Assembly (NCBI RefSeq): GCF_012952065.1
Contig: NZ_JABCJJ010000020.1
Location: 1-57,958, forward strand
Reading direction: 5' to 3'
Origin: Cellulomonas fimi
GTDB taxonomy: Bacteria; Actinomycetota; Actinomycetes; Actinomycetales; Cellulomonadaceae
DNA: 57,958 nucleotides
Part shown: positions 1-57,958 of the stretch, one piece after another
Numbering within the stretch: the first letter of the stretch is position 1
How the letters are laid out: every line of letters begins with the position of its first letter
Position numbers and translations under genes: made by a program
Notes under the pieces: model-generated
Databases searched by the model: none
Seen by the model: only the letters and a program-made list of their open reading frames with translations
Told to the model about the DNA's origin: nothing

Positions 1-1
1 G

Positions 2-124
2 AACGGTCGGCTCGAGCACCTACGCGGCTCTGCCCTCGGCTTCCGCAACCTCACCAACTACATCGCCAGATCGCTCCTCGAGACCGGCGGATTCCGACCC
101 CGACTACACCCTCGATCCGGATGA
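2..124 (+). mobile_element. C-terminal end of an ISL3-family-type transposase (truncated by window edge)
   Basis: The frame is open from base 2 to a TGA at 122-124 and encodes 40 residues. They include LRGSALGFRNLTNY, IARSLLETGGF and a basic tail ending HPRSG. I recognise this as the end of actinobacterial ISL3-family transposases (DDE, cut-and-paste). The N-terminus lies outside the window, so intactness cannot be judged. With the low-GC-bias, frameshifted DNA that follows, it suggests the left 1.7 kb is a mobile or decayed zone. The family call is from memory of the C-terminal motif. Confidence 0.7.
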
Positions 125-180
125 GCCCGTTACTGCTACGTTCAGTCCTGCCGGGGGCGACGTAGAGAGGCGAGGTCAGA

Positions 181-483
181 ATGCGGGTCGATCGCGAGAG
201 CAACGTGACCAACCTTCCGCTCGTCCGGCCGACATTTCATGTCGTGCTTTGGTCGCGCTCGCCGTGGCACGAGGCGGGAACGACTCCCGGGTTCGTCGCT
301 GACGAGTATCGGGTGCGAGACGTCACCGACGTAGTTGACGTCCTGGATTGGGCGCGCACGCGCTCCGCCATCTGGGGAGTTTACGTTGAACTCCAGGACG
401 GCGATTCCACTCTTCTCGCGCGCATCGCAGGCACGGACCCGAGTGAAGGCGCCGCGTTTGAAGTGCGCGCCGTCCGGGACTGA
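181..483 (+). CDS. Hypothetical protein, 100 aa
   Basis: An ATG at 181 follows the purine-rich stretch GAGAGGCGAGGTCAGA, and the ORF ends at TGA 481-483. The product is soluble, with no signal peptide or membrane segment. It is moderately acidic, with the readable stretches FHVVLWSRSPWHEAG and YRVRDVTDVVDVLDWA. I do not recognise a family. Codon third positions are less GC-rich than in the main chromosome part of the window, which fits acquired DNA next to a transposase. It lies 40 bases before the frameshifted secreted-protein gene on the same strand and could be co-transcribed with it. The opposite-strand ORF over the same bases looks like a shadow. Confidence 0.5.
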   Translation: MRVDRESNVTNLPLVRPTFHVVLWSRSPWHEAGTTPGFVADEYRVRDVTDVVDVLDWARTRSAIWGVYVELQDGDSTLLARIAGTDPSEGAAFEVRAVRD

Positions 484-523
484 CCACAGGCTTCTTGACC
501 GAACGAAGAAGGGGAAACCTCTC

Positions 524-1070
524 ATGAACTTGCGATCAGTGCGCGCCGCATGCGCCCTAAGTCGTTGTCGCTTTGGTGGGCAGCCTGGGAGCGGCGCCGG
601 CTGGTGCGGCCACCGGCCCCGGCGGGGCCGTCATCACATGTCTGGTCAAGTTCAACAACCCCCACGGGTCGACCCACGTGAGGGGGACGATCAACGCAAG
701 CGTCACGACGACCTGCACGGCGCCAGTCGACGTGATTACGCCGTTCTTTAGACTCAATGATCTCACTCGCGGCCGCACGGCTTATGCCGCCAATACAAAG
801 GTGTACAACACGAGCAGATCTTACGCTAATGCGGCATTGTCCTGCGCGCCGGGAACTTATCAAGGGACCGGTTCAGTGCAGATTCGATTCCCTGCGGGTT
901 TTACACCGCGCTATCAATATCCCGAAGGCGCGAGTCAAGCACTTGGAATTGCGTGCGGAGTTGCGTATAGTGCGCCGACCGCGGCCGCGCAGGAGATTTC
1001 GCTCGCCCCCGGCACTCAGATCCTGGCCGACGGTTCGGTGGTATTGACTCTGACGGCCGAGCGCGAATAA
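524..1070 (+). pseudogene. Secreted hypothetical protein broken by a 1-nt insertion in its signal peptide
   Basis: The ATG at 524 has a good Shine-Dalgarno (AAGGGGAAA, about 509-516) and starts MNLRSVRAACAL. The frame is then lost at about base 560. Dropping one A of the AA at 559-560 gives VVVALVGSLGAAPAGAA, which completes a textbook signal peptide with an AxA-type cleavage site and joins the ORF that runs to TAA 1068-1070. The restored protein is about 181 aa. The mature part (GPGGAVITCLVKFNNPH and onwards) has several cysteines and is rich in Thr, Ser, Ala and Gly, as in small secreted actinobacterial proteins. I recognise no catalytic domain. Either the gene is a recent pseudogene or the extra base is a sequencing error. 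A TTG restart at 573 would drop most of the signal peptide. Confidence 0.7.
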
Positions 1071-1686
1071 TCGAGTTCACCGCTTACAACGTTCGAGTAC
1101 CGTCCGCCGCGGTTCGGGGAGCTTGGGCGCAGGACCACTGCCGCCATCTCCTGGTCGTCAGGCAGGCCAATGCGCTGCGCCTGGGCGGCGATGGCGCCGG
1201 ATTCGACAATTCGAGCTCACCGACAACCGAGGTCACGGGTGATCCCCGCCCTTTCGGCGATTGCAGCATCGTCTGCCAGCGCTCAACTTGGTCAAGTTTA
1301 GATGAGAATCAACGACTATTCCGCAGGTGTCATGAGACAAGACGGCCGCCGGGGTGACCGCCGTGCAGATCGCGGAGAAACGCGGCGGGGTTCGGCGGGG
1401 TGTCGAGCCTCTCAGCTCGGCCCACGACGAGGCTGATCGCGCCGTCTTGCTCCAGGTTGACTAGGACCGTTTGCACGCCGGGTAGCGGGATCTCGGCCTG
1501 GGCATGACGCCGCCGGTGGCCAGCCCGCTGCCACGGTCGTCGGTGCGGTGGGCACCGGGTAGGGAGGCGCCACAGGGCCCACAGGTGGGTTGGTGACTTG
1601 TCGCGGCGCCGACCTGCCGCGATCCCGACGGCCGCTTCCACGAGCCGCCCGTTGCCTCGTGAGCGAACGGAGCCCTACCCAGTTGA
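1071..1686. other. 616-base stretch without a supported gene
   Basis: Several ORFs of 60-105 codons exist on both strands, but none has a convincing ribosome site and codon pattern together. The minus-strand frame covering 1330-1641 contains the protein-like run IPLPGVQTVLVNLEQDG and could be a relic of a displaced gene, but I cannot assign it. The stretch separates the mobile left edge from the M1 peptidase gene, whose stop is at 1687. Confidence 0.5.
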
Positions 1687-3018
1687 CTACGCCAGCAAAG
1701 CCGGGAGGCGGGGCATATCGAGCCACGCACGCAACTGGGACGTAACCTTGACAACCAGCACGTCTCCGCCCACGCCACCCGCGGCGTCGACCGTGTGCGC
1801 CCGGAAGTCCTCCGTCGTCACCACACCACCTGCGTGCCGCGCCGTCCACGACCGCAGCAGGTCGAAGAATCCCGCGTCCCCCAGCGCCCCCCGCACCGCG
1901 TGCAACGTCAACGCCCCGCGCTTGTAGATGCGGTCGTCGAAGATCCGCTCGTACCCCGGGTCGGCGAGCACCAGGTCCTGGGGACGACGTCGGAGCCGGG
2001 CGTGCCAGAGCCGGGCCAGCTCGTCCGCCGTCGGCCCGCCCGATTCCTCGGACCAGAGCCACTCCGCGTAGCAGGCCGGGCCCTCGTTGAGCCAGATGTG
2101 CTGCCATGACGCCACCGACACCGCGTTGCCGAACCACTGGTGCGCCAGCTCGTGCGGCACGAGCCGCTCGTCGTCGCTCCCGGGCAGGAGATGGTTGGCC
2201 CCGAAGATCGCCATGCCCTGCGCCTCGAGCGGGATCTCGAGCTCGTCGGCCGTGACGACCACGGTGTACTCGCCGAACGGGTACGGACCGAACAGGCTCT
2301 CGAAGTGCGTCACCATGCGCCCCTGGCTCGAGAACGCCGTGCGCGCGGCGGCTGCGAGCGTGGGAGGCACCACGGCGACCTGCCGGACCGGCTCCTCGGC
2401 CAGCACGACCTCGTCGTACTGCCCCACCTGCACGGTCGCGAGGTACGTCGACGTCGGCGCCCGCTGCTCGTAGACCCACGTGGTCGCCCCGGCCCGCGCG
2501 CGGCTCGACACGAGCGTCCCGTGCGCGACGGCGCGGTACGGCTTCTCGACCGTGATCGACGTGCGGTACGTCGCCTTGTCGTCCGGACGGTCGTTGCAGG
2601 GGAACCACGACGGCGCGCCCGTCGGCTGGTTCGCGCACAGGGCTCCGTCGGTGAGCTCCTCCCAGCCGACCGGCCCCCACGGGCTCGGCACCAGGACGGG
2701 TGCACCGGCGTACGTGACGGTCACCGTCAGCCGGGCACCCGCCGACGCCGTCTCCCGCAGCCGGAGCACGAGGCGTCCCGACCGGTGCGAGTAACGCGCG
2801 AGGGAGGCTCCCGAGACCGCGACCTTCCGGACCGCCAACCCGTGCAGGTCCAGGGCGATCGCGTCGACCGGCTCGAGCGTGACCACGGAGAGGGTCGCGG
2901 TGCCGTCCAGCCGGTGGCTCGCGACCCGGTACGTCAGGTCGAGGCCGTAGTGCTCGACGTGGAAGTCCCGCGCACCGTGGTTCGGCTGGTAGGGCTCGAG
3001 CGCGGTCGCGGCGCTCAC
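1687..3018 (-). CDS. M1-family zinc metallopeptidase (aminopeptidase-type), 443 aa
   Basis: The start is GTG at 3018, sharing GTGA with the stop of the upstream synthetase gene; an upstream extension in the same frame is only a shadow. An N-terminal M1 beta domain (DFHVEHYGLDLTY onwards) leads into the catalytic domain. The zinc site is HELAH at residues 289-293 with the third ligand E312 in WLNEGPA. The substrate-side motif QGMAIFGANHL (about 267-277) replaces the usual GxMEN, as in other actinobacterial short M1 proteins. The C-terminal helical domain of classical 850-aa aminopeptidases is absent; about 440 aa is normal for this short branch. No signal peptide is seen, so the product is probably cytoplasmic. 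The coupling to a Pls-like synthetase suggests it trims or degrades that enzyme's product, which is an inference. Confidence 0.88.
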   Translation of the reverse strand: MSAATALEPYQPNHGARDFHVEHYGLDLTYRVASHRLDGTATLSVVTLEPVDAIALDLHGLAVRKVAVSGASLARYSHRSGRLVLRLRETASAGARLTVTVTYAGAPVLVPSPWGPVGWEELTDGALCANQPTGAPSWFPCNDRPDDKATYRTSITVEKPYRAVAHGTLVSSRARAGATTWVYEQRAPTSTYLATVQVGQYDEVVLAEEPVRQVAVVPPTLAAAARTAFSSQGRMVTHFESLFGPYPFGEYTVVVTADELEIPLEAQGMAIFGANHLLPGSDDERLVPHELAHQWFGNAVSVASWQHIWLNEGPACYAEWLWSEESGGPTADELARLWHARLRRRPQDLVLADPGYERIFDDRIYKRGALTLHAVRGALGDAGFFDLLRSWTARHAGGVVTTEDFRAHTVDAAGGVGGDVLVVKVTSQLRAWLDMPRLPALLA

Positions 3019-6000
3019 GCGGCCCCGCCGCCCGCACCGACGCGCCGTCGTGCGTCGTCGGCCGCGTGCCACGGCGCGATCGGGTTGCCGACCCACCGGG
3101 TCCCGGCCGGGACCGCCTCGCCCCGCAGCACGAGCGAGGCCGGGCCGACCGTCGCACCGGCACCGATCCGCGCGGCCGGGAGCACGATCCCGTGCGGGCC
3201 GAGCGTCGCGCCGTCCTCCAGCACCACGGTGTCCAGGCTCATCACGCGGTCGTGGAAGAGGTGGGTCTGCACCACGCACCCCGGTCCCACGGTCGCGCCG
3301 TCGCCCAGGTGCACCAGGTCGGCCTCGGGGAGCCAGTACGTCTCGCACCACACGCCGCGGCCGACCCGCGCACCCATCCCCCGCAGCCACCACACCAGCG
3401 CGACGCTACCGGTCGCCGGGTCGGCGAGGTACGGCGCGGCCACGGACTCGGTGAAGGTGTCCGCGAGCTCGCCGCGCCAGACCGCCGAGCTCCACAGCGG
3501 GTGCTCCGTGGGACGGAACCGCCCGACGAGCACCCACTTCGCCGCGATCGTGACGAGCCCCGCGACCGCACCGGCCGCGCACAGCACCAGCCCCGCCGTC
3601 GCCGCCGCGACGCCCCAGCCCGCGGCCAGCGCGACGGCCTGCAGCCCGAGCACGACGCCGAGCGCGACGAGGCACGTGACGACGGCCGGCACGAGCCGGC
3701 ACAGCTCCACCAGCCCGCGCAGCACCTTGAGCCGGGTGGGCGGCTCGTACGTCCGCGACGGGTCGTCGAGCGTCGCGGCGCGCGGCAGCTTGACCGGCGG
3801 GCTGCCCAGGTAGCTCAGGCCCGGCCGCGTGCGGTTCGGCGTCGCGGAGAGCACGGCGACCAGGCCGTTCTTCGCGACCGTACGTCCCGGCGCCGTCATG
3901 CCCGAGTTGCCCACGAACGCGCGGCGGCCGACCTTCGCCGAGGCGATCCGTACCCAGCCACCGCCCACCTCGTAGGGCGCGACCATCGTGTCGTCGGCCA
4001 GGAACGCACCGTCCCGCAGCCGCATCATCGACGGCAGCCCCACGACGGTGGAGATCTCCGTGCCCTGCCCCACCTGCGCTCCGAGCAGCCGCAGCCACGC
4101 CGGCGTCGCGACCGACGAGTAGAGCGGGAACAGGATCGTCCGCGCGGCGTCCATCAGTCGCTCGACGCCCCAGGCCTGCACCGCGACGCGCGAGCGGGCC
4201 GGGTGGTAGCCCTCGGTCAGGCCGCGGCTGCCGAGCCGGACGCCGACGACGACGAGCAGCGCGTAGACCGCGTACGCGACGAGCGCGGCGCCGGTCCCCG
4301 CCAGGAGCGCCGGGCCCACGGCCGCGCCGAGGTCGGGCGCGTCCCGCACCGCGAACCCGACCAGCAGGAGCCCGACCGCCGCCGCGACCAGCGGCAGCAC
4401 GGCGAGCGCGAGCCCGACGCCCGCGTACGCGACGACCCACCGCATCCGCCCCGGGGAGTCGGGACGCTCCGCGGGCCAGGGGTGCCGCGCCTCGTGGGCC
4501 CGCCGCGCGGGCGACCCGATCCAGTACTCGTCGGACCCGGTGGTGCCGTGCACGGCCGAGCCGGCCGCGACGTCGGTCCCGGAGCCGACGACGGCGCCCG
4601 GGTAGAGCACGCTCCGCGCACCGACCGTGGCGCGCGGCCCGACGACGACGCGGCCGAGGTGCAGCGCGTCGCCGTCGACCCAGTAACCCGAGAGGTCGAC
4701 CTCGGGCTCGACCGAGGACTCGCGCCCGAGCGTGAGCATGCCCGTCAGGGGCGGCACCGAGTGCAGGTCGACGTCGCGCCCGATCCGGACACCGAGCGCC
4801 CGCGCGTACAGGCCGACGTAGGGCGCGGTGGCGGGCGTGACCGCGCCGACGCCGTCCGCGAACCGCTCGGCCGCCCAGAGCCGCAGGTGGACCGAGCCCG
4901 CACGCGGGTACGTCCCCGGCCGCACCCCGGCCAGCAGCGCCCGCGCGGCGAGCGCGCTCAGGCCCATGCGACCGACCGGGCTGATGGTCAGCAGCCACCC
5001 GGCCGCGACCCACCACCACGAGACCGGGACGGCCCAGGGGACCGACCACGCCGCGTCCAGGAGCGCGTTGAGCGCCGCGAGCACGGTGAGCCATCGCAGG
5101 CCGACCACCGAGCGCACCACGACCAGCACGAGGAGCTGGAGCGCCTGCGCGCCGACCGGGACAGGGCGGACGGGCGCGACGACGGGTGGCGCGTCGTCGG
5201 GCGCGGTGCGGCGCAGCCCGTCCAGGTGCGCCGCCAGCTCACCCACGGTCGGGTTCGCGTAGACCGCCGCGACCGTCACCTCGGGGTAGCGGGTCCGGAG
5301 CGCCGAGACGAGCTGCGCCGCGGTGAGCGAGCTGCCGCCGCGCGCGAAGAAGTCGTCGTCCGAGGCCGCGGGGTGCACGCCGACGACCGCGGCCCACTGC
5401 TCCCCCACCCAGGCCTCGGTGCCGCGCAGCGTGCTCGCACCCGCCGGCCGGTCGAGTCCCTCCACCGGCCACGGGAGCGCGTCCCGGTCGACCTTGCCCG
5501 ACGTGCGGGTCGGGATCTCGCCGACCGGCGCGAGCAGCGGCACCATCGAGCCGGGCAGGAGCTCGCGGAGACGGGCCAGCAGGTCCGGGGTGTCGAGGTC
5601 AGCCCCCTGCTGGTCGGCCACCACGTACCCGACGAGCAGCGACGCGCCGGCGGCCGAGCGCCGCACCGCCGCCGCGGCCGCCGCGACGCCGGGCAGCGTC
5701 CGGAGCGCCGCATCGACCTCGGCGAGCTCGATCCGGTGCCCGTTGACCTTGACCTGGTCGTCCGCGCGGCCGACGAACAGCAGGCCGGCGGGGTCGCGGA
5801 CCACCAGGTCGCCCGTGCGGTAGGCGCGCTCGGGTCCGAGCAGCGGGACGGGCGCGAACCGCGCGCCGTCCAGCTCGGGGTCGAGGTACCGCGCGACGCC
5901 GACCCCACCGATGACCAGCTCGCCGGTCTCCCCCGCGGCCACCTCCTCGCCGTCGGCCCCGACCACAGCGAGGTCCCAGCCGTCGAGCGGCAGCCCGATA

Positions 6001-7043
6001 CGGACCGGCTCGCCGGGGGTCAGGAGCGCCGCGCAGGCGACGACGGTCCCCTCGGTCGGGCCGTAGGTGTTCCACAGCTCGCGGTCGGGTCGCCACAGCC
6101 GGTCGGCGAACTCGGGCGGCACGGCCTCGCCCCCGAAGATCAGCATGCGGACGCCGTCGAGCGTCTCGGGCGGCCAGAGCCCGGCGAGCGTCGGCACCGT
6201 CGAGACCACGGTGATCTCGCGCTCGACGAGCCACGGACCGAGCTCCATGCCGGCGCGGACGAGCGCGCGGGGCGCCGGCACGAGGGTCGCGCCGTGGCGC
6301 CACGCGAGCCACATCTCCTCGCACGACGCGTCGAACGCGACCGACAGGCCCGCGAGCACGCGGTCTCCCGGGCCGAGCGGCGCGCCGGCGAGGAAGATCC
6401 GCGCCTCGGCGTCGACGAAGGCGGCGGCGCTCCGGTGCGTCACGGCGACGCCCTTGGGCGTGCCCGTCGAGCCGGACGTGAAGATGACCCACGCGCCGTC
6501 GTCGAGCGTCGGTCGCTCGGGTTCGAGCGTGCCGGCGGCACCCGGTGCACCCGGCGACGCGTTCCCCGCCGGCGTGGCGATCGGCGTGGTGATCGGCGTG
6601 GCGATCGGCGTCCCGTCCGGGCGCAGCAGCTCGACGTCGCCCATGACCACGTCGACCCCGGCCGCGGCGAAGATCGTCGCGGCGCGCTCCTCGGGGTCGT
6701 CGGCGTCGACCGGGACGTAGGCGGCCCCCGCGCGCAGCACCGCGAGGATCGAGACGTACAGGCTCACCGTGCCCGACGCCGCGCGGACCCCCACGCGGTC
6801 GCCGCGCCGCACCCCGGCGGCCGCCAGACGCTCCGCACGCCCGCGCACCGCCTCCGCGAGGGCCTCGTACGTCAGCAGCTCGTCGCCGTCGTCGATCGCC
6901 ACGGCCTGTGGCCAGGCGGCGACCGTCGCCTCGAAGACGTCGAGCAGGGTGCGCGCTGCGGGTGCCCGGTGCGCGGCCCGGAGGGGGTCGCCGACCGAGC
7001 GGTCGTCATCCGCAGCACCGTCCGACGGCGTCGCACCGCTCAT
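3015..7043 (-). CDS. Pls-like single-module NRPS: adenylation, carrier, six membrane segments, three hexapeptide-type domains (1342 aa)
   Basis: I chose ATG at 7043 because the frame further upstream lacks domain sense. An adenylation domain (about 30-525) carries TSGSTGTPKG (189-198), FDAS (237-240), NTYGPTEGT (325-333), YRTGDLV (408-414) and TSGKVDR (514-520). The carrier motif FFARGGSSL has its likely phosphopantetheine Ser at 572. Then come three pairs of hydrophobic segments, each followed by a soluble domain with left-handed-beta-helix hexapeptide character. There is no condensation or thioesterase domain. This is the layout of epsilon-poly-L-lysine synthetase (Pls) and the TIGR02353 'NRPS terminal domain' family, in which the C-terminal soluble domains join free amino acids. 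My hand-aligned pocket code is D-E-T-I-G-T-V-V-K; the acidic second position hints at a cationic amino acid, but this is tentative. A 12-nt tandem repeat encodes TPIATPITTPIATP in a loop. It is co-transcribed with the M1 peptidase. Confidence 0.9.
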   Translation of the reverse strand: MSGATPSDGAADDDRSVGDPLRAAHRAPAARTLLDVFEATVAAWPQAVAIDDGDELLTYEALAEAVRGRAERLAAAGVRRGDRVGVRAASGTVSLYVSILAVLRAGAAYVPVDADDPEERAATIFAAAGVDVVMGDVELLRPDGTPIATPITTPIATPAGNASPGAPGAAGTLEPERPTLDDGAWVIFTSGSTGTPKGVAVTHRSAAAFVDAEARIFLAGAPLGPGDRVLAGLSVAFDASCEEMWLAWRHGATLVPAPRALVRAGMELGPWLVEREITVVSTVPTLAGLWPPETLDGVRMLIFGGEAVPPEFADRLWRPDRELWNTYGPTEGTVVACAALLTPGEPVRIGLPLDGWDLAVVGADGEEVAAGETGELVIGGVGVARYLDPELDGARFAPVPLLGPERAYRTGDLVVRDPAGLLFVGRADDQVKVNGHRIELAEVDAALRTLPGVAAAAAAVRRSAAGASLLVGYVVADQQGADLDTPDLLARLRELLPGSMVPLLAPVGEIPTRTSGKVDRDALPWPVEGLDRPAGASTLRGTEAWVGEQWAAVVGVHPAASDDDFFARGGSSLTAAQLVSALRTRYPEVTVAAVYANPTVGELAAHLDGLRRTAPDDAPPVVAPVRPVPVGAQALQLLVLVVVRSVVGLRWLTVLAALNALLDAAWSVPWAVPVSWWWVAAGWLLTISPVGRMGLSALAARALLAGVRPGTYPRAGSVHLRLWAAERFADGVGAVTPATAPYVGLYARALGVRIGRDVDLHSVPPLTGMLTLGRESSVEPEVDLSGYWVDGDALHLGRVVVGPRATVGARSVLYPGAVVGSGTDVAAGSAVHGTTGSDEYWIGSPARRAHEARHPWPAERPDSPGRMRWVVAYAGVGLALAVLPLVAAAVGLLLVGFAVRDAPDLGAAVGPALLAGTGAALVAYAVYALLVVVGVRLGSRGLTEGYHPARSRVAVQAWGVERLMDAARTILFPLYSSVATPAWLRLLGAQVGQGTEISTVVGLPSMMRLRDGAFLADDTMVAPYEVGGGWVRIASAKVGRRAFVGNSGMTAPGRTVAKNGLVAVLSATPNRTRPGLSYLGSPPVKLPRAATLDDPSRTYEPPTRLKVLRGLVELCRLVPAVVTCLVALGVVLGLQAVALAAGWGVAAATAGLVLCAAGAVAGLVTIAAKWVLVGRFRPTEHPLWSSAVWRGELADTFTESVAAPYLADPATGSVALVWWLRGMGARVGRGVWCETYWLPEADLVHLGDGATVGPGCVVQTHLFHDRVMSLDTVVLEDGATLGPHGIVLPAARIGAGATVGPASLVLRGEAVPAGTRWVGNPIAPWHAADDARRRVGAGGGAA

Positions 7044-7185
7044 CCGCTCGGCCTCCCGACAGCGCCGCGGCAGGTCTGACGGGACGGTCCCGGAGGCCGC
7101 AGGTGTCCTGCGAGCGACTGTGGCACACCGAGGTGAACAGGGAGGGTTACGGAACACCGCGCCGCGTTCGCGCGTTCCCGTGTCC

Positions 7186-8247
7186 ATGACGAGTGATGAA
7201 CTTTCCGGCACCCAGCAGATCCGCCCGCAGCTCACGTTCGGTCTCGACACGTTCGGCGACGTGACCGTCGATCTCGAGGGCCGGCCGGTCCCGGCGCACC
7301 AGGTGATCCGCGACGTCGTCGAGGAGGCCGTCGTCGCCGACCAGGTGGGGATCGACCACTTCAGCGTGGGCGAGCACCACCGGGACGACTTCGCGATCTC
7401 GGCACCCGACGTCATCCTCGCGGCCATCGCGGCCCGCACCGAGCGGATCACGGTCGGGACCGCCGTCACCGTGCTCAGCTCCGACGACCCGATCCGCGTC
7501 TACGAGCGGTTCGCGACCATCGACGCGATCAGCAACGGCCGGGCGGAGATCACCGCCGGGCGCGGCTCGTTCATCGAGTCCTTCCCGCTGTTCGGCTTCG
7601 ACCTGTCGGACTACGAGATCCTCTTCGAGGAGAAGCTCGACCTCCTGGCGAAGCTCCGCTCGGAGGGCCCGATCAGCTGGACCGGCCGCACCCGTGCACC
7701 GCTGCGCACGGAGGGCCTCCACCCGACGACGGAGCGCGGCAGCCTCCCGGTGTGGGTCGCGGTCGGGGGGAGCCCCGAGTCCGTCGTCCGGGCCGCGCGG
7801 CACGGCCTGCCGCTCATGCTCGCCATCATCGGCGGCGCGCCGGCGCGGTTCGCGCCGTTCGTGGACCTCTACCGCCGGTCGACGGCAGGCACGTCGCTCC
7901 CGGTCGGGATCCACTCCCCGGGGTTCGTCGCCGACTCCGACGACGAGGCGCGCGACCTGCTCTACCCGCACTTCAAGACGAACCGCGACCGCATCGGCCG
8001 CGAGCGCGGCTGGCCGCCCGTGTCGCGCGCGGAGTACGAGCGTGAGGCCCGCGAGGGCGCGCTCTTCGTCGGGTCGCCCGAGACGGTCGCGCACCGCATC
8101 GCGGACGCCGTGACGACTCTGGGCGTCGACCGGTTCGACCTCAAGTACGCCAACGGGCCGATGCCGCACGAGCACCTGACGCGGTCGATCGAGCTGTACG
8201 GGACGCAGGTGATCCCGCGCGTGCGCGAGCTGCTCGCCGCCGCGTGA
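7186..8247 (+). CDS. LLM-class flavin-dependent oxidoreductase, 353 aa
   Basis: Start ATG 7186 (MTSDEL); the frame continues upstream without protein sense. The bacterial-luciferase-like TIM-barrel fold is recognisable from LTFGLDTFGD at the N-terminus, DHFSVGEHHRDDF with the flavin-side His pair, the ITVGTAVTVLSSDDPIRVYE strand, and the loop GRAEITAGRGSF. Members of this family use F420 or FMN, and the sequence alone does not decide which. The gene diverges from the Pls-like synthetase with 142 bases between the starts. It overlaps the following rlmC gene by GTGA at 8244-8247, so the two form a translationally coupled pair. The substrate is unknown. Confidence 0.88.
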   Translation: MTSDELSGTQQIRPQLTFGLDTFGDVTVDLEGRPVPAHQVIRDVVEEAVVADQVGIDHFSVGEHHRDDFAISAPDVILAAIAARTERITVGTAVTVLSSDDPIRVYERFATIDAISNGRAEITAGRGSFIESFPLFGFDLSDYEILFEEKLDLLAKLRSEGPISWTGRTRAPLRTEGLHPTTERGSLPVWVAVGGSPESVVRAARHGLPLMLAIIGGAPARFAPFVDLYRRSTAGTSLPVGIHSPGFVADSDDEARDLLYPHFKTNRDRIGRERGWPPVSRAEYEREAREGALFVGSPETVAHRIADAVTTLGVDRFDLKYANGPMPHEHLTRSIELYGTQVIPRVRELLAAA

Positions 8248-9431
8248 CCGCGGGCGCGCCCCGACGGGACGGCCCGGCCACTGCCACCGCCTACGCCGGC
8301 CGGGCGATGCAGTGCTCCTACTTCGACGCCGGACGCTGCCGGTCGTGCACCCTGATGGGCGTGCCGCACGCCGAGCAGGTGGCCGGCAAGGAGCGGCACT
8401 GCCGCGAGCTGCTCGTGGCGTACCCGGGGCTCGAGTGGCTGCCGCCGGTCGCCGGTGGCGGGTCCGGCTACCGCAACAAGGCCAAGATGGTGGTCGGCGG
8501 GACCGCCGCCGCCCCCACGATCGGGATCCTCGACGCCGACGGGCACGGGATCGACCTCCGGGCGTGCGGCCTCTGCAGCCCGGGCCTGCTCGCCGCTTTC
8601 CCCACGCTCGCGGAGTTCGTCACGCGGGCGAACCTCACCCCGTACGACGTGCCCGGACGGACCGGTGAGCTCAAGTACCTGCTGGTCACGGAGTCACCCG
8701 GCGGCGAGCTGATGCTGCGGTTCGTGCTGCGCTCGCAGGAGCCGGTGGCCCGCATCCGCAAGCACCTCCCCGCCCTTCGCGCCGACCTGCCGCAGCTGGC
8801 CGTCGTGTCCGTGAACCTGCTCCCCGAGCACAAGGCGGTCGTCGAGGGGGACCGGGAGCTCGTGCTCACCCGCACCTCGACCCTGCGGATGCACGTGGCC
8901 GGGCTCGACCTGCACCTGCGGCCGCAGAGCTTCTTCCAGACCAACACCGAGATCGCCGCGGCCCTGTACCGCCGTGCGAGCGAGTGGGTCGACGAGCTCG
9001 GGCCGGCGTCCCTGTGGGACCTGTACTGCGGCGTCGGCGGCTTCGCGCTGCACTGCGCCGACCCCACGCGCGACGTCGTCGGCATCGAGACCAGCGTCGA
9101 GGCCGTCGCCGGTGCGCGGCTGAGCGCCCGCGACGCCGGCCTGGGCCGCGTGCGGTTCGAGGCGGGCGACGCGACCGCGTTCGCGCTGGCCGCCGACGAC
9201 GCGCCGGACCTCGTGATCGTCAACCCGCCGCGGCGGGGCGTCGGCGCGGAGCTGAGCGCGTGGCTCGAGCACTCGTCCGTGCGCCACGTCATCTACTCGA
9301 GCTGCAACGCCGTCTCGCTCGCGCGCGACCTGGCCGCGATGCCCTCGCTGCGGCCGCGGCGCGCGCAGGTCCTCGACATGTTCCCGCAGACCACGCACTA
9401 CGAGGTGATGGTGCTGCTGGAGCGACCCTGA
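8244..9431 (+). CDS. rlmC: 23S rRNA (uracil-C5)-methyltransferase RlmC
   Basis: The GTG start at 8244 overlaps the preceding stop. The N-terminal cysteine cluster MQCSYFDAGRCRSCTLMG marks the iron-sulfur site of the RumA/RumB (RlmD/RlmC) family. This is followed by the RlmC-style central domain and a C-terminal SAM-dependent methyltransferase domain. That domain has the motifs DLYCGVGGFALHCA (SAM), VGIETSVEAV, VIVNPPRRG (motif IV) and YSSCNAVSLARDL with the catalytic Cys of SSCN. The enzyme methylates C5 of a uracil in 23S rRNA (U747 in E. coli). Length 395 aa is normal. It is a housekeeping gene, here coupled to an unrelated oxidoreductase. Confidence 0.92.
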   Translation: MTAGAPRRDGPATATAYAGRAMQCSYFDAGRCRSCTLMGVPHAEQVAGKERHCRELLVAYPGLEWLPPVAGGGSGYRNKAKMVVGGTAAAPTIGILDADGHGIDLRACGLCSPGLLAAFPTLAEFVTRANLTPYDVPGRTGELKYLLVTESPGGELMLRFVLRSQEPVARIRKHLPALRADLPQLAVVSVNLLPEHKAVVEGDRELVLTRTSTLRMHVAGLDLHLRPQSFFQTNTEIAAALYRRASEWVDELGPASLWDLYCGVGGFALHCADPTRDVVGIETSVEAVAGARLSARDAGLGRVRFEAGDATAFALAADDAPDLVIVNPPRRGVGAELSAWLEHSSVRHVIYSSCNAVSLARDLAAMPSLRPRRAQVLDMFPQTTHYEVMVLLERP

Positions 9432-9609
9432 CGGCGACCCGGTCGCGGCCTGGTCACGTTCGTCCCGTTCGACACCCGCGCGCGTGGCCGAGAATGGTGT
9501 CCACCGACGACCGATGAGGTGGAACCGTTCTCTCGGTCACCACACCAGCCCGAGAACCACGCCGGCTCGAGAACCACGCAGCAGGCGAGGCACGACAGGA
9601 GAACCCTCG

Positions 9610-10992
9610 ATGCGCGACGACGCGGCCGGCGCGGTCCAGCACCGGGTCGTCCGCGTCGACCGGGACGCGCTCGCAGGGGCGGCCGGTCAGGGCGGCGCCT
9701 GGCAGCACCTGCCGGAGGTCGCCCGGGCCCGACGCCGCACCCTCGGCACCCTGCTCGTCGCCCAGGTCGCGGGGTCGCTGGGCATCGGGGCCGCGCCCGC
9801 CGTCGGCATCCTCCTCGCCGAGGCGGTCACCCGCTCGGAGACCTGGTCCGGCATCGCGCGCGCGTCGACGACGATCGGCGCCGCCTTCTTCTCCCTGGCC
9901 CTCGGTGCGCTCGCCGCGCGCCGCGGCAGGCGCACGTCCCTGACGCTGGCCTGGGCCGTCGCCGCCGTGGGCGCCGCGCTCCTCGTCGCCTCGCCGATCG
10001 CGGGCTCGATCCCCCTGCTCGTGCTCGGCATGCTGGCGATGGGAGCCGGGACGGCGGGCGGGCTTCAGTCACGCTTCGCGGCCACCGACCTGGCGCTGCC
10101 GGAGCACCGGGGTCGCAGCCTCGCGCTCGTCGTCTGGGTCGGGACGCTGGGCGCCGTCGTCGGGCCGAACCTCGGCGTGCCTGGGCTCGCCGTCGAGCGT
10201 GCGCTCGGTCTCCCGCCTCTCTCCGGAGCGTTCGCGATCGGCGCCGTCCTGCTCGCGCTCACCGCGACGCTGCTGCTCGTGATGCTGCGGCCCGACCCGT
10301 TGAGGATGGCGCAGCGGCTCGGGGCCCGCGACGGCGCGGCATCTGCACCGGCACCGGCACCGGCACCGGCACCGGTTGCAGCCGACCGTACGCTGGGCAC
10401 GGTCGCCGGGACGCGCGCGGCGCTGCGGATGCTGCGTGCCTCGGCGGACGGCCGCTTCGCGTTCGTCGCCCTCGTGCTGGCGCACGTGTCGATGGTCTCC
10501 GTGATGACCATGACGCCGGTGCACCTGAACCGCCACGGCGGCACCGTGACCCTCATCGGGCTCACGATCAGCGCGCACGTCGTGGGCATGTTCGGGTTCG
10601 CACCCATCGTGGGTGCAGCCGCCGACCGGTTCGGCCGGGTGCCGGTCGTCGTCGTCGGCCAGCTCGTGCTCGCCTCCTCCGCCGCCGTGAGCATCGTCGG
10701 CGCCGGCTCGCACGCGGCTGTCGCCGTCGCGCTCGGGCTGCTCGGGCTCGGCTGGTCGGTCGTGACGGTGCCGGCGTCGACCCTGCTCACCGAGTCGGTG
10801 CCGGCATCGAGCCGCCCGCTCGTGCAGGGGGCGGGCGACGCCTCGATGAACGCGGCGGCCGCCCTGGGCGCGATCGCGTCCGGTCCGCTGATGGCCACGG
10901 TGGGCTTCCCCGGCCTCGCGCTCGCGGCGGGCGCCGTGGTGGTGCCGGTGCTGTGGATGGCAGCGCGACGGGGGGCTGCGCGCACCCGGTGA
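9610..10992 (+). CDS. MFS transporter, 460 aa
   Basis: ATG 9610 is preceded by AGGAGAACC, and the in-frame upstream extension lacks membrane or conserved character. Twelve hydrophobic segments fall in two halves. The loop between helices 2 and 3 has RRGRRTSL, and its counterpart in the second half is AAADRFGRVPVVV, both fitting MFS signature loop A. The central cytoplasmic loop holds an Ala-Pro repeat encoded by five perfect GCACCG units (10345-10374). The substrate is unknown; drug or sugar efflux are both possible. The gene stands alone, 178 bases after rlmC and convergent with the DUF4386 gene. Confidence 0.87.
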   Translation: MRDDAAGAVQHRVVRVDRDALAGAAGQGGAWQHLPEVARARRRTLGTLLVAQVAGSLGIGAAPAVGILLAEAVTRSETWSGIARASTTIGAAFFSLALGALAARRGRRTSLTLAWAVAAVGAALLVASPIAGSIPLLVLGMLAMGAGTAGGLQSRFAATDLALPEHRGRSLALVVWVGTLGAVVGPNLGVPGLAVERALGLPPLSGAFAIGAVLLALTATLLLVMLRPDPLRMAQRLGARDGAASAPAPAPAPAPVAADRTLGTVAGTRAALRMLRASADGRFAFVALVLAHVSMVSVMTMTPVHLNRHGGTVTLIGLTISAHVVGMFGFAPIVGAAADRFGRVPVVVVGQLVLASSAAVSIVGAGSHAAVAVALGLLGLGWSVVTVPASTLLTESVPASSRPLVQGAGDASMNAAAALGAIASGPLMATVGFPGLALAAGAVVVPVLWMAARRGAARTR

Positions 10993-11005
10993 GTCGGCCC
11001 TGCCG

Positions 11006-11767
11006 TCAGCGAGCGACGCCGGACGGTTCGGCGTGCCGCGCCGCCACGGGTCCCGACGGCCGGGCACCCCCCAGCGTGATCCGGCGGCCGCGGATGACGA
11101 GCCAGAGGGCGAGGAGCAGCTCGCCGACGAACGTGAACGTGCTCACGGTGACCGGGAGACCGATCGGGAGCACCGTGCCGACGGCGTCGACCGCGTAGCC
11201 CACGCCCGCCACCATCAGCAGGACTCCGAGCCACGACGGGACGTAGGGCGCCCGGACGGCCAGCACGCCCAGCACCAGCAGGTGCAGGCCGAAGAGGACG
11301 AGGCCGGCGTCCCAGACGTCCGAGAACCCGGTCATCCCCGCGGCGACCTGGGTCTGCTGCGCCGCGGTGGCCACGCCTCCGTCGATCGTGTCGAGCACCC
11401 GGAGGACCTCGACCAGCTCCAGCACGGCGAGCAGGTACACACCGGAGTAGGCCAGGCGGAGCGCCGCGGCCAGCGCCGAGGCCGCCCGGTGTACGGGAGC
11501 CAGCACCCGGTACAGCGCGAACGAGACGACCACGTCCAGCGCGATCACCGCGACGAGGGTGACCACGCCGGCGACGAACAGCCCGTGCGAGGCCATCACG
11601 TCCGCCGTCGTCGCGGCGGCGTCGCCGACGGTGACGAGGCCCTCGACCGCGACGAGGGCGCCGAACGGGGCCAGGACGGCCATGACGAGCAGCGCCGTCC
11701 CTGCCAGGAGCCCGCCGCGGCGGACCGATCGCTCTGCGGTGGTGGGGCTGGCGCCGATCGCGTTCAT
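11006..11767 (-). CDS. DUF4386 family integral membrane protein, 253 aa
   Basis: Start ATG 11767 (MNAIGAS); the in-frame upstream extension crosses the operator and is not credible. There are about six membrane segments, with a helix 1 region typical of DUF4386 (RRGGLLAGTALLVMAVLAPFG), a middle segment ALRLAYSGVYLLAVLELVEV, and SWLGVLLMVAGVGYAVDAV near the end. The family has no known activity. The gene diverges from a TetR-family gene across a 125-bp region with one strong palindrome, so it is the likely target of that repressor. A DUF4386 paralogue lies at 38197-38964, also beside a regulator. Confidence 0.78.
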   Translation of the reverse strand: MNAIGASPTTAERSVRRGGLLAGTALLVMAVLAPFGALVAVEGLVTVGDAAATTADVMASHGLFVAGVVTLVAVIALDVVVSFALYRVLAPVHRAASALAAALRLAYSGVYLLAVLELVEVLRVLDTIDGGVATAAQQTQVAAGMTGFSDVWDAGLVLFGLHLLVLGVLAVRAPYVPSWLGVLLMVAGVGYAVDAVGTVLPIGLPVTVSTFTFVGELLLALWLVIRGRRITLGGARPSGPVAARHAEPSGVAR

Positions 11768-11820
11768 GATGCGTCCGCTCTGTGAGGCCCGGTCAGGGCG
11801 GGGGTCGCCGCGACTCGATG

Positions 11821-11852
11821 TACCGTACTTTGTACGTGTACTAAGTACGGTA
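11821..11852. promoter_or_regulatory. Palindromic operator between the DUF4386 and TetR genes
   Basis: Perfect 10-base arms TACCGTACTT (11821-11830) and AAGTACGGTA (11843-11852) flank an inner imperfect palindrome GTAC-GT-GTAC. The 32-bp site lies 54 bases from the DUF4386 start and 41 bases from the TetR start, in the only gap between the two divergent genes. This size and position are typical of TetR-family self-operators controlling both genes. Confidence 0.82.
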
Positions 11853-11892
11853 CGGTCTTCCCCAGCGATCTGACAAGGACCGGGGAGGCGCC

Positions 11893-12609
11893 ATGGCACA
11901 CCAGGACGACGCGGCGGCGCGCGACGCGGCGGCGCCCGACGCGCGGCGACAACCCCTGACCCGGGCGCGGCTGCTGGCCGGCGCCATGGCGGTCGCCGAC
12001 GCGGACGGCATCGCGGGGCTCACCATGCGATCCCTCGCCCAGTCGCTCGGGGTCAGGCCCATGGCGCTGTACCACCACGTGGCGAACAAGGACGAGATCC
12101 TCGACGGCGTCGTCGATGCCGTCTTCGCGGAGATCTACGTGCCGTCCACCGAGGGGGACTGGCGCACCGAGCTGCGCCGACGCAGCGTCTCCGCCCGGTC
12201 CGTGCTGCGCCGTCATCCCTGGGCGACGCCGCTCATGGAGTCACGGATGAACGCGGGACCGGCGACGCTCCGCCACCACGACGCCGTGCTCGGGACCCTG
12301 CGCGGCGCAGGCTTCTCGCTCGAGCAGACGGCCCACGCCTATGCGCTGCTCGACAGCCACCTGTACGGGTCGTCGCTGCAGGAGTCCGGCCTGCCGTTCG
12401 ACTCCCCCGACGACGTCCCCGCGCTGGCCGAGGCCTTCCTTGCCCACTTCCCCGCGCCGTCGTTCCCGCACCTCGCCGAGTTCACCACCCGCCACGTGCT
12501 CCAGCCGGGCTACGACTACGGCACCGAGTTCGAGTTCGGGCTCGACGTCATCCTCGACGCCGTGGCGCGCCTGCGGGACCGGGCCGACGGACGGGAGGAT
12601 CAGGCATGA
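11893..12609 (+). CDS. TetR/AcrR family transcriptional regulator, 238 aa
   Basis: ATG 11893 (MAHQDD) follows GGACCGGGGAGG. The N-terminal helix-turn-helix is clear: LTRARLLAGAMAVADADGIAGLTMRSLAQSLGVRPMALYHHVANKDE, with recognition helix MALYHHV, at roughly residues 22-68. The C-terminal part (WRTELRRRSVSARSVLRRHPWATPLM onwards) is like TetR_C ligand domains. A 32-bp palindrome sits just upstream, so the protein probably represses itself and the divergent DUF4386 gene. It overlaps the next small ORF by ATGA. The ligand is unknown. Confidence 0.9.
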   Translation: MAHQDDAAARDAAAPDARRQPLTRARLLAGAMAVADADGIAGLTMRSLAQSLGVRPMALYHHVANKDEILDGVVDAVFAEIYVPSTEGDWRTELRRRSVSARSVLRRHPWATPLMESRMNAGPATLRHHDAVLGTLRGAGFSLEQTAHAYALLDSHLYGSSLQESGLPFDSPDDVPALAEAFLAHFPAPSFPHLAEFTTRHVLQPGYDYGTEFEFGLDVILDAVARLRDRADGREDQA

Positions 12610-12800
12610 CCGATCCCGCGACCCTGCTCCGCCGCGCCGCCCTGCTGGCCGCGAGCGCCGTGCTCGCGGCGGCCGTGGGTCAGCGCACGATGGCGCGCGT
12701 GTGGCGCCTGCGGGCCGGCTCGCGCGAGTCAGTGACGCACGGCCGCATCGCTGTGCAGGCCGATCGATCGACGGGAGAACGCGATGACCCAGGAGCGTGA
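12606..12800 (+). CDS. Possible small membrane protein, 64 aa
   Basis: The ATG at 12606 overlaps the TetR stop as ATGA. One hydrophobic N-terminal helix (RRAALLAASAVLAAAVG) is followed by a basic and polar tail. The 3' end overlaps the start of the nitronate monooxygenase-like gene by 17 bases. I do not recognise a family. It could be a real coupled small protein or a chance ORF in GC-rich DNA; the TetR overlap is the only positive sign. Confidence 0.33.
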   Translation: MTDPATLLRRAALLAASAVLAAAVGQRTMARVWRLRAGSRESVTHGRIAVQADRSTGERDDPGA

Positions 12801-13881
12801 CGAGGTGCGGGGCGGTGGCCGGGTGACGGACGGCGACGGCGTGCTGGACGGCTGCCGCGTGCCGGTCGTGCTCGCGCCGATGGCCGGCGGCCCCTCCACG
12901 CCCGAGCTGTGCGCAGGGGTGAGCGAGGCGGGCGGGCTGGGTTTCCTGGCAGCCGGGTACCTCACCGCCGCCGACCTCGCGGCACGCATCGACGCGACCC
13001 GACGGCTCACGGACCGCCCGTTCGGGGTCAACGTGTTCGTCCCGGGCTCGCCCGGCGACGCGGCGGCGGTCGCGGCGTACGCCCGTCGCCTCGAGCCCGA
13101 GGCGACGCGGCTCGGCGTCGGCGTCGGCCAGGCACGGGTGGACGACGACGACTGGACCGCCACCCTCGACCTGCTCGCCGGCGACCCCGTGCCGGTGGTC
13201 TCGTTCACGTTCGGCTGCCCCGCGCCCGAGGACGTCGCGCGGCTCCGCGACGCCGGGAGCGAGGTCTGGGTGACCGTCACCTCGGCGGCCGAGGCACGCC
13301 TGGCGCAGGGGTCCGGCGCCGACGCGCTCGTGGTCCAGGGAGCCGAGGCGGGCGGTCACCGCGGGGGCTTCACCGATGCCGACGACGCGACCGGGCTCCT
13401 CGCGCTGCTCCAGCTCGTGCGCGTGGTCAGCTCCCTGCCGATGATCGCGGCGGGCGCGATCATGACCGGGGCTGCCCTCGCCGGGGTGCTCGCCGCGGGG
13501 GCACGGGCGGGGGCGCTCGGGACTGCGTTCCTGCGTTGCCCGGAGGCCGGGACCGTCGACCTGCACCGGCAGGCGCTCGCGCGCGGGGACGAGCGGTCGA
13601 CGCGGCTGACTCGGGCGTTCACCGGCCGCCTCGCCCGCGGGCTCGAGAACCGGTTCCTCCTGGAGCACTCGGCGCACGCGCCGTCGGCCTATCCCGAGGT
13701 GCACTTCCTCACGGCGCCGCTCCGCGCGGCGGCACGGGCGGCGGGGGACGCGGAGGCGGTCAACTTGTGGGCAGGGCAGGCGCACCCGCTCGGCACGGAG
13801 CTGCCCGCAGGCGAGGTGGTCGCGCGCGTCGCCGCGGAGGCCCGTGCCGCCGTGGAGGCGGTCGCCCGGCTCCTCGTCTGA
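12784..13881 (+). CDS. Nitronate monooxygenase / 2-nitropropane dioxygenase-like flavoprotein, 365 aa
   Basis: ATG 12784 follows ACGGGAGAACGCG. The TIM-barrel flavoprotein family is shown by PVVLAPMAGGPSTPELC, by SEAGGLGFLAAGY, by the central VSFTFGCP, by the FMN-phosphate loop region VVQGAEAGGHRGG with the family's catalytic-site His, and by PMIAAGAIMTGAAL. Family members oxidise alkyl nitronates such as propionate 3-nitronate using FMN and oxygen; some related proteins have other reductase roles. It follows the TetR gene on the same strand and may be controlled with it. Length fits the family. Confidence 0.88.
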   Translation: MTQERDEVRGGGRVTDGDGVLDGCRVPVVLAPMAGGPSTPELCAGVSEAGGLGFLAAGYLTAADLAARIDATRRLTDRPFGVNVFVPGSPGDAAAVAAYARRLEPEATRLGVGVGQARVDDDDWTATLDLLAGDPVPVVSFTFGCPAPEDVARLRDAGSEVWVTVTSAAEARLAQGSGADALVVQGAEAGGHRGGFTDADDATGLLALLQLVRVVSSLPMIAAGAIMTGAALAGVLAAGARAGALGTAFLRCPEAGTVDLHRQALARGDERSTRLTRAFTGRLARGLENRFLLEHSAHAPSAYPEVHFLTAPLRAAARAAGDAEAVNLWAGQAHPLGTELPAGEVVARVAAEARAAVEAVARLLV

Positions 13882-14163
13882 CTGCCGGCCGCCCGCCTCT
13901 CGCTCCTGTCCGGCCGCTGCCTCTCGCGCCTCTCCGGCCGCCCGCCTGTTCATCCGGCCGATCCGCACCGCCGCGCCCGTCCATCCGTCCGTCGGTCCGT
14001 CCGTGCGGAGCATGGTGCTCCTGGGGCCTGCGGGACGGGCCCACCGTGCGATCGGCCCTCAGGTGTCCCACCGGACACATGCTCCGCGCGGAACGACTGA
14101 CGACGCCGGTCGACGACGGCGCGAGCGATGCAGCGTGGTATGGGCCGCCCAGCCCCCGTGCGA

Positions 14164-14505
14164 TCAGGTGTTGAGAAGGATCGTCAGCGCGAGAGCGGTG
14201 GACACCGCCCCGAGCACCACGCCCGCCGTGACCCACCTCGTGCGCCGCTCGGCCCACGGGACGAAGGTGAACGGCGTCGCGAGAAGCGCGCCCGGCAGCA
14301 AGGCGACGAGCAGTGCCTGGTACACGTCCGAACGATGCGGCCCACCGGACGGGCACGACTCGAAGCCACACAGCATGAGGAGAGAGGCGAAGGCGATCGC
14401 CGCCGCAGGGTTGCACGCGAGCAGGACGAGCCCCACGAGGGCCCACCGAGCGGGAGCGCGGGGGCGCCCCGCCCGGGCCCCGCGGGAGGACCGGCTCCCG
14501 CTCAC
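14164..14505 (-). CDS. Small membrane protein of unknown function, about 113 aa
   Basis: The frame is open from far upstream. The likely start is GTG 14505 (VSGSRSSRGARAGR), just before a basic stretch and the first hydrophobic segment (ALVGLVLLACNPAAAIAFASLLMLCG). Two more segments follow: YQALLVALLPGALLATPFTFV, and WVTAGVVLGAVSTALALTILL at the C-terminus. A loop holds two cysteines (CGFESCPSG). The start is uncertain because the ribosome site is weak. I recognise no family. It stands alone between the nitronate monooxygenase gene and the GH2 gene. The 282 bases between 13881 and this gene hold no supported gene, only GC-rich repeats and small inverted repeats. Confidence 0.5.
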   Translation of the reverse strand: MSGSRSSRGARAGRPRAPARWALVGLVLLACNPAAAIAFASLLMLCGFESCPSGGPHRSDVYQALLVALLPGALLATPFTFVPWAERRTRWVTAGVVLGAVSTALALTILLNT

Positions 14506-14664
14506 AGCTGCCGGTCCGACACTCGGCCGCTCCCGGTCAACTGCACCTTGCCCCCGATCACTCCTGCCACCTCGGCGACGGGCGTTGACCGCGACGCTCC
14601 ACGAGTGGCGGATTCTGACGTTCAGCACGGTGCCACTGACGACGTGACGACGTGACGACCAGGC

Positions 14665-14697
14665 GGAGGGGCCCGGCATCGCCTGCGGGGCCCCTCC
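14665..14697 (-). terminator. Hairpin downstream of the GH2 gene
   Basis: Arms GGAGGGGCCC (14665-14674) and GGGCCCCTCC (14688-14697) pair perfectly around a 13-base loop, 24 bases after the GH2 stop on the minus strand. There is no clear T-run, as is usual in very GC-rich genomes, so termination activity is an inference. Confidence 0.55.
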
Positions 14698-14720
14698 TGT
14701 CGCAGATCGCGCGGTCCGCG

Positions 14721-17252
14721 TCAGTCGTCGAACGTGAACCAGTTGAGGTTGACGATCCCGCCCGAGCCGCCGCCGCGGAACGTCACGTACACGTCACGCA
14801 CGCCCCGCACCGGCTCGGTCACCGGTGCGCTCACGCTCGCCCACTGCTGCCACCCACCCGTGCTGGTGACCGGCACGCTGGCGACGACCGGCCCGGTCGG
14901 GCTGTCGAGCCGGTACTCGACCACTCCCCCGGCGGCGCTCTCGGAGGCGACGCGGGTCACGACCGCGCGCGGGCCCCTCGAGCCGAAGTCCATCCCCTTG
15001 TAGGTCAGCACGTCGCCCTCGTGCACGTAGCCGACGTTCATGCCGGGGCCGCCGTCCTCCGTGTCCTGGATCTCGGTACCCGTCTGCCGGTCGTGCGTCT
15101 CGGCCTGGATCTTGCCCAGCCCGGGGCGGGTGCCGAGCGTCCACGTGACCGAGTCGGTGCGCCGCACGCCGCCGATGGTCGCGGCCACCGTCACGACGTT
15201 CTGCCCGGGGTCGAGCGTGACGTCGTCCCATCGGAAGATCTTGTCGCCACTCGCGCGGCTGCCCAGCGGCCGACCGTTGAGCGTGGCCGAGACGGACGTC
15301 GCGTTCGAGTAGACCTTGAGGTCCGTCAGCGGGTCGGTGCGATCCGCCCAGCGCTCGCTCGTGATGTGCAGCGTCGGCGTCGACGCCCAGCTCGCCTTGT
15401 AGAAGTAGTACGCGTCCTTGCGCACCTGCCGGTCGCGGGTCACCAGGCCCTTGTCGTTGATGCCGGGCTGGTCGCCCTCGCTGCGCCGGTCGGACGCGAA
15501 GTCGAACATGTTCCACACGAAGCTGCCCCAGATGAAGGGACGTGCCTCGATGTCCTTCCAGACCCGCTCGTGGAACTGCGCCTGGTACTCCTCGGGGTGC
15601 CAGCGGCCGGTCGTCTCGGGCTTGAGCGGGTCGAGCGCGTGCTGCCTCGTGTTCGCGCCGGCCCCGTACTCGGAGATGCCGATCGCCTTGTCCGGCTCGG
15701 CGGCGCGCAGCTTGTCGGCCCACTGCCCGAAGCTCTCGCGATCCGGGCTGCCGTACCAGCCGAAGTACTTGTTGTAGCTCGACGTCTCGGCGTGCTCGGT
15801 GACCGGGCTGCTGTCGCTGAGGCAGCAGCTCGCGTACGTGGTGATGCGGTCCGGATCCTCGGCGTCGGCCAGGTCGGAGAGCCCGGCCAGCAGCTCGTTG
15901 GTCCGCGCGTCGTCAACCCGCTGCTCGTTGCCGATCCCCCAGAACACGATCGACGGGTGGTTGTAGTTCTGCCGGATCATCTCGGTGAGCTGCTGCCGCA
16001 CGTTCTGCTCGAAAGCCGGCGTGTCCGTGTAGTCGTTGATGAACGGGAGCTCCGCGTACACCACGAACCCGCGCTCGTCGGCGAGCTCGTAGTCCTTCTG
16101 GTCGTGCTGGTAGTGCGCCATCCGGACGGCGTTGGCGCCCATCTCGCCGATGATGTCGAAGTCCTCGACGTGGTCGGCGTTGCTCTGGGCCCAGCCGATC
16201 TCGGCACGGTCCTGGTGCAGGTTGACGCCGCGCAACGGCAGGCGCGCGCCGTTGAGCGAGAAACCCTCGTCGGCGTCGACCGCGACGGTCCGCAGGCCGA
16301 GCGGCTCGGTGACGACGTCGACGACGCGGCCCGTCGCCCGGTCGATCACCTCGACGTTCGCGTCGTAGAGGTAGGGGTCGGCGACGCCGTTCCACAAGCG
16401 CGGCCGCGCGATCGCGATGATCTGCACGACCTCGGTCCCCTCGCCCGCCGCGAGCGTCGAGGTGCCGCTCGTCTGCTCGACGACGACGCCGCCGTCGGGC
16501 CGGGTGACGACCGTGCGGACCGCGAGGGTCCGGGCGTCGTCGTTGTTGTTCCAGAGCTTGGTCGTGACGTCGACCGTGGCGGACGAGGCCGAGACGTCGC
16601 GCTGGCGCAGGTAGACGCCCGGGCCCCCGAAGTCGAGCATCCGCACCTGCAGGGGGTCGACCGCCCAGAGGCTGACGTTGCGGTAGATGCCGCCGGAGAA
16701 GCTGAAGTCCGCGCGCAGCGGCGCGATGTCGGCGTCGGGCGAGTTGTCGACCTTCACCGCGAGCACGTTGTCGGCGCCGACCCGCAAGGCAGACGTCGCG
16801 TTGAACCGGAAGCGCGAGTAGCCGCCCTCGTGCCGGCCGAGGTAGACGCCGTTCACCCAGACGTCCGCGACCTGGTTGACGCCCGCGAACTGCAGGTAGA
16901 GCTGCTTCCCGGCCTGGTCGGCGGCGACCGTGAGGCGCTGGCGGTACCAGCCGATCCCTCGGTAGTAGTCGTCTCCTCCGTCGGCGCCGTCCGCGTCGTT
17001 CCAGGTGTGCGGGGTGGTGACGGCCTCCCAGCCGCGGTCGTCGAACTCGGGCGCCTGCGCACCGGCGACGTCGGCCCTGAGGAAGCGTCACCCGGCGTTG
17101 AGGTCGACGCGCTCGCGCAGGTCCGGTGGCGCGTAGGTGGCCGCCGAACCGGCAGTCGTGGCCGCGGTGGCTGGGGTCGTCGGGGTCGCGCCGACGAGCG
17201 CGGGCAGCAGACCCAGCAGGACGATGAGGACGACGGACTTCACGGCTCGCAT
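14721..17252 (-). pseudogene. Secreted GH2-family glycosidase (beta-galactosidase type) with C-terminal CBM6, interrupted by in-frame TGA
   Basis: From ATG 17252 the frame gives a signal peptide (MRAVKSVVLIVLLGLLPALVGA) and then RERVDLNAG, a TGA at 17088-17090, then RFLRADVAGAQAPEFDDRGW in the same frame to the stop at 14721. GH2 enzymes read NxGWRF here, so the TGA stands where TGG (Trp) is expected. The rest is intact: sugar-binding domain, immunoglobulin-like domain, and barrel with acid/base Glu in FWGIGNEQRV and nucleophile Glu in ISEYGAGAN. A C-terminal CBM6-like domain starts near KIQAETHDRQTG. Full length would be 843 codons. It is either a fresh pseudogene, a base error, or a readthrough case. 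An initiation downstream, such as ATG 16856, would lack the export signal and part of the first domain. A LacI-type half-site motif lies about 100 bases upstream. Confidence 0.85.
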
Positions 17253-17342
17253 GAGTGCTCCCCCTGTGGCCGCCCCGGGGGACCCGCGACGCTGCGGGTC
17301 GAGGCGGTGGGTGAAGTGTGCTCAGACCGGGTGAGATCGGCA

Positions 17343-17360
17343 TCAAGTTGCCACTTGTTG
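17343..17360. promoter_or_regulatory. Possible LacI-type operator upstream of the GH2 gene
   Basis: The inverted repeat CAAGT-TGCC-ACTTG (17344-17357) lies in the gap between the GH2 start (17252) and the reductase gene. Its right half, CTTGTTGCC, is shared with the stronger palindrome upstream of the GH3 gene at 46153-46173. The pair could be operators for a sugar repressor not present in this window. Confidence 0.45.
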
Positions 17361-17504
17361 CCCGCGCCGCAGCCTCGTCGGGGCGACGAACCGGTACACC
17401 GCCGCCATTCTGGGGGCCTCGAGGTCGAGGGCCGGACGTTCCCGCCGCCAGGGCCGACGTCCTCGCCCGGGTCTGAGCGCGCCGCCGGGCCATGGTCGTC
17501 GGCG

Positions 17505-18056
17505 TCACGCGGTCCGGACGACGTCGTAACGGGCGCACGCGAACTCGCCGTTGATGGCCAGCTCGGTCAGGCGCAGCTCGAGCCGTCTCGGCAGGAGCGG
17601 CGCACCCGACCCGAGCGTCACCGGCGCGTAGGCGATCACCACCTCGTCGAGCAGCCCCGCGTCCGCGAACTGGCCCGCGAGCTCACCCCCGCCCATGACC
17701 CAGACGTCACGCTCACCCGCCGCGTCCGCGAGCTCCGCGTGGACGGCGACGACGTCGCGGTCGGTGAACCGGACGTCCGCGTCGGGCGGCGCCTCGAGGT
17801 CGCGATGCGTGAAGACCCAGGTCGGGACGACGTAGTCCCAGGTGTCGAGGTGCTCGCGGATCCAGCGGTAGGTCGACGCTCCCATGGCGATGGCACCCAC
17901 ACCCTCGACGAAGGCGTCCGGCCCCATCGGTCCGCGCTGGTCGATGTCGCGGCTCACCAGCCAGTCGAGCGCATGGTCCGGTGCGGCGATGAAGCCGTCG
18001 AGGCTGCTGGCCACGTAGTAGGTCGTGCGGGGGGAGCGGCGTCCGGCGTCGACCAT
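17505..18056 (-). CDS. RibD C-terminal/dihydrofolate-reductase-fold family protein, 183 aa
   Basis: Start ATG 18056 (MVDAGRRSPRTTYYVASSLDGFIA). The family pattern is plain: YYVASSLDGFIA at the N-terminus, GAIAMGASTYRWI in the middle, and DVWVMGGGELAGQFADAGLLDEVVIAYAPVTLGSGAPLL at the end. These are the NADPH-binding and closing strands of the YyaP/YwjB-like DHFR-fold group. The reductase substrate is not known; true folate reductase activity is unlikely because canonical DHFR substrate residues are not conserved in this group. It lies upstream of the GH2 gene on the same strand with a 250-base gap, and its start faces the large hydrolase gene divergently. Confidence 0.85.
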   Translation of the reverse strand: MVDAGRRSPRTTYYVASSLDGFIAAPDHALDWLVSRDIDQRGPMGPDAFVEGVGAIAMGASTYRWIREHLDTWDYVVPTWVFTHRDLEAPPDADVRFTDRDVVAVHAELADAAGERDVWVMGGGELAGQFADAGLLDEVVIAYAPVTLGSGAPLLPRRLELRLTELAINGEFACARYDVVRTA

Positions 18057-18154
18057 CCGCCCATCGTGACGCAGGACCGCCGCCAGGTCAGCCCGTGCCG
18101 CGGCGCAGACGGCTCCCCCCGCCCGCCCCCCACCGCGGCTCCGGGCCGGGGCGT

Positions 18155-18222
18155 GAGTTCGCTGGTCCGGCCTCGAGTTCGCTGATCCGGACCAGCGAAC
18201 TGGGGACCGGACCAGCGAACTC
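18155..18222. repeat. Four-copy inverted/direct repeat in a divergent promoter region
   Basis: GAGTTCGCTGGTCCGG (18155-18170) and GAGTTCGCTGATCCGG (18175-18190) are followed by the reverse complements CCGGACCAGCGAACT (18187-18201) and CCGGACCAGCGAACTC (18207-18222). This gives two direct copies 20 bases apart and their mirror images. It sits between two divergent gene starts (18056 and 18317), so it is a candidate multi-site operator or a small mobile palindrome rather than a terminator. Confidence 0.8.
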
Positions 18223-18316
18223 GACGACACCGAGCGTGGGTGGTCGTCGTATCTGGCGCCGGGCACCCGCCTCGTTGGATCGTGGGCACCGGAGCACCGT
18301 GGCAGAGGAGCCTGGC

Positions 18317-20875
18317 ATGCGCGACGACGAAGGTTCGGCGGGGCTCGTCCCGGCGCCCGTGCCGCTGGCCGGGCTCACCGAGATCCGGGTGCACGGGGTC
18401 GGCGGCACGACGCCCGAGACGCTGCTGGGCGACCTGAGCCCGACGATGGTCGCCGGCGACCGCGTCGCGGGCTTCTACCGCACGAGCGACGCCCAGGGTC
18501 GGCACCGCGAGGCGTACTCCTGGGGCGGGCTGACGTCGCGCTCCCGCTCGCGTGCGCTGTGGGCGCTCCTGCTCCCGTCGATGTTCGCCAACATGGCCGG
18601 GTGGATGGCCCAGCGCTGGGTCACGTCGGGCGACGTCGAGACGCGGGAGGCGCCGACCACCCGCCCCTTCCGGTGGGCCGCGCGGCTCGCGGCGCTGGCC
18701 CTCACCCTGAGCACGGCCGTGATGGTCACGATGGTGTGCCTCGACACGCTCGCGTACCAGTGCGGGGCCCAGGCGGCCTGCCGCCGCACCGGGTGGTGGA
18801 CGGGGCCGCTCGACGTCGTCGCGCCGCTCGACCGTCCCGGCGCGCGGCTCGCGACGGGCGCCACCGTGGCGCTCGCGATCGCGCTGCTGTTCTACGTGCT
18901 CGCGAACCGCACCCGGTCGGCGTACGAGCGCGTCGAGCCGCCCACCCCCATCAGCGTCGACCAGGGCGCCCTCGACCCGGAGGCCTCGACGCCGACCCCG
19001 TCCCGACGGAGCGCCGCCGCCCAGGTGGGCGGCCTGCGTCATCCCGAGTTCTGGTCCGGCGCGCTGTGGCACACCCACCTGTCCCGGCTGCACCTCGCGG
19101 CGTGCCTCGCGGTCGTGGCGACCATGCTCGGCTGGCCGCTCGTGCAACTGGGGTCCGGCGCGCTCGCCGCAGCGGCGGTCGTGCTCGGCGGGCTGAGCCT
19201 CGTCGCCGTCCTCGCGGCCCTCGCGCTGGACGACGCCGCGCCCCGGCTCGCGATCGCCGTCGTGCTCGGAGCGCTGCTGGCGTTGGGGCTCGGTCTCTCC
19301 GCGGCCCTCGTGCTGCCGACCGCCGCCGCGACGGGGGCCCTGCCCGGGAGTCGCGAGGCCGTCAACGTGGGGTGGGGGCTCAGCCTGGTGCTGCTGGTCC
19401 CCCTCGTGGTGCAGCAGAGCGTCGCGTGGGCGCGGCGGCGGGCACTGGCGGAGTCGCCGGCCGGCCGGCGCCGCGTGGACGTGTTCCCCTGGGCCGGTCC
19501 TTTCGTCATGAACACCGTCGCGATGCTGATCGCGAACACGGTGCTGCTCTCGGTGATGGTGTTCGTGGCGCGGGCGCTCGGCCGGGTCGAGTGGGGGTTC
19601 GGGCCCGGGCCCGGTGCTGTGGGCACGCCCGGCCCCGCGACCCTGTGGGTCCCGCCGGCCGTCGGGTCGCTCGCCTCGGTCCTCTCGATCGGGCTGATCA
19701 CGGTCACGGTGGTGTTCGCCGTCGTCGTCGGGCTCTGGCTCCGCCGCGCCGCCGGCAAGGACGCGGTCGCCGTGGAGGCCGATCTGCGATCGCGGTACGC
19801 GCGCGAGGGCGTCCCGCAGATCCAGTCGGTCGTCGAGCCGCGCACCGACGCGGCGTGGTGGCGGTCCGCGTTCGACCCGCCGCCGTTCGCCCCGATCTCC
19901 GCGCGGACTTCCGGCCACCCGAGCCGGTGGGTGCGCAAGGTCGCGCTCATGCGTCGCGTCGGGGCGCACTCGCGGGTCGTGGCCTGGCTGTTCGTCGTGT
20001 TCACGGGCTTCGCGCTCGTCGGCCTCGTGCTGTTCCTCGGGTACGTGTGGGTGCTCGGCCGCGGCGCGCCGATGGTGCTGGTCGAGCTCGGGACCACGGT
20101 CGCCGTCGCGCTGCCGCCGCTCTACGTGCTCGTCCTGACCGCGACGTGGCGCAACGAGCGCTACCGCCGCGTGCTGGGATCGCTGTTCGACGTGGGGACC
20201 TTCTTCCCGCGCTCGTTCCACCCGTTCGCGCCGCCGTCGTACACCGAGCGAGCCGTGCCGGAGCTCACGCGCCGCATCTGGCGGCTGCACGACAACGGCG
20301 GCAGCGTGGTGCTCACCGCGCACTCGCAGGGCAGCGTGCTCGCGGCGGCGGCGCTCGGCCGGGAGTCGGCGCGGCCCGGCGACGAGCCGCGCGTCGGGCT
20401 GGTCACCCTCGGCTCACCGCTCGCCAAGCTCTACCGGTGGGCCTTCCCCGCGCTGTTCAGCGACGGGTTCCTCGCCGGGCTGGCGAGCGGGGCCGCCGGC
20501 ATCGGGCGGGTGCGCTGGCGCAACGTGCACTACCTGACCGACTACATCGGCGGCCCGGTCCGGACCGAGGGATCGGTGATCGCCGGGGGCATCGACGTCG
20601 AGCTCGTCGACCCGCCGACCCACCGCTACGTGTTCGACCAGCCGCTCCCCCGCGTGCTGAGCCACACGGGCTACTGGTCCGACCGCGCCTTCTGGCGTCA
20701 GGTCGACGAGATGTGCCAGGCGGTCCGGCCGGGCACCGCGGCGCCACCCGCGTCGGTGGACGGGCTCGGCACCGTGCACGACGGCGCAGGGGCCGTCGGC
20801 GACGCCGGCTCGCAGGACGCCGGCTCGCAGGACACGGTGGTGGCCGATCCCCGGATCCCGGTCCGGTACCGCTGA
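18317..20875 (+). CDS. Large membrane protein with split alpha/beta-hydrolase (lipase-like) motifs, 852 aa
   Basis: ATG 18317 follows AGAGGAGCC; the in-frame upstream extension covers repeats and is rejected. Near the N-terminus IRVHGVGGTTPE (23-34) looks like the oxyanion-hole strand of an alpha/beta hydrolase. A long middle region carries about eight hydrophobic segments, then VVLTAHSQGSVLAAAAL has the nucleophile elbow with Ser near 670. SHTGYW has a candidate catalytic His near 783. The hydrolase core thus seems split by a roughly 600-residue membrane insertion. A lipid or ester hydrolase at the membrane is the natural guess; the substrate is unknown. The C-terminal tail has a duplicated AGSQD encoded by a short tandem repeat. 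Confidence 0.78.
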   Translation: MRDDEGSAGLVPAPVPLAGLTEIRVHGVGGTTPETLLGDLSPTMVAGDRVAGFYRTSDAQGRHREAYSWGGLTSRSRSRALWALLLPSMFANMAGWMAQRWVTSGDVETREAPTTRPFRWAARLAALALTLSTAVMVTMVCLDTLAYQCGAQAACRRTGWWTGPLDVVAPLDRPGARLATGATVALAIALLFYVLANRTRSAYERVEPPTPISVDQGALDPEASTPTPSRRSAAAQVGGLRHPEFWSGALWHTHLSRLHLAACLAVVATMLGWPLVQLGSGALAAAAVVLGGLSLVAVLAALALDDAAPRLAIAVVLGALLALGLGLSAALVLPTAAATGALPGSREAVNVGWGLSLVLLVPLVVQQSVAWARRRALAESPAGRRRVDVFPWAGPFVMNTVAMLIANTVLLSVMVFVARALGRVEWGFGPGPGAVGTPGPATLWVPPAVGSLASVLSIGLITVTVVFAVVVGLWLRRAAGKDAVAVEADLRSRYAREGVPQIQSVVEPRTDAAWWRSAFDPPPFAPISARTSGHPSRWVRKVALMRRVGAHSRVVAWLFVVFTGFALVGLVLFLGYVWVLGRGAPMVLVELGTTVAVALPPLYVLVLTATWRNERYRRVLGSLFDVGTFFPRSFHPFAPPSYTERAVPELTRRIWRLHDNGGSVVLTAHSQGSVLAAAALGRESARPGDEPRVGLVTLGSPLAKLYRWAFPALFSDGFLAGLASGAAGIGRVRWRNVHYLTDYIGGPVRTEGSVIAGGIDVELVDPPTHRYVFDQPLPRVLSHTGYWSDRAFWRQVDEMCQAVRPGTAAPPASVDGLGTVHDGAGAVGDAGSQDAGSQDTVVADPRIPVRYR

Positions 20876-20954
20876 AGCCGGACCAGGCCGGGACAGAAGG
20901 TCCCTGCAGCGACGCCTGCCAGACTGGCTCCTCGGGGTGGGCGGCCCGACGCGC

Positions 20955-21647
20955 TCAGGCGGGCGTCCGCGCGCCCTCGACCGCTCGACCGAACCACCCC
21001 GTGATGGTCGTCGGGTGCGTGATCGCGGTCCCGACGCACACCGCGAACGCGCCCCGCCGGATGGCCTCGGCGGCATGCTCCGGGGTGTGGACTCGCCCCT
21101 CGACCATGACCGGCAGCGCGCAGGCCGCGACGACCTGGTCGACCAGCTCGAAGTCCGGGCCCTCGGTCTTCGGTCGCTCGCCCGAGTAGCCCGAGAGCGT
21201 GGTGCCGAGGATGTCGGCGCCCGCGTCCTGCGCCGCGAGCGCGTCGTCGAGCGAGCCGCAGTCCGCCATCACCAGCACGCCGGGGTGCACCGCCCGCAGC
21301 CGCTCGAGGGTCTGCGCCAACGTGAGCCCGTCGGGCCGCGGCCGGCGGGTGCCGTCGAGCGCCACGACGTGCGCCCCGGCGTCGGCCACCGCGAGCGCGT
21401 GCTCGAGCGTCGGCGTGATGAAGACGCCGTCGTCGCCGTCCTTCCACAGGCCGATGACGGGCACGTCGACCGCGGCCACGGTCTCGCGGACGTCCGCGAT
21501 CCCCTGGACGCGCACCGCCGCCGCACCGCCGATCACGACCGCGCGGGCGACCTGCGCCATCGTGCGCGGGTCGCGCATCGGCTCGCCGGGGTACGCCTGG
21601 CACGACACGACCAGCCGGCCACGCATCGACTCGATCATCGGGTGCAT
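20955..21647 (-). CDS. nanE: N-acylglucosamine-6-phosphate / N-acetylmannosamine-6-phosphate 2-epimerase NanE
   Basis: Start ATG 21647 (MHPMIESMRGRLVVSCQAYPGEPM), 2 bases after the ROK stop; an alternative GTG lies two codons upstream. The family signature is strong: VSCQAYPGEPM, GLWKDGDD with the catalytic Lys, VALDGTRRPRP, ADILGTTLSGYSG, and PVMVEGRVHTPEHA. It converts ManNAc-6-P to GlcNAc-6-P, the fourth step of sialic acid breakdown after uptake, lyase and kinase. It is the last gene of the minus-strand transport and catabolism operon. Length 230 aa is normal. Confidence 0.95.
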   Translation of the reverse strand: MHPMIESMRGRLVVSCQAYPGEPMRDPRTMAQVARAVVIGGAAAVRVQGIADVRETVAAVDVPVIGLWKDGDDGVFITPTLEHALAVADAGAHVVALDGTRRPRPDGLTLAQTLERLRAVHPGVLVMADCGSLDDALAAQDAGADILGTTLSGYSGERPKTEGPDFELVDQVVAACALPVMVEGRVHTPEHAAEAIRRGAFAVCVGTAITHPTTITGWFGRAVEGARTPA

Positions 21648-21649
21648 CG

Positions 21650-22690
21650 TCACTCCTCCACGTCGCTGGGGTCGAGCAGGGCCCACGCGCCGCGGGCGGC
21701 GCCCACGATCGCCGCCGTCCCGCCGAGCGCCGCCGGCACGAGCGGCACGTCCGCCAGCACGTCGATCACCTCGGCGCGCAGCGCGCGCTCCATCGGTTCC
21801 CACCACACGGGCCCGGCCCCCGCGAGCCCGCCGCCGACGACGACCACGGCCGGGTCCAGCACCGTCACCACCGCGGCGATCGCGCGCCCGACGGCCGACG
21901 CCGACTCCTCGACGACGCGCAGTGCGAGCGCCTCGCCGGCCGACGCCCGCGCCACGACGTCGCGCGTGTCGAGCGCCGCCGCGTCGCCGCCGCGCGCCCG
22001 GTAGAGCCGGTGCAGCGCCGGCCCCGAGCCGATCGACTCGAGGTGACCGGGTCGCCCGCACGAGCAGCGCAGGCCGTCGGCCCCGCCGATCGGCAGGTGG
22101 CCCATCTCCCCCGCGACGTGGTGCGCGCCGCGCAGCGGCCGCCCCGCGAGCACGACCGACGCCCCCACCCCGGTACCGACCGCCACCATGAGCGCGCTGG
22201 ACGCCCCCGCGGCGGCACCGAGCCAGGCCTCGCCGGCGGCGTGCGCGTCGACGTCGTTCTCGACGAAGACCGGCAGCGCGCCGCTCGAGCCACGGTCCTC
22301 GCCGTCGGCCGCACCGCCGAAGCCGGACGCGCCCGCGAGCCGCACCCGCACCCCCGCGGCGACCTCCGTCCCGGCCCAGCCCGTCAGCGCGTCGGTCGAG
22401 GACACGATCACGCCGCGGCCCACGTCCACCACGCCGGCCGTGCCGATCCCCACGGCCCCGACCCCCGGCACCGGCGCGCCGGCCGCCCCGGCCGACGCGA
22501 CGGCGTCGGCCACCACCGCACGGGCGAGCCCCGCCACGGCGTCCAGGATCGCGGCCGGGCCGTCGTGCGCCGGGGTCGGCACGGTCAGCACCGGCCCCGG
22601 GACGCCGTCGGCCGTCACGAGCGCCGCGGCGATCTTGGTGCCGCCGAGGTCGACGCCGAGGACGGAGATGGTCACGGCAGGTCGGGTCAC
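21650..22690 (-). CDS. nanK: ROK-family sugar kinase, probable N-acetylmannosamine kinase
   Basis: 346 aa from ATG 22690. ROK motifs are clear: VLGVDLGGTKIAAALV (phosphate loop), VFVENDVDAHAAGEAWLG (catalytic Asp in the END region), AVGTGVGASVVL, HHVAGEMGHLPIGG, and the zinc region CSCGRPGHLESIGSG. The usual third cysteine of CxCGxxGCxE is His here; zinc could still bind, but this departs from the family rule. Between the NanA-like lyase and NanE, the natural job is phosphorylation of ManNAc. A glucokinase-like role cannot be excluded from sequence alone. It is spaced 8 bases from the lyase gene and 2 from nanE. Confidence 0.85.
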   Translation of the reverse strand: MTRPAVTISVLGVDLGGTKIAAALVTADGVPGPVLTVPTPAHDGPAAILDAVAGLARAVVADAVASAGAAGAPVPGVGAVGIGTAGVVDVGRGVIVSSTDALTGWAGTEVAAGVRVRLAGASGFGGAADGEDRGSSGALPVFVENDVDAHAAGEAWLGAAAGASSALMVAVGTGVGASVVLAGRPLRGAHHVAGEMGHLPIGGADGLRCSCGRPGHLESIGSGPALHRLYRARGGDAAALDTRDVVARASAGEALALRVVEESASAVGRAIAAVVTVLDPAVVVVGGGLAGAGPVWWEPMERALRAEVIDVLADVPLVPAALGGTAAIVGAARGAWALLDPSDVEE

Positions 22691-22698
22691 GAGCGCCG

Positions 22699-23637
22699 TC
22701 AGGCGGTCGGGGCGGCCGCGAGCAGGCCGGCCTCGCGCACGATCTGCTCGATGCGGTCGGCGACGTCGCCGTCGAGGGCCCGCACCGGGAACGCCATGGT
22801 CGGCGCGTCGATCAGGCCCTGGAGCGCGACCGCGGCCTTGAACGAGCCCACCCCCGCGGCGTCGCCCGAGCGGCCCGCGGCCTGGAAGACGATCTCGAAG
22901 AGCGCGGCGAGGCGGTCCTGCTCGCGGCGGGCGCCCGCCCAGTCACCGGCCTGCGCGAGGTCCCACAGCCGGGCGTAGCCCGCGGCGTCGACGTTGCCGA
23001 GCCCGGGCACGACGCCGTCGGCCCCGAGCAGCAGCATGCCGTCCACCACGACCTCGTGGCCCGTGAAGAGCGCGAGCGGCGAGCCGGCCGCGGCGTTCGC
23101 GGCGACGAGGCGGCGGAAGCCGACGTCGTCGCCGGACGAGTCCTTGACCCCCGCCAGGACGCCCTCGGTGCCGAGCCGCACCAGCAGGTCGTGGCCGAGC
23201 TTGACCTTGACGCGCACGGGGATGTCGTAGGCGAACACCGGCACGTCGCTCGCGGCGGCGATCGACCGGAAGTGGTCCTCGATCTCGGCGGCGTCGTTGA
23301 TCGCGTAGACGGGCGCGGTCGCGACGACGGCGTCGACGCCGGCCTCGACGACCATGCGGACCTGCTCGACGACGCGGGCGGTGGTCAGCTCGATGACGCC
23401 GGCCATGACGGGCACGCGCCCGCCGACGGCGGCGACGACCGTGGTGACGGCCAGGCGCCGCTGCTCGTCGGTGAGGTACGCGACCTCACCGGTCGAGCCG
23501 AGCACGAAGATGCCGTGGACCCCGTGGGTGACGAGGTGGTGCGTGAGCCGCTCGAGCGAGGGCACGTCCACCTGACCGTCGGCGGTGAGCGGGGTGACGA
23601 TCGGCGGGACGATCCCGCGGAAGCGTGCGGTGGACAT
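22699..23637 (-). CDS. nanA: Dihydrodipicolinate synthase/N-acetylneuraminate lyase family protein, probable sialic acid lyase
   Basis: ATG 23637 has the ribosome site AGGAGCTCCACC just upstream. This class I aldolase has GIVPPIVTPLTADG, the carboxylate-binding GSTGE (47-51), FAYDIP with the catalytic Tyr137, and LAGVKDSSGDD with Schiff-base Lys165. Family members split Neu5Ac or make dihydrodipicolinate and related compounds. The setting, with ROK kinase and NanE directly after it and a sialidase nearby, points to N-acetylneuraminate lyase giving ManNAc and pyruvate. It is 312 aa, normal length. The 114-base gap from the upstream ATPase gene could hold an internal promoter. Confidence 0.85.
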   Translation of the reverse strand: MSTARFRGIVPPIVTPLTADGQVDVPSLERLTHHLVTHGVHGIFVLGSTGEVAYLTDEQRRLAVTTVVAAVGGRVPVMAGVIELTTARVVEQVRMVVEAGVDAVVATAPVYAINDAAEIEDHFRSIAAASDVPVFAYDIPVRVKVKLGHDLLVRLGTEGVLAGVKDSSGDDVGFRRLVAANAAAGSPLALFTGHEVVVDGMLLLGADGVVPGLGNVDAAGYARLWDLAQAGDWAGARREQDRLAALFEIVFQAAGRSGDAAGVGSFKAAVALQGLIDAPTMAFPVRALDGDVADRIEQIVREAGLLAAAPTA

Positions 23638-23751
23638 GGTGGAGCTCCTTCGAGAACACGGGCGGGCGGGCCGCCCCGGGTGGGGCAGGACGGGTCGGAC
23701 CCGTCCGGGTGAGTCAGGCTGGGAGCAGCGCGGACGCTGCACTGCGTCGCC

Positions 23752-24561
23752 TCAGAGCAGCGCGGGCGCTGCGCCGAGGAGGGTGCGGGTGTAGTCGTCG
23801 CGCGGTGACGCGAAGATGTCGGCCGACGGGCCGTGCTCGACGACCTTGCCGCGGTTCATCACGACGATCTCGTCCGAGACGTACCGCACGGTCTGGATGT
23901 CGTGCGAGATGAACACGAGGCCCAGGTCGAGCTCGGCCTTGAGGTCGGTGAGCAGGTTGAGGATCTGCGCGCGCACCGAGACGTCGAGCGCCGACGTCGG
24001 CTCGTCCGCCACGATCACGTCCGGCTCGAGCGCGAGCGCCCGGGCGATCGCGACGCGCTGCCGCTGGCCGCCCGAGAGCTGCGTGGGCAGGGCGTCGAGG
24101 ACCGACGTCGGCAGCCCCACCATGCGGATGAGGTCGCGGACGCGGGCCTCCCGCTGCGAGCGGGTGCCGATCCGGTGGACGTCGAGCGGGTCGCGCAGCG
24201 CGTCGCGGATGATCATGCGCGCGTTGAGCGCCGTGGCGGGGTCCTGGAACACGACCGAGACGACGCGACCGATCTCGCGCCGGACGGGCGCCGAGAAGCT
24301 CTCGATGCGCCGGCCCTTGAACCAGATCTCGCCCGAGGTCGGGCGCTCCAGGCCGACGAGGATCTTCGCCGTCGTGGACTTGCCGCTCCCGGACTCCCCC
24401 ACGATCCCCAGCGTCTTCCCCCGCCACACGGCCAGGCTCACGCCGTCGACCGCGGCGACGCGCTCGGCCTTGAAGAGCGAGCCGGTGCGCGACTTGTAGA
24501 TCACGCGCACGTCCTTGAGCTCGATCACGGGCGGGTCGACGTCCTTCACCGGATCGCTCAT
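23752..24561 (-). CDS. Oligopeptide-type ABC transporter ATPase (OppF/DppF class), 269 aa
   Basis: The ATG at 24561 overlaps the upstream fusion gene's stop (ATGA). Walker A GESGSGKSTT, the Q-loop in VVFQDPATALNARM, signature LSGGQRQRVAIARAL, Walker B VIVADEPTSALD and switch FISHD are all present. The C-terminus ends DDYTRTLLGAAP, typical of Dpp/Opp ATPases though shorter than usual. It powers import together with the ATPase half of the neighbouring fusion protein. Operon position next to lyase, kinase and epimerase indicates sialic acid or a sialoside as cargo, which is an inference. Confidence 0.93.
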   Translation of the reverse strand: MSDPVKDVDPPVIELKDVRVIYKSRTGSLFKAERVAAVDGVSLAVWRGKTLGIVGESGSGKSTTAKILVGLERPTSGEIWFKGRRIESFSAPVRREIGRVVSVVFQDPATALNARMIIRDALRDPLDVHRIGTRSQREARVRDLIRMVGLPTSVLDALPTQLSGGQRQRVAIARALALEPDVIVADEPTSALDVSVRAQILNLLTDLKAELDLGLVFISHDIQTVRYVSDEIVVMNRGKVVEHGPSADIFASPRDDYTRTLLGAAPALL

Positions 24562-26558
24562 CGCGTCGCTCCGATCGTCACGACGGGCTCGTCGCCGGCG
24601 TGCGCTGCGTAGTAGTGGTCGGTGCCGGGGATCTGCCGCAGCTCGGGCCGCTCGTCGAGGCCGAGCTCGGGGCGCGTCGACCGCGGGGCGAACCGGTCGC
24701 CCTTCGGGAAGTCGCGCGGCGACGGGACCGTGCCGGGCACCTGGTGGAGCCGGGCCGAGCCCGCCTCGATCGAGAGCACGGCGCCGAGCAGCCCGCGCGT
24801 GTACTCGTGCACGGGCTGCACGAGCAGCTCGCGCGTGGTGGCCTGCTCGACGACCTGGCCCGCGTACATCACCGTGATGCGGTGGGCGAGCTCCGCGACG
24901 AGCGCGAGGTCGTGGCTCACGAACACCAGGGCGAACCCCAGCTTCTGGCGCAGGTCGTTGAGCAGGTCGATGACCTGCTTCTGGACGGTGACGTCGAGCG
25001 CGGTGGTCGGCTCGTCCGCGATGACCAGCTTCGGGTCACGCGTCAGCGCCATGGCGATGAGCACGCGTTGGCGCTGACCGCCCGAGAGCTCGTGCGGGTA
25101 GCTCTTGAGCGTGCGCTCGGGGTCGAGGCCGACGAGCTCGAGCAGCTCCTCGGCGGTGCGCGTGCCCCCGCGCTTGGTGAGCTGGCGGAGCTGGCTGCGG
25201 ATGAGCATCGACGGGTTCAGCGAGCTGAGCGCGTCCTGGTAGATCATCGCCATCTCGTGGCCCCGCAGCGCGTTGCGCTCGCTCGGCCTCATGGTGAGCA
25301 GGTCGCGACCGTTGTAGAGGATCTCGCCGCGGATCTCGGCCTTGCGGTCGAGCAGCCCCATGACGGCGAGGGACGTGATCGACTTGCCGGAGCCCGACTC
25401 GCCGACCAGCGCCATGGTCTCGCCGGGCCGCACCGAGAACGACAGGCGGTCGATGACGTCGACGTCGCCGTGCCGCTCGGGGAAGCGGATCGACAGGTTC
25501 CTGACCTCCAGCAGCGGCGGCACGTCGGCCGTGAACTGCAGCCGGCTCTCGCGCTCCCACTCGACGGCCCGCAGGTGCGCGAGCCGCTCGTCGAGCGGGA
25601 CCTCGGCGCTCGCGTGGTGGACCGCCGGGTCGGTCGCGAGCACGACGTCCTCGCCCTCGGCCGCGAGGAGCTGGGCCTCGGCCTTCGTCTCCGCGACCTT
25701 GGGGGCCGCGGCCTTCGGGGCGACCATCGCGTCCGTCATGCCCTCGGAGAGCACGTTGAGGCACAGGACCGTGAGCATGATCGCGAGACCGGGGAAGAAC
25801 GTCGCCCACCAGTACCCGCCCATGACCAGGTCACGACCTGCGGCGATGACGTTGCCCCACGACGGCGCGGGGTCCGGGACGCCGGCCTGGATGAAGGACA
25901 GCGACGCCTCGAAGACGATGGCGTCGGCGACCAGGACGGTCGCGAACACCAGGATCGGCGCGATGCAGTTGCGCGCGACGTGCTTCGCGAGGATCCAGGT
26001 GGTCCGGGCACCCATCACGCGCGTCGCGGCGACGTAGTCCTCGCCGTACTGCGCGAGGATGTTCGCCCGGATGACGCGGGTCAGCTGCGGCGTGTAGAGG
26101 AACGCGATCGTGAGCACGAGCACGGGCAGCGACCGGCCGAACACCGTCACGAACACGGCGGCCAGCGCGATGCCGGGGAACGACATGACGATGTCGAGCA
26201 CCCGCATGAGCGTCTCGGAGACCCACTTGCGCGACGTGGCGGCGATCGAGCCGAGCACCGCCCCGGCGGCGAGCGCGACCGCCGTCGCCCCCAGGCCGAT
26301 GACGAGGGAGTAGCGGGCCCCGTAGGTGAGCCGCGAGAAGATGTCGCGGCCCTGGCGGTCGGAGCCGAACCAGTTCTCGCCGCTCGGCGGCTGCACCGGG
26401 GTGCCCGACGCCAGCGGGTTGTGGGTCGCCACGAGGGGGGCGAAGATCGCGGCCAGCGCCACGACCAGGACGAAGGCCAGCGCGACCTTCGAGCCGAGCG
26501 GCAGGGCACGCAGACGGAGGCCGGGAGCGGAGAGCCGCTCGGTCAGGGTGCGTCGCAT
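24558..26558 (-). CDS. Fused ABC permease (DppC type) and ATPase (DppD type), 666 aa
   Basis: ATG 26558. Residues 1 to about 280 form a DppC-like permease with about six membrane segments, GENWFGSDRQGRDIFSRLTYGARYSL near the N-terminus and the cytoplasmic coupling loop EDYVAATRVMGA. A linker rich in Ala and Glu (about 280-350) joins a complete DppD-type ATPase with GESGSGKSIT, YQDALSSLNPSM, LSGGQRQRVLIAMAL, VIADEPTTALD and VFVSHD. The C-terminus has the oligopeptide-transporter domain ending near IPGTDHYYAAHAG. The frame is continuous with no stop between the halves, so this is a real fusion as the sequence stands. It pairs with the 26560 permease and the 23752 ATPase. Oligopeptide-family sialic acid importers are known from other bacteria (SatABCD). 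Confidence 0.93.
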   Translation of the reverse strand: MRRTLTERLSAPGLRLRALPLGSKVALAFVLVVALAAIFAPLVATHNPLASGTPVQPPSGENWFGSDRQGRDIFSRLTYGARYSLVIGLGATAVALAAGAVLGSIAATSRKWVSETLMRVLDIVMSFPGIALAAVFVTVFGRSLPVLVLTIAFLYTPQLTRVIRANILAQYGEDYVAATRVMGARTTWILAKHVARNCIAPILVFATVLVADAIVFEASLSFIQAGVPDPAPSWGNVIAAGRDLVMGGYWWATFFPGLAIMLTVLCLNVLSEGMTDAMVAPKAAAPKVAETKAEAQLLAAEGEDVVLATDPAVHHASAEVPLDERLAHLRAVEWERESRLQFTADVPPLLEVRNLSIRFPERHGDVDVIDRLSFSVRPGETMALVGESGSGKSITSLAVMGLLDRKAEIRGEILYNGRDLLTMRPSERNALRGHEMAMIYQDALSSLNPSMLIRSQLRQLTKRGGTRTAEELLELVGLDPERTLKSYPHELSGGQRQRVLIAMALTRDPKLVIADEPTTALDVTVQKQVIDLLNDLRQKLGFALVFVSHDLALVAELAHRITVMYAGQVVEQATTRELLVQPVHEYTRGLLGAVLSIEAGSARLHQVPGTVPSPRDFPKGDRFAPRSTRPELGLDERPELRQIPGTDHYYAAHAGDEPVVTIGATR

Positions 26559-26559
26559 G

Positions 26560-27516
26560 TCAGACCGTCCTGATCCTCGGGTTGACCAGCACGTAGAGCA
26601 GGTCGACCACGATGTTGATGACCACGAACGCGAGGGCGACGGTCAGCGTGACGCCCTGGACGAGGTTCGGTTCGTTGTTCGTCACGCCGTTGAGGATCAG
26701 GGTCCCCATGCCGGGCAGCGCGAAGATGATCTCGATGACCACCGCGCCACCGATCAGGTAGCCGACGCGCAGGCCGAGCACCGTGATGGGCGTGATGAGC
26801 GCGTTGCGGAGCACGTTGCGCCCGACGACGACGCCGCGCGGGACGCCTGCACCGACGGCCGTGCGCACGTAGTCGCGGTCGAGCTCCTCGACCATCGCGG
26901 TGCGGACCACGCGGATCAGGGAGCCGGCCACCGGCACGCCGAGCGCGAAGGCCGGCAGGGCCATGCGGGAGAGGAAGCCGACGGGGTCCTCGGTGACCGG
27001 GGGCAGTGCGCCGCTCGCGGGGAGCCAGTCGAGGCCGAGGGTGAAGCCTTGGATCAGCAGCACGGCGAGCCAGAAGGACGGGGTCGCGACGGCGGCGATC
27101 GACAGGACGCGGATCACCTGGTCGACCCAGCTGTCGCGGTAGAGCGCGGCGAGCACACCGAAGATCAGCGCGCCGATGACGGCGATGACCAGGCCCAGGA
27201 ACGTCAGCTGGAGCGTGATCGGGAAGGCGCGAGCCACCTCGTCGACGACGGGCTGCTGGCGGGCGCTGAACGTGCCCAGGTCACCCTGGACCATGCCGAC
27301 CAGGAAGTCCCAGTACCGCACGAAGAGCGGCTCGTCGAGCCCCTGCGCGGCGCGGTAGGCGGCACGGGCCTCGAGCGAGGCGCCCTCGCCGAGCGCCGTG
27401 ATCGCGGGGTCGACCTTAGAGAACTGCATCACCACGAACACCAGCAGGGTGATGCCCAGGACCATCAGCGGCAGCTGCAGGAGCCGCCGGCCGGTCAGGC
27501 GTAGGAGAGCGGCCAC
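26560..27516 (-). CDS. ABC transporter permease (DppB type), 318 aa
   Basis: The start is GTG 27516. There are six membrane segments. The N-terminal pattern RLLQLPLMVLGITLLVFVVM is that of DppB/OppB. The coupling loop RDYVRTAVGAGVPRGVVVGRNVLRNAL and the motif EIIFALPGMGTLILNGV are diagnostic. It is one of the two channel halves; its stop is one base before the start of the permease/ATPase fusion gene. It is co-transcribed with the lipoprotein gene upstream, from which it is separated by a 117-base gap containing a strong hairpin. Confidence 0.94.
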   Translation of the reverse strand: MAALLRLTGRRLLQLPLMVLGITLLVFVVMQFSKVDPAITALGEGASLEARAAYRAAQGLDEPLFVRYWDFLVGMVQGDLGTFSARQQPVVDEVARAFPITLQLTFLGLVIAVIGALIFGVLAALYRDSWVDQVIRVLSIAAVATPSFWLAVLLIQGFTLGLDWLPASGALPPVTEDPVGFLSRMALPAFALGVPVAGSLIRVVRTAMVEELDRDYVRTAVGAGVPRGVVVGRNVLRNALITPITVLGLRVGYLIGGAVVIEIIFALPGMGTLILNGVTNNEPNLVQGVTLTVALAFVVINIVVDLLYVLVNPRIRTV

Positions 27517-27585
27517 GCTCTTCCTCCTCTTCGGTGGTCGCCGCAGCGTCGCGGCCGACCGGGTGGAGCGGGGCGGCGGTGCCGC

Positions 27586-27616
27586 CCGGGGCCCGACGGG
27601 TTGCGTCGGGCCCCGG
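27586..27616 (-). terminator. Strong hairpin between the binding-protein gene and the permease gene
   Basis: GGGGCCCGAC (27588-27597) pairs with GTCGGGCCCC (27605-27614), extending to 13 pairs (27586-27598 with 27604-27616) around a 5-base loop. It starts 18 bases after the lipoprotein stop on the minus-strand transcript. Such hairpins often act as partial terminators or 3' stabilisers that let the binding protein be made in excess of the membrane parts. Confidence 0.65.
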
Positions 27617-27633
27617 CGCGGGCCGCCTGCGGG

Positions 27634-29256
27634 CTACTCGATGACGCCGACGTCCAGGAAGGACAGTCCGGTCAGCGGGACGGGTGCGAACCCGGACAGT
27701 CGCTCCGAGTCCCACGCGGTCGGGAGCTGGCGGTGCAGCAGCGGGTAGAGCGGCACCTGCTCCGAGATCAGGTCGAACGCCTCGTTCCAGAGCTCCTGCT
27801 GCGCGTCGCCCTCGGCCTGAGCGGCCTCGTCGAGCAGCGCCGTCAGCTCGGCGAACTTCGGGTCGTCGTTCCAGCGGTAGCGGCTCTTCGACCACACGTT
27901 GTCGCCGTACCACCAGCGCATCAGGAGGTCGGGGTCGTTGCCGAACACCGACGGGTCGCCGGGGGCGACCATCACCTGCAGGTTGCCGGCGTCCACCTTG
28001 GTGTACTGGCCGCCGGACTGACCGATGTCGAGCGTCGTGCTCACGCCGATCGCGTCGAGGTCCTCCTTGATGAGCGGCGCGACGTCGGCCACCCAGCCGG
28101 TGTCGGTCGTCAGGAGCGTGATGTCGAGGTTCTCGACGCCCGCCTCGGCCAGGAGCTCCTTGGCCTTCTCGGGGTCGTACGTGTAGACCGTCGAGGCCTC
28201 GTTGTAGTTCGGGTGGCTCTCGGGCAGGAAGCTCGTCGCGGGCGCCGCGTTGCCCAGCAGCCCGTTCTCGATGATCTTGTCCATGTCGAGCGCGTAGAGG
28301 AAGGCCTGGCGCACGCGCGGGTCGTCGAACGGCGCGAGGTCCGTGTTGAACATCATGAACAGCAGGCCGAAGGACTGGACCGACTCGACGTCGACCGTGC
28401 CCTCGAGCGACGGGATGTCGATGTACGGGACGTCCTCGATCGCCTGCACGGTGCCCGAGCTCATCGCGGTCACGCGGGCGGCCGGGTCGGAGAGCAGGTT
28501 CCAGTTCATGCCGGCGGCCAGCGCGGGACGGGTCCCGGTGTAGTCGTCGAACCGCTCGAAGACGATCGAGTCGTCCGGCGTGGCGGAGACGATCTTGTAC
28601 GGCCCGGTGCCGATGGGGAGCGCGTTGAAGGACTCGTAGTCGCTCTCGACGACGGCCTTCGGGACGATCTTGACGACCGAGAGGCGCTCGGGGACCAGGC
28701 TGAACGGGTACGCGAGCTTGATCTCGACCGTGTCCTCGTCCACCGCCGTCACGTCCGAGATGAACCGGATGAACCCCGCGTAGAGGGAGTTGTTCGCCGG
28801 GTCCATGACGCGGTCGAAGCTGAAGACGACGTCCTCGGTGGTGACCGGGCTGCCGTTGTGGAACACGGCGCCCTCGCGGAGGTCGACCTGCCACGTGGTC
28901 TCGTCGACCTGGGTCGGGAGCTCGGCGCCCAGGGCCGGCAGCACCTCACGGGTGACCGGGTCGAGCTCGGTGAGCCCCTCCATCGTGTGCCAGTTGGCCG
29001 CGACCGTGACGGCGCCCGTGGTGATCATCGGGTCGAAGCCACCGCTGAGCGTGTAGGAGATGCCGGCCTCGATGGTTGCGTCGGGGTTGATCTCCCCGGC
29101 CGCGGCCTCGCCGCCGGGGGTGGCGCCGGTGTCGTCCCCCGAGGTCCCGCCACCCGTGCAGGCGGTGAGGACGAGGGCAGCGGACGCCACGAGGGCGGTC
29201 AGGGCGAGCCCGCGCCGAGCGGGTCGGTTCGGCGACCCGGCCAGTATCTTCTTCAT
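27634..29256 (-). CDS. ABC transporter substrate-binding lipoprotein (family 5), 540 aa
   Basis: ATG 29256 (MKKILAGSP) follows AGGAGCATTCA; the longer upstream frame would cross the operator. The lipoprotein signal ends LVLTAC with the lipid-bearing Cys near 33. The mature part is an SBP_bac_5 (peptide/nickel/sugar) protein: ELDPVTREVLPALGAELPTQ, WQVDLREGAVFHNGSPVTTEDVVFSFDRVMDP, ALPIGTGPYKIV, DPRVRQAFLYALDMDKII, and SEQVPLYPLLHRQLPTAW near the end. It captures the cargo for the oligopeptide-type importer downstream. It is the first gene of the nan operon and starts 17 bases from the regulator site at 29273-29293. Confidence 0.94.
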   Translation of the reverse strand: MKKILAGSPNRPARRGLALTALVASAALVLTACTGGGTSGDDTGATPGGEAAAGEINPDATIEAGISYTLSGGFDPMITTGAVTVAANWHTMEGLTELDPVTREVLPALGAELPTQVDETTWQVDLREGAVFHNGSPVTTEDVVFSFDRVMDPANNSLYAGFIRFISDVTAVDEDTVEIKLAYPFSLVPERLSVVKIVPKAVVESDYESFNALPIGTGPYKIVSATPDDSIVFERFDDYTGTRPALAAGMNWNLLSDPAARVTAMSSGTVQAIEDVPYIDIPSLEGTVDVESVQSFGLLFMMFNTDLAPFDDPRVRQAFLYALDMDKIIENGLLGNAAPATSFLPESHPNYNEASTVYTYDPEKAKELLAEAGVENLDITLLTTDTGWVADVAPLIKEDLDAIGVSTTLDIGQSGGQYTKVDAGNLQVMVAPGDPSVFGNDPDLLMRWWYGDNVWSKSRYRWNDDPKFAELTALLDEAAQAEGDAQQELWNEAFDLISEQVPLYPLLHRQLPTAWDSERLSGFAPVPLTGLSFLDVGVIE

Positions 29257-29272
29257 TGAATGCTCCTGACAG

Positions 29273-29293
29273 ATGACGTCTGATGTCTGACGT
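29273..29293. promoter_or_regulatory. Putative GntR-regulator operator, site 1 (binding-protein/GntR gap)
   Basis: This 21-bp element reads ATGACGTCTGATGTCTGA followed by CGT. It matches, at 19 of 21 positions, the reverse complement of the element at 32481-32501 before the sialidase gene. It lies in the 81-base gap between the divergent lipoprotein gene and GntR gene, as expected for an autoregulated FadR-type repressor controlling transport and itself. Confidence 0.78.
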
Positions 29294-29337
29294 AGTACGT
29301 TGGACACTAGAACCCACCGCCCCGAAAGGTCAAGCAG

Positions 29338-30150
29338 ATGTCGATCGCGGACCGCCCCGTGTTCACCGGCGCGCAAGGTCGGCCCCGCGGGCTCGCGTCG
29401 TCACGCCGGGCGACGACCGCGGACCAGATCAAGGACTTCATCCTGACCCAGGGCCTCAAGCCCGGCGACAGCCTCCCGACCGAGTCCGAGCTGTGCGAAC
29501 GCCTCGGCGTCTCGCGGTCGAGCGTGCGCGAGGCCATCCGGACCCTCACGACGCTCGACATCGTCGAGGTCCGCCACGGCCACGGCACCTTCGTCGGCGA
29601 GATGTCGCTCGGCGCGCTCGTCGAGGCGCTCGTCTTCCGCGGGGTCCTGAGCCCGGGCGACGACCTGCGCGCGCTCCGCGAGGTGCTCGAGGTGCGGCAG
29701 GCGCTCGACCTCGCGGTGGCGGAGAAGATCACGGCGGCGATGCGCGGCACGTCCAACGCGCACCTGCACGAGCTCGTCGAGGAGATGGTCGAGCTCGCCC
29801 AGGAGGGCAAGACCTTCGCGACGCAGGACCGCGCGTTCCACACCGAGCTGCTCGCCGGCATCGACAACTCGCTCGTCGGTCAGCTCGTGGCCGCCTTCTG
29901 GGACGTGCACACCGCGGTGCTCCCCCGCCTCGGGCTGTCCCTGCCCACCGACCTGGAGGCGACGGCCCGGGCGCACGGCGACATGCTCGAGGCCGCCGAG
30001 GCCGGCGACGCCGAGGCGTTCCGGCGCTCCGTCGTCGCGCACTACGCCCCGCTCGAGCGCAACATCGCCCAGGCCCGGCGCACGCTGGCCGCTCCCCGGG
30101 AACGCGACGGGGAGCGCGACGGGGAGCGCGACGGGGAGGCGACGGCGTGA
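29338..30150 (+). CDS. GntR-family (FadR subfamily) regulator, probable sialic-acid regulon repressor, 270 aa
   Basis: ATG 29338 (MSIADRPVF). The N-terminal winged helix reads TTADQIKDFILTQGLKPGDSLPTESELCERLGVSRSSVREAIRTLTTLDIVEVRHGHGTFV, the hallmark of GntR with a FadR-type VREA. The C-terminal FCD ligand domain is all-helical and has DRAFHTELLAG, whose Asp and His are usual metal ligands in FCD proteins. The last residues are ERDG repeats from three 12-nt units (30100-30135). It is divergent from the transport operon and overlaps the following oxidoreductase gene by GTGA. The nearby 21-bp sites suggest it controls both arms of the locus, like NanR in other bacteria. Confidence 0.9.
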   Translation: MSIADRPVFTGAQGRPRGLASSRRATTADQIKDFILTQGLKPGDSLPTESELCERLGVSRSSVREAIRTLTTLDIVEVRHGHGTFVGEMSLGALVEALVFRGVLSPGDDLRALREVLEVRQALDLAVAEKITAAMRGTSNAHLHELVEEMVELAQEGKTFATQDRAFHTELLAGIDNSLVGQLVAAFWDVHTAVLPRLGLSLPTDLEATARAHGDMLEAAEAGDAEAFRRSVVAHYAPLERNIAQARRTLAAPRERDGERDGERDGEATA

Positions 30151-31211
30151 CCCTGCCCGTCGCCGTCGCCGTCGTCGGCACCGGCGACTTCGCCCGCCAG
30201 CACCTGCTCGCGCTCGCCTCGATCCCCGAGGTCGAGGTGCGCTGGGTCGCCGGGACCGACCTCGCCCGGGCGACCGCGCTCAGCGCGCTCGTCCCCGGTG
30301 CGCGGCCGACGACGGACGTCGCCGGTGCGGTCACGGACCCGGCGGTGGAGGCGGTCGACGTCGTCACGGCCACCCCGGGGCACGCCCCGTGGACGATCGC
30401 GGCGGGGCGCGCGGGCAAGCACGTGCACGTCGAGAAGCCGGCTGCCCTGTCGCTCGCCGACCTCGACGAGATGGTCGCCGGGACCGAGGGCAACGGGGTC
30501 GATGGCACAGGGACGACGCTCATGGTCGGGCAGACGGTCCGCTTCCAGCCGGCCGTCACCGCCCTGGCCGCAGCGGCGCACGCCGGGCAGATCGGGGACC
30601 CGCGCCTGCTGCACGTCACCTGGTACACCGGGCACGCCTGGCCGATGGGCTGGCGCGCGTGGCACCTGGACCCGACGCTCTCCGGCGGGCACCCGGTGCA
30701 CAACGGCACGCACATCATCGACCTCGCGACGTGGCTGCTCGGCGCCCCGCCGGTCGAGGTCTTCGCGCGCGGCTTCCCGACGTTCGCGCCGGACATGCCG
30801 ATCCCCGACAGCTTCCACGTCCAGGCCCGCACCGCCGACGGCGCGCTCGCGACGCTCGAGCTCTGCTACGCGCTGCGCCGCCGCGGCGACATGCTGCGGC
30901 GCGTCGTGCTGGTCGGCACCGAGGGGACGCTGCGCCACTCGACCGAGGAGGAGCCGGGTCTCGTGTCCGACGCCGCCAAGCCGGGTCCGGTGTCTCTCGA
31001 GGGCGCGCTGCGGCTGCAGCTGGCGCACTGGATCGACGTGGTGCGCGGGCGCGCCGAGGCGGTCGTGAAGACCGCCGAGGTGCGGGGCGCGCTCGCGGCC
31101 GCCCTCGCGGCGCAGCGGTCGCTCGAGACCGGCCGGCGCGTGCACGTGTCGGAGATCGAGGGGTACGACGGGGAGCGGTCGTCCGCTGCCCGGGCCGGAG
31201 GTGCCGCATGA
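30147..31211 (+). CDS. Gfo/Idh/MocA-family oxidoreductase (first of two), 354 aa
   Basis: The GTG at 30147 overlaps the GntR stop (GTGA). The Rossmann N-terminus VAVAVVGTGDFARQHLLAL carries the GxGxxA-like nucleotide loop. The family's EKPAALSLADLDEMV (the EKP motif) follows, and the C-terminal beta-sheet domain has HPVHNGTHIIDLATWLLGAPP with the His-x3-D type catalytic pattern. Members oxidise or rearrange sugars with NAD(H). Placement between a NanR-like regulator and a sialidase suggests a sialic acid derivative. NanOx/YjhC-type enzymes of this family turn 2,7-anhydro-Neu5Ac into Neu5Ac. That assignment is an inference. Confidence 0.88.
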   Translation: MTLPVAVAVVGTGDFARQHLLALASIPEVEVRWVAGTDLARATALSALVPGARPTTDVAGAVTDPAVEAVDVVTATPGHAPWTIAAGRAGKHVHVEKPAALSLADLDEMVAGTEGNGVDGTGTTLMVGQTVRFQPAVTALAAAAHAGQIGDPRLLHVTWYTGHAWPMGWRAWHLDPTLSGGHPVHNGTHIIDLATWLLGAPPVEVFARGFPTFAPDMPIPDSFHVQARTADGALATLELCYALRRRGDMLRRVVLVGTEGTLRHSTEEEPGLVSDAAKPGPVSLEGALRLQLAHWIDVVRGRAEAVVKTAEVRGALAAALAAQRSLETGRRVHVSEIEGYDGERSSAARAGGAA

Positions 31212-32245
31212 GCAGCCTGCGGATCGGGTTCGCGTCGGGCGTGCGGCACGCGGCCGACTACCTGCGCATCCTCGGCGACGACCCGCGCGTCGAGCTCGTC
31301 GCGGTCACCGAGGAGCCGGACGCCCCGGAGTGCATGCGCGCTGCGTCGCGCGCCGCCGCCGAGACCGCCGGGGTCCCGTACCGCGAGGCGCCGGACGCGC
31401 TGGCCGAGGCGGGCGCCGTCGACGTCGTGGTCGTGTGCGCGGAGCCGACGCGGCACGCGCGCCTGGCCCTCGCGGCGCTGGGGGCCGGCGCGCACGTGCT
31501 GGTCGACAAGCCGCTCGCGACCACGCTCGCGGACGCCGACGCGCTCGTTGCGGCCGCGGAGCGCGCCGGGCGGGTGTGCGCCGTCGTCAACCGCACGCAC
31601 GCCCCGGCCCTGCGCCGGGCCCGCGCGTGGGTCGACGCCGGGCACATCGGGCTGCCGCGGCACCTCGACCTCGAGTTCTTCGCGTCGGGCGCGCACTTCG
31701 GCACGTCGGTCGAGCGGCCCGAGCTCGTCGTCGACCGCGAGCTGTCCGGCGGCGGGGAGCTGATGAACTTCCTCGGCTACCTGGCCGACGCCGTCCACCA
31801 CCTCACCGGGCTCGCGACGCGCGAGGTGCACGCGTTCGCCGCGCCGCTCTTCCTGCCGACGCACGTGGAGGCGGGTGTGGAGGACGCCGCGGTCGTCACG
31901 CTCGCGCTCGAGCGCGGTGTGACCGCGACCATCACGCTCGGCCGGATCCCGTACGCACCGGGTGGCACGCCGACGACGTCGTCCATCCGGTTGCTCGGCT
32001 CGCACGGCCACGCCGTGGTCGACGACGAGCAGCCCGCGGTCACCCGCTTCGGCGCCGACGGCACGACGACGTCGGCCCCGGACGCCGGGCAGGTCGCGCT
32101 CGAGGCGTACCTGCGGCACGTCGTGGACGCGCTGGTCGCGGGCGGGGTCCCGGACTACACGGCCGTCGACGCGCGCGCCGCGGTCGCGGTGATCGACGCC
32201 GCCTACCGCTCCCTCGAGACGGGCGACGTCGCCGACGTCCGCTGA
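31208..32245 (+). CDS. Gfo/Idh/MocA-family oxidoreductase (second of two), 345 aa
   Basis: The ATG at 31208 overlaps the preceding stop (ATGA), so both oxidoreductases are translationally linked. The N-terminus LRIGFASGVRHAADYLRIL has an altered nucleotide loop lacking the usual GxGxxG. HVLVDKPLATTLADADALV gives DKP in place of EKP. The C-terminal domain has SGGGELMNFLGYLADAVHHLTG. The weakened dinucleotide loop makes this the more divergent partner. The two may form a hetero-complex or act in sequence on one substrate; related pairs in other bacteria are often sugar dehydrogenases acting in opposite directions. The last gene before a hairpin and the tandem repeats at 32312-32433. Confidence 0.86.
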   Translation: MSSLRIGFASGVRHAADYLRILGDDPRVELVAVTEEPDAPECMRAASRAAAETAGVPYREAPDALAEAGAVDVVVVCAEPTRHARLALAALGAGAHVLVDKPLATTLADADALVAAAERAGRVCAVVNRTHAPALRRARAWVDAGHIGLPRHLDLEFFASGAHFGTSVERPELVVDRELSGGGELMNFLGYLADAVHHLTGLATREVHAFAAPLFLPTHVEAGVEDAAVVTLALERGVTATITLGRIPYAPGGTPTTSSIRLLGSHGHAVVDDEQPAVTRFGADGTTTSAPDAGQVALEAYLRHVVDALVAGGVPDYTAVDARAAVAVIDAAYRSLETGDVADVR

Positions 32246-32271
32246 CCCCTTCGCCGAGTTGTCGGAGCGGG

Positions 32272-32289
32272 GTGCGCCTCCAGGCGCAC
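32272..32289 (+). terminator. Short hairpin after the oxidoreductase operon
   Basis: GTGCGCCT (32272-32279) and AGGCGCAC (32282-32289) pair with a 2-base loop, 27 bases after the stop. The stem is perfect, but the tiny loop and lack of a T-run leave its role uncertain. Confidence 0.45.
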
Positions 32290-32311
32290 GTACCCCTGAC
32301 CACTCGCGAGC

Positions 32312-32433
32312 CCCGACGTGTCAGACGCAGCGCGCGCCCCCACCCGCGCCCGGCCTGACACGTCAGCCGGGTCCCGACGTGTCAGACACAGCGCGCGCCC
32401 CCACCCGCGCCCGGCCTGACACGTCAGCCGGGT
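32312..32433. repeat. Two tandem 61-bp units, each with an internal palindrome
   Basis: Units 32312-32372 and 32373-32433 differ at one base (CAGACGCAG versus CAGACACAG). Each unit has arms GACGTGTCAG and CTGACACGTC around a C-rich middle, so each can form a 10-bp stem. A partial third copy (TCAGCCGGGTT) follows. The block lies between the oxidoreductase operon and the sialidase operator. Confidence 0.9.
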
Positions 32434-32480
32434 TCAGCCGGGTTCGTCCGCGTAGTGGGACGAATCGCGCGCGCGACTTC

Positions 32481-32501
32481 ACATCAGACATCTGACGTCA
32501 T
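32481..32501. promoter_or_regulatory. Putative GntR-regulator operator, site 2 (sialidase promoter)
   Basis: ACATCAGACATCTGACGTCA plus T is the reverse complement of ATGACGTCAGATGTCTGA-TGT and matches the site at 29273-29293 at 19 of 21 positions. It ends 50 bases before the sialidase ATG (32551), a usual place for a repressor site overlapping the promoter or transcription start. Confidence 0.78.
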
Positions 32502-32550
32502 ACGGTCGTCGTGCGGCGTAGGCCGCGTTCCATCAGGGGAAGGAAAACCA

Positions 32551-34500
32551 ATGACGTTCTTCCGACGCGCCACCCGGCGCGCAACGGCGGGTCTCGCGCT
32601 CGCCGTCGGCCTCGTCGGCGTCGCACCGCTGGCCGCGAGCGCAGACGCTCCACCGGCCCGCGACTACGACGCCAAGCCGATGTGGGCCGGCCAGCCGTAC
32701 TACGCCGAGCAGCAGCTCGCGACCAACGGCGAGGGCGGCTTCCCGAACTACCGGATCCCGGCGCTCACCGTCACGAACGACGGAGACGTGCTGGCGTCCT
32801 ACGACGGCCGCCCCACGGCGGCGGACTCGCCCGGTCCCAACTCGATCCTGCAGCGCCGCTCGACCGACAGCGGCGGGACGTGGGGGGAGCAGACGGTCAT
32901 CCAGGAGGGCAAGACCACCGCGCCCATCGAGGGCTACTCCGACCCGAGCTACGTCGTCGACCGCGAGACGGGCGACATCTTCAACTTCCACGTGAAGTCG
33001 TTCGACGCCGGCTTCGGCTCGTCGCGGCCGGGCGTCGACCCTGAGGCGCGCAACGTGATCCAGGCGGAGGTCAGCGTCTCCCGTGACAACGGCTACACGT
33101 GGCAGGACCGGGTCATCACGGCGGACGTCACGGCCGACCTGAGCTGGCGCTCGCGCTTCGCGGCGTCGGGCCAGGGCATCCAGCTCAAGTACGGCGAGTA
33201 CGCGGGCCGCCTGCTCCAGCAGTACACGATCATCAACGGCGAGGGCACCTTCCAGGCCGTGTCGGTGTACTCCGACGACAACGGCGAGTCGTGGCAGGTC
33301 GGCGAGCCCGTCGGCGTCGGCATGGACGAGAACAAGACCGTCGAGCTCTCGGACGGGCGCATCATGCTCAACTCACGCGACTCGCAGCGCTCCGGCTTCC
33401 GCAAGGTCACGATCTCCGAGGACGGCGGCCAGACCTACGGCGAGGTCGTGATCGACCGCGAGCTGCCCGACCCGACCAACAACGCCTCGATCGTGCGCGC
33501 CTTCCCGAACGCCAAGGAGGGCACGGACAAGGCGAAGGTGCTGCTGTTCTCGAACGCCGGCTCCTCGACGCAGCGCGCCAACGGCGTCGTGCGGATGAGC
33601 TTCGACGACGGCGAGACCTGGCCCGTGGCCAAGGTGTTCCAGCCGGGCGGCATGGCGTACTCGACGCTCGCGACGCTGCCGAACGGCAACATCGGGCTGC
33701 TGTACGAGCCCGAGTCCGGCAACGGCGGCATCCGGTTCGCCGAGTTCAACCTCGCCTGGCTCGAGGGCCTGGCCGCGCCGATGGAGATCGCCGACGTCGC
33801 GACGAGCAGCGGCTCCACCGTCGAGGTCCCGATCACGATCACGAACCAGTCGGGCCGCGCCCACCCGCAGGCCGGGCTCACGCTCGACCTCCCCGAGGGC
33901 TGGGCGCTCGAGGGCGTCACGCTCCCGAAGCTGCGCCCCGGTGCCACGGTGAACGCCGTCGCGCGGATCACCGTCCCGGCCGGAACCGCCGCGGGCACGT
34001 ACGACGTGACCGCACGCCTGACCTCGATCGGCAACTCGACCGAGGAGTCGTTCACGGTGACGGTCGACCTGCTCGACAAGACCGCGATGACCGCGACGGC
34101 GTCGAGCGAGAACCCGTCCTCGGGTGAGGGCGCGGCGCAGGCGATCGACGGCAACCTCCGCACGCAGTGGCACTCGGCCTGGTCCACCCAGCCGCAGCCG
34201 GCGCAGCCGCACGAGCTGACGCTCGATCTCGGCGCCACGTACGAGGTCCGCGCCCTGCACTACACGCCGCGCCAGAACGGCGTGAACGGCCGGATCGGCG
34301 CGTACGAGGTGTCCGGCAGCGCCGACGGCGTCACGTGGGGCGAGGCGCTCGCGACCGGGACGTTCCCGGCCGGCACGGCCGTGCAGCGCATCGCGTTCGA
34401 CGCCACCGAGGTCCGCTACCTCAAGCTCGTGGCGCTCGACGCGCTCGACGGCTCGCGGTTCGCCTCGGTCGCCGAGCTCGACGTCGAGGGCACCCGCTGA
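32551..34500 (+). CDS. Secreted GH33 sialidase (NedA type) with NEW3-like and CBM32 domains, 649 aa
   Basis: ATG 32551 follows GGGGAAGGAAAA. The signal peptide ends near PLAASADA. The six-bladed propeller has NYRIP with Arg68, Asp92, five Asp-box-like repeats (STDSGGTW, SRDNGYTW, SDDNGESW, SEDGGQTY, SFDDGETW), Glu259 in MDENKTVEL, Arg275, Arg341 and Tyr369. These sit at or one residue from the catalytic positions of the Micromonospora viridifaciens sialidase as I remember them (R68, D92, E260, R276, R342, Y370). The C-terminus has an immunoglobulin-like domain and a galactose-binding CBM32, the same long-form layout and nearly the same length (647 aa). It releases terminal sialic acid outside the cell and is probably induced through the operator just upstream. 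Confidence 0.95.
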   Translation: MTFFRRATRRATAGLALAVGLVGVAPLAASADAPPARDYDAKPMWAGQPYYAEQQLATNGEGGFPNYRIPALTVTNDGDVLASYDGRPTAADSPGPNSILQRRSTDSGGTWGEQTVIQEGKTTAPIEGYSDPSYVVDRETGDIFNFHVKSFDAGFGSSRPGVDPEARNVIQAEVSVSRDNGYTWQDRVITADVTADLSWRSRFAASGQGIQLKYGEYAGRLLQQYTIINGEGTFQAVSVYSDDNGESWQVGEPVGVGMDENKTVELSDGRIMLNSRDSQRSGFRKVTISEDGGQTYGEVVIDRELPDPTNNASIVRAFPNAKEGTDKAKVLLFSNAGSSTQRANGVVRMSFDDGETWPVAKVFQPGGMAYSTLATLPNGNIGLLYEPESGNGGIRFAEFNLAWLEGLAAPMEIADVATSSGSTVEVPITITNQSGRAHPQAGLTLDLPEGWALEGVTLPKLRPGATVNAVARITVPAGTAAGTYDVTARLTSIGNSTEESFTVTVDLLDKTAMTATASSENPSSGEGAAQAIDGNLRTQWHSAWSTQPQPAQPHELTLDLGATYEVRALHYTPRQNGVNGRIGAYEVSGSADGVTWGEALATGTFPAGTAVQRIAFDATEVRYLKLVALDALDGSRFASVAELDVEGTR

Positions 34501-34515
34501 CCGCACCCTGATCCA

Positions 34516-34569
34516 CCGCGACGTCCGCACTCCGTGGGGTCACAGCCCCACGGAGTGCGGACGTTGCGG
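34516..34569. terminator. Long hairpin between sialidase and nagB
   Basis: ACGTCCGCACTCCGTGGGG (34521-34539) pairs perfectly with its complement at 34546-34564, with a 6-base loop. Five more outer pairs, one of them G-U, extend the stem to 24. It starts 16 bases after the sialidase stop. The same sequence recurs at 35429-35480 after nagB. Confidence 0.75.
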
Positions 34570-34628
34570 CACGCTGGAACCGTCACCGACGTCTCCACCG
34601 GGAGCGTCACGTTGCTAGGAGGCTCGCC

Positions 34629-35414
34629 ATCGAAGTCATCATCCGGCCCGACGCCGAGGACATCGCCCGCATCGTGGCGGACGCCTTCACCGGCCTGCTG
34701 ACGCGCAAGCCCGACGCCGTGCTGGGCCTGGCGACCGGGTCGAGCCCGCTCAAGGTCTACGACGAGCTCGCGCGGCGGCACGACGCGGGCGAGGTCTCGT
34801 TCGCCCGGGCCCGTGCCTTCGCGCTCGACGAGTACGTCGGCCTGACCCCGGACCACCCGCAGCGCTACGCGAACGTCCTCCAGACGGAGATCGCGGGCCG
34901 CGTCGACTTCGCGCCCGGCGCCGTGCAGGCGCCTGACGGCCTGGCCGACGACCTGCCCGCCGCGTGCGCGCAGTACGAGGCCGCGATCGCGTCGGCCGGC
35001 GGCGTCGACCTGCAGATCCTCGGCATCGGGACCGACGGGCACATCGCGTTCAACGAGCCGGGTTCCTCGCTCGCCTCGCGCACGCGCCTCAAGACGCTCA
35101 CGGCGCAGACCCGCATCGACAACGCCCGCTTCTTCGACGACAACGTCGACGCCGTGCCACGGCACTGCCTGACCCAGGGCCTCGGCACGATCATGGAGGC
35201 CCGGCACGTCGTGCTCGTGGCGACCGGCAGCGCCAAGGCCGAGGCGGTGCACCGCATGGTCGAGGGCGCGGTCAGCGCGATGTGGCCCGGCAGCATCCTC
35301 CAGTTCCACCGCCACGCGACGGTCCTGGTCGACGAGGCCGCGGCGAGCCGGCTGCAGCTGAGCTCGTACTACCGCGCCGCCTACGAGGGGAAGCCCGACT
35401 GGCAGGGACTCTGA
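34629..35414 (+). CDS. nagB: Glucosamine-6-phosphate deaminase NagB with an apparent ATC start
   Basis: The homologous N-terminus EVIIRPDAEDIARIVADAF begins right after ATC at 34629-34631, where NagB proteins have Met. AGGAGG (34617-34622) lies 6 bases before it, and no ATG, GTG or TTG is in frame upstream with a suitable site. GTG 34674 would remove 15 conserved residues. Motifs: GLATGSSPLKVYDEL, FALDEYVGL, LGIGTDGHIAFNEPGSS, and RHCLTQGLGTIMEARHVVLVATG. The enzyme turns GlcN-6-P into Fru-6-P and ammonia, the last step of sialic acid use. 261 aa counting the ATC codon. It lies between two copies of the same hairpin. Confidence 0.92.
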   Translation: MEVIIRPDAEDIARIVADAFTGLLTRKPDAVLGLATGSSPLKVYDELARRHDAGEVSFARARAFALDEYVGLTPDHPQRYANVLQTEIAGRVDFAPGAVQAPDGLADDLPAACAQYEAAIASAGGVDLQILGIGTDGHIAFNEPGSSLASRTRLKTLTAQTRIDNARFFDDNVDAVPRHCLTQGLGTIMEARHVVLVATGSAKAEAVHRMVEGAVSAMWPGSILQFHRHATVLVDEAAASRLQLSSYYRAAYEGKPDWQGL

Positions 35415-35428
35415 CGTCTCCGCGCCGC

Positions 35429-35480
35429 CGCGACGTCCGCACTCCGTGGGGCTCTGACCCCATCGAGTGCGGACGTCGCG
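35429..35480. terminator. Long hairpin between convergent nagB and ABC permease gene
   Basis: The left arm starts CGCGACGTCCGCACTC (35429-35451) and the right arm (35458-35480) matches it at 21 of 23 positions, around a 6-base loop. It lies between the nagB stop and the permease stop on the opposite strand, so it can serve as a bidirectional terminator. It is nearly the same sequence as the hairpin at 34516-34569. Confidence 0.75.
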
Positions 35481-35487
35481 CGTGGGG

Positions 35488-36351
35488 TCAGGCGTCCCGG
35501 CGGCGCATCAGGACGGCGGCCGCGACCAGCGGGACGACGGCGTAGGCCGCCACCACGAGCAGACCGGCCGTCGCCGTCAGCGGGCTGCCTCCGAGCTCCG
35601 ACATGTCGCCGGTCGACAGGAACGCGCTCGCCGCGGGCAGCGGCAGGTAGCTGACGATCGTCTCGACCCAGTCCAGGGTGATGAACCCGAGGGTGCCCGG
35701 GAGCAGCAGGAGGACGGTGAGCGCCACGGTGACGGTGCCCGCCGTCGAGCGCAGGACCGTGCCCACCCCGAGCGCGAAGAACGCCGCGGCGACGAGGAAG
35801 TAGACCGTCCCGCCGAGGATCTGCCACGTCTGGGAGTCGTCGAGCGCGGGGACCAGGTCGTACGTCGTGAGCTGGGGCGTCGTCACGAGGTACGACAGCG
35901 CCATGCTCAGCAGGGTGACGACGGTCGTGACCACGGCGAGCACGATCGCCTTGGCGGCCAGCACCGGGAGCCGGGTGGGCACGGCGGCCAGCGTCGACCG
36001 GATCATGCCCGTCGAGTACTCACCGGTGACCAGGAGCGCGCCCAGCACCGCGATGGTGACCACCCCGATCTGCGAGCCGCCGGAGACGATCTCGGCGCCG
36101 TGCATCTGGGCGAGCGCGGGTGCGGTGAGCGGGTCCTCCGCCATGACGTCGAGCGACATCGCGGCGGCGAACGAGACGAGCGTCATGATCGCCACGGTCG
36201 CGCCCAGCACCCACCAGGTCGAGCGCAGCGACAGCAGCTTGATCCACTCGCCACGCATGACGCCCGCGAACGTGCGGTGGGCGTTGAGGGTCGGGAGCGC
36301 GGCGCGCTCCGGGACGACGGCGGCGGGAGCAGCAGCAGCGACGGCGCTCAT
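35488..36351 (-). CDS. ABC-2-type transporter permease, 287 aa
   Basis: The ATG at 36351 overlaps the ATPase gene stop (ATGA). After a cytoplasmic N-terminus with MRGEWIKLLSLRSTWWVLGAT, typical of ABC-2 permeases, come six hydrophobic segments. LLVTGEYSTGMIRSTLAAVPTR is the conserved cytoplasmic loop of this group (GEYxxGTIR pattern). It partners the ATPase at 36348-37319. These two-gene exporters commonly move antibiotics or lipids out; the cargo here is unknown. It is the last gene of the five-gene operon. Confidence 0.9.
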   Translation of the reverse strand: MSAVAAAAPAAVVPERAALPTLNAHRTFAGVMRGEWIKLLSLRSTWWVLGATVAIMTLVSFAAAMSLDVMAEDPLTAPALAQMHGAEIVSGGSQIGVVTIAVLGALLVTGEYSTGMIRSTLAAVPTRLPVLAAKAIVLAVVTTVVTLLSMALSYLVTTPQLTTYDLVPALDDSQTWQILGGTVYFLVAAAFFALGVGTVLRSTAGTVTVALTVLLLLPGTLGFITLDWVETIVSYLPLPAASAFLSTGDMSELGGSPLTATAGLLVVAAYAVVPLVAAAVLMRRRDA

Positions 36352-37319
36352 CGGTTCTGGCCCTTCTGGGTGGCGGTGCCGGCGGAGGTGTCGGTGGCGA
36401 CCGGGGCGGCCGCGGTGGCGTGCGAGTGGTACTCGACCGCGTCCTGCGTGAGGTTCATGTAGGCGTCCTCCAGGCTCGCCTTCTGGGGGCTCAGCTCGTG
36501 GATCGGGATGCCGTGCGCGGCCGCGGTGTCGCCGACCTGCGCCGGCGTGAGGCCGTGCAGGTCGATCGCGCCGTCGTCGGCGGGGGTGAGGGTGACGCCG
36601 TCCCGCTCCAGCAGGCGGGCCAGCTCGGGCAGGCGCGGCGAGCGCACGCGCACCGTCGCGCCGATCACGGAGTCGATGACCTCCTGCACCGGGCCGGCCG
36701 CGATGATCCGGCCGCGGCCGATGACCAGCAGCTGGTCGGCGGTCTGCGACATCTCGCTCATGAGGTGCGAGGAGAGGAACACCGTCCGCCCCTCCCCCGC
36801 GAGCAGCCGCACGAGCTGGCGCACCCACTGCACCCCCTCGGGGTCGAGGCCGTTGACCGGCTCGTCGAGGATGAGCGTCCGCGGGTCGCCGAGCATCGCC
36901 GACGCGATGCCGAGCCGCTGCCCCATGCCGAGCGAGAACCCGCCGACCCGCTTGTGCGCGACGCCGGTCAGGCCCGTCATCTCGATGACCTCGTCGACGC
37001 GCTTCGTCGAGATGTTGTGCGTCGCGGCCATCGTCCGCAGGTGCGACCGCGCGCTGCGGCCGGTGTGCACGGCCTTGGCATCGAGCAGCGCGCCGACCTC
37101 GCTGAGCGGGTTGCGGTGCTTCGCGTACGGCTTGCCGTTGACGGTCACCGTGCCCGCGGTGGGCCGGTCGAGTCCCACGATCATCCGCATGGTCGTGGAC
37201 TTGCCGGCGCCGTTGGGTCCCAGGAACCCCGTGACGGTGCCGGGTGCGATGGTGAAGCTGACGTGGTCGACGGCGGTCTTGTCGCCGTAGCGCTTGGTCA
37301 GCTCGTGGGCCTCGATCAT
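36348..37319 (-). CDS. ABC-2-type transporter ATPase, 323 aa
   Basis: The ATG at 37319 overlaps the upstream oxidoreductase stop. Walker A GPNGAGKSTTMRM, signature FSLGMGQRLGIASAM (a usual variant of LSGGQ in drug-resistance exporters), Walker B TLILDEPVNGLDPEG and switch FLSSHLMSEM are present. The C-terminal extension (about 220-323) has LSPQKASLEDAYMNLTQDAVEYH, the DrrA-like tail. It energises the neighbouring ABC-2 permease. Family members act in antimicrobial efflux or self-protection. Confidence 0.93.
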   Translation of the reverse strand: MIEAHELTKRYGDKTAVDHVSFTIAPGTVTGFLGPNGAGKSTTMRMIVGLDRPTAGTVTVNGKPYAKHRNPLSEVGALLDAKAVHTGRSARSHLRTMAATHNISTKRVDEVIEMTGLTGVAHKRVGGFSLGMGQRLGIASAMLGDPRTLILDEPVNGLDPEGVQWVRQLVRLLAGEGRTVFLSSHLMSEMSQTADQLLVIGRGRIIAAGPVQEVIDSVIGATVRVRSPRLPELARLLERDGVTLTPADDGAIDLHGLTPAQVGDTAAAHGIPIHELSPQKASLEDAYMNLTQDAVEYHSHATAAAPVATDTSAGTATQKGQNR

Positions 37320-38200
37320 GACGCTGCCTCTCGGGAGGTCGCTCGGCCGGTCCGGGCGGATCGGCCGTCCTGCTGGGGAGCGCCGCCGCCCGCGATGCGC
37401 AGGACGACGTTGCCCTTCTTGCGCCCCGCGTCGACGAAGCGGTGCGCCTCGGCGACCTCGGAGAGGTCGTAGGTCCGGTCGGCGACCGCCCGGTAGCGGC
37501 CCTGCTCCGCGAGGGCGACCACGAACGCGAGGTCCTCGGCCCGCCACGGCCCGGGGCCCGCGACGAGCCGCTTCCCGCGTGAGCGGCGCCGCGTCGCCGC
37601 CCGGAGCAGCCCCGGCAGGTCCGTGATCTCGCGGTGGGTCCCGCGGCAGACGGCGGTCACCCGCGCCCCGGCGTGCGCCGCGAGCTGCACGACCGCCGTG
37701 CCCACGGCACCGGACGCGCCGGTGACGAGCACCGTGCTGCCGGCCCGGAGGTCCACCTGCCGCAGGAACGCCCGCGCGGTGATCCCGCCGAAGACGAGCG
37801 TCACGGCCTCCTCGGACGTCATCCCGCGCGGCGTGCGCGTGATCGCGCCGCCCTCGGGCACGACGGCGTACTCCGCGTGCCCGCCGCACCGGCCGCCGAG
37901 CATCGCGACGACCTCGTCACCCGGGCCGAAGCGCGTGGCACCCGGGCCGACGGCCTCCACGACACCGGCCACGTCCATGCCGAGCACGCGCCGGCTCGGA
38001 CGGAACGTTCCGATCCCCGCCGACGCCAGGACGCGGAGCCCGCGCGGGACGTCGCGGCTGCGAGCGCGGTGGTCGGCGGCGCTCACCGTGCTCGCGTGCA
38101 CCCGGACGAGCACCTCGCCCCGGCCGGGCGCGGGCGTCGGCACCTCCTCGACCCGCACGACGTCCGGACCGCCGAACCGGCGGTACACCGCGGCCCTCAT
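37316..38200 (-). CDS. Zinc-independent MDR (quinone-oxidoreductase type) with an internal deletion, 294 aa
   Basis: The ATG at 38200 overlaps the DUF4386 stop (ATGA), and the stop overlaps the ABC ATPase start. The N-terminal GroES-like domain is intact (MRAAVYRRFGGPDVV, VLGMDVAGVVEAVGPG). The nucleotide domain starts normally with TVLVTGASGAVGTAVVQLAAHAGARVTAVCRG. It then jumps from GTHRE to ITDLPGLLRAATRR, missing about 55 residues that normally carry the cofactor-contact strands and the 'LGAD..IDY' section. The ending AVADRTYDLSEVAEAHRFVDAGRKKGNVVLRI is normal. Usual length is about 330-350. The frame is kept, so a product is made, but NADPH binding is doubtful. The junction lies near 37617-37640. 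Confidence 0.8.
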   Translation of the reverse strand: MRAAVYRRFGGPDVVRVEEVPTPAPGRGEVLVRVHASTVSAADHRARSRDVPRGLRVLASAGIGTFRPSRRVLGMDVAGVVEAVGPGATRFGPGDEVVAMLGGRCGGHAEYAVVPEGGAITRTPRGMTSEEAVTLVFGGITARAFLRQVDLRAGSTVLVTGASGAVGTAVVQLAAHAGARVTAVCRGTHREITDLPGLLRAATRRRSRGKRLVAGPGPWRAEDLAFVVALAEQGRYRAVADRTYDLSEVAEAHRFVDAGRKKGNVVLRIAGGGAPQQDGRSARTGRATSREAAS

Positions 38201-38964
38201 CGGGACACCTCGTCCCAGGAGGTCGCGCCGAACCCCGCCGTGACGGGCGACGGCCGGAAGCCCTTGATCACCAGGTAGAGGCCCAGCGAGAGCTCCCAGA
38301 AGAAGATCCCCGGCAGGGCGAGCGCGGAGAGCAGGGAGAGCTGCTCGTTGACGCCGAACATCGTCGCCGTGTTGGACGCCAGGAGGAGCGGCACCCCGAC
38401 GAGCCCCATCACGGGGATCGCCCGGGGCACGAGCCGCGACCGGTACATGAGGGTTCCCAGCAGGAGGGCGTTGGCGGCCGCGAGGCCCGGTCCGAACAGG
38501 AACGTCCAGTCGCGCACCGCGACGAGCGCGGCACCCGTGGTGACCAGCGCGTCGGGGTCCGCACCGGCGGTTCCGCCGAGGTCCTGCCGGAGCGTCACGA
38601 CGGCGAGGAGGCTGACGATGCCGACGAAGATGATCGCGGCCTCGAGCACCCGCGCGGCGACGAAGCCGAGTGCGAGCGCCTCGCTCTGCCGCTTCACCAC
38701 GGGGAAGAGCACCACAGCGGTACCGATGCACGCGAGCGCGTTGACGATGTCGAGCAGGGCCCCGAAGGTCACCCGGGTGTCGGCGCCCGGGCCGACGACG
38801 TACTGCGGGTCGTTCAGCACCGGGTCCAGGACGAAGACGGCCGGGATCGACGCGAGGAACGTGACGAGGTACAGCGCGCCGGCGAGCAGCGCGATCCTGC
38901 GGAGCGACCGCGTTCGGACCTCCGCCGTCGTGGTGCGCGGCGTGGGGGGTGCGGCGGTGGCCAT
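38197..38964 (-). CDS. DUF4386 family integral membrane protein (second copy), 255 aa
   Basis: I favour ATG 38964, which has AGAGGAC 6 bases upstream; ATG 38994, overlapping the previous stop as ATGA, would add 10 residues. There are six hydrophobic segments with the family pattern RRIALLAGALYLVTFLASIPAVFVL near the start and SRLVPRAIPVMGLVGVPLLLASNTATMF later. The function of the family is unknown. It is in the five-gene operon under the LuxR-type gene and is a paralogue of the protein at 11006-11767. Confidence 0.8.
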   Translation of the reverse strand: MATAAPPTPRTTTAEVRTRSLRRIALLAGALYLVTFLASIPAVFVLDPVLNDPQYVVGPGADTRVTFGALLDIVNALACIGTAVVLFPVVKRQSEALALGFVAARVLEAAIIFVGIVSLLAVVTLRQDLGGTAGADPDALVTTGAALVAVRDWTFLFGPGLAAANALLLGTLMYRSRLVPRAIPVMGLVGVPLLLASNTATMFGVNEQLSLLSALALPGIFFWELSLGLYLVIKGFRPSPVTAGFGATSWDEVSR

Positions 38965-38990
38965 GGTGGTGTCCTCTCGGAGAGCGGGGG

Positions 38991-39239
38991 TCATCGGGGT
39001 GTGGTGGTCGGGGTCGCCGGGCCCTCGGCGCCGTGCGGGCCCGCCGACGTGACCGAGAGCAGGGGCAGACCGGTGTCGCGCAGCTTCTGCAGCACGCCGT
39101 GGAGCGCTGCCTGGTCGGCGAGCGGACCGTGGAGGGTGGTGGTGCCGTCGGGATCGCGGCGCAGCTCGAGCCCGTCGAACCACGCGATCCAGCGGGCATC
39201 GAGGTGACCCCGGACGCGGATCTCGTACCGCTGGCTCAT
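38991..39239 (-). CDS. Small conserved hypothetical protein, 82 aa
   Basis: ATG 39239 (MSQRYEIRVRGHLDARWIAWFDGLELRRDPDG) follows GGGGAGACGGCG. It is soluble with an alternating strand/helix pattern and the motif TTTLHGPLADQAALHGVLQKLRDTGLPLLSV. Proteins of this type are frequent in actinobacteria directly beside LuxR/LAL regulators and DUF4386 genes, as here, but no activity is known to me. It is the first gene of the operon running to 35488 and overlaps the next frame by ATGA if ATG 38994 is used. Confidence 0.75.
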   Translation of the reverse strand: MSQRYEIRVRGHLDARWIAWFDGLELRRDPDGTTTLHGPLADQAALHGVLQKLRDTGLPLLSVTSAGPHGAEGPATPTTTPR

Positions 39240-39310
39240 CGCCGTCTCCCCTGTCGTCGCGCCTGACGTCTGGTCAGTGCTCGCAACGTAGGGGCGGGGG
39301 TGGTGAGGGC

Positions 39311-39344
39311 GGATCACCAGGTGTGGTGATCCGGGTGGTGATCC
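39311..39344. promoter_or_regulatory. Inverted repeat plus third half-site between the LuxR gene and its downstream operon
   Basis: GGATCACCA (39311-39319) and TGGTGATCC (39324-39332) are perfect 9-base arms with 4 bases between. A further TGGTGATCC follows at 39336-39344, 12 bases on. They lie in the 129-base gap between the LuxR-type gene's stop and the 82-aa gene's start, so this is a candidate activator site for the operon. Confidence 0.68.
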
Positions 39345-39368
39345 TGTGCCCGACGACGCGGGACGGGC

Positions 39369-42140
39369 TCAGCCCGCGGGGGGCACGAGGCCCAGCTCGT
39401 GCGACCGGCGGACCGCGGCCCGGCGGCTGTTCACGCCGAGCTTGGCGTAGATGTTCTTCGTGTGGGTCCGCACGGTGTTGAGCGACACGACGAGTCGCCG
39501 GGCGATGTCGGGGCCGTCCAGGTCGGTCGCCAGCAGCCGGAGGACCTCGAGCTCACGGGCGCTCAGCGGCTCGACCAGCCCCGGCTGCGCAGCGGGCCCG
39601 ACGACGTCGGACGCCTGCGTGGTCGCGCCGAGGACCCGACGGGTGTACTCGGGCGCCACCCCCGCACGGACGGCCGCGCGCAGCAGCGCGGCCATGGGCG
39701 GCCCCTCGTCCGCGAAGACCCGGACGTAGCCCTCGGGCTGCGCGAGCGCGAGCGCGCGCCCGAGCGAGCCCAGCGCGGCCGCGCCGTCGTCCTGCGCCTG
39801 GTGAGCGAGCGCCTGCAGCACGAGGACCTCGAGGACGGTCCCGACCCGGTCCCCCTCCTCGGCGGACCGCAGCAGCCGCTCGAGGAGTCGCACCGCCGCG
39901 TTGAGCGGGCTCTCGGCGGCCGGTCCACCGCGCGACCCGGCCGGCTCCGCATCCCCGGCCGCGTGCTGGGCGAGCAGCACCCGAGCCAGCGTGACGTGCT
40001 CGAGCTCGCGGAGGTAGACCAGGTCGTCGTCGACCGTGAGGCCCCGGTCGCGGACCCACGCCACGGCGGCGTCGAGCCGTCCGGCCGCGACCCAGGCGCG
40101 CGCGCGCCACGCAGCGACGGGCTGCACCTCGGGGAACATGTCGCCGGCGTACAGCCGCTCCGCCTCGTCGAGCAGCGGGAGGGCGCCGAGCGCGTCGCCC
40201 TCCGCGAGACGGAGCCGCGCCGTCGCCACGCGCGACCGGTACGGGTTCTGCGGCAGTCCGAGGTGGTCGCCGAGCGCTGAGCTCGTCGCCAGGTGGTGCC
40301 GCGCGGCGTCGAGCTCGCCGCGCTCGCGGAGCACCCCGCTCAGCCCGACGTGCATGTCGGCTGCGCCGCGGAGCAGCGGGGAGCCGTGCGCGGTCGCCAC
40401 CTGCAACGCCCGCTCGTAGGTGCCGATCGCGTCCCGCAGCCGACCCTGGGTGATCCGGATGTCGGCGAGGGCGATCGAGCACCCCAGCGTGTCGGCGTAC
40501 AGCCCTGCCCGCTCGAGGTTCGCCACCGACTCGGACCACCACCGGTGGCTCGACGCCAGGTCGCCGCTCGCCCAGTACGCCAGCCCGAGCAGCCCGGCCG
40601 CCGACCCGCGCTCGGCCGCGTCCTGCGGCCCGGTGACCTCCAGCACGCTCCCGGCGTGCGCGATCGCGCCGGTCACGTCGCCGCCCAGACTCGCGAGTGC
40701 CGCGCGGTAGAGGGCGACGCCGCCTCGCACGCTGCGCACGACGTCGGCGGCCGGGCCCGTGACGTCGGCCCCGGCGTCCGCCCGGGCGACGTGCCCGGCG
40801 TCGAGCGCCTCGAGCCAGCGCTCGGCCACGCGCGGGTGCGTCTCCACGCCTGCCGGCTCCCCGTGCTGGAGGAGCGTGCCGGCGAACACGAGGCTCAGCA
40901 GGGGCCGGTCGGCCAGCACGTCGTCCGGGACGGCCTCGAGCCAGCGACGGAGGGTCGTCTCCTGGCGGGCCTGGCGTGTCGCGGGCACGGCACGCTCGAC
41001 GAGGTCCGCCGCGCGCTCGTGGTCCGCGGCGGCCGTCGCGTGGCGGATCGCCTCGGGGAGGTCGCCCGCGTGCTCGTACCAGCCGCTCGCCCGCGCGTGC
41101 AGCTCGCGGACGCGGTCGGGCTGCTCGTCGAGCAGACGGGCGTGCAGCACGTCGGCGAAGAGGTGGTGGTACCGGTACCAGCGGCGCCGGTCGTCGAGCG
41201 GGACGAGGAACAGGTTCGCGCGGTCGAGCTCCTCGAGCCGACCCCGCCCGCCGACCTGCCCGGTCACGGCGTCGACCAGCGGCCCGGTCAGCCGGCTCAG
41301 GATGGAGGTCTCGAGCAGGAAGTCCCGGACGTCGTCGGGCAGGCGTTGCAGCACCTCCTCCACCAGGTAGTCGACGATGTAGCGGTCGTCCCCCGCGAAC
41401 CCCGTGATGAAGTCGCGCGCGTCGGCGCGTCCCTGCATCGACAGCGCCGCGAGCTGGAGCGCGGCGATCCAGCCCTCGGTCCGGCTCTCGAGGGCGGCGA
41501 CGTCGTCCGCGGTCAGCGCCAGCCCCATCACCTCGGTGAGGTACGAGGCCGCCTCGCCGGCCGTGAACCGCAGGTCGGCCGCGCGGACCTCGACCAGGTC
41601 ACCACGCCCCCGGAGCCCACCCAGCGGCAGCGCGGGATCGGCGCGTCCGGCGATGACGAGGTGGACGTGCCGGGGCAGGTGGTCGATCAGGAACGCCATC
41701 CCCTCGTGCACGTCGTGCGACTCGACCACGTGGTAGTCGTCGAGCACGAGCACGACGTCGTCGGGCACGGCCTGGAGGTCGTTGAGCAGGGTCGCGAGGA
41801 CCTCGTCGCGCGACGACTGCGGCGACCCGAGCAGCGCGACGGCGCGGACGCCGACGCCGGGTGCCGCCCGCTCGAGCGCCTCGACGAGGTAGCGCCAGAA
41901 GACCGCGGGGTCGTTGTCGCGCCGGTCGAGCGAGAGCCAGGCGACGGCGCGGCGGTCGGTGGGCGCGACCGTCAGCCAGTCGGCGAGGAGCGTCGTCTTG
42001 CCGAACCCGGCGGGCGCCGAGACGAGGGTCAGCGTGGCCTCCGCACCACTGTCCAGGCGGGCTGTGAGCGCCGGGCGCGACACCACGCTGCGCCGTCGTC
42101 GGGGGACGTGGAGCTTGGTCTCGAGGATCGGGCCCGTCAT
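39369..42140 (-). CDS. LuxR-family regulator of the large ATP-binding (LAL, MalT-like) class, 923 aa
   Basis: Start ATG 42140 (MTGPILETKLHVPRRR, the usual LAL N-terminus). Walker A VSAPAGFGKTTLLADWL at about 40-56, Walker B DVVLVLDDYHVV, and a STAND-type sensor region follow. There is a long helical TPR-like middle. The C-terminal LuxR helix-turn-helix reads LSARELEVLRLLATDLDGPDIARRLVVSLNTVRTHTKNIYAKLGV. Such proteins bind an inducer and ATP, then activate nearby operons, as MalT does for maltose genes. The five genes downstream on the same strand are its likely targets. Confidence 0.93.
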   Translation of the reverse strand: MTGPILETKLHVPRRRRSVVSRPALTARLDSGAEATLTLVSAPAGFGKTTLLADWLTVAPTDRRAVAWLSLDRRDNDPAVFWRYLVEALERAAPGVGVRAVALLGSPQSSRDEVLATLLNDLQAVPDDVVLVLDDYHVVESHDVHEGMAFLIDHLPRHVHLVIAGRADPALPLGGLRGRGDLVEVRAADLRFTAGEAASYLTEVMGLALTADDVAALESRTEGWIAALQLAALSMQGRADARDFITGFAGDDRYIVDYLVEEVLQRLPDDVRDFLLETSILSRLTGPLVDAVTGQVGGRGRLEELDRANLFLVPLDDRRRWYRYHHLFADVLHARLLDEQPDRVRELHARASGWYEHAGDLPEAIRHATAAADHERAADLVERAVPATRQARQETTLRRWLEAVPDDVLADRPLLSLVFAGTLLQHGEPAGVETHPRVAERWLEALDAGHVARADAGADVTGPAADVVRSVRGGVALYRAALASLGGDVTGAIAHAGSVLEVTGPQDAAERGSAAGLLGLAYWASGDLASSHRWWSESVANLERAGLYADTLGCSIALADIRITQGRLRDAIGTYERALQVATAHGSPLLRGAADMHVGLSGVLRERGELDAARHHLATSSALGDHLGLPQNPYRSRVATARLRLAEGDALGALPLLDEAERLYAGDMFPEVQPVAAWRARAWVAAGRLDAAVAWVRDRGLTVDDDLVYLRELEHVTLARVLLAQHAAGDAEPAGSRGGPAAESPLNAAVRLLERLLRSAEEGDRVGTVLEVLVLQALAHQAQDDGAAALGSLGRALALAQPEGYVRVFADEGPPMAALLRAAVRAGVAPEYTRRVLGATTQASDVVGPAAQPGLVEPLSARELEVLRLLATDLDGPDIARRLVVSLNTVRTHTKNIYAKLGVNSRRAAVRRSHELGLVPPAG

Positions 42141-42207
42141 GGTGACCTCCCTCGCTCTCGCGGTGACACCGACGCGAGGCTATCGTGGCTTCACAGTGAA
42201 ACCAGAC

Positions 42208-42227
42208 GTCTCCGACGCCTCGGAGAC
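42208..42227. promoter_or_regulatory. Palindrome upstream of the toxin-antitoxin pair
   Basis: GTCTCCGA (42208-42215) and TCGGAGAC (42220-42227) are perfect 8-base arms around CGCC, 39 bases before the antitoxin start. The size and place fit an operator for autoregulation by the ribbon-helix-helix antitoxin alone or with its toxin. It also lies 68 bases from the divergent LuxR-type gene start. Confidence 0.68.
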
Positions 42228-42266
42228 CGACACTCTCAGCGCCTCCCAGAGAACAGAGCACCGACG

Positions 42267-42473
42267 ATGCCCACCCTGACACTGCGCCTCGACGACGACA
42301 CGGCTCAGGCCCTCCGCCAGCAGGCCGAGCTCGAGCACCGGTCGATGAACGACGTCGCGATCCTGGCGATCCGCGACCGGGCCGCGTTCACCGCGCGCCG
42401 AGCGGCACGGACCCAGATCATCGGTCACCTGATCGAGGACAACCGCGAGCTGCTGTCGCGCCTGTCGAAGTGA
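42267..42473 (+). CDS. Ribbon-helix-helix antitoxin (partner of Doc-like toxin), 68 aa
   Basis: ATG 42267 (MPTLTLRLDDDTAQALRQQAELEHRSMNDVAILAIRD): a short beta strand followed by two helices, the ribbon-helix-helix DNA-binding pattern of many type II antitoxins. The C-terminal part (TQIIGHLIEDNRELLSRLSK) would be the toxin-neutralising segment. It overlaps the toxin gene by GTGA, the standard antitoxin-first order. Longer in-frame extensions upstream belong to shadow sequence. Confidence 0.85.
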   Translation: MPTLTLRLDDDTAQALRQQAELEHRSMNDVAILAIRDRAAFTARRAARTQIIGHLIEDNRELLSRLSK

Positions 42474-42850
42474 GCCACGCGTACGCGTACCCGGACATCG
42501 CCGATGCCGAGGACATCTGCCAGCGGCTGGGTCTGCAGATCCGCGACGTCGGAGCGCTCGCCTCGGCGCTCGCCCGGCCGGCTCAGGTGGTCTGGGGGGT
42601 CGAGGCGTACGAGGGCATCCATCGCAAGGGCGCAGCGCTGCTGGACGCGATCAACCGCTCCCACCCGTTGCACGACGGCAACCAGCGCCTGTCGGTGCTG
42701 CTCGTGATGCTGTTGTACGCGCTCAACGGCCACACGCTCACGATCGACCCGGTCGAGGGTGACGCCTACATCCGGCAGGTCGCCGGGGATGTGCATCTCG
42801 AGCTGGACGACCTGGCGAAGTGGCTCGAAGAGCGCGCCACGGTGCTGTGA
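42470..42850 (+). CDS. Doc-like Fic-fold toxin, 126 aa
   Basis: The GTG at 42470 overlaps the antitoxin stop. The length equals phage P1 Doc (126 aa). The Fic/Doc core motif is HPLHDGNQR at 65-73, against the family HxFxDxNKR: catalytic His65, Asp69, Asn71 and Arg73 are kept, and the usual Lys is Gln72. GAALLDAINR precedes the motif as in Doc. Doc enzymes phosphorylate EF-Tu and stop translation; whether the Lys-to-Gln change alters activity is open. Paired with a ribbon-helix-helix antitoxin, not a Phd/YefM-type one. Confidence 0.86.
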   Translation: MSHAYAYPDIADAEDICQRLGLQIRDVGALASALARPAQVVWGVEAYEGIHRKGAALLDAINRSHPLHDGNQRLSVLLVMLLYALNGHTLTIDPVEGDAYIRQVAGDVHLELDDLAKWLEERATVL

Positions 42851-42912
42851 CTGCCAGGCGCGACATCGAGCTCGCCGGTTACTCACGAATTTGCCTGCCA
42901 CTACCGTCGCGA

Positions 42913-43455
42913 TCAGCCGCAGAGCTGATCGACAAGTCCCTGCTCAATCGGCTTCGGATACCTACTACCAGCGGCTCGCATGAGCAGCGCGTCGCCACGG
43001 ATATGCCCGAGGCTCATTCGCACGCCGAAGTGCTCAAGAATTGCTGTAGCCGTGTCGTTGACCGCCGACGGATCAAGGTTTGGGTACCGGCTGTTGACGT
43101 ACAGCTCGTGATCCCGCATCCCTGCGATCTCGAGCAGCACGCCCTCGGCGGGGCCGCCACTGAGGTACTGGTACCAGCGCGTGACATCGCGACGGTCGAT
43201 ACCTGGCCACGACGCGATGGTCGTCACGACCAACATCGCGATCTGACGGGCCGAGTACGAGTCCATGGCAAACCGCAACGTGGCCACCCCGTCGCGGATG
43301 CTCGCGCGGGCCCACATCCGACTCTCGTGCGACGGCGCATTCGTCTCGATCGCCGCCCACCACTCCTGGCCCTCTTGGACGAAAAAGGACGCGACTCGCC
43401 TGAGTCCGTGCTGGGCTGCGTCGCTCTCGAGAATGTGAAGGACTTCCCCGTTCAA
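42913..43455 (-). CDS. Hypothetical protein, about 180 aa, uncertain start
   Basis: The frame from TTG 43455 (LNGEVLHILESDAAQHGLRRVASFFVQEGQEWWAAIE) to 42913 reads like a real soluble protein and has less GC-biased third positions than its neighbours. The frame stays open upstream (RLLIDWLASRIESAG) to the end of the GH3 gene without an ATG or GTG. So the true N-terminus may be lost or frameshifted, or TTG is used. It has alpha/beta character with the tail GDALLMRAAGSRYPKP. I recognise no family. Converging with the toxin gene and next to an unrelated glycosidase, it looks like an acquired insert. Confidence 0.55.
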   Translation of the reverse strand: MNGEVLHILESDAAQHGLRRVASFFVQEGQEWWAAIETNAPSHESRMWARASIRDGVATLRFAMDSYSARQIAMLVVTTIASWPGIDRRDVTRWYQYLSGGPAEGVLLEIAGMRDHELYVNSRYPNLDPSAVNDTATAILEHFGVRMSLGHIRGDALLMRAAGSRYPKPIEQGLVDQLCG

Positions 43456-43501
43456 GCCGGCCGATTCGATGCGCGACGCCAGCCAGTCGATCAGGAGGCG
43501 G

Positions 43502-46012
43502 TCAACGCCGCTTCGGGTCGCGGACCGTGATCGCCTGCGTCAGGCCGTGCGCGTCCTGCGACGAGCTGCCGACGTACACCTGGTACTCGCCCAGCGGGGT
43601 CGTCCAGGTGTCGGCCGCGGCGTCCCACACCGAGAGCGGGTGGTTCGACGCGTCAGGGTCGATCTCGAGCTTGACCCGCTTCTTCTGGCCAGGCTCGAGC
43701 CAGACCTTCTCGAACGCGACGAGCCGCTTGGGCGGCTCCCCCGCCGCGGGGACCCCGAGGTAGACCTGCACGACCTCGGCACCCGCGACGTCGCCGGTGT
43801 TCTCGACCGTCGCGAGCACCCGGATCGTCTTGGACCCGTCGGTCCGCTTCGGCGTCGCGAGCAGGCCCGAGATCTCGAAGTCGGTGTACGACAGGCCGTG
43901 CCCGAACGGGAACGCGACGCACGGGTTGGAGCCGTCGGCGGCGTGCGCGCAGTCGCCGCTGACGTTGGCGTCGTACCAGCGATAGCCGATGTTCAGCCGC
44001 TCCGTGTACTCGACCGTCTGCGCCCCCTCGACCAGCACCCCCGGGAACTGCAGCTCGGACGCACGGTCGATGAAGCCCTTGCCGGCGTAGGGGTAGGTGA
44101 ACGGCGACTTCCCGGACGGGTTCGCCACGCCGAGCAGCAGGTCGGCGACGATGTGCCCGTCCTCCTGGCCGGGGAACCACACCTCGAGGATGGCCGGGCC
44201 CTGCTCCCCGACGAGCGCAGGCTCCAGCTCGACCCCGGCGTTGTCCTTGAGGACCAGCGCGGTCTTCCCGGCCATCGTCGGTGACGCGCCCATGACGGCC
44301 GTGATCATGGCGACGGTGTTGCTGTTCCTGGCCATGTTGGTCCCGGCGACCGTGGCGGTGGTGTTCGGCCGGTCGACGTACCAGTCGAGGTTGTCGCCCA
44401 CCTCGACCCGCTGCTGCCCGGTCGGGTCGGTGAAGGTCGTCCGGTCGGCGCCCTCCTCGGCGATGGTGCCGGCCATGACGACGACGGCGTCGGCGTCGGC
44501 TGCCTCGGCCAGCGCGGCCTCGAAGCTGACCTCCACGCCGTCGACCGTCGCGCTGGTGTTCGCGTCGTCGACCAGGACGAGTCGCACGTCGGCCGTCGAG
44601 CCGAGGTTCGCCAGGACGTCCTGGATCCCCTCGACCGGCGCCACGGTGTACGTCGGCACGACGTCCGAGCTCCCGCCACCCGCGCCCATGGGCTGGCCGA
44701 CCATGACGCCGCCCGCGACCGCCTGCTGCGCGTAGACCTGCGACGCCTTGCCGATGACGACGATCTCCTCGACGGTCGGGTCGATCGGCAGCGCGCCGTT
44801 GTTCTGCAGCAGCACGGCGCCCTGCGTCCCGATCTCCCGTGCCCGCTCGCCGCCGGCGACGTAGTCGATCGGCGTCTGGACGAGCGGGCGGTCGAAGATG
44901 CCGTACGTGAACATCTGCACGTAGCGCCGGTAGAGCGCGCGGTCGATGTCGGACTCCTGGATCTCGCCCGCGTCGAGCGCGGCCGTCAGCAGCTCCGGCG
45001 CCCACTGCTGCGGGATCGGCATCATGTGGTCCATGCCGGCGAGCAGCGTGGCCACCGTGCTCTTCGTGGCGAAGAAGTCCGACTGGACGTAGCCCTCGAA
45101 GCCCCACTGGTCGCGCAGCACCTCGGTGAGCAGGTACTCGTTCTCGCACGACGAGACGCCGTTGACGTAGTTGTACGCGCACATGATCGAGGCGACGTCG
45201 CCGTCCTTGACGGCCATCTCGAACGGCAGCAGGTAGAGCTCGTGCAGGGTCCGCTCGTCGACGGTCGTCTGGATCGTCATCCGGTTGGTCTCCTGCTCGT
45301 TGGCCACGTAGTGCTTGGCCATCGCGATCAGGTCCTGGTCCTGGACCGCCCTGATCTCGGCGACCCCCATGGTGCCCGTGAGGTACGGGTCCTCGCCGAA
45401 GTACTCGAAGTTGCGGCCGAGCACCGGCAGCCGTGCCAGGTTGAGGCCGGGCGCCTCGAACACGTGCAGGGCCAGGTTGTTCATCTCGGTCGCGATCACG
45501 TCACCGAACTGGCCCGCCACCGCGGGGTCGAACGACGCGGCGACCGTCGGGCCCGACGGCAGCGCGGTGGCCTTGGCCGACGACGGGTCCGTGTACGCCG
45601 CGTACCAGGGCTTGGTCGGGTCGGTGGCCACCGCCGGGTCGATGCAGTCGTTCTGCCCGACGCCGACGGGCCCGTTGGTGATGCGCAGCGTCGGGATGCC
45701 GAGCTCCGCGATCCCGGTGACGTGCCGGCCGCCGTAGCACTGCGGCAGCTCGGGGAGGATCTCGGGCATCGCGCCGGTGAGCTGCTGGAGCTTCTGGTCG
45801 AGCGTCATCGCGTCCAGCAGGAGCGCGGCGCGCTGCTCGGGGCTGAGCGAGGTGTCCATCCAGGGATGGGCGGGCGCCGCGGCCTGTGCGCCGACCGCCG
45901 GTGCGGTCGCGGCGGTGCCTGCGCCCGCGGCGCCGGTCGTGACGAGCGAGAACGGCAGCGCGGCAGCGAGGGCGAGGAACCCCAGCCGCCGACGCCGGGA
46001 GTGTCGGGCCAT
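43502..46012 (-). CDS. Secreted GH3-family glycoside hydrolase (beta-glucosidase-like), 836 aa
   Basis: ATG 46012 (MARHSRRRRLGFLALAAALPFSLV) follows AAGGAGACCACGCAC; a longer frame upstream lacks a ribosome site. The signal peptide with twin-arginine-like RRRR is cleaved near residue 32. The N-terminal barrel has KH at 233-234 and the nucleophile Asp312 in GYVQSDFF. The second domain starts near GTQGAVLLQNNGALPI and ends with FPFGHGLSYTDFEI, then a fibronectin-III-like domain (AGAEVVQVYLGVP). Substrate could be beta-glucosides or xylosides. It is transcribed alone, with a LacI-type palindrome 140 bases upstream. Confidence 0.93.
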   Translation of the reverse strand: MARHSRRRRLGFLALAAALPFSLVTTGAAGAGTAATAPAVGAQAAAPAHPWMDTSLSPEQRAALLLDAMTLDQKLQQLTGAMPEILPELPQCYGGRHVTGIAELGIPTLRITNGPVGVGQNDCIDPAVATDPTKPWYAAYTDPSSAKATALPSGPTVAASFDPAVAGQFGDVIATEMNNLALHVFEAPGLNLARLPVLGRNFEYFGEDPYLTGTMGVAEIRAVQDQDLIAMAKHYVANEQETNRMTIQTTVDERTLHELYLLPFEMAVKDGDVASIMCAYNYVNGVSSCENEYLLTEVLRDQWGFEGYVQSDFFATKSTVATLLAGMDHMMPIPQQWAPELLTAALDAGEIQESDIDRALYRRYVQMFTYGIFDRPLVQTPIDYVAGGERAREIGTQGAVLLQNNGALPIDPTVEEIVVIGKASQVYAQQAVAGGVMVGQPMGAGGGSSDVVPTYTVAPVEGIQDVLANLGSTADVRLVLVDDANTSATVDGVEVSFEAALAEAADADAVVVMAGTIAEEGADRTTFTDPTGQQRVEVGDNLDWYVDRPNTTATVAGTNMARNSNTVAMITAVMGASPTMAGKTALVLKDNAGVELEPALVGEQGPAILEVWFPGQEDGHIVADLLLGVANPSGKSPFTYPYAGKGFIDRASELQFPGVLVEGAQTVEYTERLNIGYRWYDANVSGDCAHAADGSNPCVAFPFGHGLSYTDFEISGLLATPKRTDGSKTIRVLATVENTGDVAGAEVVQVYLGVPAAGEPPKRLVAFEKVWLEPGQKKRVKLEIDPDASNHPLSVWDAAADTWTTPLGEYQVYVGSSSQDAHGLTQAITVRDPKRR

Positions 46013-46152
46013 GTGCGTGGTCTCCTTCGACCGTGGCGGGCGGGGGCGGACCGTGCCCCCTGGCGACGCCTGCTGCGCCATACGCTCCGTCGCGCCGGGC
46101 CCCGCAGCGCCGGAGTCGCCTGAGGTCCACGCTGCTCCGGTCCGGGCGGGTG

Positions 46153-46173
46153 AACAAGCGGTTGCCGCTTGTT
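46153..46173. promoter_or_regulatory. LacI-type palindrome upstream of the GH3 gene
   Basis: Perfect arms AACAAGCGG (46153-46161) and CCGCTTGTT (46165-46173) flank a 3-base centre, giving a 21-bp operator of LacI-family form. It lies about 140 bases upstream of the GH3 start. The half-site CTTGTTGCC is also found upstream of the GH2 gene (17343-17360). Confidence 0.65.
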
Positions 46174-46208
46174 GCCACGCCTCCTGCGCGGCCCGATCCG
46201 GCCCACCC

Positions 46209-46271
46209 CGCCGAGTGCGACGTCGCCCCGGTCATCGCGCGCGGGTGACCGGCGCAACGTCGCACTCGGCG
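46209..46271 (-). terminator. Large inverted repeat after the Mn catalase gene
   Basis: Fifteen-base perfect arms (CGCCGAGTGCGACGT at 46209-46223 and its complement at 46257-46271) enclose an inner CGGTCA/TGACCG pair. It starts 32 bases downstream of the catalase stop. Its GAGTGCGACGT end resembles the GAGTGCGGACGT arms of the hairpins at 34516 and 35429. Confidence 0.68.
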
Positions 46272-46302
46272 CCGCGTCGGCGGCCAGCGACGGTGTCGCG
46301 GG

Positions 46303-47331
46303 TCAGGTCGGGTCCGACGGCGGGATGGGCCCGAACACCGGCAGCACCTCGGCCATCTCGATGTCGGCGGTCGCCTGGATGAGGGCCAGGAGCTCGGGGT
46401 CGAGCCCCGGCGAGAACTCCTCGAACCGCTCCTCGGCGATCGTGATCGGCACGCCCGCCGGCGCCTGCTCGGTCGCGTCGAGCTCGGTGCCGTCCTTCGA
46501 CGGCGACATCCCGCGGAAGATCTTGCCCGCCTCGGACGCGCCCGTAAGGTCGAACGAGTACTGCTTGCTCTGCAGGCCCAGGTCGAGCAGCTTCTTGACC
46601 TCGGGGAACTTCTCGGCGTTCGTCTTGGGGATGGGCAGGACCTTGCCCCAGTCGACCCCGAGCGTCTCGAGCGCGCGGGCGTAGGCGTTCTCGTGCGCCT
46701 GGTCGCGGACGATGAGGTAGCTGATCGTCGAGCGGGCCGTCTTGTTGTCCGTCATCTCGTAGATGCGGCACTTCTGCAGGCGTCCCGTCGACTCGAGCAT
46801 GAGGTTGTAGAGCAGGTCGAGCACGAGGTTGCCGGAGTTGTAGACGTAGGTGCCCGACCAGGGGTTGCCCGCGGCGTCGACCGGCAGCGCGCCCTGCGAG
46901 GCCACGAGGTAGTGGTGGATGTTGCTGTGGTCGAGCGCGATGCTCAGCGGCGTCGCGCCGCCCGCGCCCGGGGTGTCGAGCGGGTCCGTCTTCTTGCCGT
47001 TGTAGCGCGGCGAGCCGTCGAGCAGCCAGGCGATCGTGGTCCCGATCAGCTCGACGTGGCTGATCTCCTCCGTCCCGATGCCCTGGAGCAGGTCCCGGTA
47101 CGGCTTCCCGGCCGGGCCGCGGAAGTTCATGCTCTGGAACAGGTACTGCATCATCGTCCGCATCTCGCCGAACTGGCCGCCCAGTCCCTCCTGGAGCGCG
47201 TTGGCGGCGGCCGGGTCCGGCTCGTCGGGGACGATCTCGTTGATGAGCCGCTGCACGTGCAGGTACATGCCGACCTCCGGGAGGTTCCACGGGACGGTGG
47301 CCGGTCGAACGGTGTGCGGCGCTGCCACCAT
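46303..47331 (-). CDS. Manganese (non-heme) catalase, 342 aa
   Basis: ATG 47331. The N-terminus MYLHVQRLINEIVPDEPDPAAANALQEGLGGQFGEMRTMMQYLFQ and DLLQGIGTEEISHVELIG give the first helix pair with the Glu and His manganese ligands. RDQAHENAYARALETLG gives the later ligand pair in the four-helix bundle. Mn catalases split hydrogen peroxide using a di-manganese centre in the cytoplasm. It lies 66 bases downstream of the cytochrome b561-like gene on the same strand and may be co-transcribed with it. Length is slightly above the common 290-300 aa because of a longer tail. Confidence 0.92.
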   Translation of the reverse strand: MVAAPHTVRPATVPWNLPEVGMYLHVQRLINEIVPDEPDPAAANALQEGLGGQFGEMRTMMQYLFQSMNFRGPAGKPYRDLLQGIGTEEISHVELIGTTIAWLLDGSPRYNGKKTDPLDTPGAGGATPLSIALDHSNIHHYLVASQGALPVDAAGNPWSGTYVYNSGNLVLDLLYNLMLESTGRLQKCRIYEMTDNKTARSTISYLIVRDQAHENAYARALETLGVDWGKVLPIPKTNAEKFPEVKKLLDLGLQSKQYSFDLTGASEAGKIFRGMSPSKDGTELDATEQAPAGVPITIAEERFEEFSPGLDPELLALIQATADIEMAEVLPVFGPIPPSDPT

Positions 47332-47397
47332 CGGGACCTGATCATGGTCACCCGGCGCGGGTGGACCGGCATCTCGAGCCGTTCGGAGGGGTGGCCC

Positions 47398-48324
47398 TCA
47401 GCGCCGGGTCACCTTGCCCGTGAGGGACGCGACCGGTCCGAGGAACACCGGACGCGCGAGCACCCAGCCGGTGACGACCACCACGAGCGACGCGGCGAAG
47501 TACCAGAACCCGAGCCAGCCGCCGTCGTCCCGGGCCGCGTAGACGTGGTTGAGGTTGCGCAGCGCCCCGGTCGCGAGCACGAGCGTGACGTGCACGACGA
47601 TGAAGAGGACGAAGTAGACCATCACCGGGAAGTGGAGGCGCCGGGCGAGGTCGAGCGGGAACCTCTTGCTCGCGCGGGTCCAGCGCTTGGACCACGCCGC
47701 GGACATGCGGAACCCCGTGATCGCGGCGAGCGGGGCGGCGACGAAGATCATCACGAAGTAGGCCAGGACCTGGAGCGCGTTGTAGCGCACCCAGCCGTTG
47801 TCCGTCGGCCAGTCCAGGGAAAGGTACTGCAGCCCGACCGACAGGGCGTGCGGCACGACGTCCCAGCTCGTCGGGACCACGCGCATCCACTGGCCGGTGA
47901 CCAGCAGCAGGACGACGAAGACCACGCCGTTCAGCAGCCACAGCGCGTCGAGCGACAGGTGCAGCCACAGGGTCATCCCGATCTTGGTCGGAGCGCCCTT
48001 CGTCCGGATGAACCGCTTGTTGTCCCGGGTCCAGTACGCCTCGGGGCGCCCCGTGGTCCGGATGAGCCAGCCCGTCCGGATGATCAGCGCGAGGAAGAAG
48101 AAGTTCAGGAAGTGCTGCCACCCGAGCCACGCCGGCAGCCCGACCGGAGCCGCCTCGGAGGTGCCCCCGACGCCGGGATAGCGCTCGACGAAGTCGGCGA
48201 CCGCGGGAACCGTCATGAGCCACCGCGCCAGGAGCACGACGGCGGCGAGGGCTACGAGCGCGACCACGGCCGCGGTCGCCGCACGGACCCACGGGCGGGT
48301 GGGCCTGCTGGTGGTCGTCGTCAT
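47398..48324 (-). CDS. Cytochrome b561-like integral membrane protein, 308 aa
   Basis: ATG 48324 (MTTTTSRPTRPWVRAATAAVVAL). There are about five or six membrane segments. Candidate haem ligands are His71 (LGWQHFLNFFFL), His122 (LWLHLSLDALW) and two later His in RRLHFPVMVYFVLFIVVHVTL. The layout fits the cytochrome b/b6 subunits (thiosulfate-reductase or YedZ-like) that pass electrons to periplasmic molybdoenzymes. No molybdoenzyme subunit is next to it here, so the partner is elsewhere or absent. It sits upstream of the Mn catalase on the same strand. Confidence 0.8.
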   Translation of the reverse strand: MTTTTSRPTRPWVRAATAAVVALVALAAVVLLARWLMTVPAVADFVERYPGVGGTSEAAPVGLPAWLGWQHFLNFFFLALIIRTGWLIRTTGRPEAYWTRDNKRFIRTKGAPTKIGMTLWLHLSLDALWLLNGVVFVVLLLVTGQWMRVVPTSWDVVPHALSVGLQYLSLDWPTDNGWVRYNALQVLAYFVMIFVAAPLAAITGFRMSAAWSKRWTRASKRFPLDLARRLHFPVMVYFVLFIVVHVTLVLATGALRNLNHVYAARDDGGWLGFWYFAASLVVVVTGWVLARPVFLGPVASLTGKVTRR

Positions 48325-48459
48325 GTGGTCCTTCGTCGGGTGCCCGGACGCCGCGCGTGGGGGCGCGGGCGGGCGGGTCGGCCAGGGTGCCCGCAAGCCT
48401 ACGCAGCGGCCGCATCGCGGAGGTGCAGATCCGGACCGGGCGTTTCCCCGGGCGCGAGG

Positions 48460-49146
48460 TCAGGCGCGGCTCCGGAGGTCGCGAGCATGGGCGTACGCAG
48501 CAACCAGCGCGTCGTCCCAGATCCCGGTGGCCGGGCGACCGAGCGCGCGCTGGATCGCCGCTGTCGCGCGGTCGTGGGCACCGCGGGAGTCCCTGCCCCA
48601 GACGCCGTCGTCGACCACGCCGACCGCGCGCTGTGCGAACTCGACGCCGTGCGGGAAGGAGACGCCCATGAGGTTGCTGGCGGCCTTCACGGCCTCGAGA
48701 CGCATGTCGGTGTCCGCACCCCACACCTGGTCGGGGACCGCGCGCACCGCCTGCTGGAGCGCCTCGGTCACGGCGTCGCCACCGCCCCGGGGCGTGAACG
48801 GCTGCGCGCCCAGGTGGCTGAACGGGCCCACGTCGACATGCAGGTGATTCTTGTGCTTCCCGGCCACTCCCTCCACGCCGTCCCGCGCGAAGATCACCGC
48901 GAGCCCCAGCTCCTGGGCGTGGTCGAGCGCTGCGATGAGCCGGTCGCGCTCGTCCGGGCCGTTCTTGTTGATGTCGGCGGCCTTGCCGAAGCCGCCGTCG
49001 GTGTCGAAGTGCCACGATCCCTGCGCATGCACGGGGTGGACCGCCGAGAACCCGTGCATCTCACCGACCGCGTACCCGTTGCGCTGCGCCCAGAGGGCGA
49101 ACGTCACGAGCGTCTGCGTGGGTGAGAGCTGCTGTCCGAGCGCCAT
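48460..49146 (-). CDS. M15-like peptidase-fold protein with helical tail, 228 aa
   Basis: Start ATG 49146 (MALGQQLSPTQTLVTFALWAQ) with AAGGA 8 bases upstream. GSWHFDTDGGFGKAADINKNG fits the M15/D-Ala-D-Ala-carboxypeptidase pattern (S-x-H then G-x-A-x-D), and NHLHVDVG gives the final H-x-H zinc motif. The C-terminal half (VTEALQQAVRAVPDQVWGADT and AIQRALGRPATGIWDDALVAAYAHA) looks like two peptidoglycan-binding-type helical repeats. No signal peptide is seen, so it resembles a phage endolysin or a cytoplasmic protein. I could not tell whether it is active. Confidence 0.62.
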   Translation of the reverse strand: MALGQQLSPTQTLVTFALWAQRNGYAVGEMHGFSAVHPVHAQGSWHFDTDGGFGKAADINKNGPDERDRLIAALDHAQELGLAVIFARDGVEGVAGKHKNHLHVDVGPFSHLGAQPFTPRGGGDAVTEALQQAVRAVPDQVWGADTDMRLEAVKAASNLMGVSFPHGVEFAQRAVGVVDDGVWGRDSRGAHDRATAAIQRALGRPATGIWDDALVAAYAHARDLRSRA

Positions 49147-49428
49147 GGGAGGTTCCTTCTTCCTCACTCGTCGCGCGCCATGCCGACACGCTTCCTCGAG
49201 TGAGGGGCAGGCGCGGCCGGGCGGGATACGACACCCCGGCCAACGCCACCTCCGTCACGGTCGACGTGGCGCTCGCGGTCCTCGACCAGCGCGACCTCGC
49301 CGCCGGGCTGCGCGCCGCCCGCCGCCTGCGCGCGGCCGGGGCGAGCGCCGCACCCGGCCGGTCGGACCCGGCGTTCGGCAGCGCCCGCCACCCGTTGTAC
49401 CGAGCGGCAATGCGCGGGGAGCCGCGCG

Positions 49429-50199
49429 CTACCGCTCCCGTGGCTCGACTCTCCGCGCCGCCTCGACCGCGGCCCGCACGAGGTCGGCGTCGGTGGTCTC
49501 GAGCGGGGCCGGCGTCCCGCCGCCCGGCCCGACCGGTCCGGGGTCGGGCCGTTCGGCCCGGGCGGAGAGGTGGACGCCGACGACGCCGGTGCTCGCGAGG
49601 GCGGCGACGTCCCCGGGGCGCACGCCTCCACCGGCCATGACCTGGACCGACCCCGCGTGCTCGACGAGCGCCGCCAGGCCTGTCAGGCCGTCGACCGCCC
49701 GCGCCGCCCCCGCGGACGTGAGGACGCGCGTGACGCCGAGCGCGTCGAGCCGCCGGATCACGGCCACGGGGTCGTCGACGACGTCGATCGCGCGGTGGAA
49801 GGTGACCTCCGCGCCGGCCGCGGCCTCCACGAGGCGTGCGATCAGCGGCTCGTCGAGCGTCAGGTCAGGCGTCAGCGCCCCCAAGACGACGCCGGCCGCA
49901 CCCGCCGCGACCGCATGGCGGACCTCGGCGAGCAGCACGTCGGCCTCGTCGGCGTCGTGCACGAACCCGCCCGGGCGCGGGCGCACGAGGACGTGGACCG
50001 GGATGCCGACGTCGAGCACCGCGCGCAGCAGGCCGCCGCCGGGGGTGAGGCCGCCCGTGAGCCCGAGCGCGCTGCCCAGCTCCACGCGGTCGGCGCCGGC
50101 GGTGAACGCCGTGCGCGCACCCTGGAGGCTCTGGGTCGCGATCTCGACGGCGATCATGCGGGCGCGGTGCCGGGGGTTGCCGGGGGTTGCAGGGGACAT
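49429..50199 (-). CDS. cutC: Copper homeostasis protein CutC family, 256 aa
   Basis: ATG 50199 (MSPATPGNP); the conserved part begins at the internal ATG 50157 (MIAVEIATQSLQGARTAFTAGADRVELGSAL), which may be the true start, since an imperfect CCGGGGGTTG repeat lies between them. TIM-barrel CutC signatures: GGLTPGGGLLRAVLD, VLVRPRPGGFVHDADE, VTFHRAIDVVDDP, RVLTSAGAA, and VMAGGGVRPGDVAAL. The name comes from copper tolerance in E. coli, but the biochemical role is unsettled. It diverges from the FGGY kinase gene. The 282 bases between its stop and the M15-like gene hold no supported gene. Confidence 0.9.
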   Translation of the reverse strand: MSPATPGNPRHRARMIAVEIATQSLQGARTAFTAGADRVELGSALGLTGGLTPGGGLLRAVLDVGIPVHVLVRPRPGGFVHDADEADVLLAEVRHAVAAGAAGVVLGALTPDLTLDEPLIARLVEAAAGAEVTFHRAIDVVDDPVAVIRRLDALGVTRVLTSAGAARAVDGLTGLAALVEHAGSVQVMAGGGVRPGDVAALASTGVVGVHLSARAERPDPGPVGPGGGTPAPLETTDADLVRAAVEAARRVEPRER

Positions 50200-50284
50200 G
50201 GTCGAGTGTCCCCGGTCCGCCCGCCGAACGGCCACTGGTTAGGGTCAGAAGGACCGCCCGCCCCCGTCGAACAGGAGGTCCGCG

Positions 50285-51766
50285 ATGACCCGACCGGTCG
50301 ACGACGTCGCACTCGGCGCCGCGCAGGACCCGCTCGTGCTCGCGGTCGACGTCGGCTCGACGGCGAGCCGCGGCGGGATCTACGACGCGACCGGCCGCCC
50401 GGTGACGGGTCTGCAGCACAAGGTGCCGCACGCCTTCACGGTCGCGCCCGACGGCACCTCCGTCATCGACCCCGATCAGGTCACCGCGGAGATCGAGCAG
50501 ATCATCGACGCACTGACCCGGGACGGCGCGCTGGGCACCCGCATCGGGGGCGTTGCCATGGACACGTTCGCGGCGTCGCTCGTCGGGGTCGACGCGGAGG
50601 GTCGGCCGTTGACGCCCTGCCTGACGTACGCCGACTCCCGGTGCGCCGGTGAGGTCGCGGCACTGCGCGCGCAGCTGGACGAGAGGGCGGTGCACGACCG
50701 CACGGGGACGAGGATCCACACGAGTTACCACGCCCCCCGCCTGCGGTGGCTCGCGAGGTCGGACCCGCGCACCTTCGCGGCGGCGGCGGGTTGGTGGTCG
50801 CTCGGCGAGTACGTCTACCGGCGCCTCATCGGCGTCAACGCGGCCGGTACCTCCACCGCGGCCTGGACCGGCCTGCTGGACCGGCACACCGGCGGGCTCG
50901 ATCAGGAGCTGGTCGAGGCGGCCGGAGCGCGGGCGGAGCAGTTCTCGCCGATCCACGACGTCGCGGACACGGTGCGCCCGGCCGCCGCGCCGAGGTGGCC
51001 GGCGCTGGCCGAGGCCCGCTGGTTCGCGCCCCTCACCGACGGGTTCGCCAGCAACGTCGGCGCGGGCGCGACCGATCCCACCGTCATGGCGGCGGCCACC
51101 GCCACGAGCGGCGCGCTGCGGGTCCTGCTCCCCGGACCCGCGCGTCCGCTGCCCTTCGGCATGTGGAACTACCGGGTCGACGCCGACCGGACGCTGCTCG
51201 GCGGAGCGCTGAACGACGTGGGCCGCGCGATCGCCTGGGCGACGAGCGCCCTGCGCCTCGACGGAGACCTCGGCCGCGTCGTGACCATCCCTCCGTCGCC
51301 CGCAACGCCGCTGGTGCTCCCGTACCTCACGGGTGAGCGCGCGCCGCACTGGGCCGGCGACGCCCGGGCCGTGATCACCGACGTCACCGCCGCCACCGAC
51401 GGCGCGGCGCTCTTCCGCGCGACGGTCGAGGGGATCGCGATCACGTACGCGCGGGTCGCGGCGGAGCTCGAACCCGCCGCACCCCAGGCCGCGCAGATCG
51501 TGGCCTCCGGCAGGGTCAGCAACGACCTGCCGGACTGGCTGCAGATCCTGGCCGACGTCCTGGGCAGGCCGGTCACGCACGTGACGCTCAAGCGGTCCAC
51601 CCTCCGCGGGACTGCCCTGCTGGCGCTCGACGTGCTGGCGCCGTCCACGCCCCGCGCCCCGCGCCCGACGGGTGCCACGTACGAGCCGGTCGGCGGTCGG
51701 GCCGACTACTACGCGGAGCGGGTGGCTCGGTTTGCCGAGGTGTACGACGCCGTCGTGGGGCGGTGA
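50285..51766 (+). CDS. FGGY-family carbohydrate kinase (gluconokinase-like), 493 aa
   Basis: ATG 50285 follows AGGAGGTCCGCG. The N-terminal ASKHA loop LAVDVGSTASRGGIYD, GGVAMDTFAASLVGVD, and LTYADSRCAGEV with the catalytic-region Asp are FGGY marks. The C-terminal lobe has LPYLTGERAPHW, ATVEGIAITYARVAAEL and IVASGRVSNDLPDWLQILADVLGRPV, whose form recalls gluconokinases and xylulokinases. Gluconate is the most likely substrate, not proven. It stands alone, facing CutC divergently across 85 bases. Confidence 0.87.
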   Translation: MTRPVDDVALGAAQDPLVLAVDVGSTASRGGIYDATGRPVTGLQHKVPHAFTVAPDGTSVIDPDQVTAEIEQIIDALTRDGALGTRIGGVAMDTFAASLVGVDAEGRPLTPCLTYADSRCAGEVAALRAQLDERAVHDRTGTRIHTSYHAPRLRWLARSDPRTFAAAAGWWSLGEYVYRRLIGVNAAGTSTAAWTGLLDRHTGGLDQELVEAAGARAEQFSPIHDVADTVRPAAAPRWPALAEARWFAPLTDGFASNVGAGATDPTVMAAATATSGALRVLLPGPARPLPFGMWNYRVDADRTLLGGALNDVGRAIAWATSALRLDGDLGRVVTIPPSPATPLVLPYLTGERAPHWAGDARAVITDVTAATDGAALFRATVEGIAITYARVAAELEPAAPQAAQIVASGRVSNDLPDWLQILADVLGRPVTHVTLKRSTLRGTALLALDVLAPSTPRAPRPTGATYEPVGGRADYYAERVARFAEVYDAVVGR

Positions 51767-51916
51767 TGAGAGAGGTATAGGTCATCTATGGGTGCTCACG
51801 CACCGGAGAGGTTTGCTGCGGCGTCTGCCAGACGAGCGAGCATGTACCCGGGTACACGCGAGCAACCGCCGGCCAGCCTCCCGGTCAGCTCGTCCTACGG
51901 AAAGCGCTGACTCCTT

Positions 51917-54268
51917 TCAGTCCACGCCCTCGGCGGCGAGCGCGTCGGTGAGCAGCCCGACCAGAGCCTCGAGCTGCACGTCGGTCGACGACGAGACGTC
52001 CTCGTCGCGCGCCCCGTCCAGCGCCCGGGCGGCCAGCCCCGACTTGCTGTCGATCAGCTCGGCGATCTTCGCGTCGATGGTCTGCGCGGCGATGATCCGC
52101 CACGCGGTGACGGGCTCGGCCTGGCCGATCCGGTGGACCCGGTCGATGGCCTGGGTCTGCTCGGCATCGGTCCAGGACAGCTCGGCCAGCACCAGGTTGG
52201 AGGCGACCTGGAGGTTCAACCCCACGCCGGCGGCCAGCAGCGAGCACACCGCGACCTGCACGTCGGGGTCGTTCGTGAACGCGGCGATGTTCTTCTCGCG
52301 CGCCTTGGGCGTCTGGTCGCCGCGGATCGAGGCGTACCGGATCCCGCGGTCGGCGAAGGTCTGCTCGGCCTGGTCCATCACGTCGACGTGCTTGGCGAAG
52401 AACACCACCTTGCCGACGTTGCGGGCCAGCTGGGCGGCGTAGTCGGCCGCCAACCCGGCCTTCGCCTGACCGATCCGACGGACCATCGTGAACACGTTCT
52501 CGCCACCGGCCTTCGAGCTCGAGTCCTTGAGCTCCGCCGCAGCCACCCGTCGAGCGAGCGCGACGTCGATCCCGTCCGCGACGGCGTCGTCCGTACGCGC
52601 CTCCACGGCCGACCGGTAGCGGCTGACCAGGCGTTGGGCGAGCGCGGCCTCGGCGGCGCGGAGCGAGCGGCCGACGGCGCCGTCGAGCTCGACGGGCAGG
52701 TCCGCCACCCGGCGAGCCGGGATGTCGGCAGCCACGTCGACCTTGCGACGCCGCACGATGCCCATGTCGATCACGCTGGTCCGCGCCGCGGCGTAGAACC
52801 CCGGGTCGGCCGGGGTGAGCCCGGTGTCCTCGAGGGCGGTCATGAGCCTGCCCAGCGGCTTGGTGTCGTCGATCCACCCGAGGAGCTGCCAGATCGCCCG
52901 GAAGTCCTCGATGTCGTTGATCAGCGGGGTGCCGGTGAGCGCCATCAGCAGCGGCCGGGCGGTCCGGGCGCGGATCCGTTCGGAGAGGGCGAGGACGTGC
53001 TGGGAACGCTGGGAGCCCTTGTTCTTGATGAAGTGCGCCTCGTCGACGACCATGCCCCGGAAGCCCAGGTCGCCGAGCCAGCCGACGTGCCGGTCGAGGA
53101 GCTCGTAGTTCACGATGACGACGTCCGCGAACGCGTCGACCCGCTCGCCGTCGCCGTGGACCACCGTGGCCCGACGCAGCGGCGTCCACATCCCGACCTC
53201 GTGCGCCCAGTTCGCCTTCACCACGTTGGGCACCACGACGAGCAGCGGGAAGGCGTCGGCCGCCTGGGCGGCGAGCAGCGCCTGTGCCGTCTTGCCGAGC
53301 CCGGGCTCGTCGGCGAGCAGGAACGTGCGATGGCCACCGGCGGCGGCCGCGACGACCTGTGCCTGGTGCGGCATCAGCTCGCGGCCGGGGGGAGCGAACA
53401 CCGGGCCGCCCTCGGGAAGCGGCATGCAGGCGGGGGCGCCGGGGCCGGCGTACTCGAAGGACCGGAAGAGCGGCTCGAGCAGTTCCCAGCCGGCCAGCCG
53501 ACGGGCCCGCGCCGCCGTCCGCTCGGCCGCGGCCTCGAAGTCAGGGGCGAGGAACGGGTTCGCCAGCCGGCGCGAGATCACCGACCGGGGCACCACCCGC
53601 TTCTCGGCGCCGGGCTCCGGCGCGGTCGGCGGAGCAGGCTCGGGCTCCTCGGGCGGCTCCAGTCCGCCGGCGCGCATCACGGTCGCCTTGAAGGAGCGCG
53701 CCGCGTCGGAGACCCGGGCATCGTCAGCGAGCAGCTGGAGCAGCGAGGTGTCACGGGCGGCGATCTTGGCCAGGAGGGTCGCCACGCCGTCGAGCCGCTT
53801 GAGCTGCTGCGTCCGCTGGGACGGGGTCAGGGCGCCGTCGGCCCGCACCCGGTCCCGCTCCTCGCGGACGAGCAGAGCCACGACCTGGAACTTGGTCCGC
53901 ACCGCCGGGCGCGTCGGCGGTCGCTGCACGGCGCCGTCGACCTCGCGGGCGACCCCCGCGAGCACCGGGATGAGGCCTTCCTCGGAGGGACGCGGGGGAC
54001 GACGGCGCTGCGCACCTGGGTCGGTACGCGCGCGGCCGGACCGGCGTTGTGCTGGTCGTCCCACATCTCCTCCTTCGTTGCGTCGGCGCTGCCGCCGAGG
54101 GGCAGCCCGCGGCTCGGGCGCCCCGCGAGCGTCGGCGTCGAGGGCCGCGACCGCAGCCGCAGGCAGTGAGAGCCAGGGCGCTCGGATCGCGGCCCCGGGC
54201 CGCGTTGCGGCAACCCCGCTCCCATCTGCTGGACCGGCCTCACGCCATGGTGAGCCGCCGCAGAACAT
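51917..54268 (-). CDS. SNF2-family DNA-dependent ATPase, about 783 aa
   Basis: Stop 51917. ATG 54268 (MFCGGSPWREAG) is one start choice; TTG 54346 would add 26 residues. A variable N-terminal region is followed by the Snf2 motor: LMPHQAQVVAAAAGG, motif I FLLADEPGLGKTAQALLA, motif II VVDEAHFIKNK, motif III LLMALTGTPLIND, motif V NLQVASNLVLAELSW and motif VI AIDRVHRIGQAEPVTAWRI. These give DEAH-box chemistry of the SMARCAL1/HepA kind that moves on duplex DNA. The N-terminal 130 residues are rich in Arg, Pro and Ala and could be disordered. It is the last clearly chromosomal gene before the tRNA scar. Confidence 0.85.
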   Translation of the reverse strand: MFCGGSPWREAGPADGSGVAATRPGAAIRAPWLSLPAAAVAALDADARGAPEPRAAPRRQRRRNEGGDVGRPAQRRSGRARTDPGAQRRRPPRPSEEGLIPVLAGVAREVDGAVQRPPTRPAVRTKFQVVALLVREERDRVRADGALTPSQRTQQLKRLDGVATLLAKIAARDTSLLQLLADDARVSDAARSFKATVMRAGGLEPPEEPEPAPPTAPEPGAEKRVVPRSVISRRLANPFLAPDFEAAAERTAARARRLAGWELLEPLFRSFEYAGPGAPACMPLPEGGPVFAPPGRELMPHQAQVVAAAAGGHRTFLLADEPGLGKTAQALLAAQAADAFPLLVVVPNVVKANWAHEVGMWTPLRRATVVHGDGERVDAFADVVIVNYELLDRHVGWLGDLGFRGMVVDEAHFIKNKGSQRSQHVLALSERIRARTARPLLMALTGTPLINDIEDFRAIWQLLGWIDDTKPLGRLMTALEDTGLTPADPGFYAAARTSVIDMGIVRRRKVDVAADIPARRVADLPVELDGAVGRSLRAAEAALAQRLVSRYRSAVEARTDDAVADGIDVALARRVAAAELKDSSSKAGGENVFTMVRRIGQAKAGLAADYAAQLARNVGKVVFFAKHVDVMDQAEQTFADRGIRYASIRGDQTPKAREKNIAAFTNDPDVQVAVCSLLAAGVGLNLQVASNLVLAELSWTDAEQTQAIDRVHRIGQAEPVTAWRIIAAQTIDAKIAELIDSKSGLAARALDGARDEDVSSSTDVQLEALVGLLTDALAAEGVD

Positions 54269-54483
54269 CTCCGTGAACCGCCACGTGGCACGAACGGGCA
54301 CGCTCGATCGACGGAGGACCTGAGCGTACCGCGACGGGTGCTGCAATCACTCCGATAGCTGGATCCCAGGATCGAGCGTCAGCGCTCTAACCCGACCACG
54401 TGCCAGCCGAAGCCGCGCCACCGAGAGGTGCACCGGAGCCCGGCCTCGGTGAGCACCCGCCATTGAGTTGCACAAACACCCTG

Positions 54484-54525
54484 TGCGCCGGGGCAGATTC
54501 GAACTGCCGACACCCGCTCTAGGAG
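54484..54525 (-). tRNA. Truncated tRNA-Arg(CCT): 3' 42 nt only (attachment-site scar)
   Basis: On the minus strand the bases fit tRNA positions 32-73: anticodon loop CTCCTAG with anticodon CCT (plus-strand 54521-54523), 3' anticodon arm AGCGG, variable loop GTGTC, T-arm GGCAG-TTCGAAT-CTGCC, acceptor strand CCGGCGC and A73. Upstream bases do not supply the 5' anticodon arm (needs CCGCT, has TCGAA) or the D-arm. Homology thus begins at the anticodon loop, the usual crossover point of tyrosine recombinases. This is what attR looks like after insertion into a tRNA gene, and it places the inserted element to the right of this point. Confidence 0.82.
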
Positions 54526-54760
54526 TTCGATCTTGGTCCACACGGAACGCGCTGACCTGCGGAACTACACGCGGGTAGTTCGTCGGATGACAACGATCTG
54601 TCGTATGCGCTGACCACACGCTGACCACGCACGCCCGCCCGCCCTCGGCAAGCGAACCTTCGTCGTTGGGCGCGCCGCCGGCCCTCCGCGCGGCCAGGAG
54701 TCCAGCGACGGAGGGACGAGCCTGCGGGGCGATGGCAGTGCCTCCCTCTAGGATGCCCGT
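54526..54760. other. Island-end non-coding region with CGCTGACC repeats
   Basis: No gene is supported here. CGCTGACC occurs at 54550-54557 and, as CGCTGACCAC, at 54608-54617 and 54619-54628, the last two with an 11-base period. Repeats of this kind next to an att core can be integrase arm sites or element-end sequence. The stretch also holds the promoter region of the AAA ATPase gene. Confidence 0.5.
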
Positions 54761-55735
54761 GTGGCCGGCAGACAGTTGAAGGAGATCTTCCGTGCGTACC
54801 ACGCGCGGGACGACCTAGCCTTCCGTCGCGCGGCCCTGGAGATCATCGAGGAGGAACAGGCAAAGCATCACAACGCCCTGGCGCGCGACCTCCAGAAGCT
54901 CCTTGTTGCAGGCGGCCGCCCGGTAGATTCCGGATCGACCGTCGTGGTGCCTCTACCACCGAAAGACCGCGAAGGCGAGTGGGATCTCGGTGAGGTCCGG
55001 GAGCCAAACCGTCTGTTTGATGATCTTGTGCTCCACCCAAACGTCGCCACGGCGCTCGAGGGCATCGTGGACGAAGTTCGTAAGTGGCCATCGTTGGATG
55101 CCGCAGGAATACCGCGGAGACAAAAACTCCTCCTACAGGGACCGCCTGGCTGCGGAAAGACAACAGCGGCCGAAGCGGTGGCGGGCGAGCTCGGCCGCCC
55201 TCTGCTTATCGTACGGCTCGACGCAGTGGTGTCCTCATACCTTGGAGAGACCGCGAGCAACCTGCGACGCATCTTGGACTATGCAGATCAAGCGCCCTTT
55301 GTCGTGCTCTTCGACGAGTTCGATGCGCTAGGCCGATCCCGTGACGACGCTTCCGAGCACGGTGAAATGAAGCGTGTCGTGACAGCCTTTCTGCAGATGA
55401 CGGACCGATATCGAGGGCCTAGCCTCCTGCTTGCCGCCACAAACCATCCGACGCTTCTCGACGAGGCGCTCTGGCGGCGGTTTGACGAAGTGCTTTCGTT
55501 CGGCCTCCCTTCCGTCCATCAAATACGGCGACTAATCCGACTACGACTGAGAAGCGTCTCGCACACAGGTATGGAAATCGATCGCTACGCGAGCACCTTA
55601 AGAGGACTGCCTCACGCCGCGGCGGAAAAGATGGTCCTTGACGCCCGGCGAAATGCCCTCTTGCGGAACTCGCCGGTTGTCGAGCGCGAAGACGCAGAGA
55701 AGGCCTTGCCGTTGATCACCTCGCGGCCCTGGTGA
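54761..55735 (+). CDS. AAA-family ATPase, partner of the downstream subtilase, 324 aa
   Basis: GTG 54761 (MAGRQLKEIFRAYHARDDLAF). An N-terminal helical region (1-60) with EIIEEEQAKHHNALARDLQKLL precedes a classic AAA module. It has Walker A GPPGCGKT (127-134), the pore-region loop SSYLGET (158-164), Walker B VVLFDEFDALG with Asp185-Glu186, sensor Asn228 in LLAATNHP, and the Arg pair WRRFD at 239-240. Third codon positions are much less GC-rich than in the chromosome to the left, so it is likely acquired. The stop is 4 bases before the subtilase start, indicating an operon. Such an ATPase could unfold or deliver substrates, or gate the protease. Confidence 0.9.
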   Translation: MAGRQLKEIFRAYHARDDLAFRRAALEIIEEEQAKHHNALARDLQKLLVAGGRPVDSGSTVVVPLPPKDREGEWDLGEVREPNRLFDDLVLHPNVATALEGIVDEVRKWPSLDAAGIPRRQKLLLQGPPGCGKTTAAEAVAGELGRPLLIVRLDAVVSSYLGETASNLRRILDYADQAPFVVLFDEFDALGRSRDDASEHGEMKRVVTAFLQMTDRYRGPSLLLAATNHPTLLDEALWRRFDEVLSFGLPSVHQIRRLIRLRLRSVSHTGMEIDRYASTLRGLPHAAAEKMVLDARRNALLRNSPVVEREDAEKALPLITSRPW

Positions 55736-55739
55736 AGCG

Positions 55740-57866
55740 GTGCCCGAGCATCTTCTTTTGCCTGCGCCCCGGCCCACCGGGTCCCGACGCACGAGTCCTG
55801 CTGGCGGAGGGGCGCCCAGCCGGCAACAGGGGGATCACGGGCACCATCTACGTGACCAACTAGAGACCGCCCGCGCCCCGCGCCAGCTAAACGCGGGTGT
55901 CGACCCTGACCTCGTCTTCAAGATCAGGGCAGGATCCCGGCCGGAGGATTCAGCATTTGAAGGGCGCGGACTTCAGATCCTCGGCGAGACTGTCGACTAT
56001 ACGTACTTCGTGCTGGCCAGCGACCACGGAGAATCCCTCCATGCGGCCCTTCAGCTCTACGCGGCGACAGGCGAACTCCGCTCATTCTTTAATCAGATCG
56101 ACAACATTGAACCATATGGGCCTGGTGACCGGACCGGTCCAGGATTAGACTCGCTCGAGCACAATTTCGCAGGTACACGCGTCATCGATGTGGCGGTTTG
56201 GCCGTCGGCAGCATACGCAGAGGCGCAACGTCGAGCAGCCATCGTTGAGACGATCGTCACGCAGAACGGCGGTGAAGTTCTACTTCGGTCGGTTTCGGCA
56301 CGTAGAAGCTATCTTCGCGTTGCGACTACTGCACTTGGACTGGACGACCTCCTCAACACGAGCGTCGTCGAGCTGGTCCGAACCCCTCCCGTGCCGTTCC
56401 TTGACTTCCGCGACTGGCGTAGCATTGACATCGCAGCACTCACTAGGGCTCAGCAGCAAAGTGAAGTGGTCGGAGTGCTCGACGACTCACCCGAGTCGTC
56501 GCATCCCCTGCTAGCCGGGCTGGTGCTTTCAGACGAGTCCCTTGGTCCACCCGACTATCAGTGGCAGCAGCGCGGCACACACGGCACAGAGGTCGTCGGT
56601 CGGGTCGCCTTCCCCAGGCTCCACGAGGAGCTGCGCGACGCGCTTCCGCTAACTGCGGTCGGAGCAGTCAGAGTCGTTCGCATTCTCGAGCCCGATCCCG
56701 CTAGACCTGGCCACCCACCGCGGTTTCCAACGTTCGCGACACCGCACGAGTTAGTCGATCACGCAATCCGCCACCTGCACGGAACCTACGGGGTTCGGGT
56801 GTTCAACTTGTCGGTCGGATACTCCGAGCCTTTCAACGACCTCCACGTTGGGCCCCTTACCGAGACGATCGACGACCTCGTTCGCGAGTTGGGCGTCGTG
56901 GTCGTCGTCCCGACGGGCAACGCGCCGGCAGGCCTCGACGCCCGCACCCACAGCGGTCACCACATAATCAACGACAAACCCGAGTACTTCTTCAGCCCTG
57001 AGCATCGGTTGGCGGAGCCCGGCCCCGCTGCCCTCGCCGTCACGGTAGGAGCGCTAGCACTGAGCGGCGCACCAGCAGAGCTACCGGGCAGAGTGGGGTG
57101 GCTGGCGGCAGCCGACGCCGACGAGGCCGCGCCCTTCAGTCGCAGCGGCCCTGGCCTCGGGACCAGCAGCCGGCGGGCAAACAAGCCTGACGTGACCCAC
57201 TACGGCGGAAACACCGTCATCAATGACGTTGGAAATGTCGTGCAGAACGACTTGGGCGCTTCCCTCGTCAGCACTTCGACCCAAGGTTCTGGCGGTCAAC
57301 TCTTCGCAGCCGTGAACGGCACAAGCTTCGCCGCGCCAGCCGTCGCCCGAGTCGCGGCAGACATCGCATATACCTATCCTGACGCCTCCGCAAACCTTAT
57401 CCGCGCGCTCCTCGCGAGTGGCGCTGAACCCACTGGGCCGGCCAAGACGCTACAAGAACATCACCGCCGCAGCCGTGTCTACGGGCTAGGACTGCCGACC
57501 GTTGAGCGGGCAACCACCAGCGAGGCTACACGCGTCACCATGACATATGACGGCTCAATGCCCGTCGACACGGTTCAGATACATCCCTTGCCCGTGCCTG
57601 AGGAGTTTCGTCGAGGCAGCCGCCGAGACAGGGTCATTAGTGTCGCCCTCGCCTTCGACCCGCCCGTGCGACGCCAACGGCGTGAGTACCTCGCCGGCAC
57701 AATTAAGTTTGACGTGTATCGAGACATCGATCCCGACGAACTGGCTGCCATCCTCCAACGTCAGGACCCGGACGACCCGTCGGACATCATCGGCGATCGT
57801 CGACGGCTAAATCTTCAGCCCGGCGTTAACAGGCTCTTCGCAGTTGGGGGTGTAGTCCGGCGGTGA
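55740..57866 (+). CDS. Cytoplasmic S8 (subtilisin-like) peptidase, 708 aa
   Basis: GTG 55740, 4 bases after the ATPase stop. There is no signal peptide or prodomain cleavage region. About 240 N-terminal residues unlike known prodomains precede the catalytic part. The triad is visible: Asp248 in VVGVLDDSPES, His281 in GTHGTEVVG and Ser529 in VNGTSFAAPAVARVAAD, with oxyanion Asn394 in VPTGNAP. A C-terminal beta-rich domain follows to 708. The same low-GC3 codon use as the ATPase points to joint transfer. A cytoplasmic protease paired with an AAA ATPase on an island suggests a conditional killer or defence role, which is inference. The last few codons border an IS-like sequence, so the very end could be altered. 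Confidence 0.9.
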   Translation: MPEHLLLPAPRPTGSRRTSPAGGGAPSRQQGDHGHHLRDQLETARAPRQLNAGVDPDLVFKIRAGSRPEDSAFEGRGLQILGETVDYTYFVLASDHGESLHAALQLYAATGELRSFFNQIDNIEPYGPGDRTGPGLDSLEHNFAGTRVIDVAVWPSAAYAEAQRRAAIVETIVTQNGGEVLLRSVSARRSYLRVATTALGLDDLLNTSVVELVRTPPVPFLDFRDWRSIDIAALTRAQQQSEVVGVLDDSPESSHPLLAGLVLSDESLGPPDYQWQQRGTHGTEVVGRVAFPRLHEELRDALPLTAVGAVRVVRILEPDPARPGHPPRFPTFATPHELVDHAIRHLHGTYGVRVFNLSVGYSEPFNDLHVGPLTETIDDLVRELGVVVVVPTGNAPAGLDARTHSGHHIINDKPEYFFSPEHRLAEPGPAALAVTVGALALSGAPAELPGRVGWLAAADADEAAPFSRSGPGLGTSSRRANKPDVTHYGGNTVINDVGNVVQNDLGASLVSTSTQGSGGQLFAAVNGTSFAAPAVARVAADIAYTYPDASANLIRALLASGAEPTGPAKTLQEHHRRSRVYGLGLPTVERATTSEATRVTMTYDGSMPVDTVQIHPLPVPEEFRRGSRRDRVISVALAFDPPVRRQRREYLAGTIKFDVYRDIDPDELAAILQRQDPDDPSDIIGDRRRLNLQPGVNRLFAVGGVVRR

Positions 57867-57897
57867 GGGTGTGCGGCGCGTCGCGGGGCGGGTAGAG

Positions 57898-57952
57898 GTC
57901 GAGGCCTTCCGATGATGGGAGTTCTCACACTGCCCATCGGGAAGACCTCGAC
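57898..57952. repeat. Hairpin in a probable IS leader at the right window edge
   Basis: GTCGAGGCCTTCCGATG (57898-57914) and CATCGGGAAGACCTCGAC (57935-57952) form a 17-bp stem with one mismatch and one bulge. GTG CTT at 57953 follows a GGGAAG ribosome-like site and could begin a transposase cut by the window end. It reminds me of leaders of IS481-type elements, but too little is present to be sure. Confidence 0.45.
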
Positions 57953-57958
57953 GTGCTT

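What the first reader, a model, noticed from the sequence alone, without database searches (positions are those of the whole stretch)
54761..57866. AAA ATPase plus cytoplasmic subtilase two-gene module: candidate defence or conflict system
Both genes have intact catalytic motifs (Walker A/B; Asp, His, Ser triad), no export signal, 4-base spacing and shared atypical codon use on a tRNA-linked island. A protease locked to an ATPase switch is a plausible abortive-infection or stress-triggered device. I do not know a named, characterised system with exactly this pair. This is my leading candidate for an undescribed system.
Basis: inference. Interest (0 to 1): 0.85.

Follow-up and report, generated by a model that had tools for sequence, protein, structure and literature searches.

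The report
IetAS defence pair, protease gene broken
The two genes are a known bacterial immunity and addiction module (IetAS: an ATPase that restrains a killing protease), and in this genome the protease gene has lost its end to a jumping gene, so this copy is probably inactive.

Summary
In detail: an AAA+ ATPase (54761-55735) and a subtilase (55740-57866) lie 4 bases apart, with active-site motifs, no export signal and foreign codon use. 'Undescribed system' does not hold. The pair matches PADLOC IetA (6e-85) and IetS (1.7e-63): IetAS, published as a toxin-antitoxin pair and catalogued as anti-phage. The 23 best ATPase relatives among 80 fetched loci all have a subtilase match downstream (17 strong, 6 weak); flanks hold Zac, Pycsar, Jet and AbiD matches.

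Its last 11 codons lie in the tip of an ISL3 insertion sequence that starts at 57832; the same 127 bases end another contig. The lost 82 residues were not found in the genome (the control found them in 4 of 4 relatives) and hold three long strands of a predicted C-terminal beta domain.

The window holds only a 3' fragment of tRNA-Arg(CCT), 235 bases before ietA; the whole tRNA is on another contig, consistent with an element end.

Verdict: a divergent, probably inactivated member of a known family. A side finding: a leaderless-type -10 element in 12 of 12 close copies.

The parts
54469..54525 (-). 3' fragment of tRNA-Arg(CCT): 89% identical over 57 bases to C5:1386-1442, that is 43 bases of the whole tRNA at C5 c[1400,1473] and 14 bases beyond its 3' end; probable attachment-site remnant marking an element end
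   Evidence: not called as a tRNA by ARAGORN
54610..54629 (+). 20-base exact match to C5:1310-1329, on the presumed element side of both tRNA copies; possible integrase arm site (inference)
54749..54754 (+). TAGGAT, -10-like element 6 bases before the ietA start; TANNNT at spacing 6 or 7 in the window and 11 of 11 close actinobacterial copies; suggests a leaderless mRNA (inference)
54761..55735 (+). ietA: AAA+ ATPase (antitoxin or restraint), 324 aa, GTG start; relatives begin with the same MAGR
55139..55162 (+). Walker A GPPGCGKT
55307..55324 (+). Walker B LFDEFD
55740..57866 (+). ietS: subtilase (peptidase S8, toxin or effector), 708 aa, truncated; native sequence ends at residue 697 (57830)
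56481..56483 (+). catalytic Asp248
56580..56582 (+). catalytic His281
56919..56921 (+). oxyanion Asn394
57324..57326 (+). catalytic Ser529
57832..57958 (+). tip of an ISL3-family insertion sequence; supplies the last codons and stop of ietS; 127 bases identical to the end of contig C83

Best explanation
This is an IetAS module carried near one end of what looks like an integrated element. In intact copies IetA, an AAA+ ATPase (here probably made from a leaderless mRNA), keeps the cytoplasmic subtilase IetS harmless. Phage replication or loss of the element frees IetS, which cleaves cell proteins and stops growth, giving both addiction and abortive-infection-type defence. Shown by others in relatives: IetS-type proteases are toxic and IetA-type ATPases neutralise them. 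Inferred: the trigger, the protease target, and that the same holds in this branch. In this genome an ISL3 element has cut off the last 82 residues of IetS and part of its C-terminal beta domain, so this copy most likely no longer works as a toxin or defence (inference).
For: PADLOC IetA 6.1e-85 and IetS 1.7e-63; NCBIfam best matches are the anti-phage IteA and IteS models. The 23 best of 80 ATPase loci have a subtilase match downstream on the same strand. Flanking matches: ZacA, ZacB and ZacC in L019 and ZacA in L023; in the pooled flanks PycC, PycTM, JetC, JetA, AbiD. Toxin-antitoxin behaviour of relatives: PMC5006074 (passages), PMC8562856 (passages). Truncation: 708 aa against 779-790 aa in 15 of 15 relatives measured; ISL3 tip at 57832; the same tail closes an unrelated ORF on C83; missing part not found in the genome, with a control that finds it in 4 of 4 relatives. 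Foreign GC3.
Against: Scores lie far below the NCBIfam equivalog cut-offs (238.4 of 510; 92.7 of 900), so this is a divergent branch for which I saw no experiment. The IetA profile alone is not specific: at E<=0.001 it rings in 14 of 14 control genomes and at 9 places of the own genome, next best 1.1e-35; the IetS profile rings in 5 of 14 controls at 0.001 and 0 of 14 at 1e-20. 6 of the 23 downstream subtilase matches are weak and partial. The catalytic triad is untouched and the shortened protein might fold. The contig ends in the insertion, so its far side is unseen. The model is of moderate quality (mean pLDDT 68.7; residues 392-507 mostly under 50). No phenotype was tested.
Confidence: 0.85

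Rival explanations
1. The truncated IetS is still an active, IetA-controlled protease; the C-terminal beta domain is dispensable, or the insertion made a new variant.
For: The frame stays open, the triad, oxyanion residue and the Pfam S8 domain (242-584) precede the cut, and IetA is complete.
Against: 15 of 15 relatives measured keep the domain at similar length; the cut removes three long predicted strands; the tail is insertion-sequence DNA.
Confidence: 0.1
2. The module serves mainly as an addiction system that keeps its mobile element in the cell; phage defence is secondary.
For: Relatives were characterised as toxin-antitoxin pairs on a Ti plasmid and on SGI1. IetS matches 53 plasmid records at E<=1e-5, 26 of them over at least 80% of the query and 27 of the 53 conjugative; an IetA-like ATPase matches 573 at E<=1e-30, 376 conjugative. 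The window copy sits beside a tRNA fragment.
Against: Defence matches occur in the flanks and the system is catalogued as anti-phage; the two roles are not exclusive. The 573 count is the ATPase alone, not the pair.
Confidence: 0.3
3. A housekeeping AAA-protease quality-control pair.
For: The ATPase domain resembles NSF, p97/CDC48, proteasome-activating nucleotidase and FtsH.
Against: Sporadic: the IetS profile rings in 7 of 221 genomes of the family, own included, at E<=1e-20, and in none of the 4 other genomes listed for the genus; foreign GC3; mobile neighbours in some relatives.
Confidence: 0.02

Closest known systems
IetAS (pTiC58; anti-phage system in PADLOC; IteA/IteS in NCBIfam)
   Same: ATPase gene followed by a subtilase gene; both profiles hit along most of their length; catalytic residues; defence and mobile genes in flanks of relatives
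   Different: Below NCBIfam equivalog cut-offs; IetS truncated by ISL3; leaderless-type promoter. The pTiC58 proteins themselves were not aligned here
SgiAT of Salmonella genomic island 1
   Same: AAA-ATPase antitoxin upstream of subtilisin-like toxin, on an integrated element (PMC5006074, passages read)
   Different: Other host group; shown to work as a toxin-antitoxin pair; not aligned here
Mycoplasma TA132/133
   Same: AAA-ATPase and subtilisin-like pair, ATPase first, chromosomal (PMC8562856, passages read)
   Different: Toxin 757 aa and functional; not aligned here
Tk-SP and KP-43 subtilases (PDB 3afg, 1wmd)
   Same: Foldseek ranks 1-2 and 4 for the model of an intact relative
   Different: Not known to be paired with an ATPase (recalled); 14-15% identity, TM-scores by query length 0.31-0.37

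Membership tests
IetAS | AAA+ ATPase matching IetA profiles | tested here: met
   PDLC02196 6.1e-85, residues 5-312. The profile also rings on ordinary AAA ATPases, next best in the own genome 1.1e-35, and in 14 of 14 controls at 0.001
IetAS | S8 peptidase matching IetS profiles | tested here: met
   PDLC02198 1.7e-63, residues 23-678; PF00082 1e-24; controls 5 of 14 at 0.001, 0 of 14 at 1e-20
IetAS | Adjacent genes, ATPase first | tested here: met
   4-base gap; same order in 23 of 23 best ATPase loci, 17 by strong and 6 by weak partial subtilase matches
IetAS | Walker motifs and Asp-His-Ser triad present | tested here: met
IetAS | Full-length IetS | tested here: not met
   708 aa versus 779-790 in 15 of 15 measured; ISL3 tip. 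This speaks against function of this copy, not against descent from the family
IetAS | NCBIfam equivalog cut-off (IteA 510, IteS 900 bits) | tested here: not met
   238.4 and 92.7 bits: divergent member, not an equivalog of the named proteins
IetAS | Protects against phage | not testable with these tools
   -
IetAS as toxin-antitoxin | IetS toxic alone, neutralised by IetA | not testable with these tools
   Shown in relatives by others, not for this branch
tRNA-integrated element | Direct copy of a tRNA 3' end at the far end of the element | tested here: met
   54469-54525 and C5:1386-1442, same orientation; that the two bound one element is not shown
tRNA-integrated element | Integrase gene between the two copies; empty site in relatives | tested here: inconclusive
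   8 integrase matches in the genome, none on C5 or C13, but the element would span contig breaks; the empty-site searches failed or met the cap

The most novel reading that the evidence does not exclude
The insertion left a working, shortened IetS whose C-terminal domain (target choice or trigger sensing) has been removed, so that this strain carries a natural variant that uncouples protease restraint from activation; and Actinobacteria hold a separate IetAS branch run from leaderless mRNA.
Probability: 0.08. Interest if true: 0.4.

Novelty: new member of a known kind. Interest (0 to 1): 0.18.

Why it matters
IetAS is a catalogued phage-defence and toxin-antitoxin system whose mechanism was still called unknown in papers of 2023 and 2025 (passages). 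The actinobacterial set gives compact, well-conserved pairs for structural work, and a natural truncation that points at the C-terminal domain. The window copy itself looks like decay of a defence gene by an insertion sequence.

Tried and rejected
An undescribed system: rejected, PADLOC and NCBIfam name it. Housekeeping pair: disfavoured. Intact module: rejected. A tRNA gene in the window: none by ARAGORN; at a relaxed score only a doubtful tRNA-Pro at c[4563,4653], far away. Solved structure of IetS: no sequence match in the PDB at E<=0.001. Sigma-70 promoter scan: nothing; the -10-like element was found by comparing starts instead. Phage records: no IetS match at E<=1e-5, although PMC11878078 reports an IetAS in a Pf phage (passages). 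E. coli genomes by DNA: none.

Results weaker than the headline. One search found 99 relatives of the ATPase and kept 80. Of the 23 linked loci, 17 have strong subtilase matches (E<=6.3e-27) and 6 (L033, L034, L036-L039) only weak matches to the catalytic part (E 2e-10 to 2.5e-5); some loci are cut by contig ends. Of the 8 places found by the IetS profile in the family, 3 show both proteins clearly (L009, L010 and the own locus), though the IetS frame of L010 holds a TGA; L012 shows a weak match to both, with the ATPase piece on the other strand; L014 and L016 show the ATPase, but IetS only by profile; L013 and L015 show no ATPase in their short flanks. IetS length was measured in 15 of the 23 linked loci; for 4 of them (L029, L031, L032, L035) the start was my estimate from the alignment. 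Neighbour survey: 82 proteins from a rough gene caller of mine, 80 of them from 10 of the 11 close loci (L021 too short) and 2 from the own genome, scanned in two pools whose tables show 25 of 27 and 25 of 34 families, so most hits are per pool, not per locus. Helicase matches to DrmD, DpdE or ZorD are probably shared-domain matches. Of the 20 proteins scanned singly against Pfam several are ordinary, such as a two-component pair in L022 and a GntR regulator in L017. No background rate was computed. L038 was left out of the ATPase alignment for a stop codon in my coordinates, and L037 and L039 were not put in. Gao et al. 2020 and Yamamoto et al. 2009 are not held: the first is recalled, the second seen only as a reference entry and through papers that cite it. 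No literature search was made for leaderless transcription of ietA.

Full report
Observation. Pfam gives AAA (1.5e-31) and Peptidase_S8 (1e-24). The Walker motifs, N228 and the Arg-Arg pair of the ATPase, and D248, H281, N394 and S529 of the protease, are conserved in alignments of 21 and 16 sequences. There is no N-terminal hydrophobic stretch. Both genes have GC3 0.68 against a median of 0.95 for the 30 genes of at least 200 aa that a rough caller gave in the window.

Identity. PADLOC names the pair IetA (6.1e-85) and IetS (1.7e-63). The ATPase profile by itself is not specific: it rings in 14 of 14 control genomes at E<=0.001 and at 9 places in the own genome, but the next best there is 1.1e-35. 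The IetS profile rings once in the own genome and in 5 of 14 controls at 0.001, and in 0 of 14 at 1e-20. NCBIfam's best matches are its anti-phage IteA and IteS models, far below their equivalog cut-offs, so this is a divergent branch. A scan of genome contigs (84,980 species genomes) with the ATPase found 99 relatives and kept 80 loci. The 23 best (L017-L039, E about 1e-37 or better) all have a subtilase match downstream on the same strand, 17 strong and 6 weak and partial; none of the other 57, apparently other AAA ATPases, does at E<=1e-4. The eleven closest are Actinobacteria, ATPase 68-85% identical. In the window's own family the IetS profile rings in 7 of 221 genomes, own included, at E<=1e-20, and in none of the 4 other genomes listed for the genus: a sporadic distribution.

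What is published. Passages read: PMC5006074 shows that the SGI1 pair S026-S025 (SgiAT) is a toxin-antitoxin system with the subtilisin-like protein as toxin and the AAA-ATPase as antitoxin, and names the pTiC58 system as the closest. PMC8562856 shows a mycoplasma AAA-ATPase/subtilisin-like pair to be a toxin-antitoxin system, with neutralisation. PMC11878078 and PMC9958689 list IetAS as an anti-phage system of unknown mechanism; the latter reports it with its integrase in 91%. A table in the review PMC10286901, seen as one passage, puts ietAS in a row with functional phage proteins such as DNA polymerase, ssDNA-binding protein, helicase and terminase. Gao et al. 2020, which I recall as the anti-phage report, is not held.

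The broken toxin gene. IetS of 15 relatives (11 actinobacterial, 4 others) has 779-790 residues; the window protein has 708 and departs from them after residue 697. From 57832 to the window's end, 127 bases are identical to the end of contig C83, where they close a different ORF with the same residues RLFAVGGVVRR and stop. The stretch matches 34 plasmid records; in the 10 listed the match starts at its first base, and 7 of these 10 name an ISL3 family transposase, one a transposase, one no feature, one has no annotation. In the Kocuria record that I opened it lies directly before an ISL3 transposase gene. So an ISL3 element has inserted in ietS and the contig stops there. The missing C-terminal sequence was not found in this genome, given as 99.97% complete, while the same query finds it in 4 of 4 relatives, down to 51% identity. 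Either it was deleted or it lies on a piece missing from the assembly.

What was lost. An AlphaFold model of the intact relative L019 (16-sequence alignment, mean pLDDT 68.7, pTM 0.65) shows N-terminal alpha/beta elements, the subtilase region (392-507 mostly under pLDDT 50) and a C-terminal beta-rich region with strands from 598 on; the cut at 697 removes strands 704-711, 721-729 and 742-753, a helix and a short last strand. Foldseek ranks Tk-SP first (ranks 1-3) and KP-43 fourth, with TM-scores by query length of only 0.31-0.37. That the cut abolishes activity is inference.

Element context. No tRNA gene lies in the window. At 54469-54525 there is a 3' piece of tRNA-Arg(CCT), 89% identical over 57 bases to C5:1386-1442, where the whole tRNA is c[1400,1473], in the same orientation; a 20-base exact match lies on the presumed element side of both. 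The ORF beside the tRNA on C5 (74-940) also has low GC3, 0.67. This fits an element whose left end is 235 bases before ietA and whose right end is the tRNA on C5. Integrase and empty site were not shown. To the left, 7 of 9 genes scanned have ordinary Pfam matches, such as Mn catalase, CutC and an FGGY kinase, and 2 none.

Expression. Just upstream of ietA, TANNNT stands 6 or 7 bases before the start codon in the window and 11 of 11 close copies; the same arrangement precedes 0.07-1.3% of all ATG/GTG on the + strand of these sequences. The DNA further upstream is unalike by eye. This is the layout of leaderless genes in Actinobacteria (recalled). The 12 copies are related, so they are not 12 independent cases.

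Neighbourhoods. Flanks of 10 close loci hold ZacA, ZacB and ZacC (L019) and ZacA (L023), and, in pooled scans, PycC and PycTM, JetC and JetA (Wadjet-type, as recalled), AbiD and others. Pfam shows a phage-integrase domain (L025), a TrwC relaxase and IstB (L026) and an Abi_2 protein (L023), which may be the AbiD hit, beside ordinary regulators.

Mechanism. Most likely: IetA restrains IetS; infection or loss of the element relieves the restraint; IetS degrades cell proteins and growth stops. Toxicity and neutralisation are shown in relatives by others; trigger, target and the role of ATP are not known to me from any call. In this strain the effector is truncated, so the module is probably dead, with the ATPase left intact.

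Noticed in passing
L121 (C83) 93-857, - strand: A second gene of low GC3 (0.70) is closed by the same ISL3 tip with the same tail; no Pfam match.
   Followed up: partly
L123 (C49) end and L124 (C7) end: A related IS tip (87% over 83 bases) stands near the ends of two further contigs.
   Followed up: no
window 51917-54346, - strand: SNF2-type helicase of 809 aa beside the element end; matches to DpdE, ZorD and DrmD that are probably shared-domain, nearest NCBIfam model SCO1167/SCO6262-type helicase far below cut-off; GC3 0.91, so probably chromosomal.
   Followed up: partly
L018 5751-7439: TniQ match (2.6e-21) near IetAS in Phycicoccus elongatus: possible Tn7-like carrier.
   Followed up: no
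L025 13670-17779: Large HD-CE / wHTH-Hsp90-associated protein beside IetAS in Rhodococcus rhodnii, a conflict-system type as recalled.
   Followed up: no
L122 (C5) 74-940, + strand: 288-aa ORF of low GC3 next to tRNA-Arg(CCT), no Pfam or PADLOC match; may belong to the other end of the element.
   Followed up: partly
L010 (G067:C17:5757-7898): The IetS frame of another genome of the family holds one TGA, so a second possibly broken copy.
   Followed up: no
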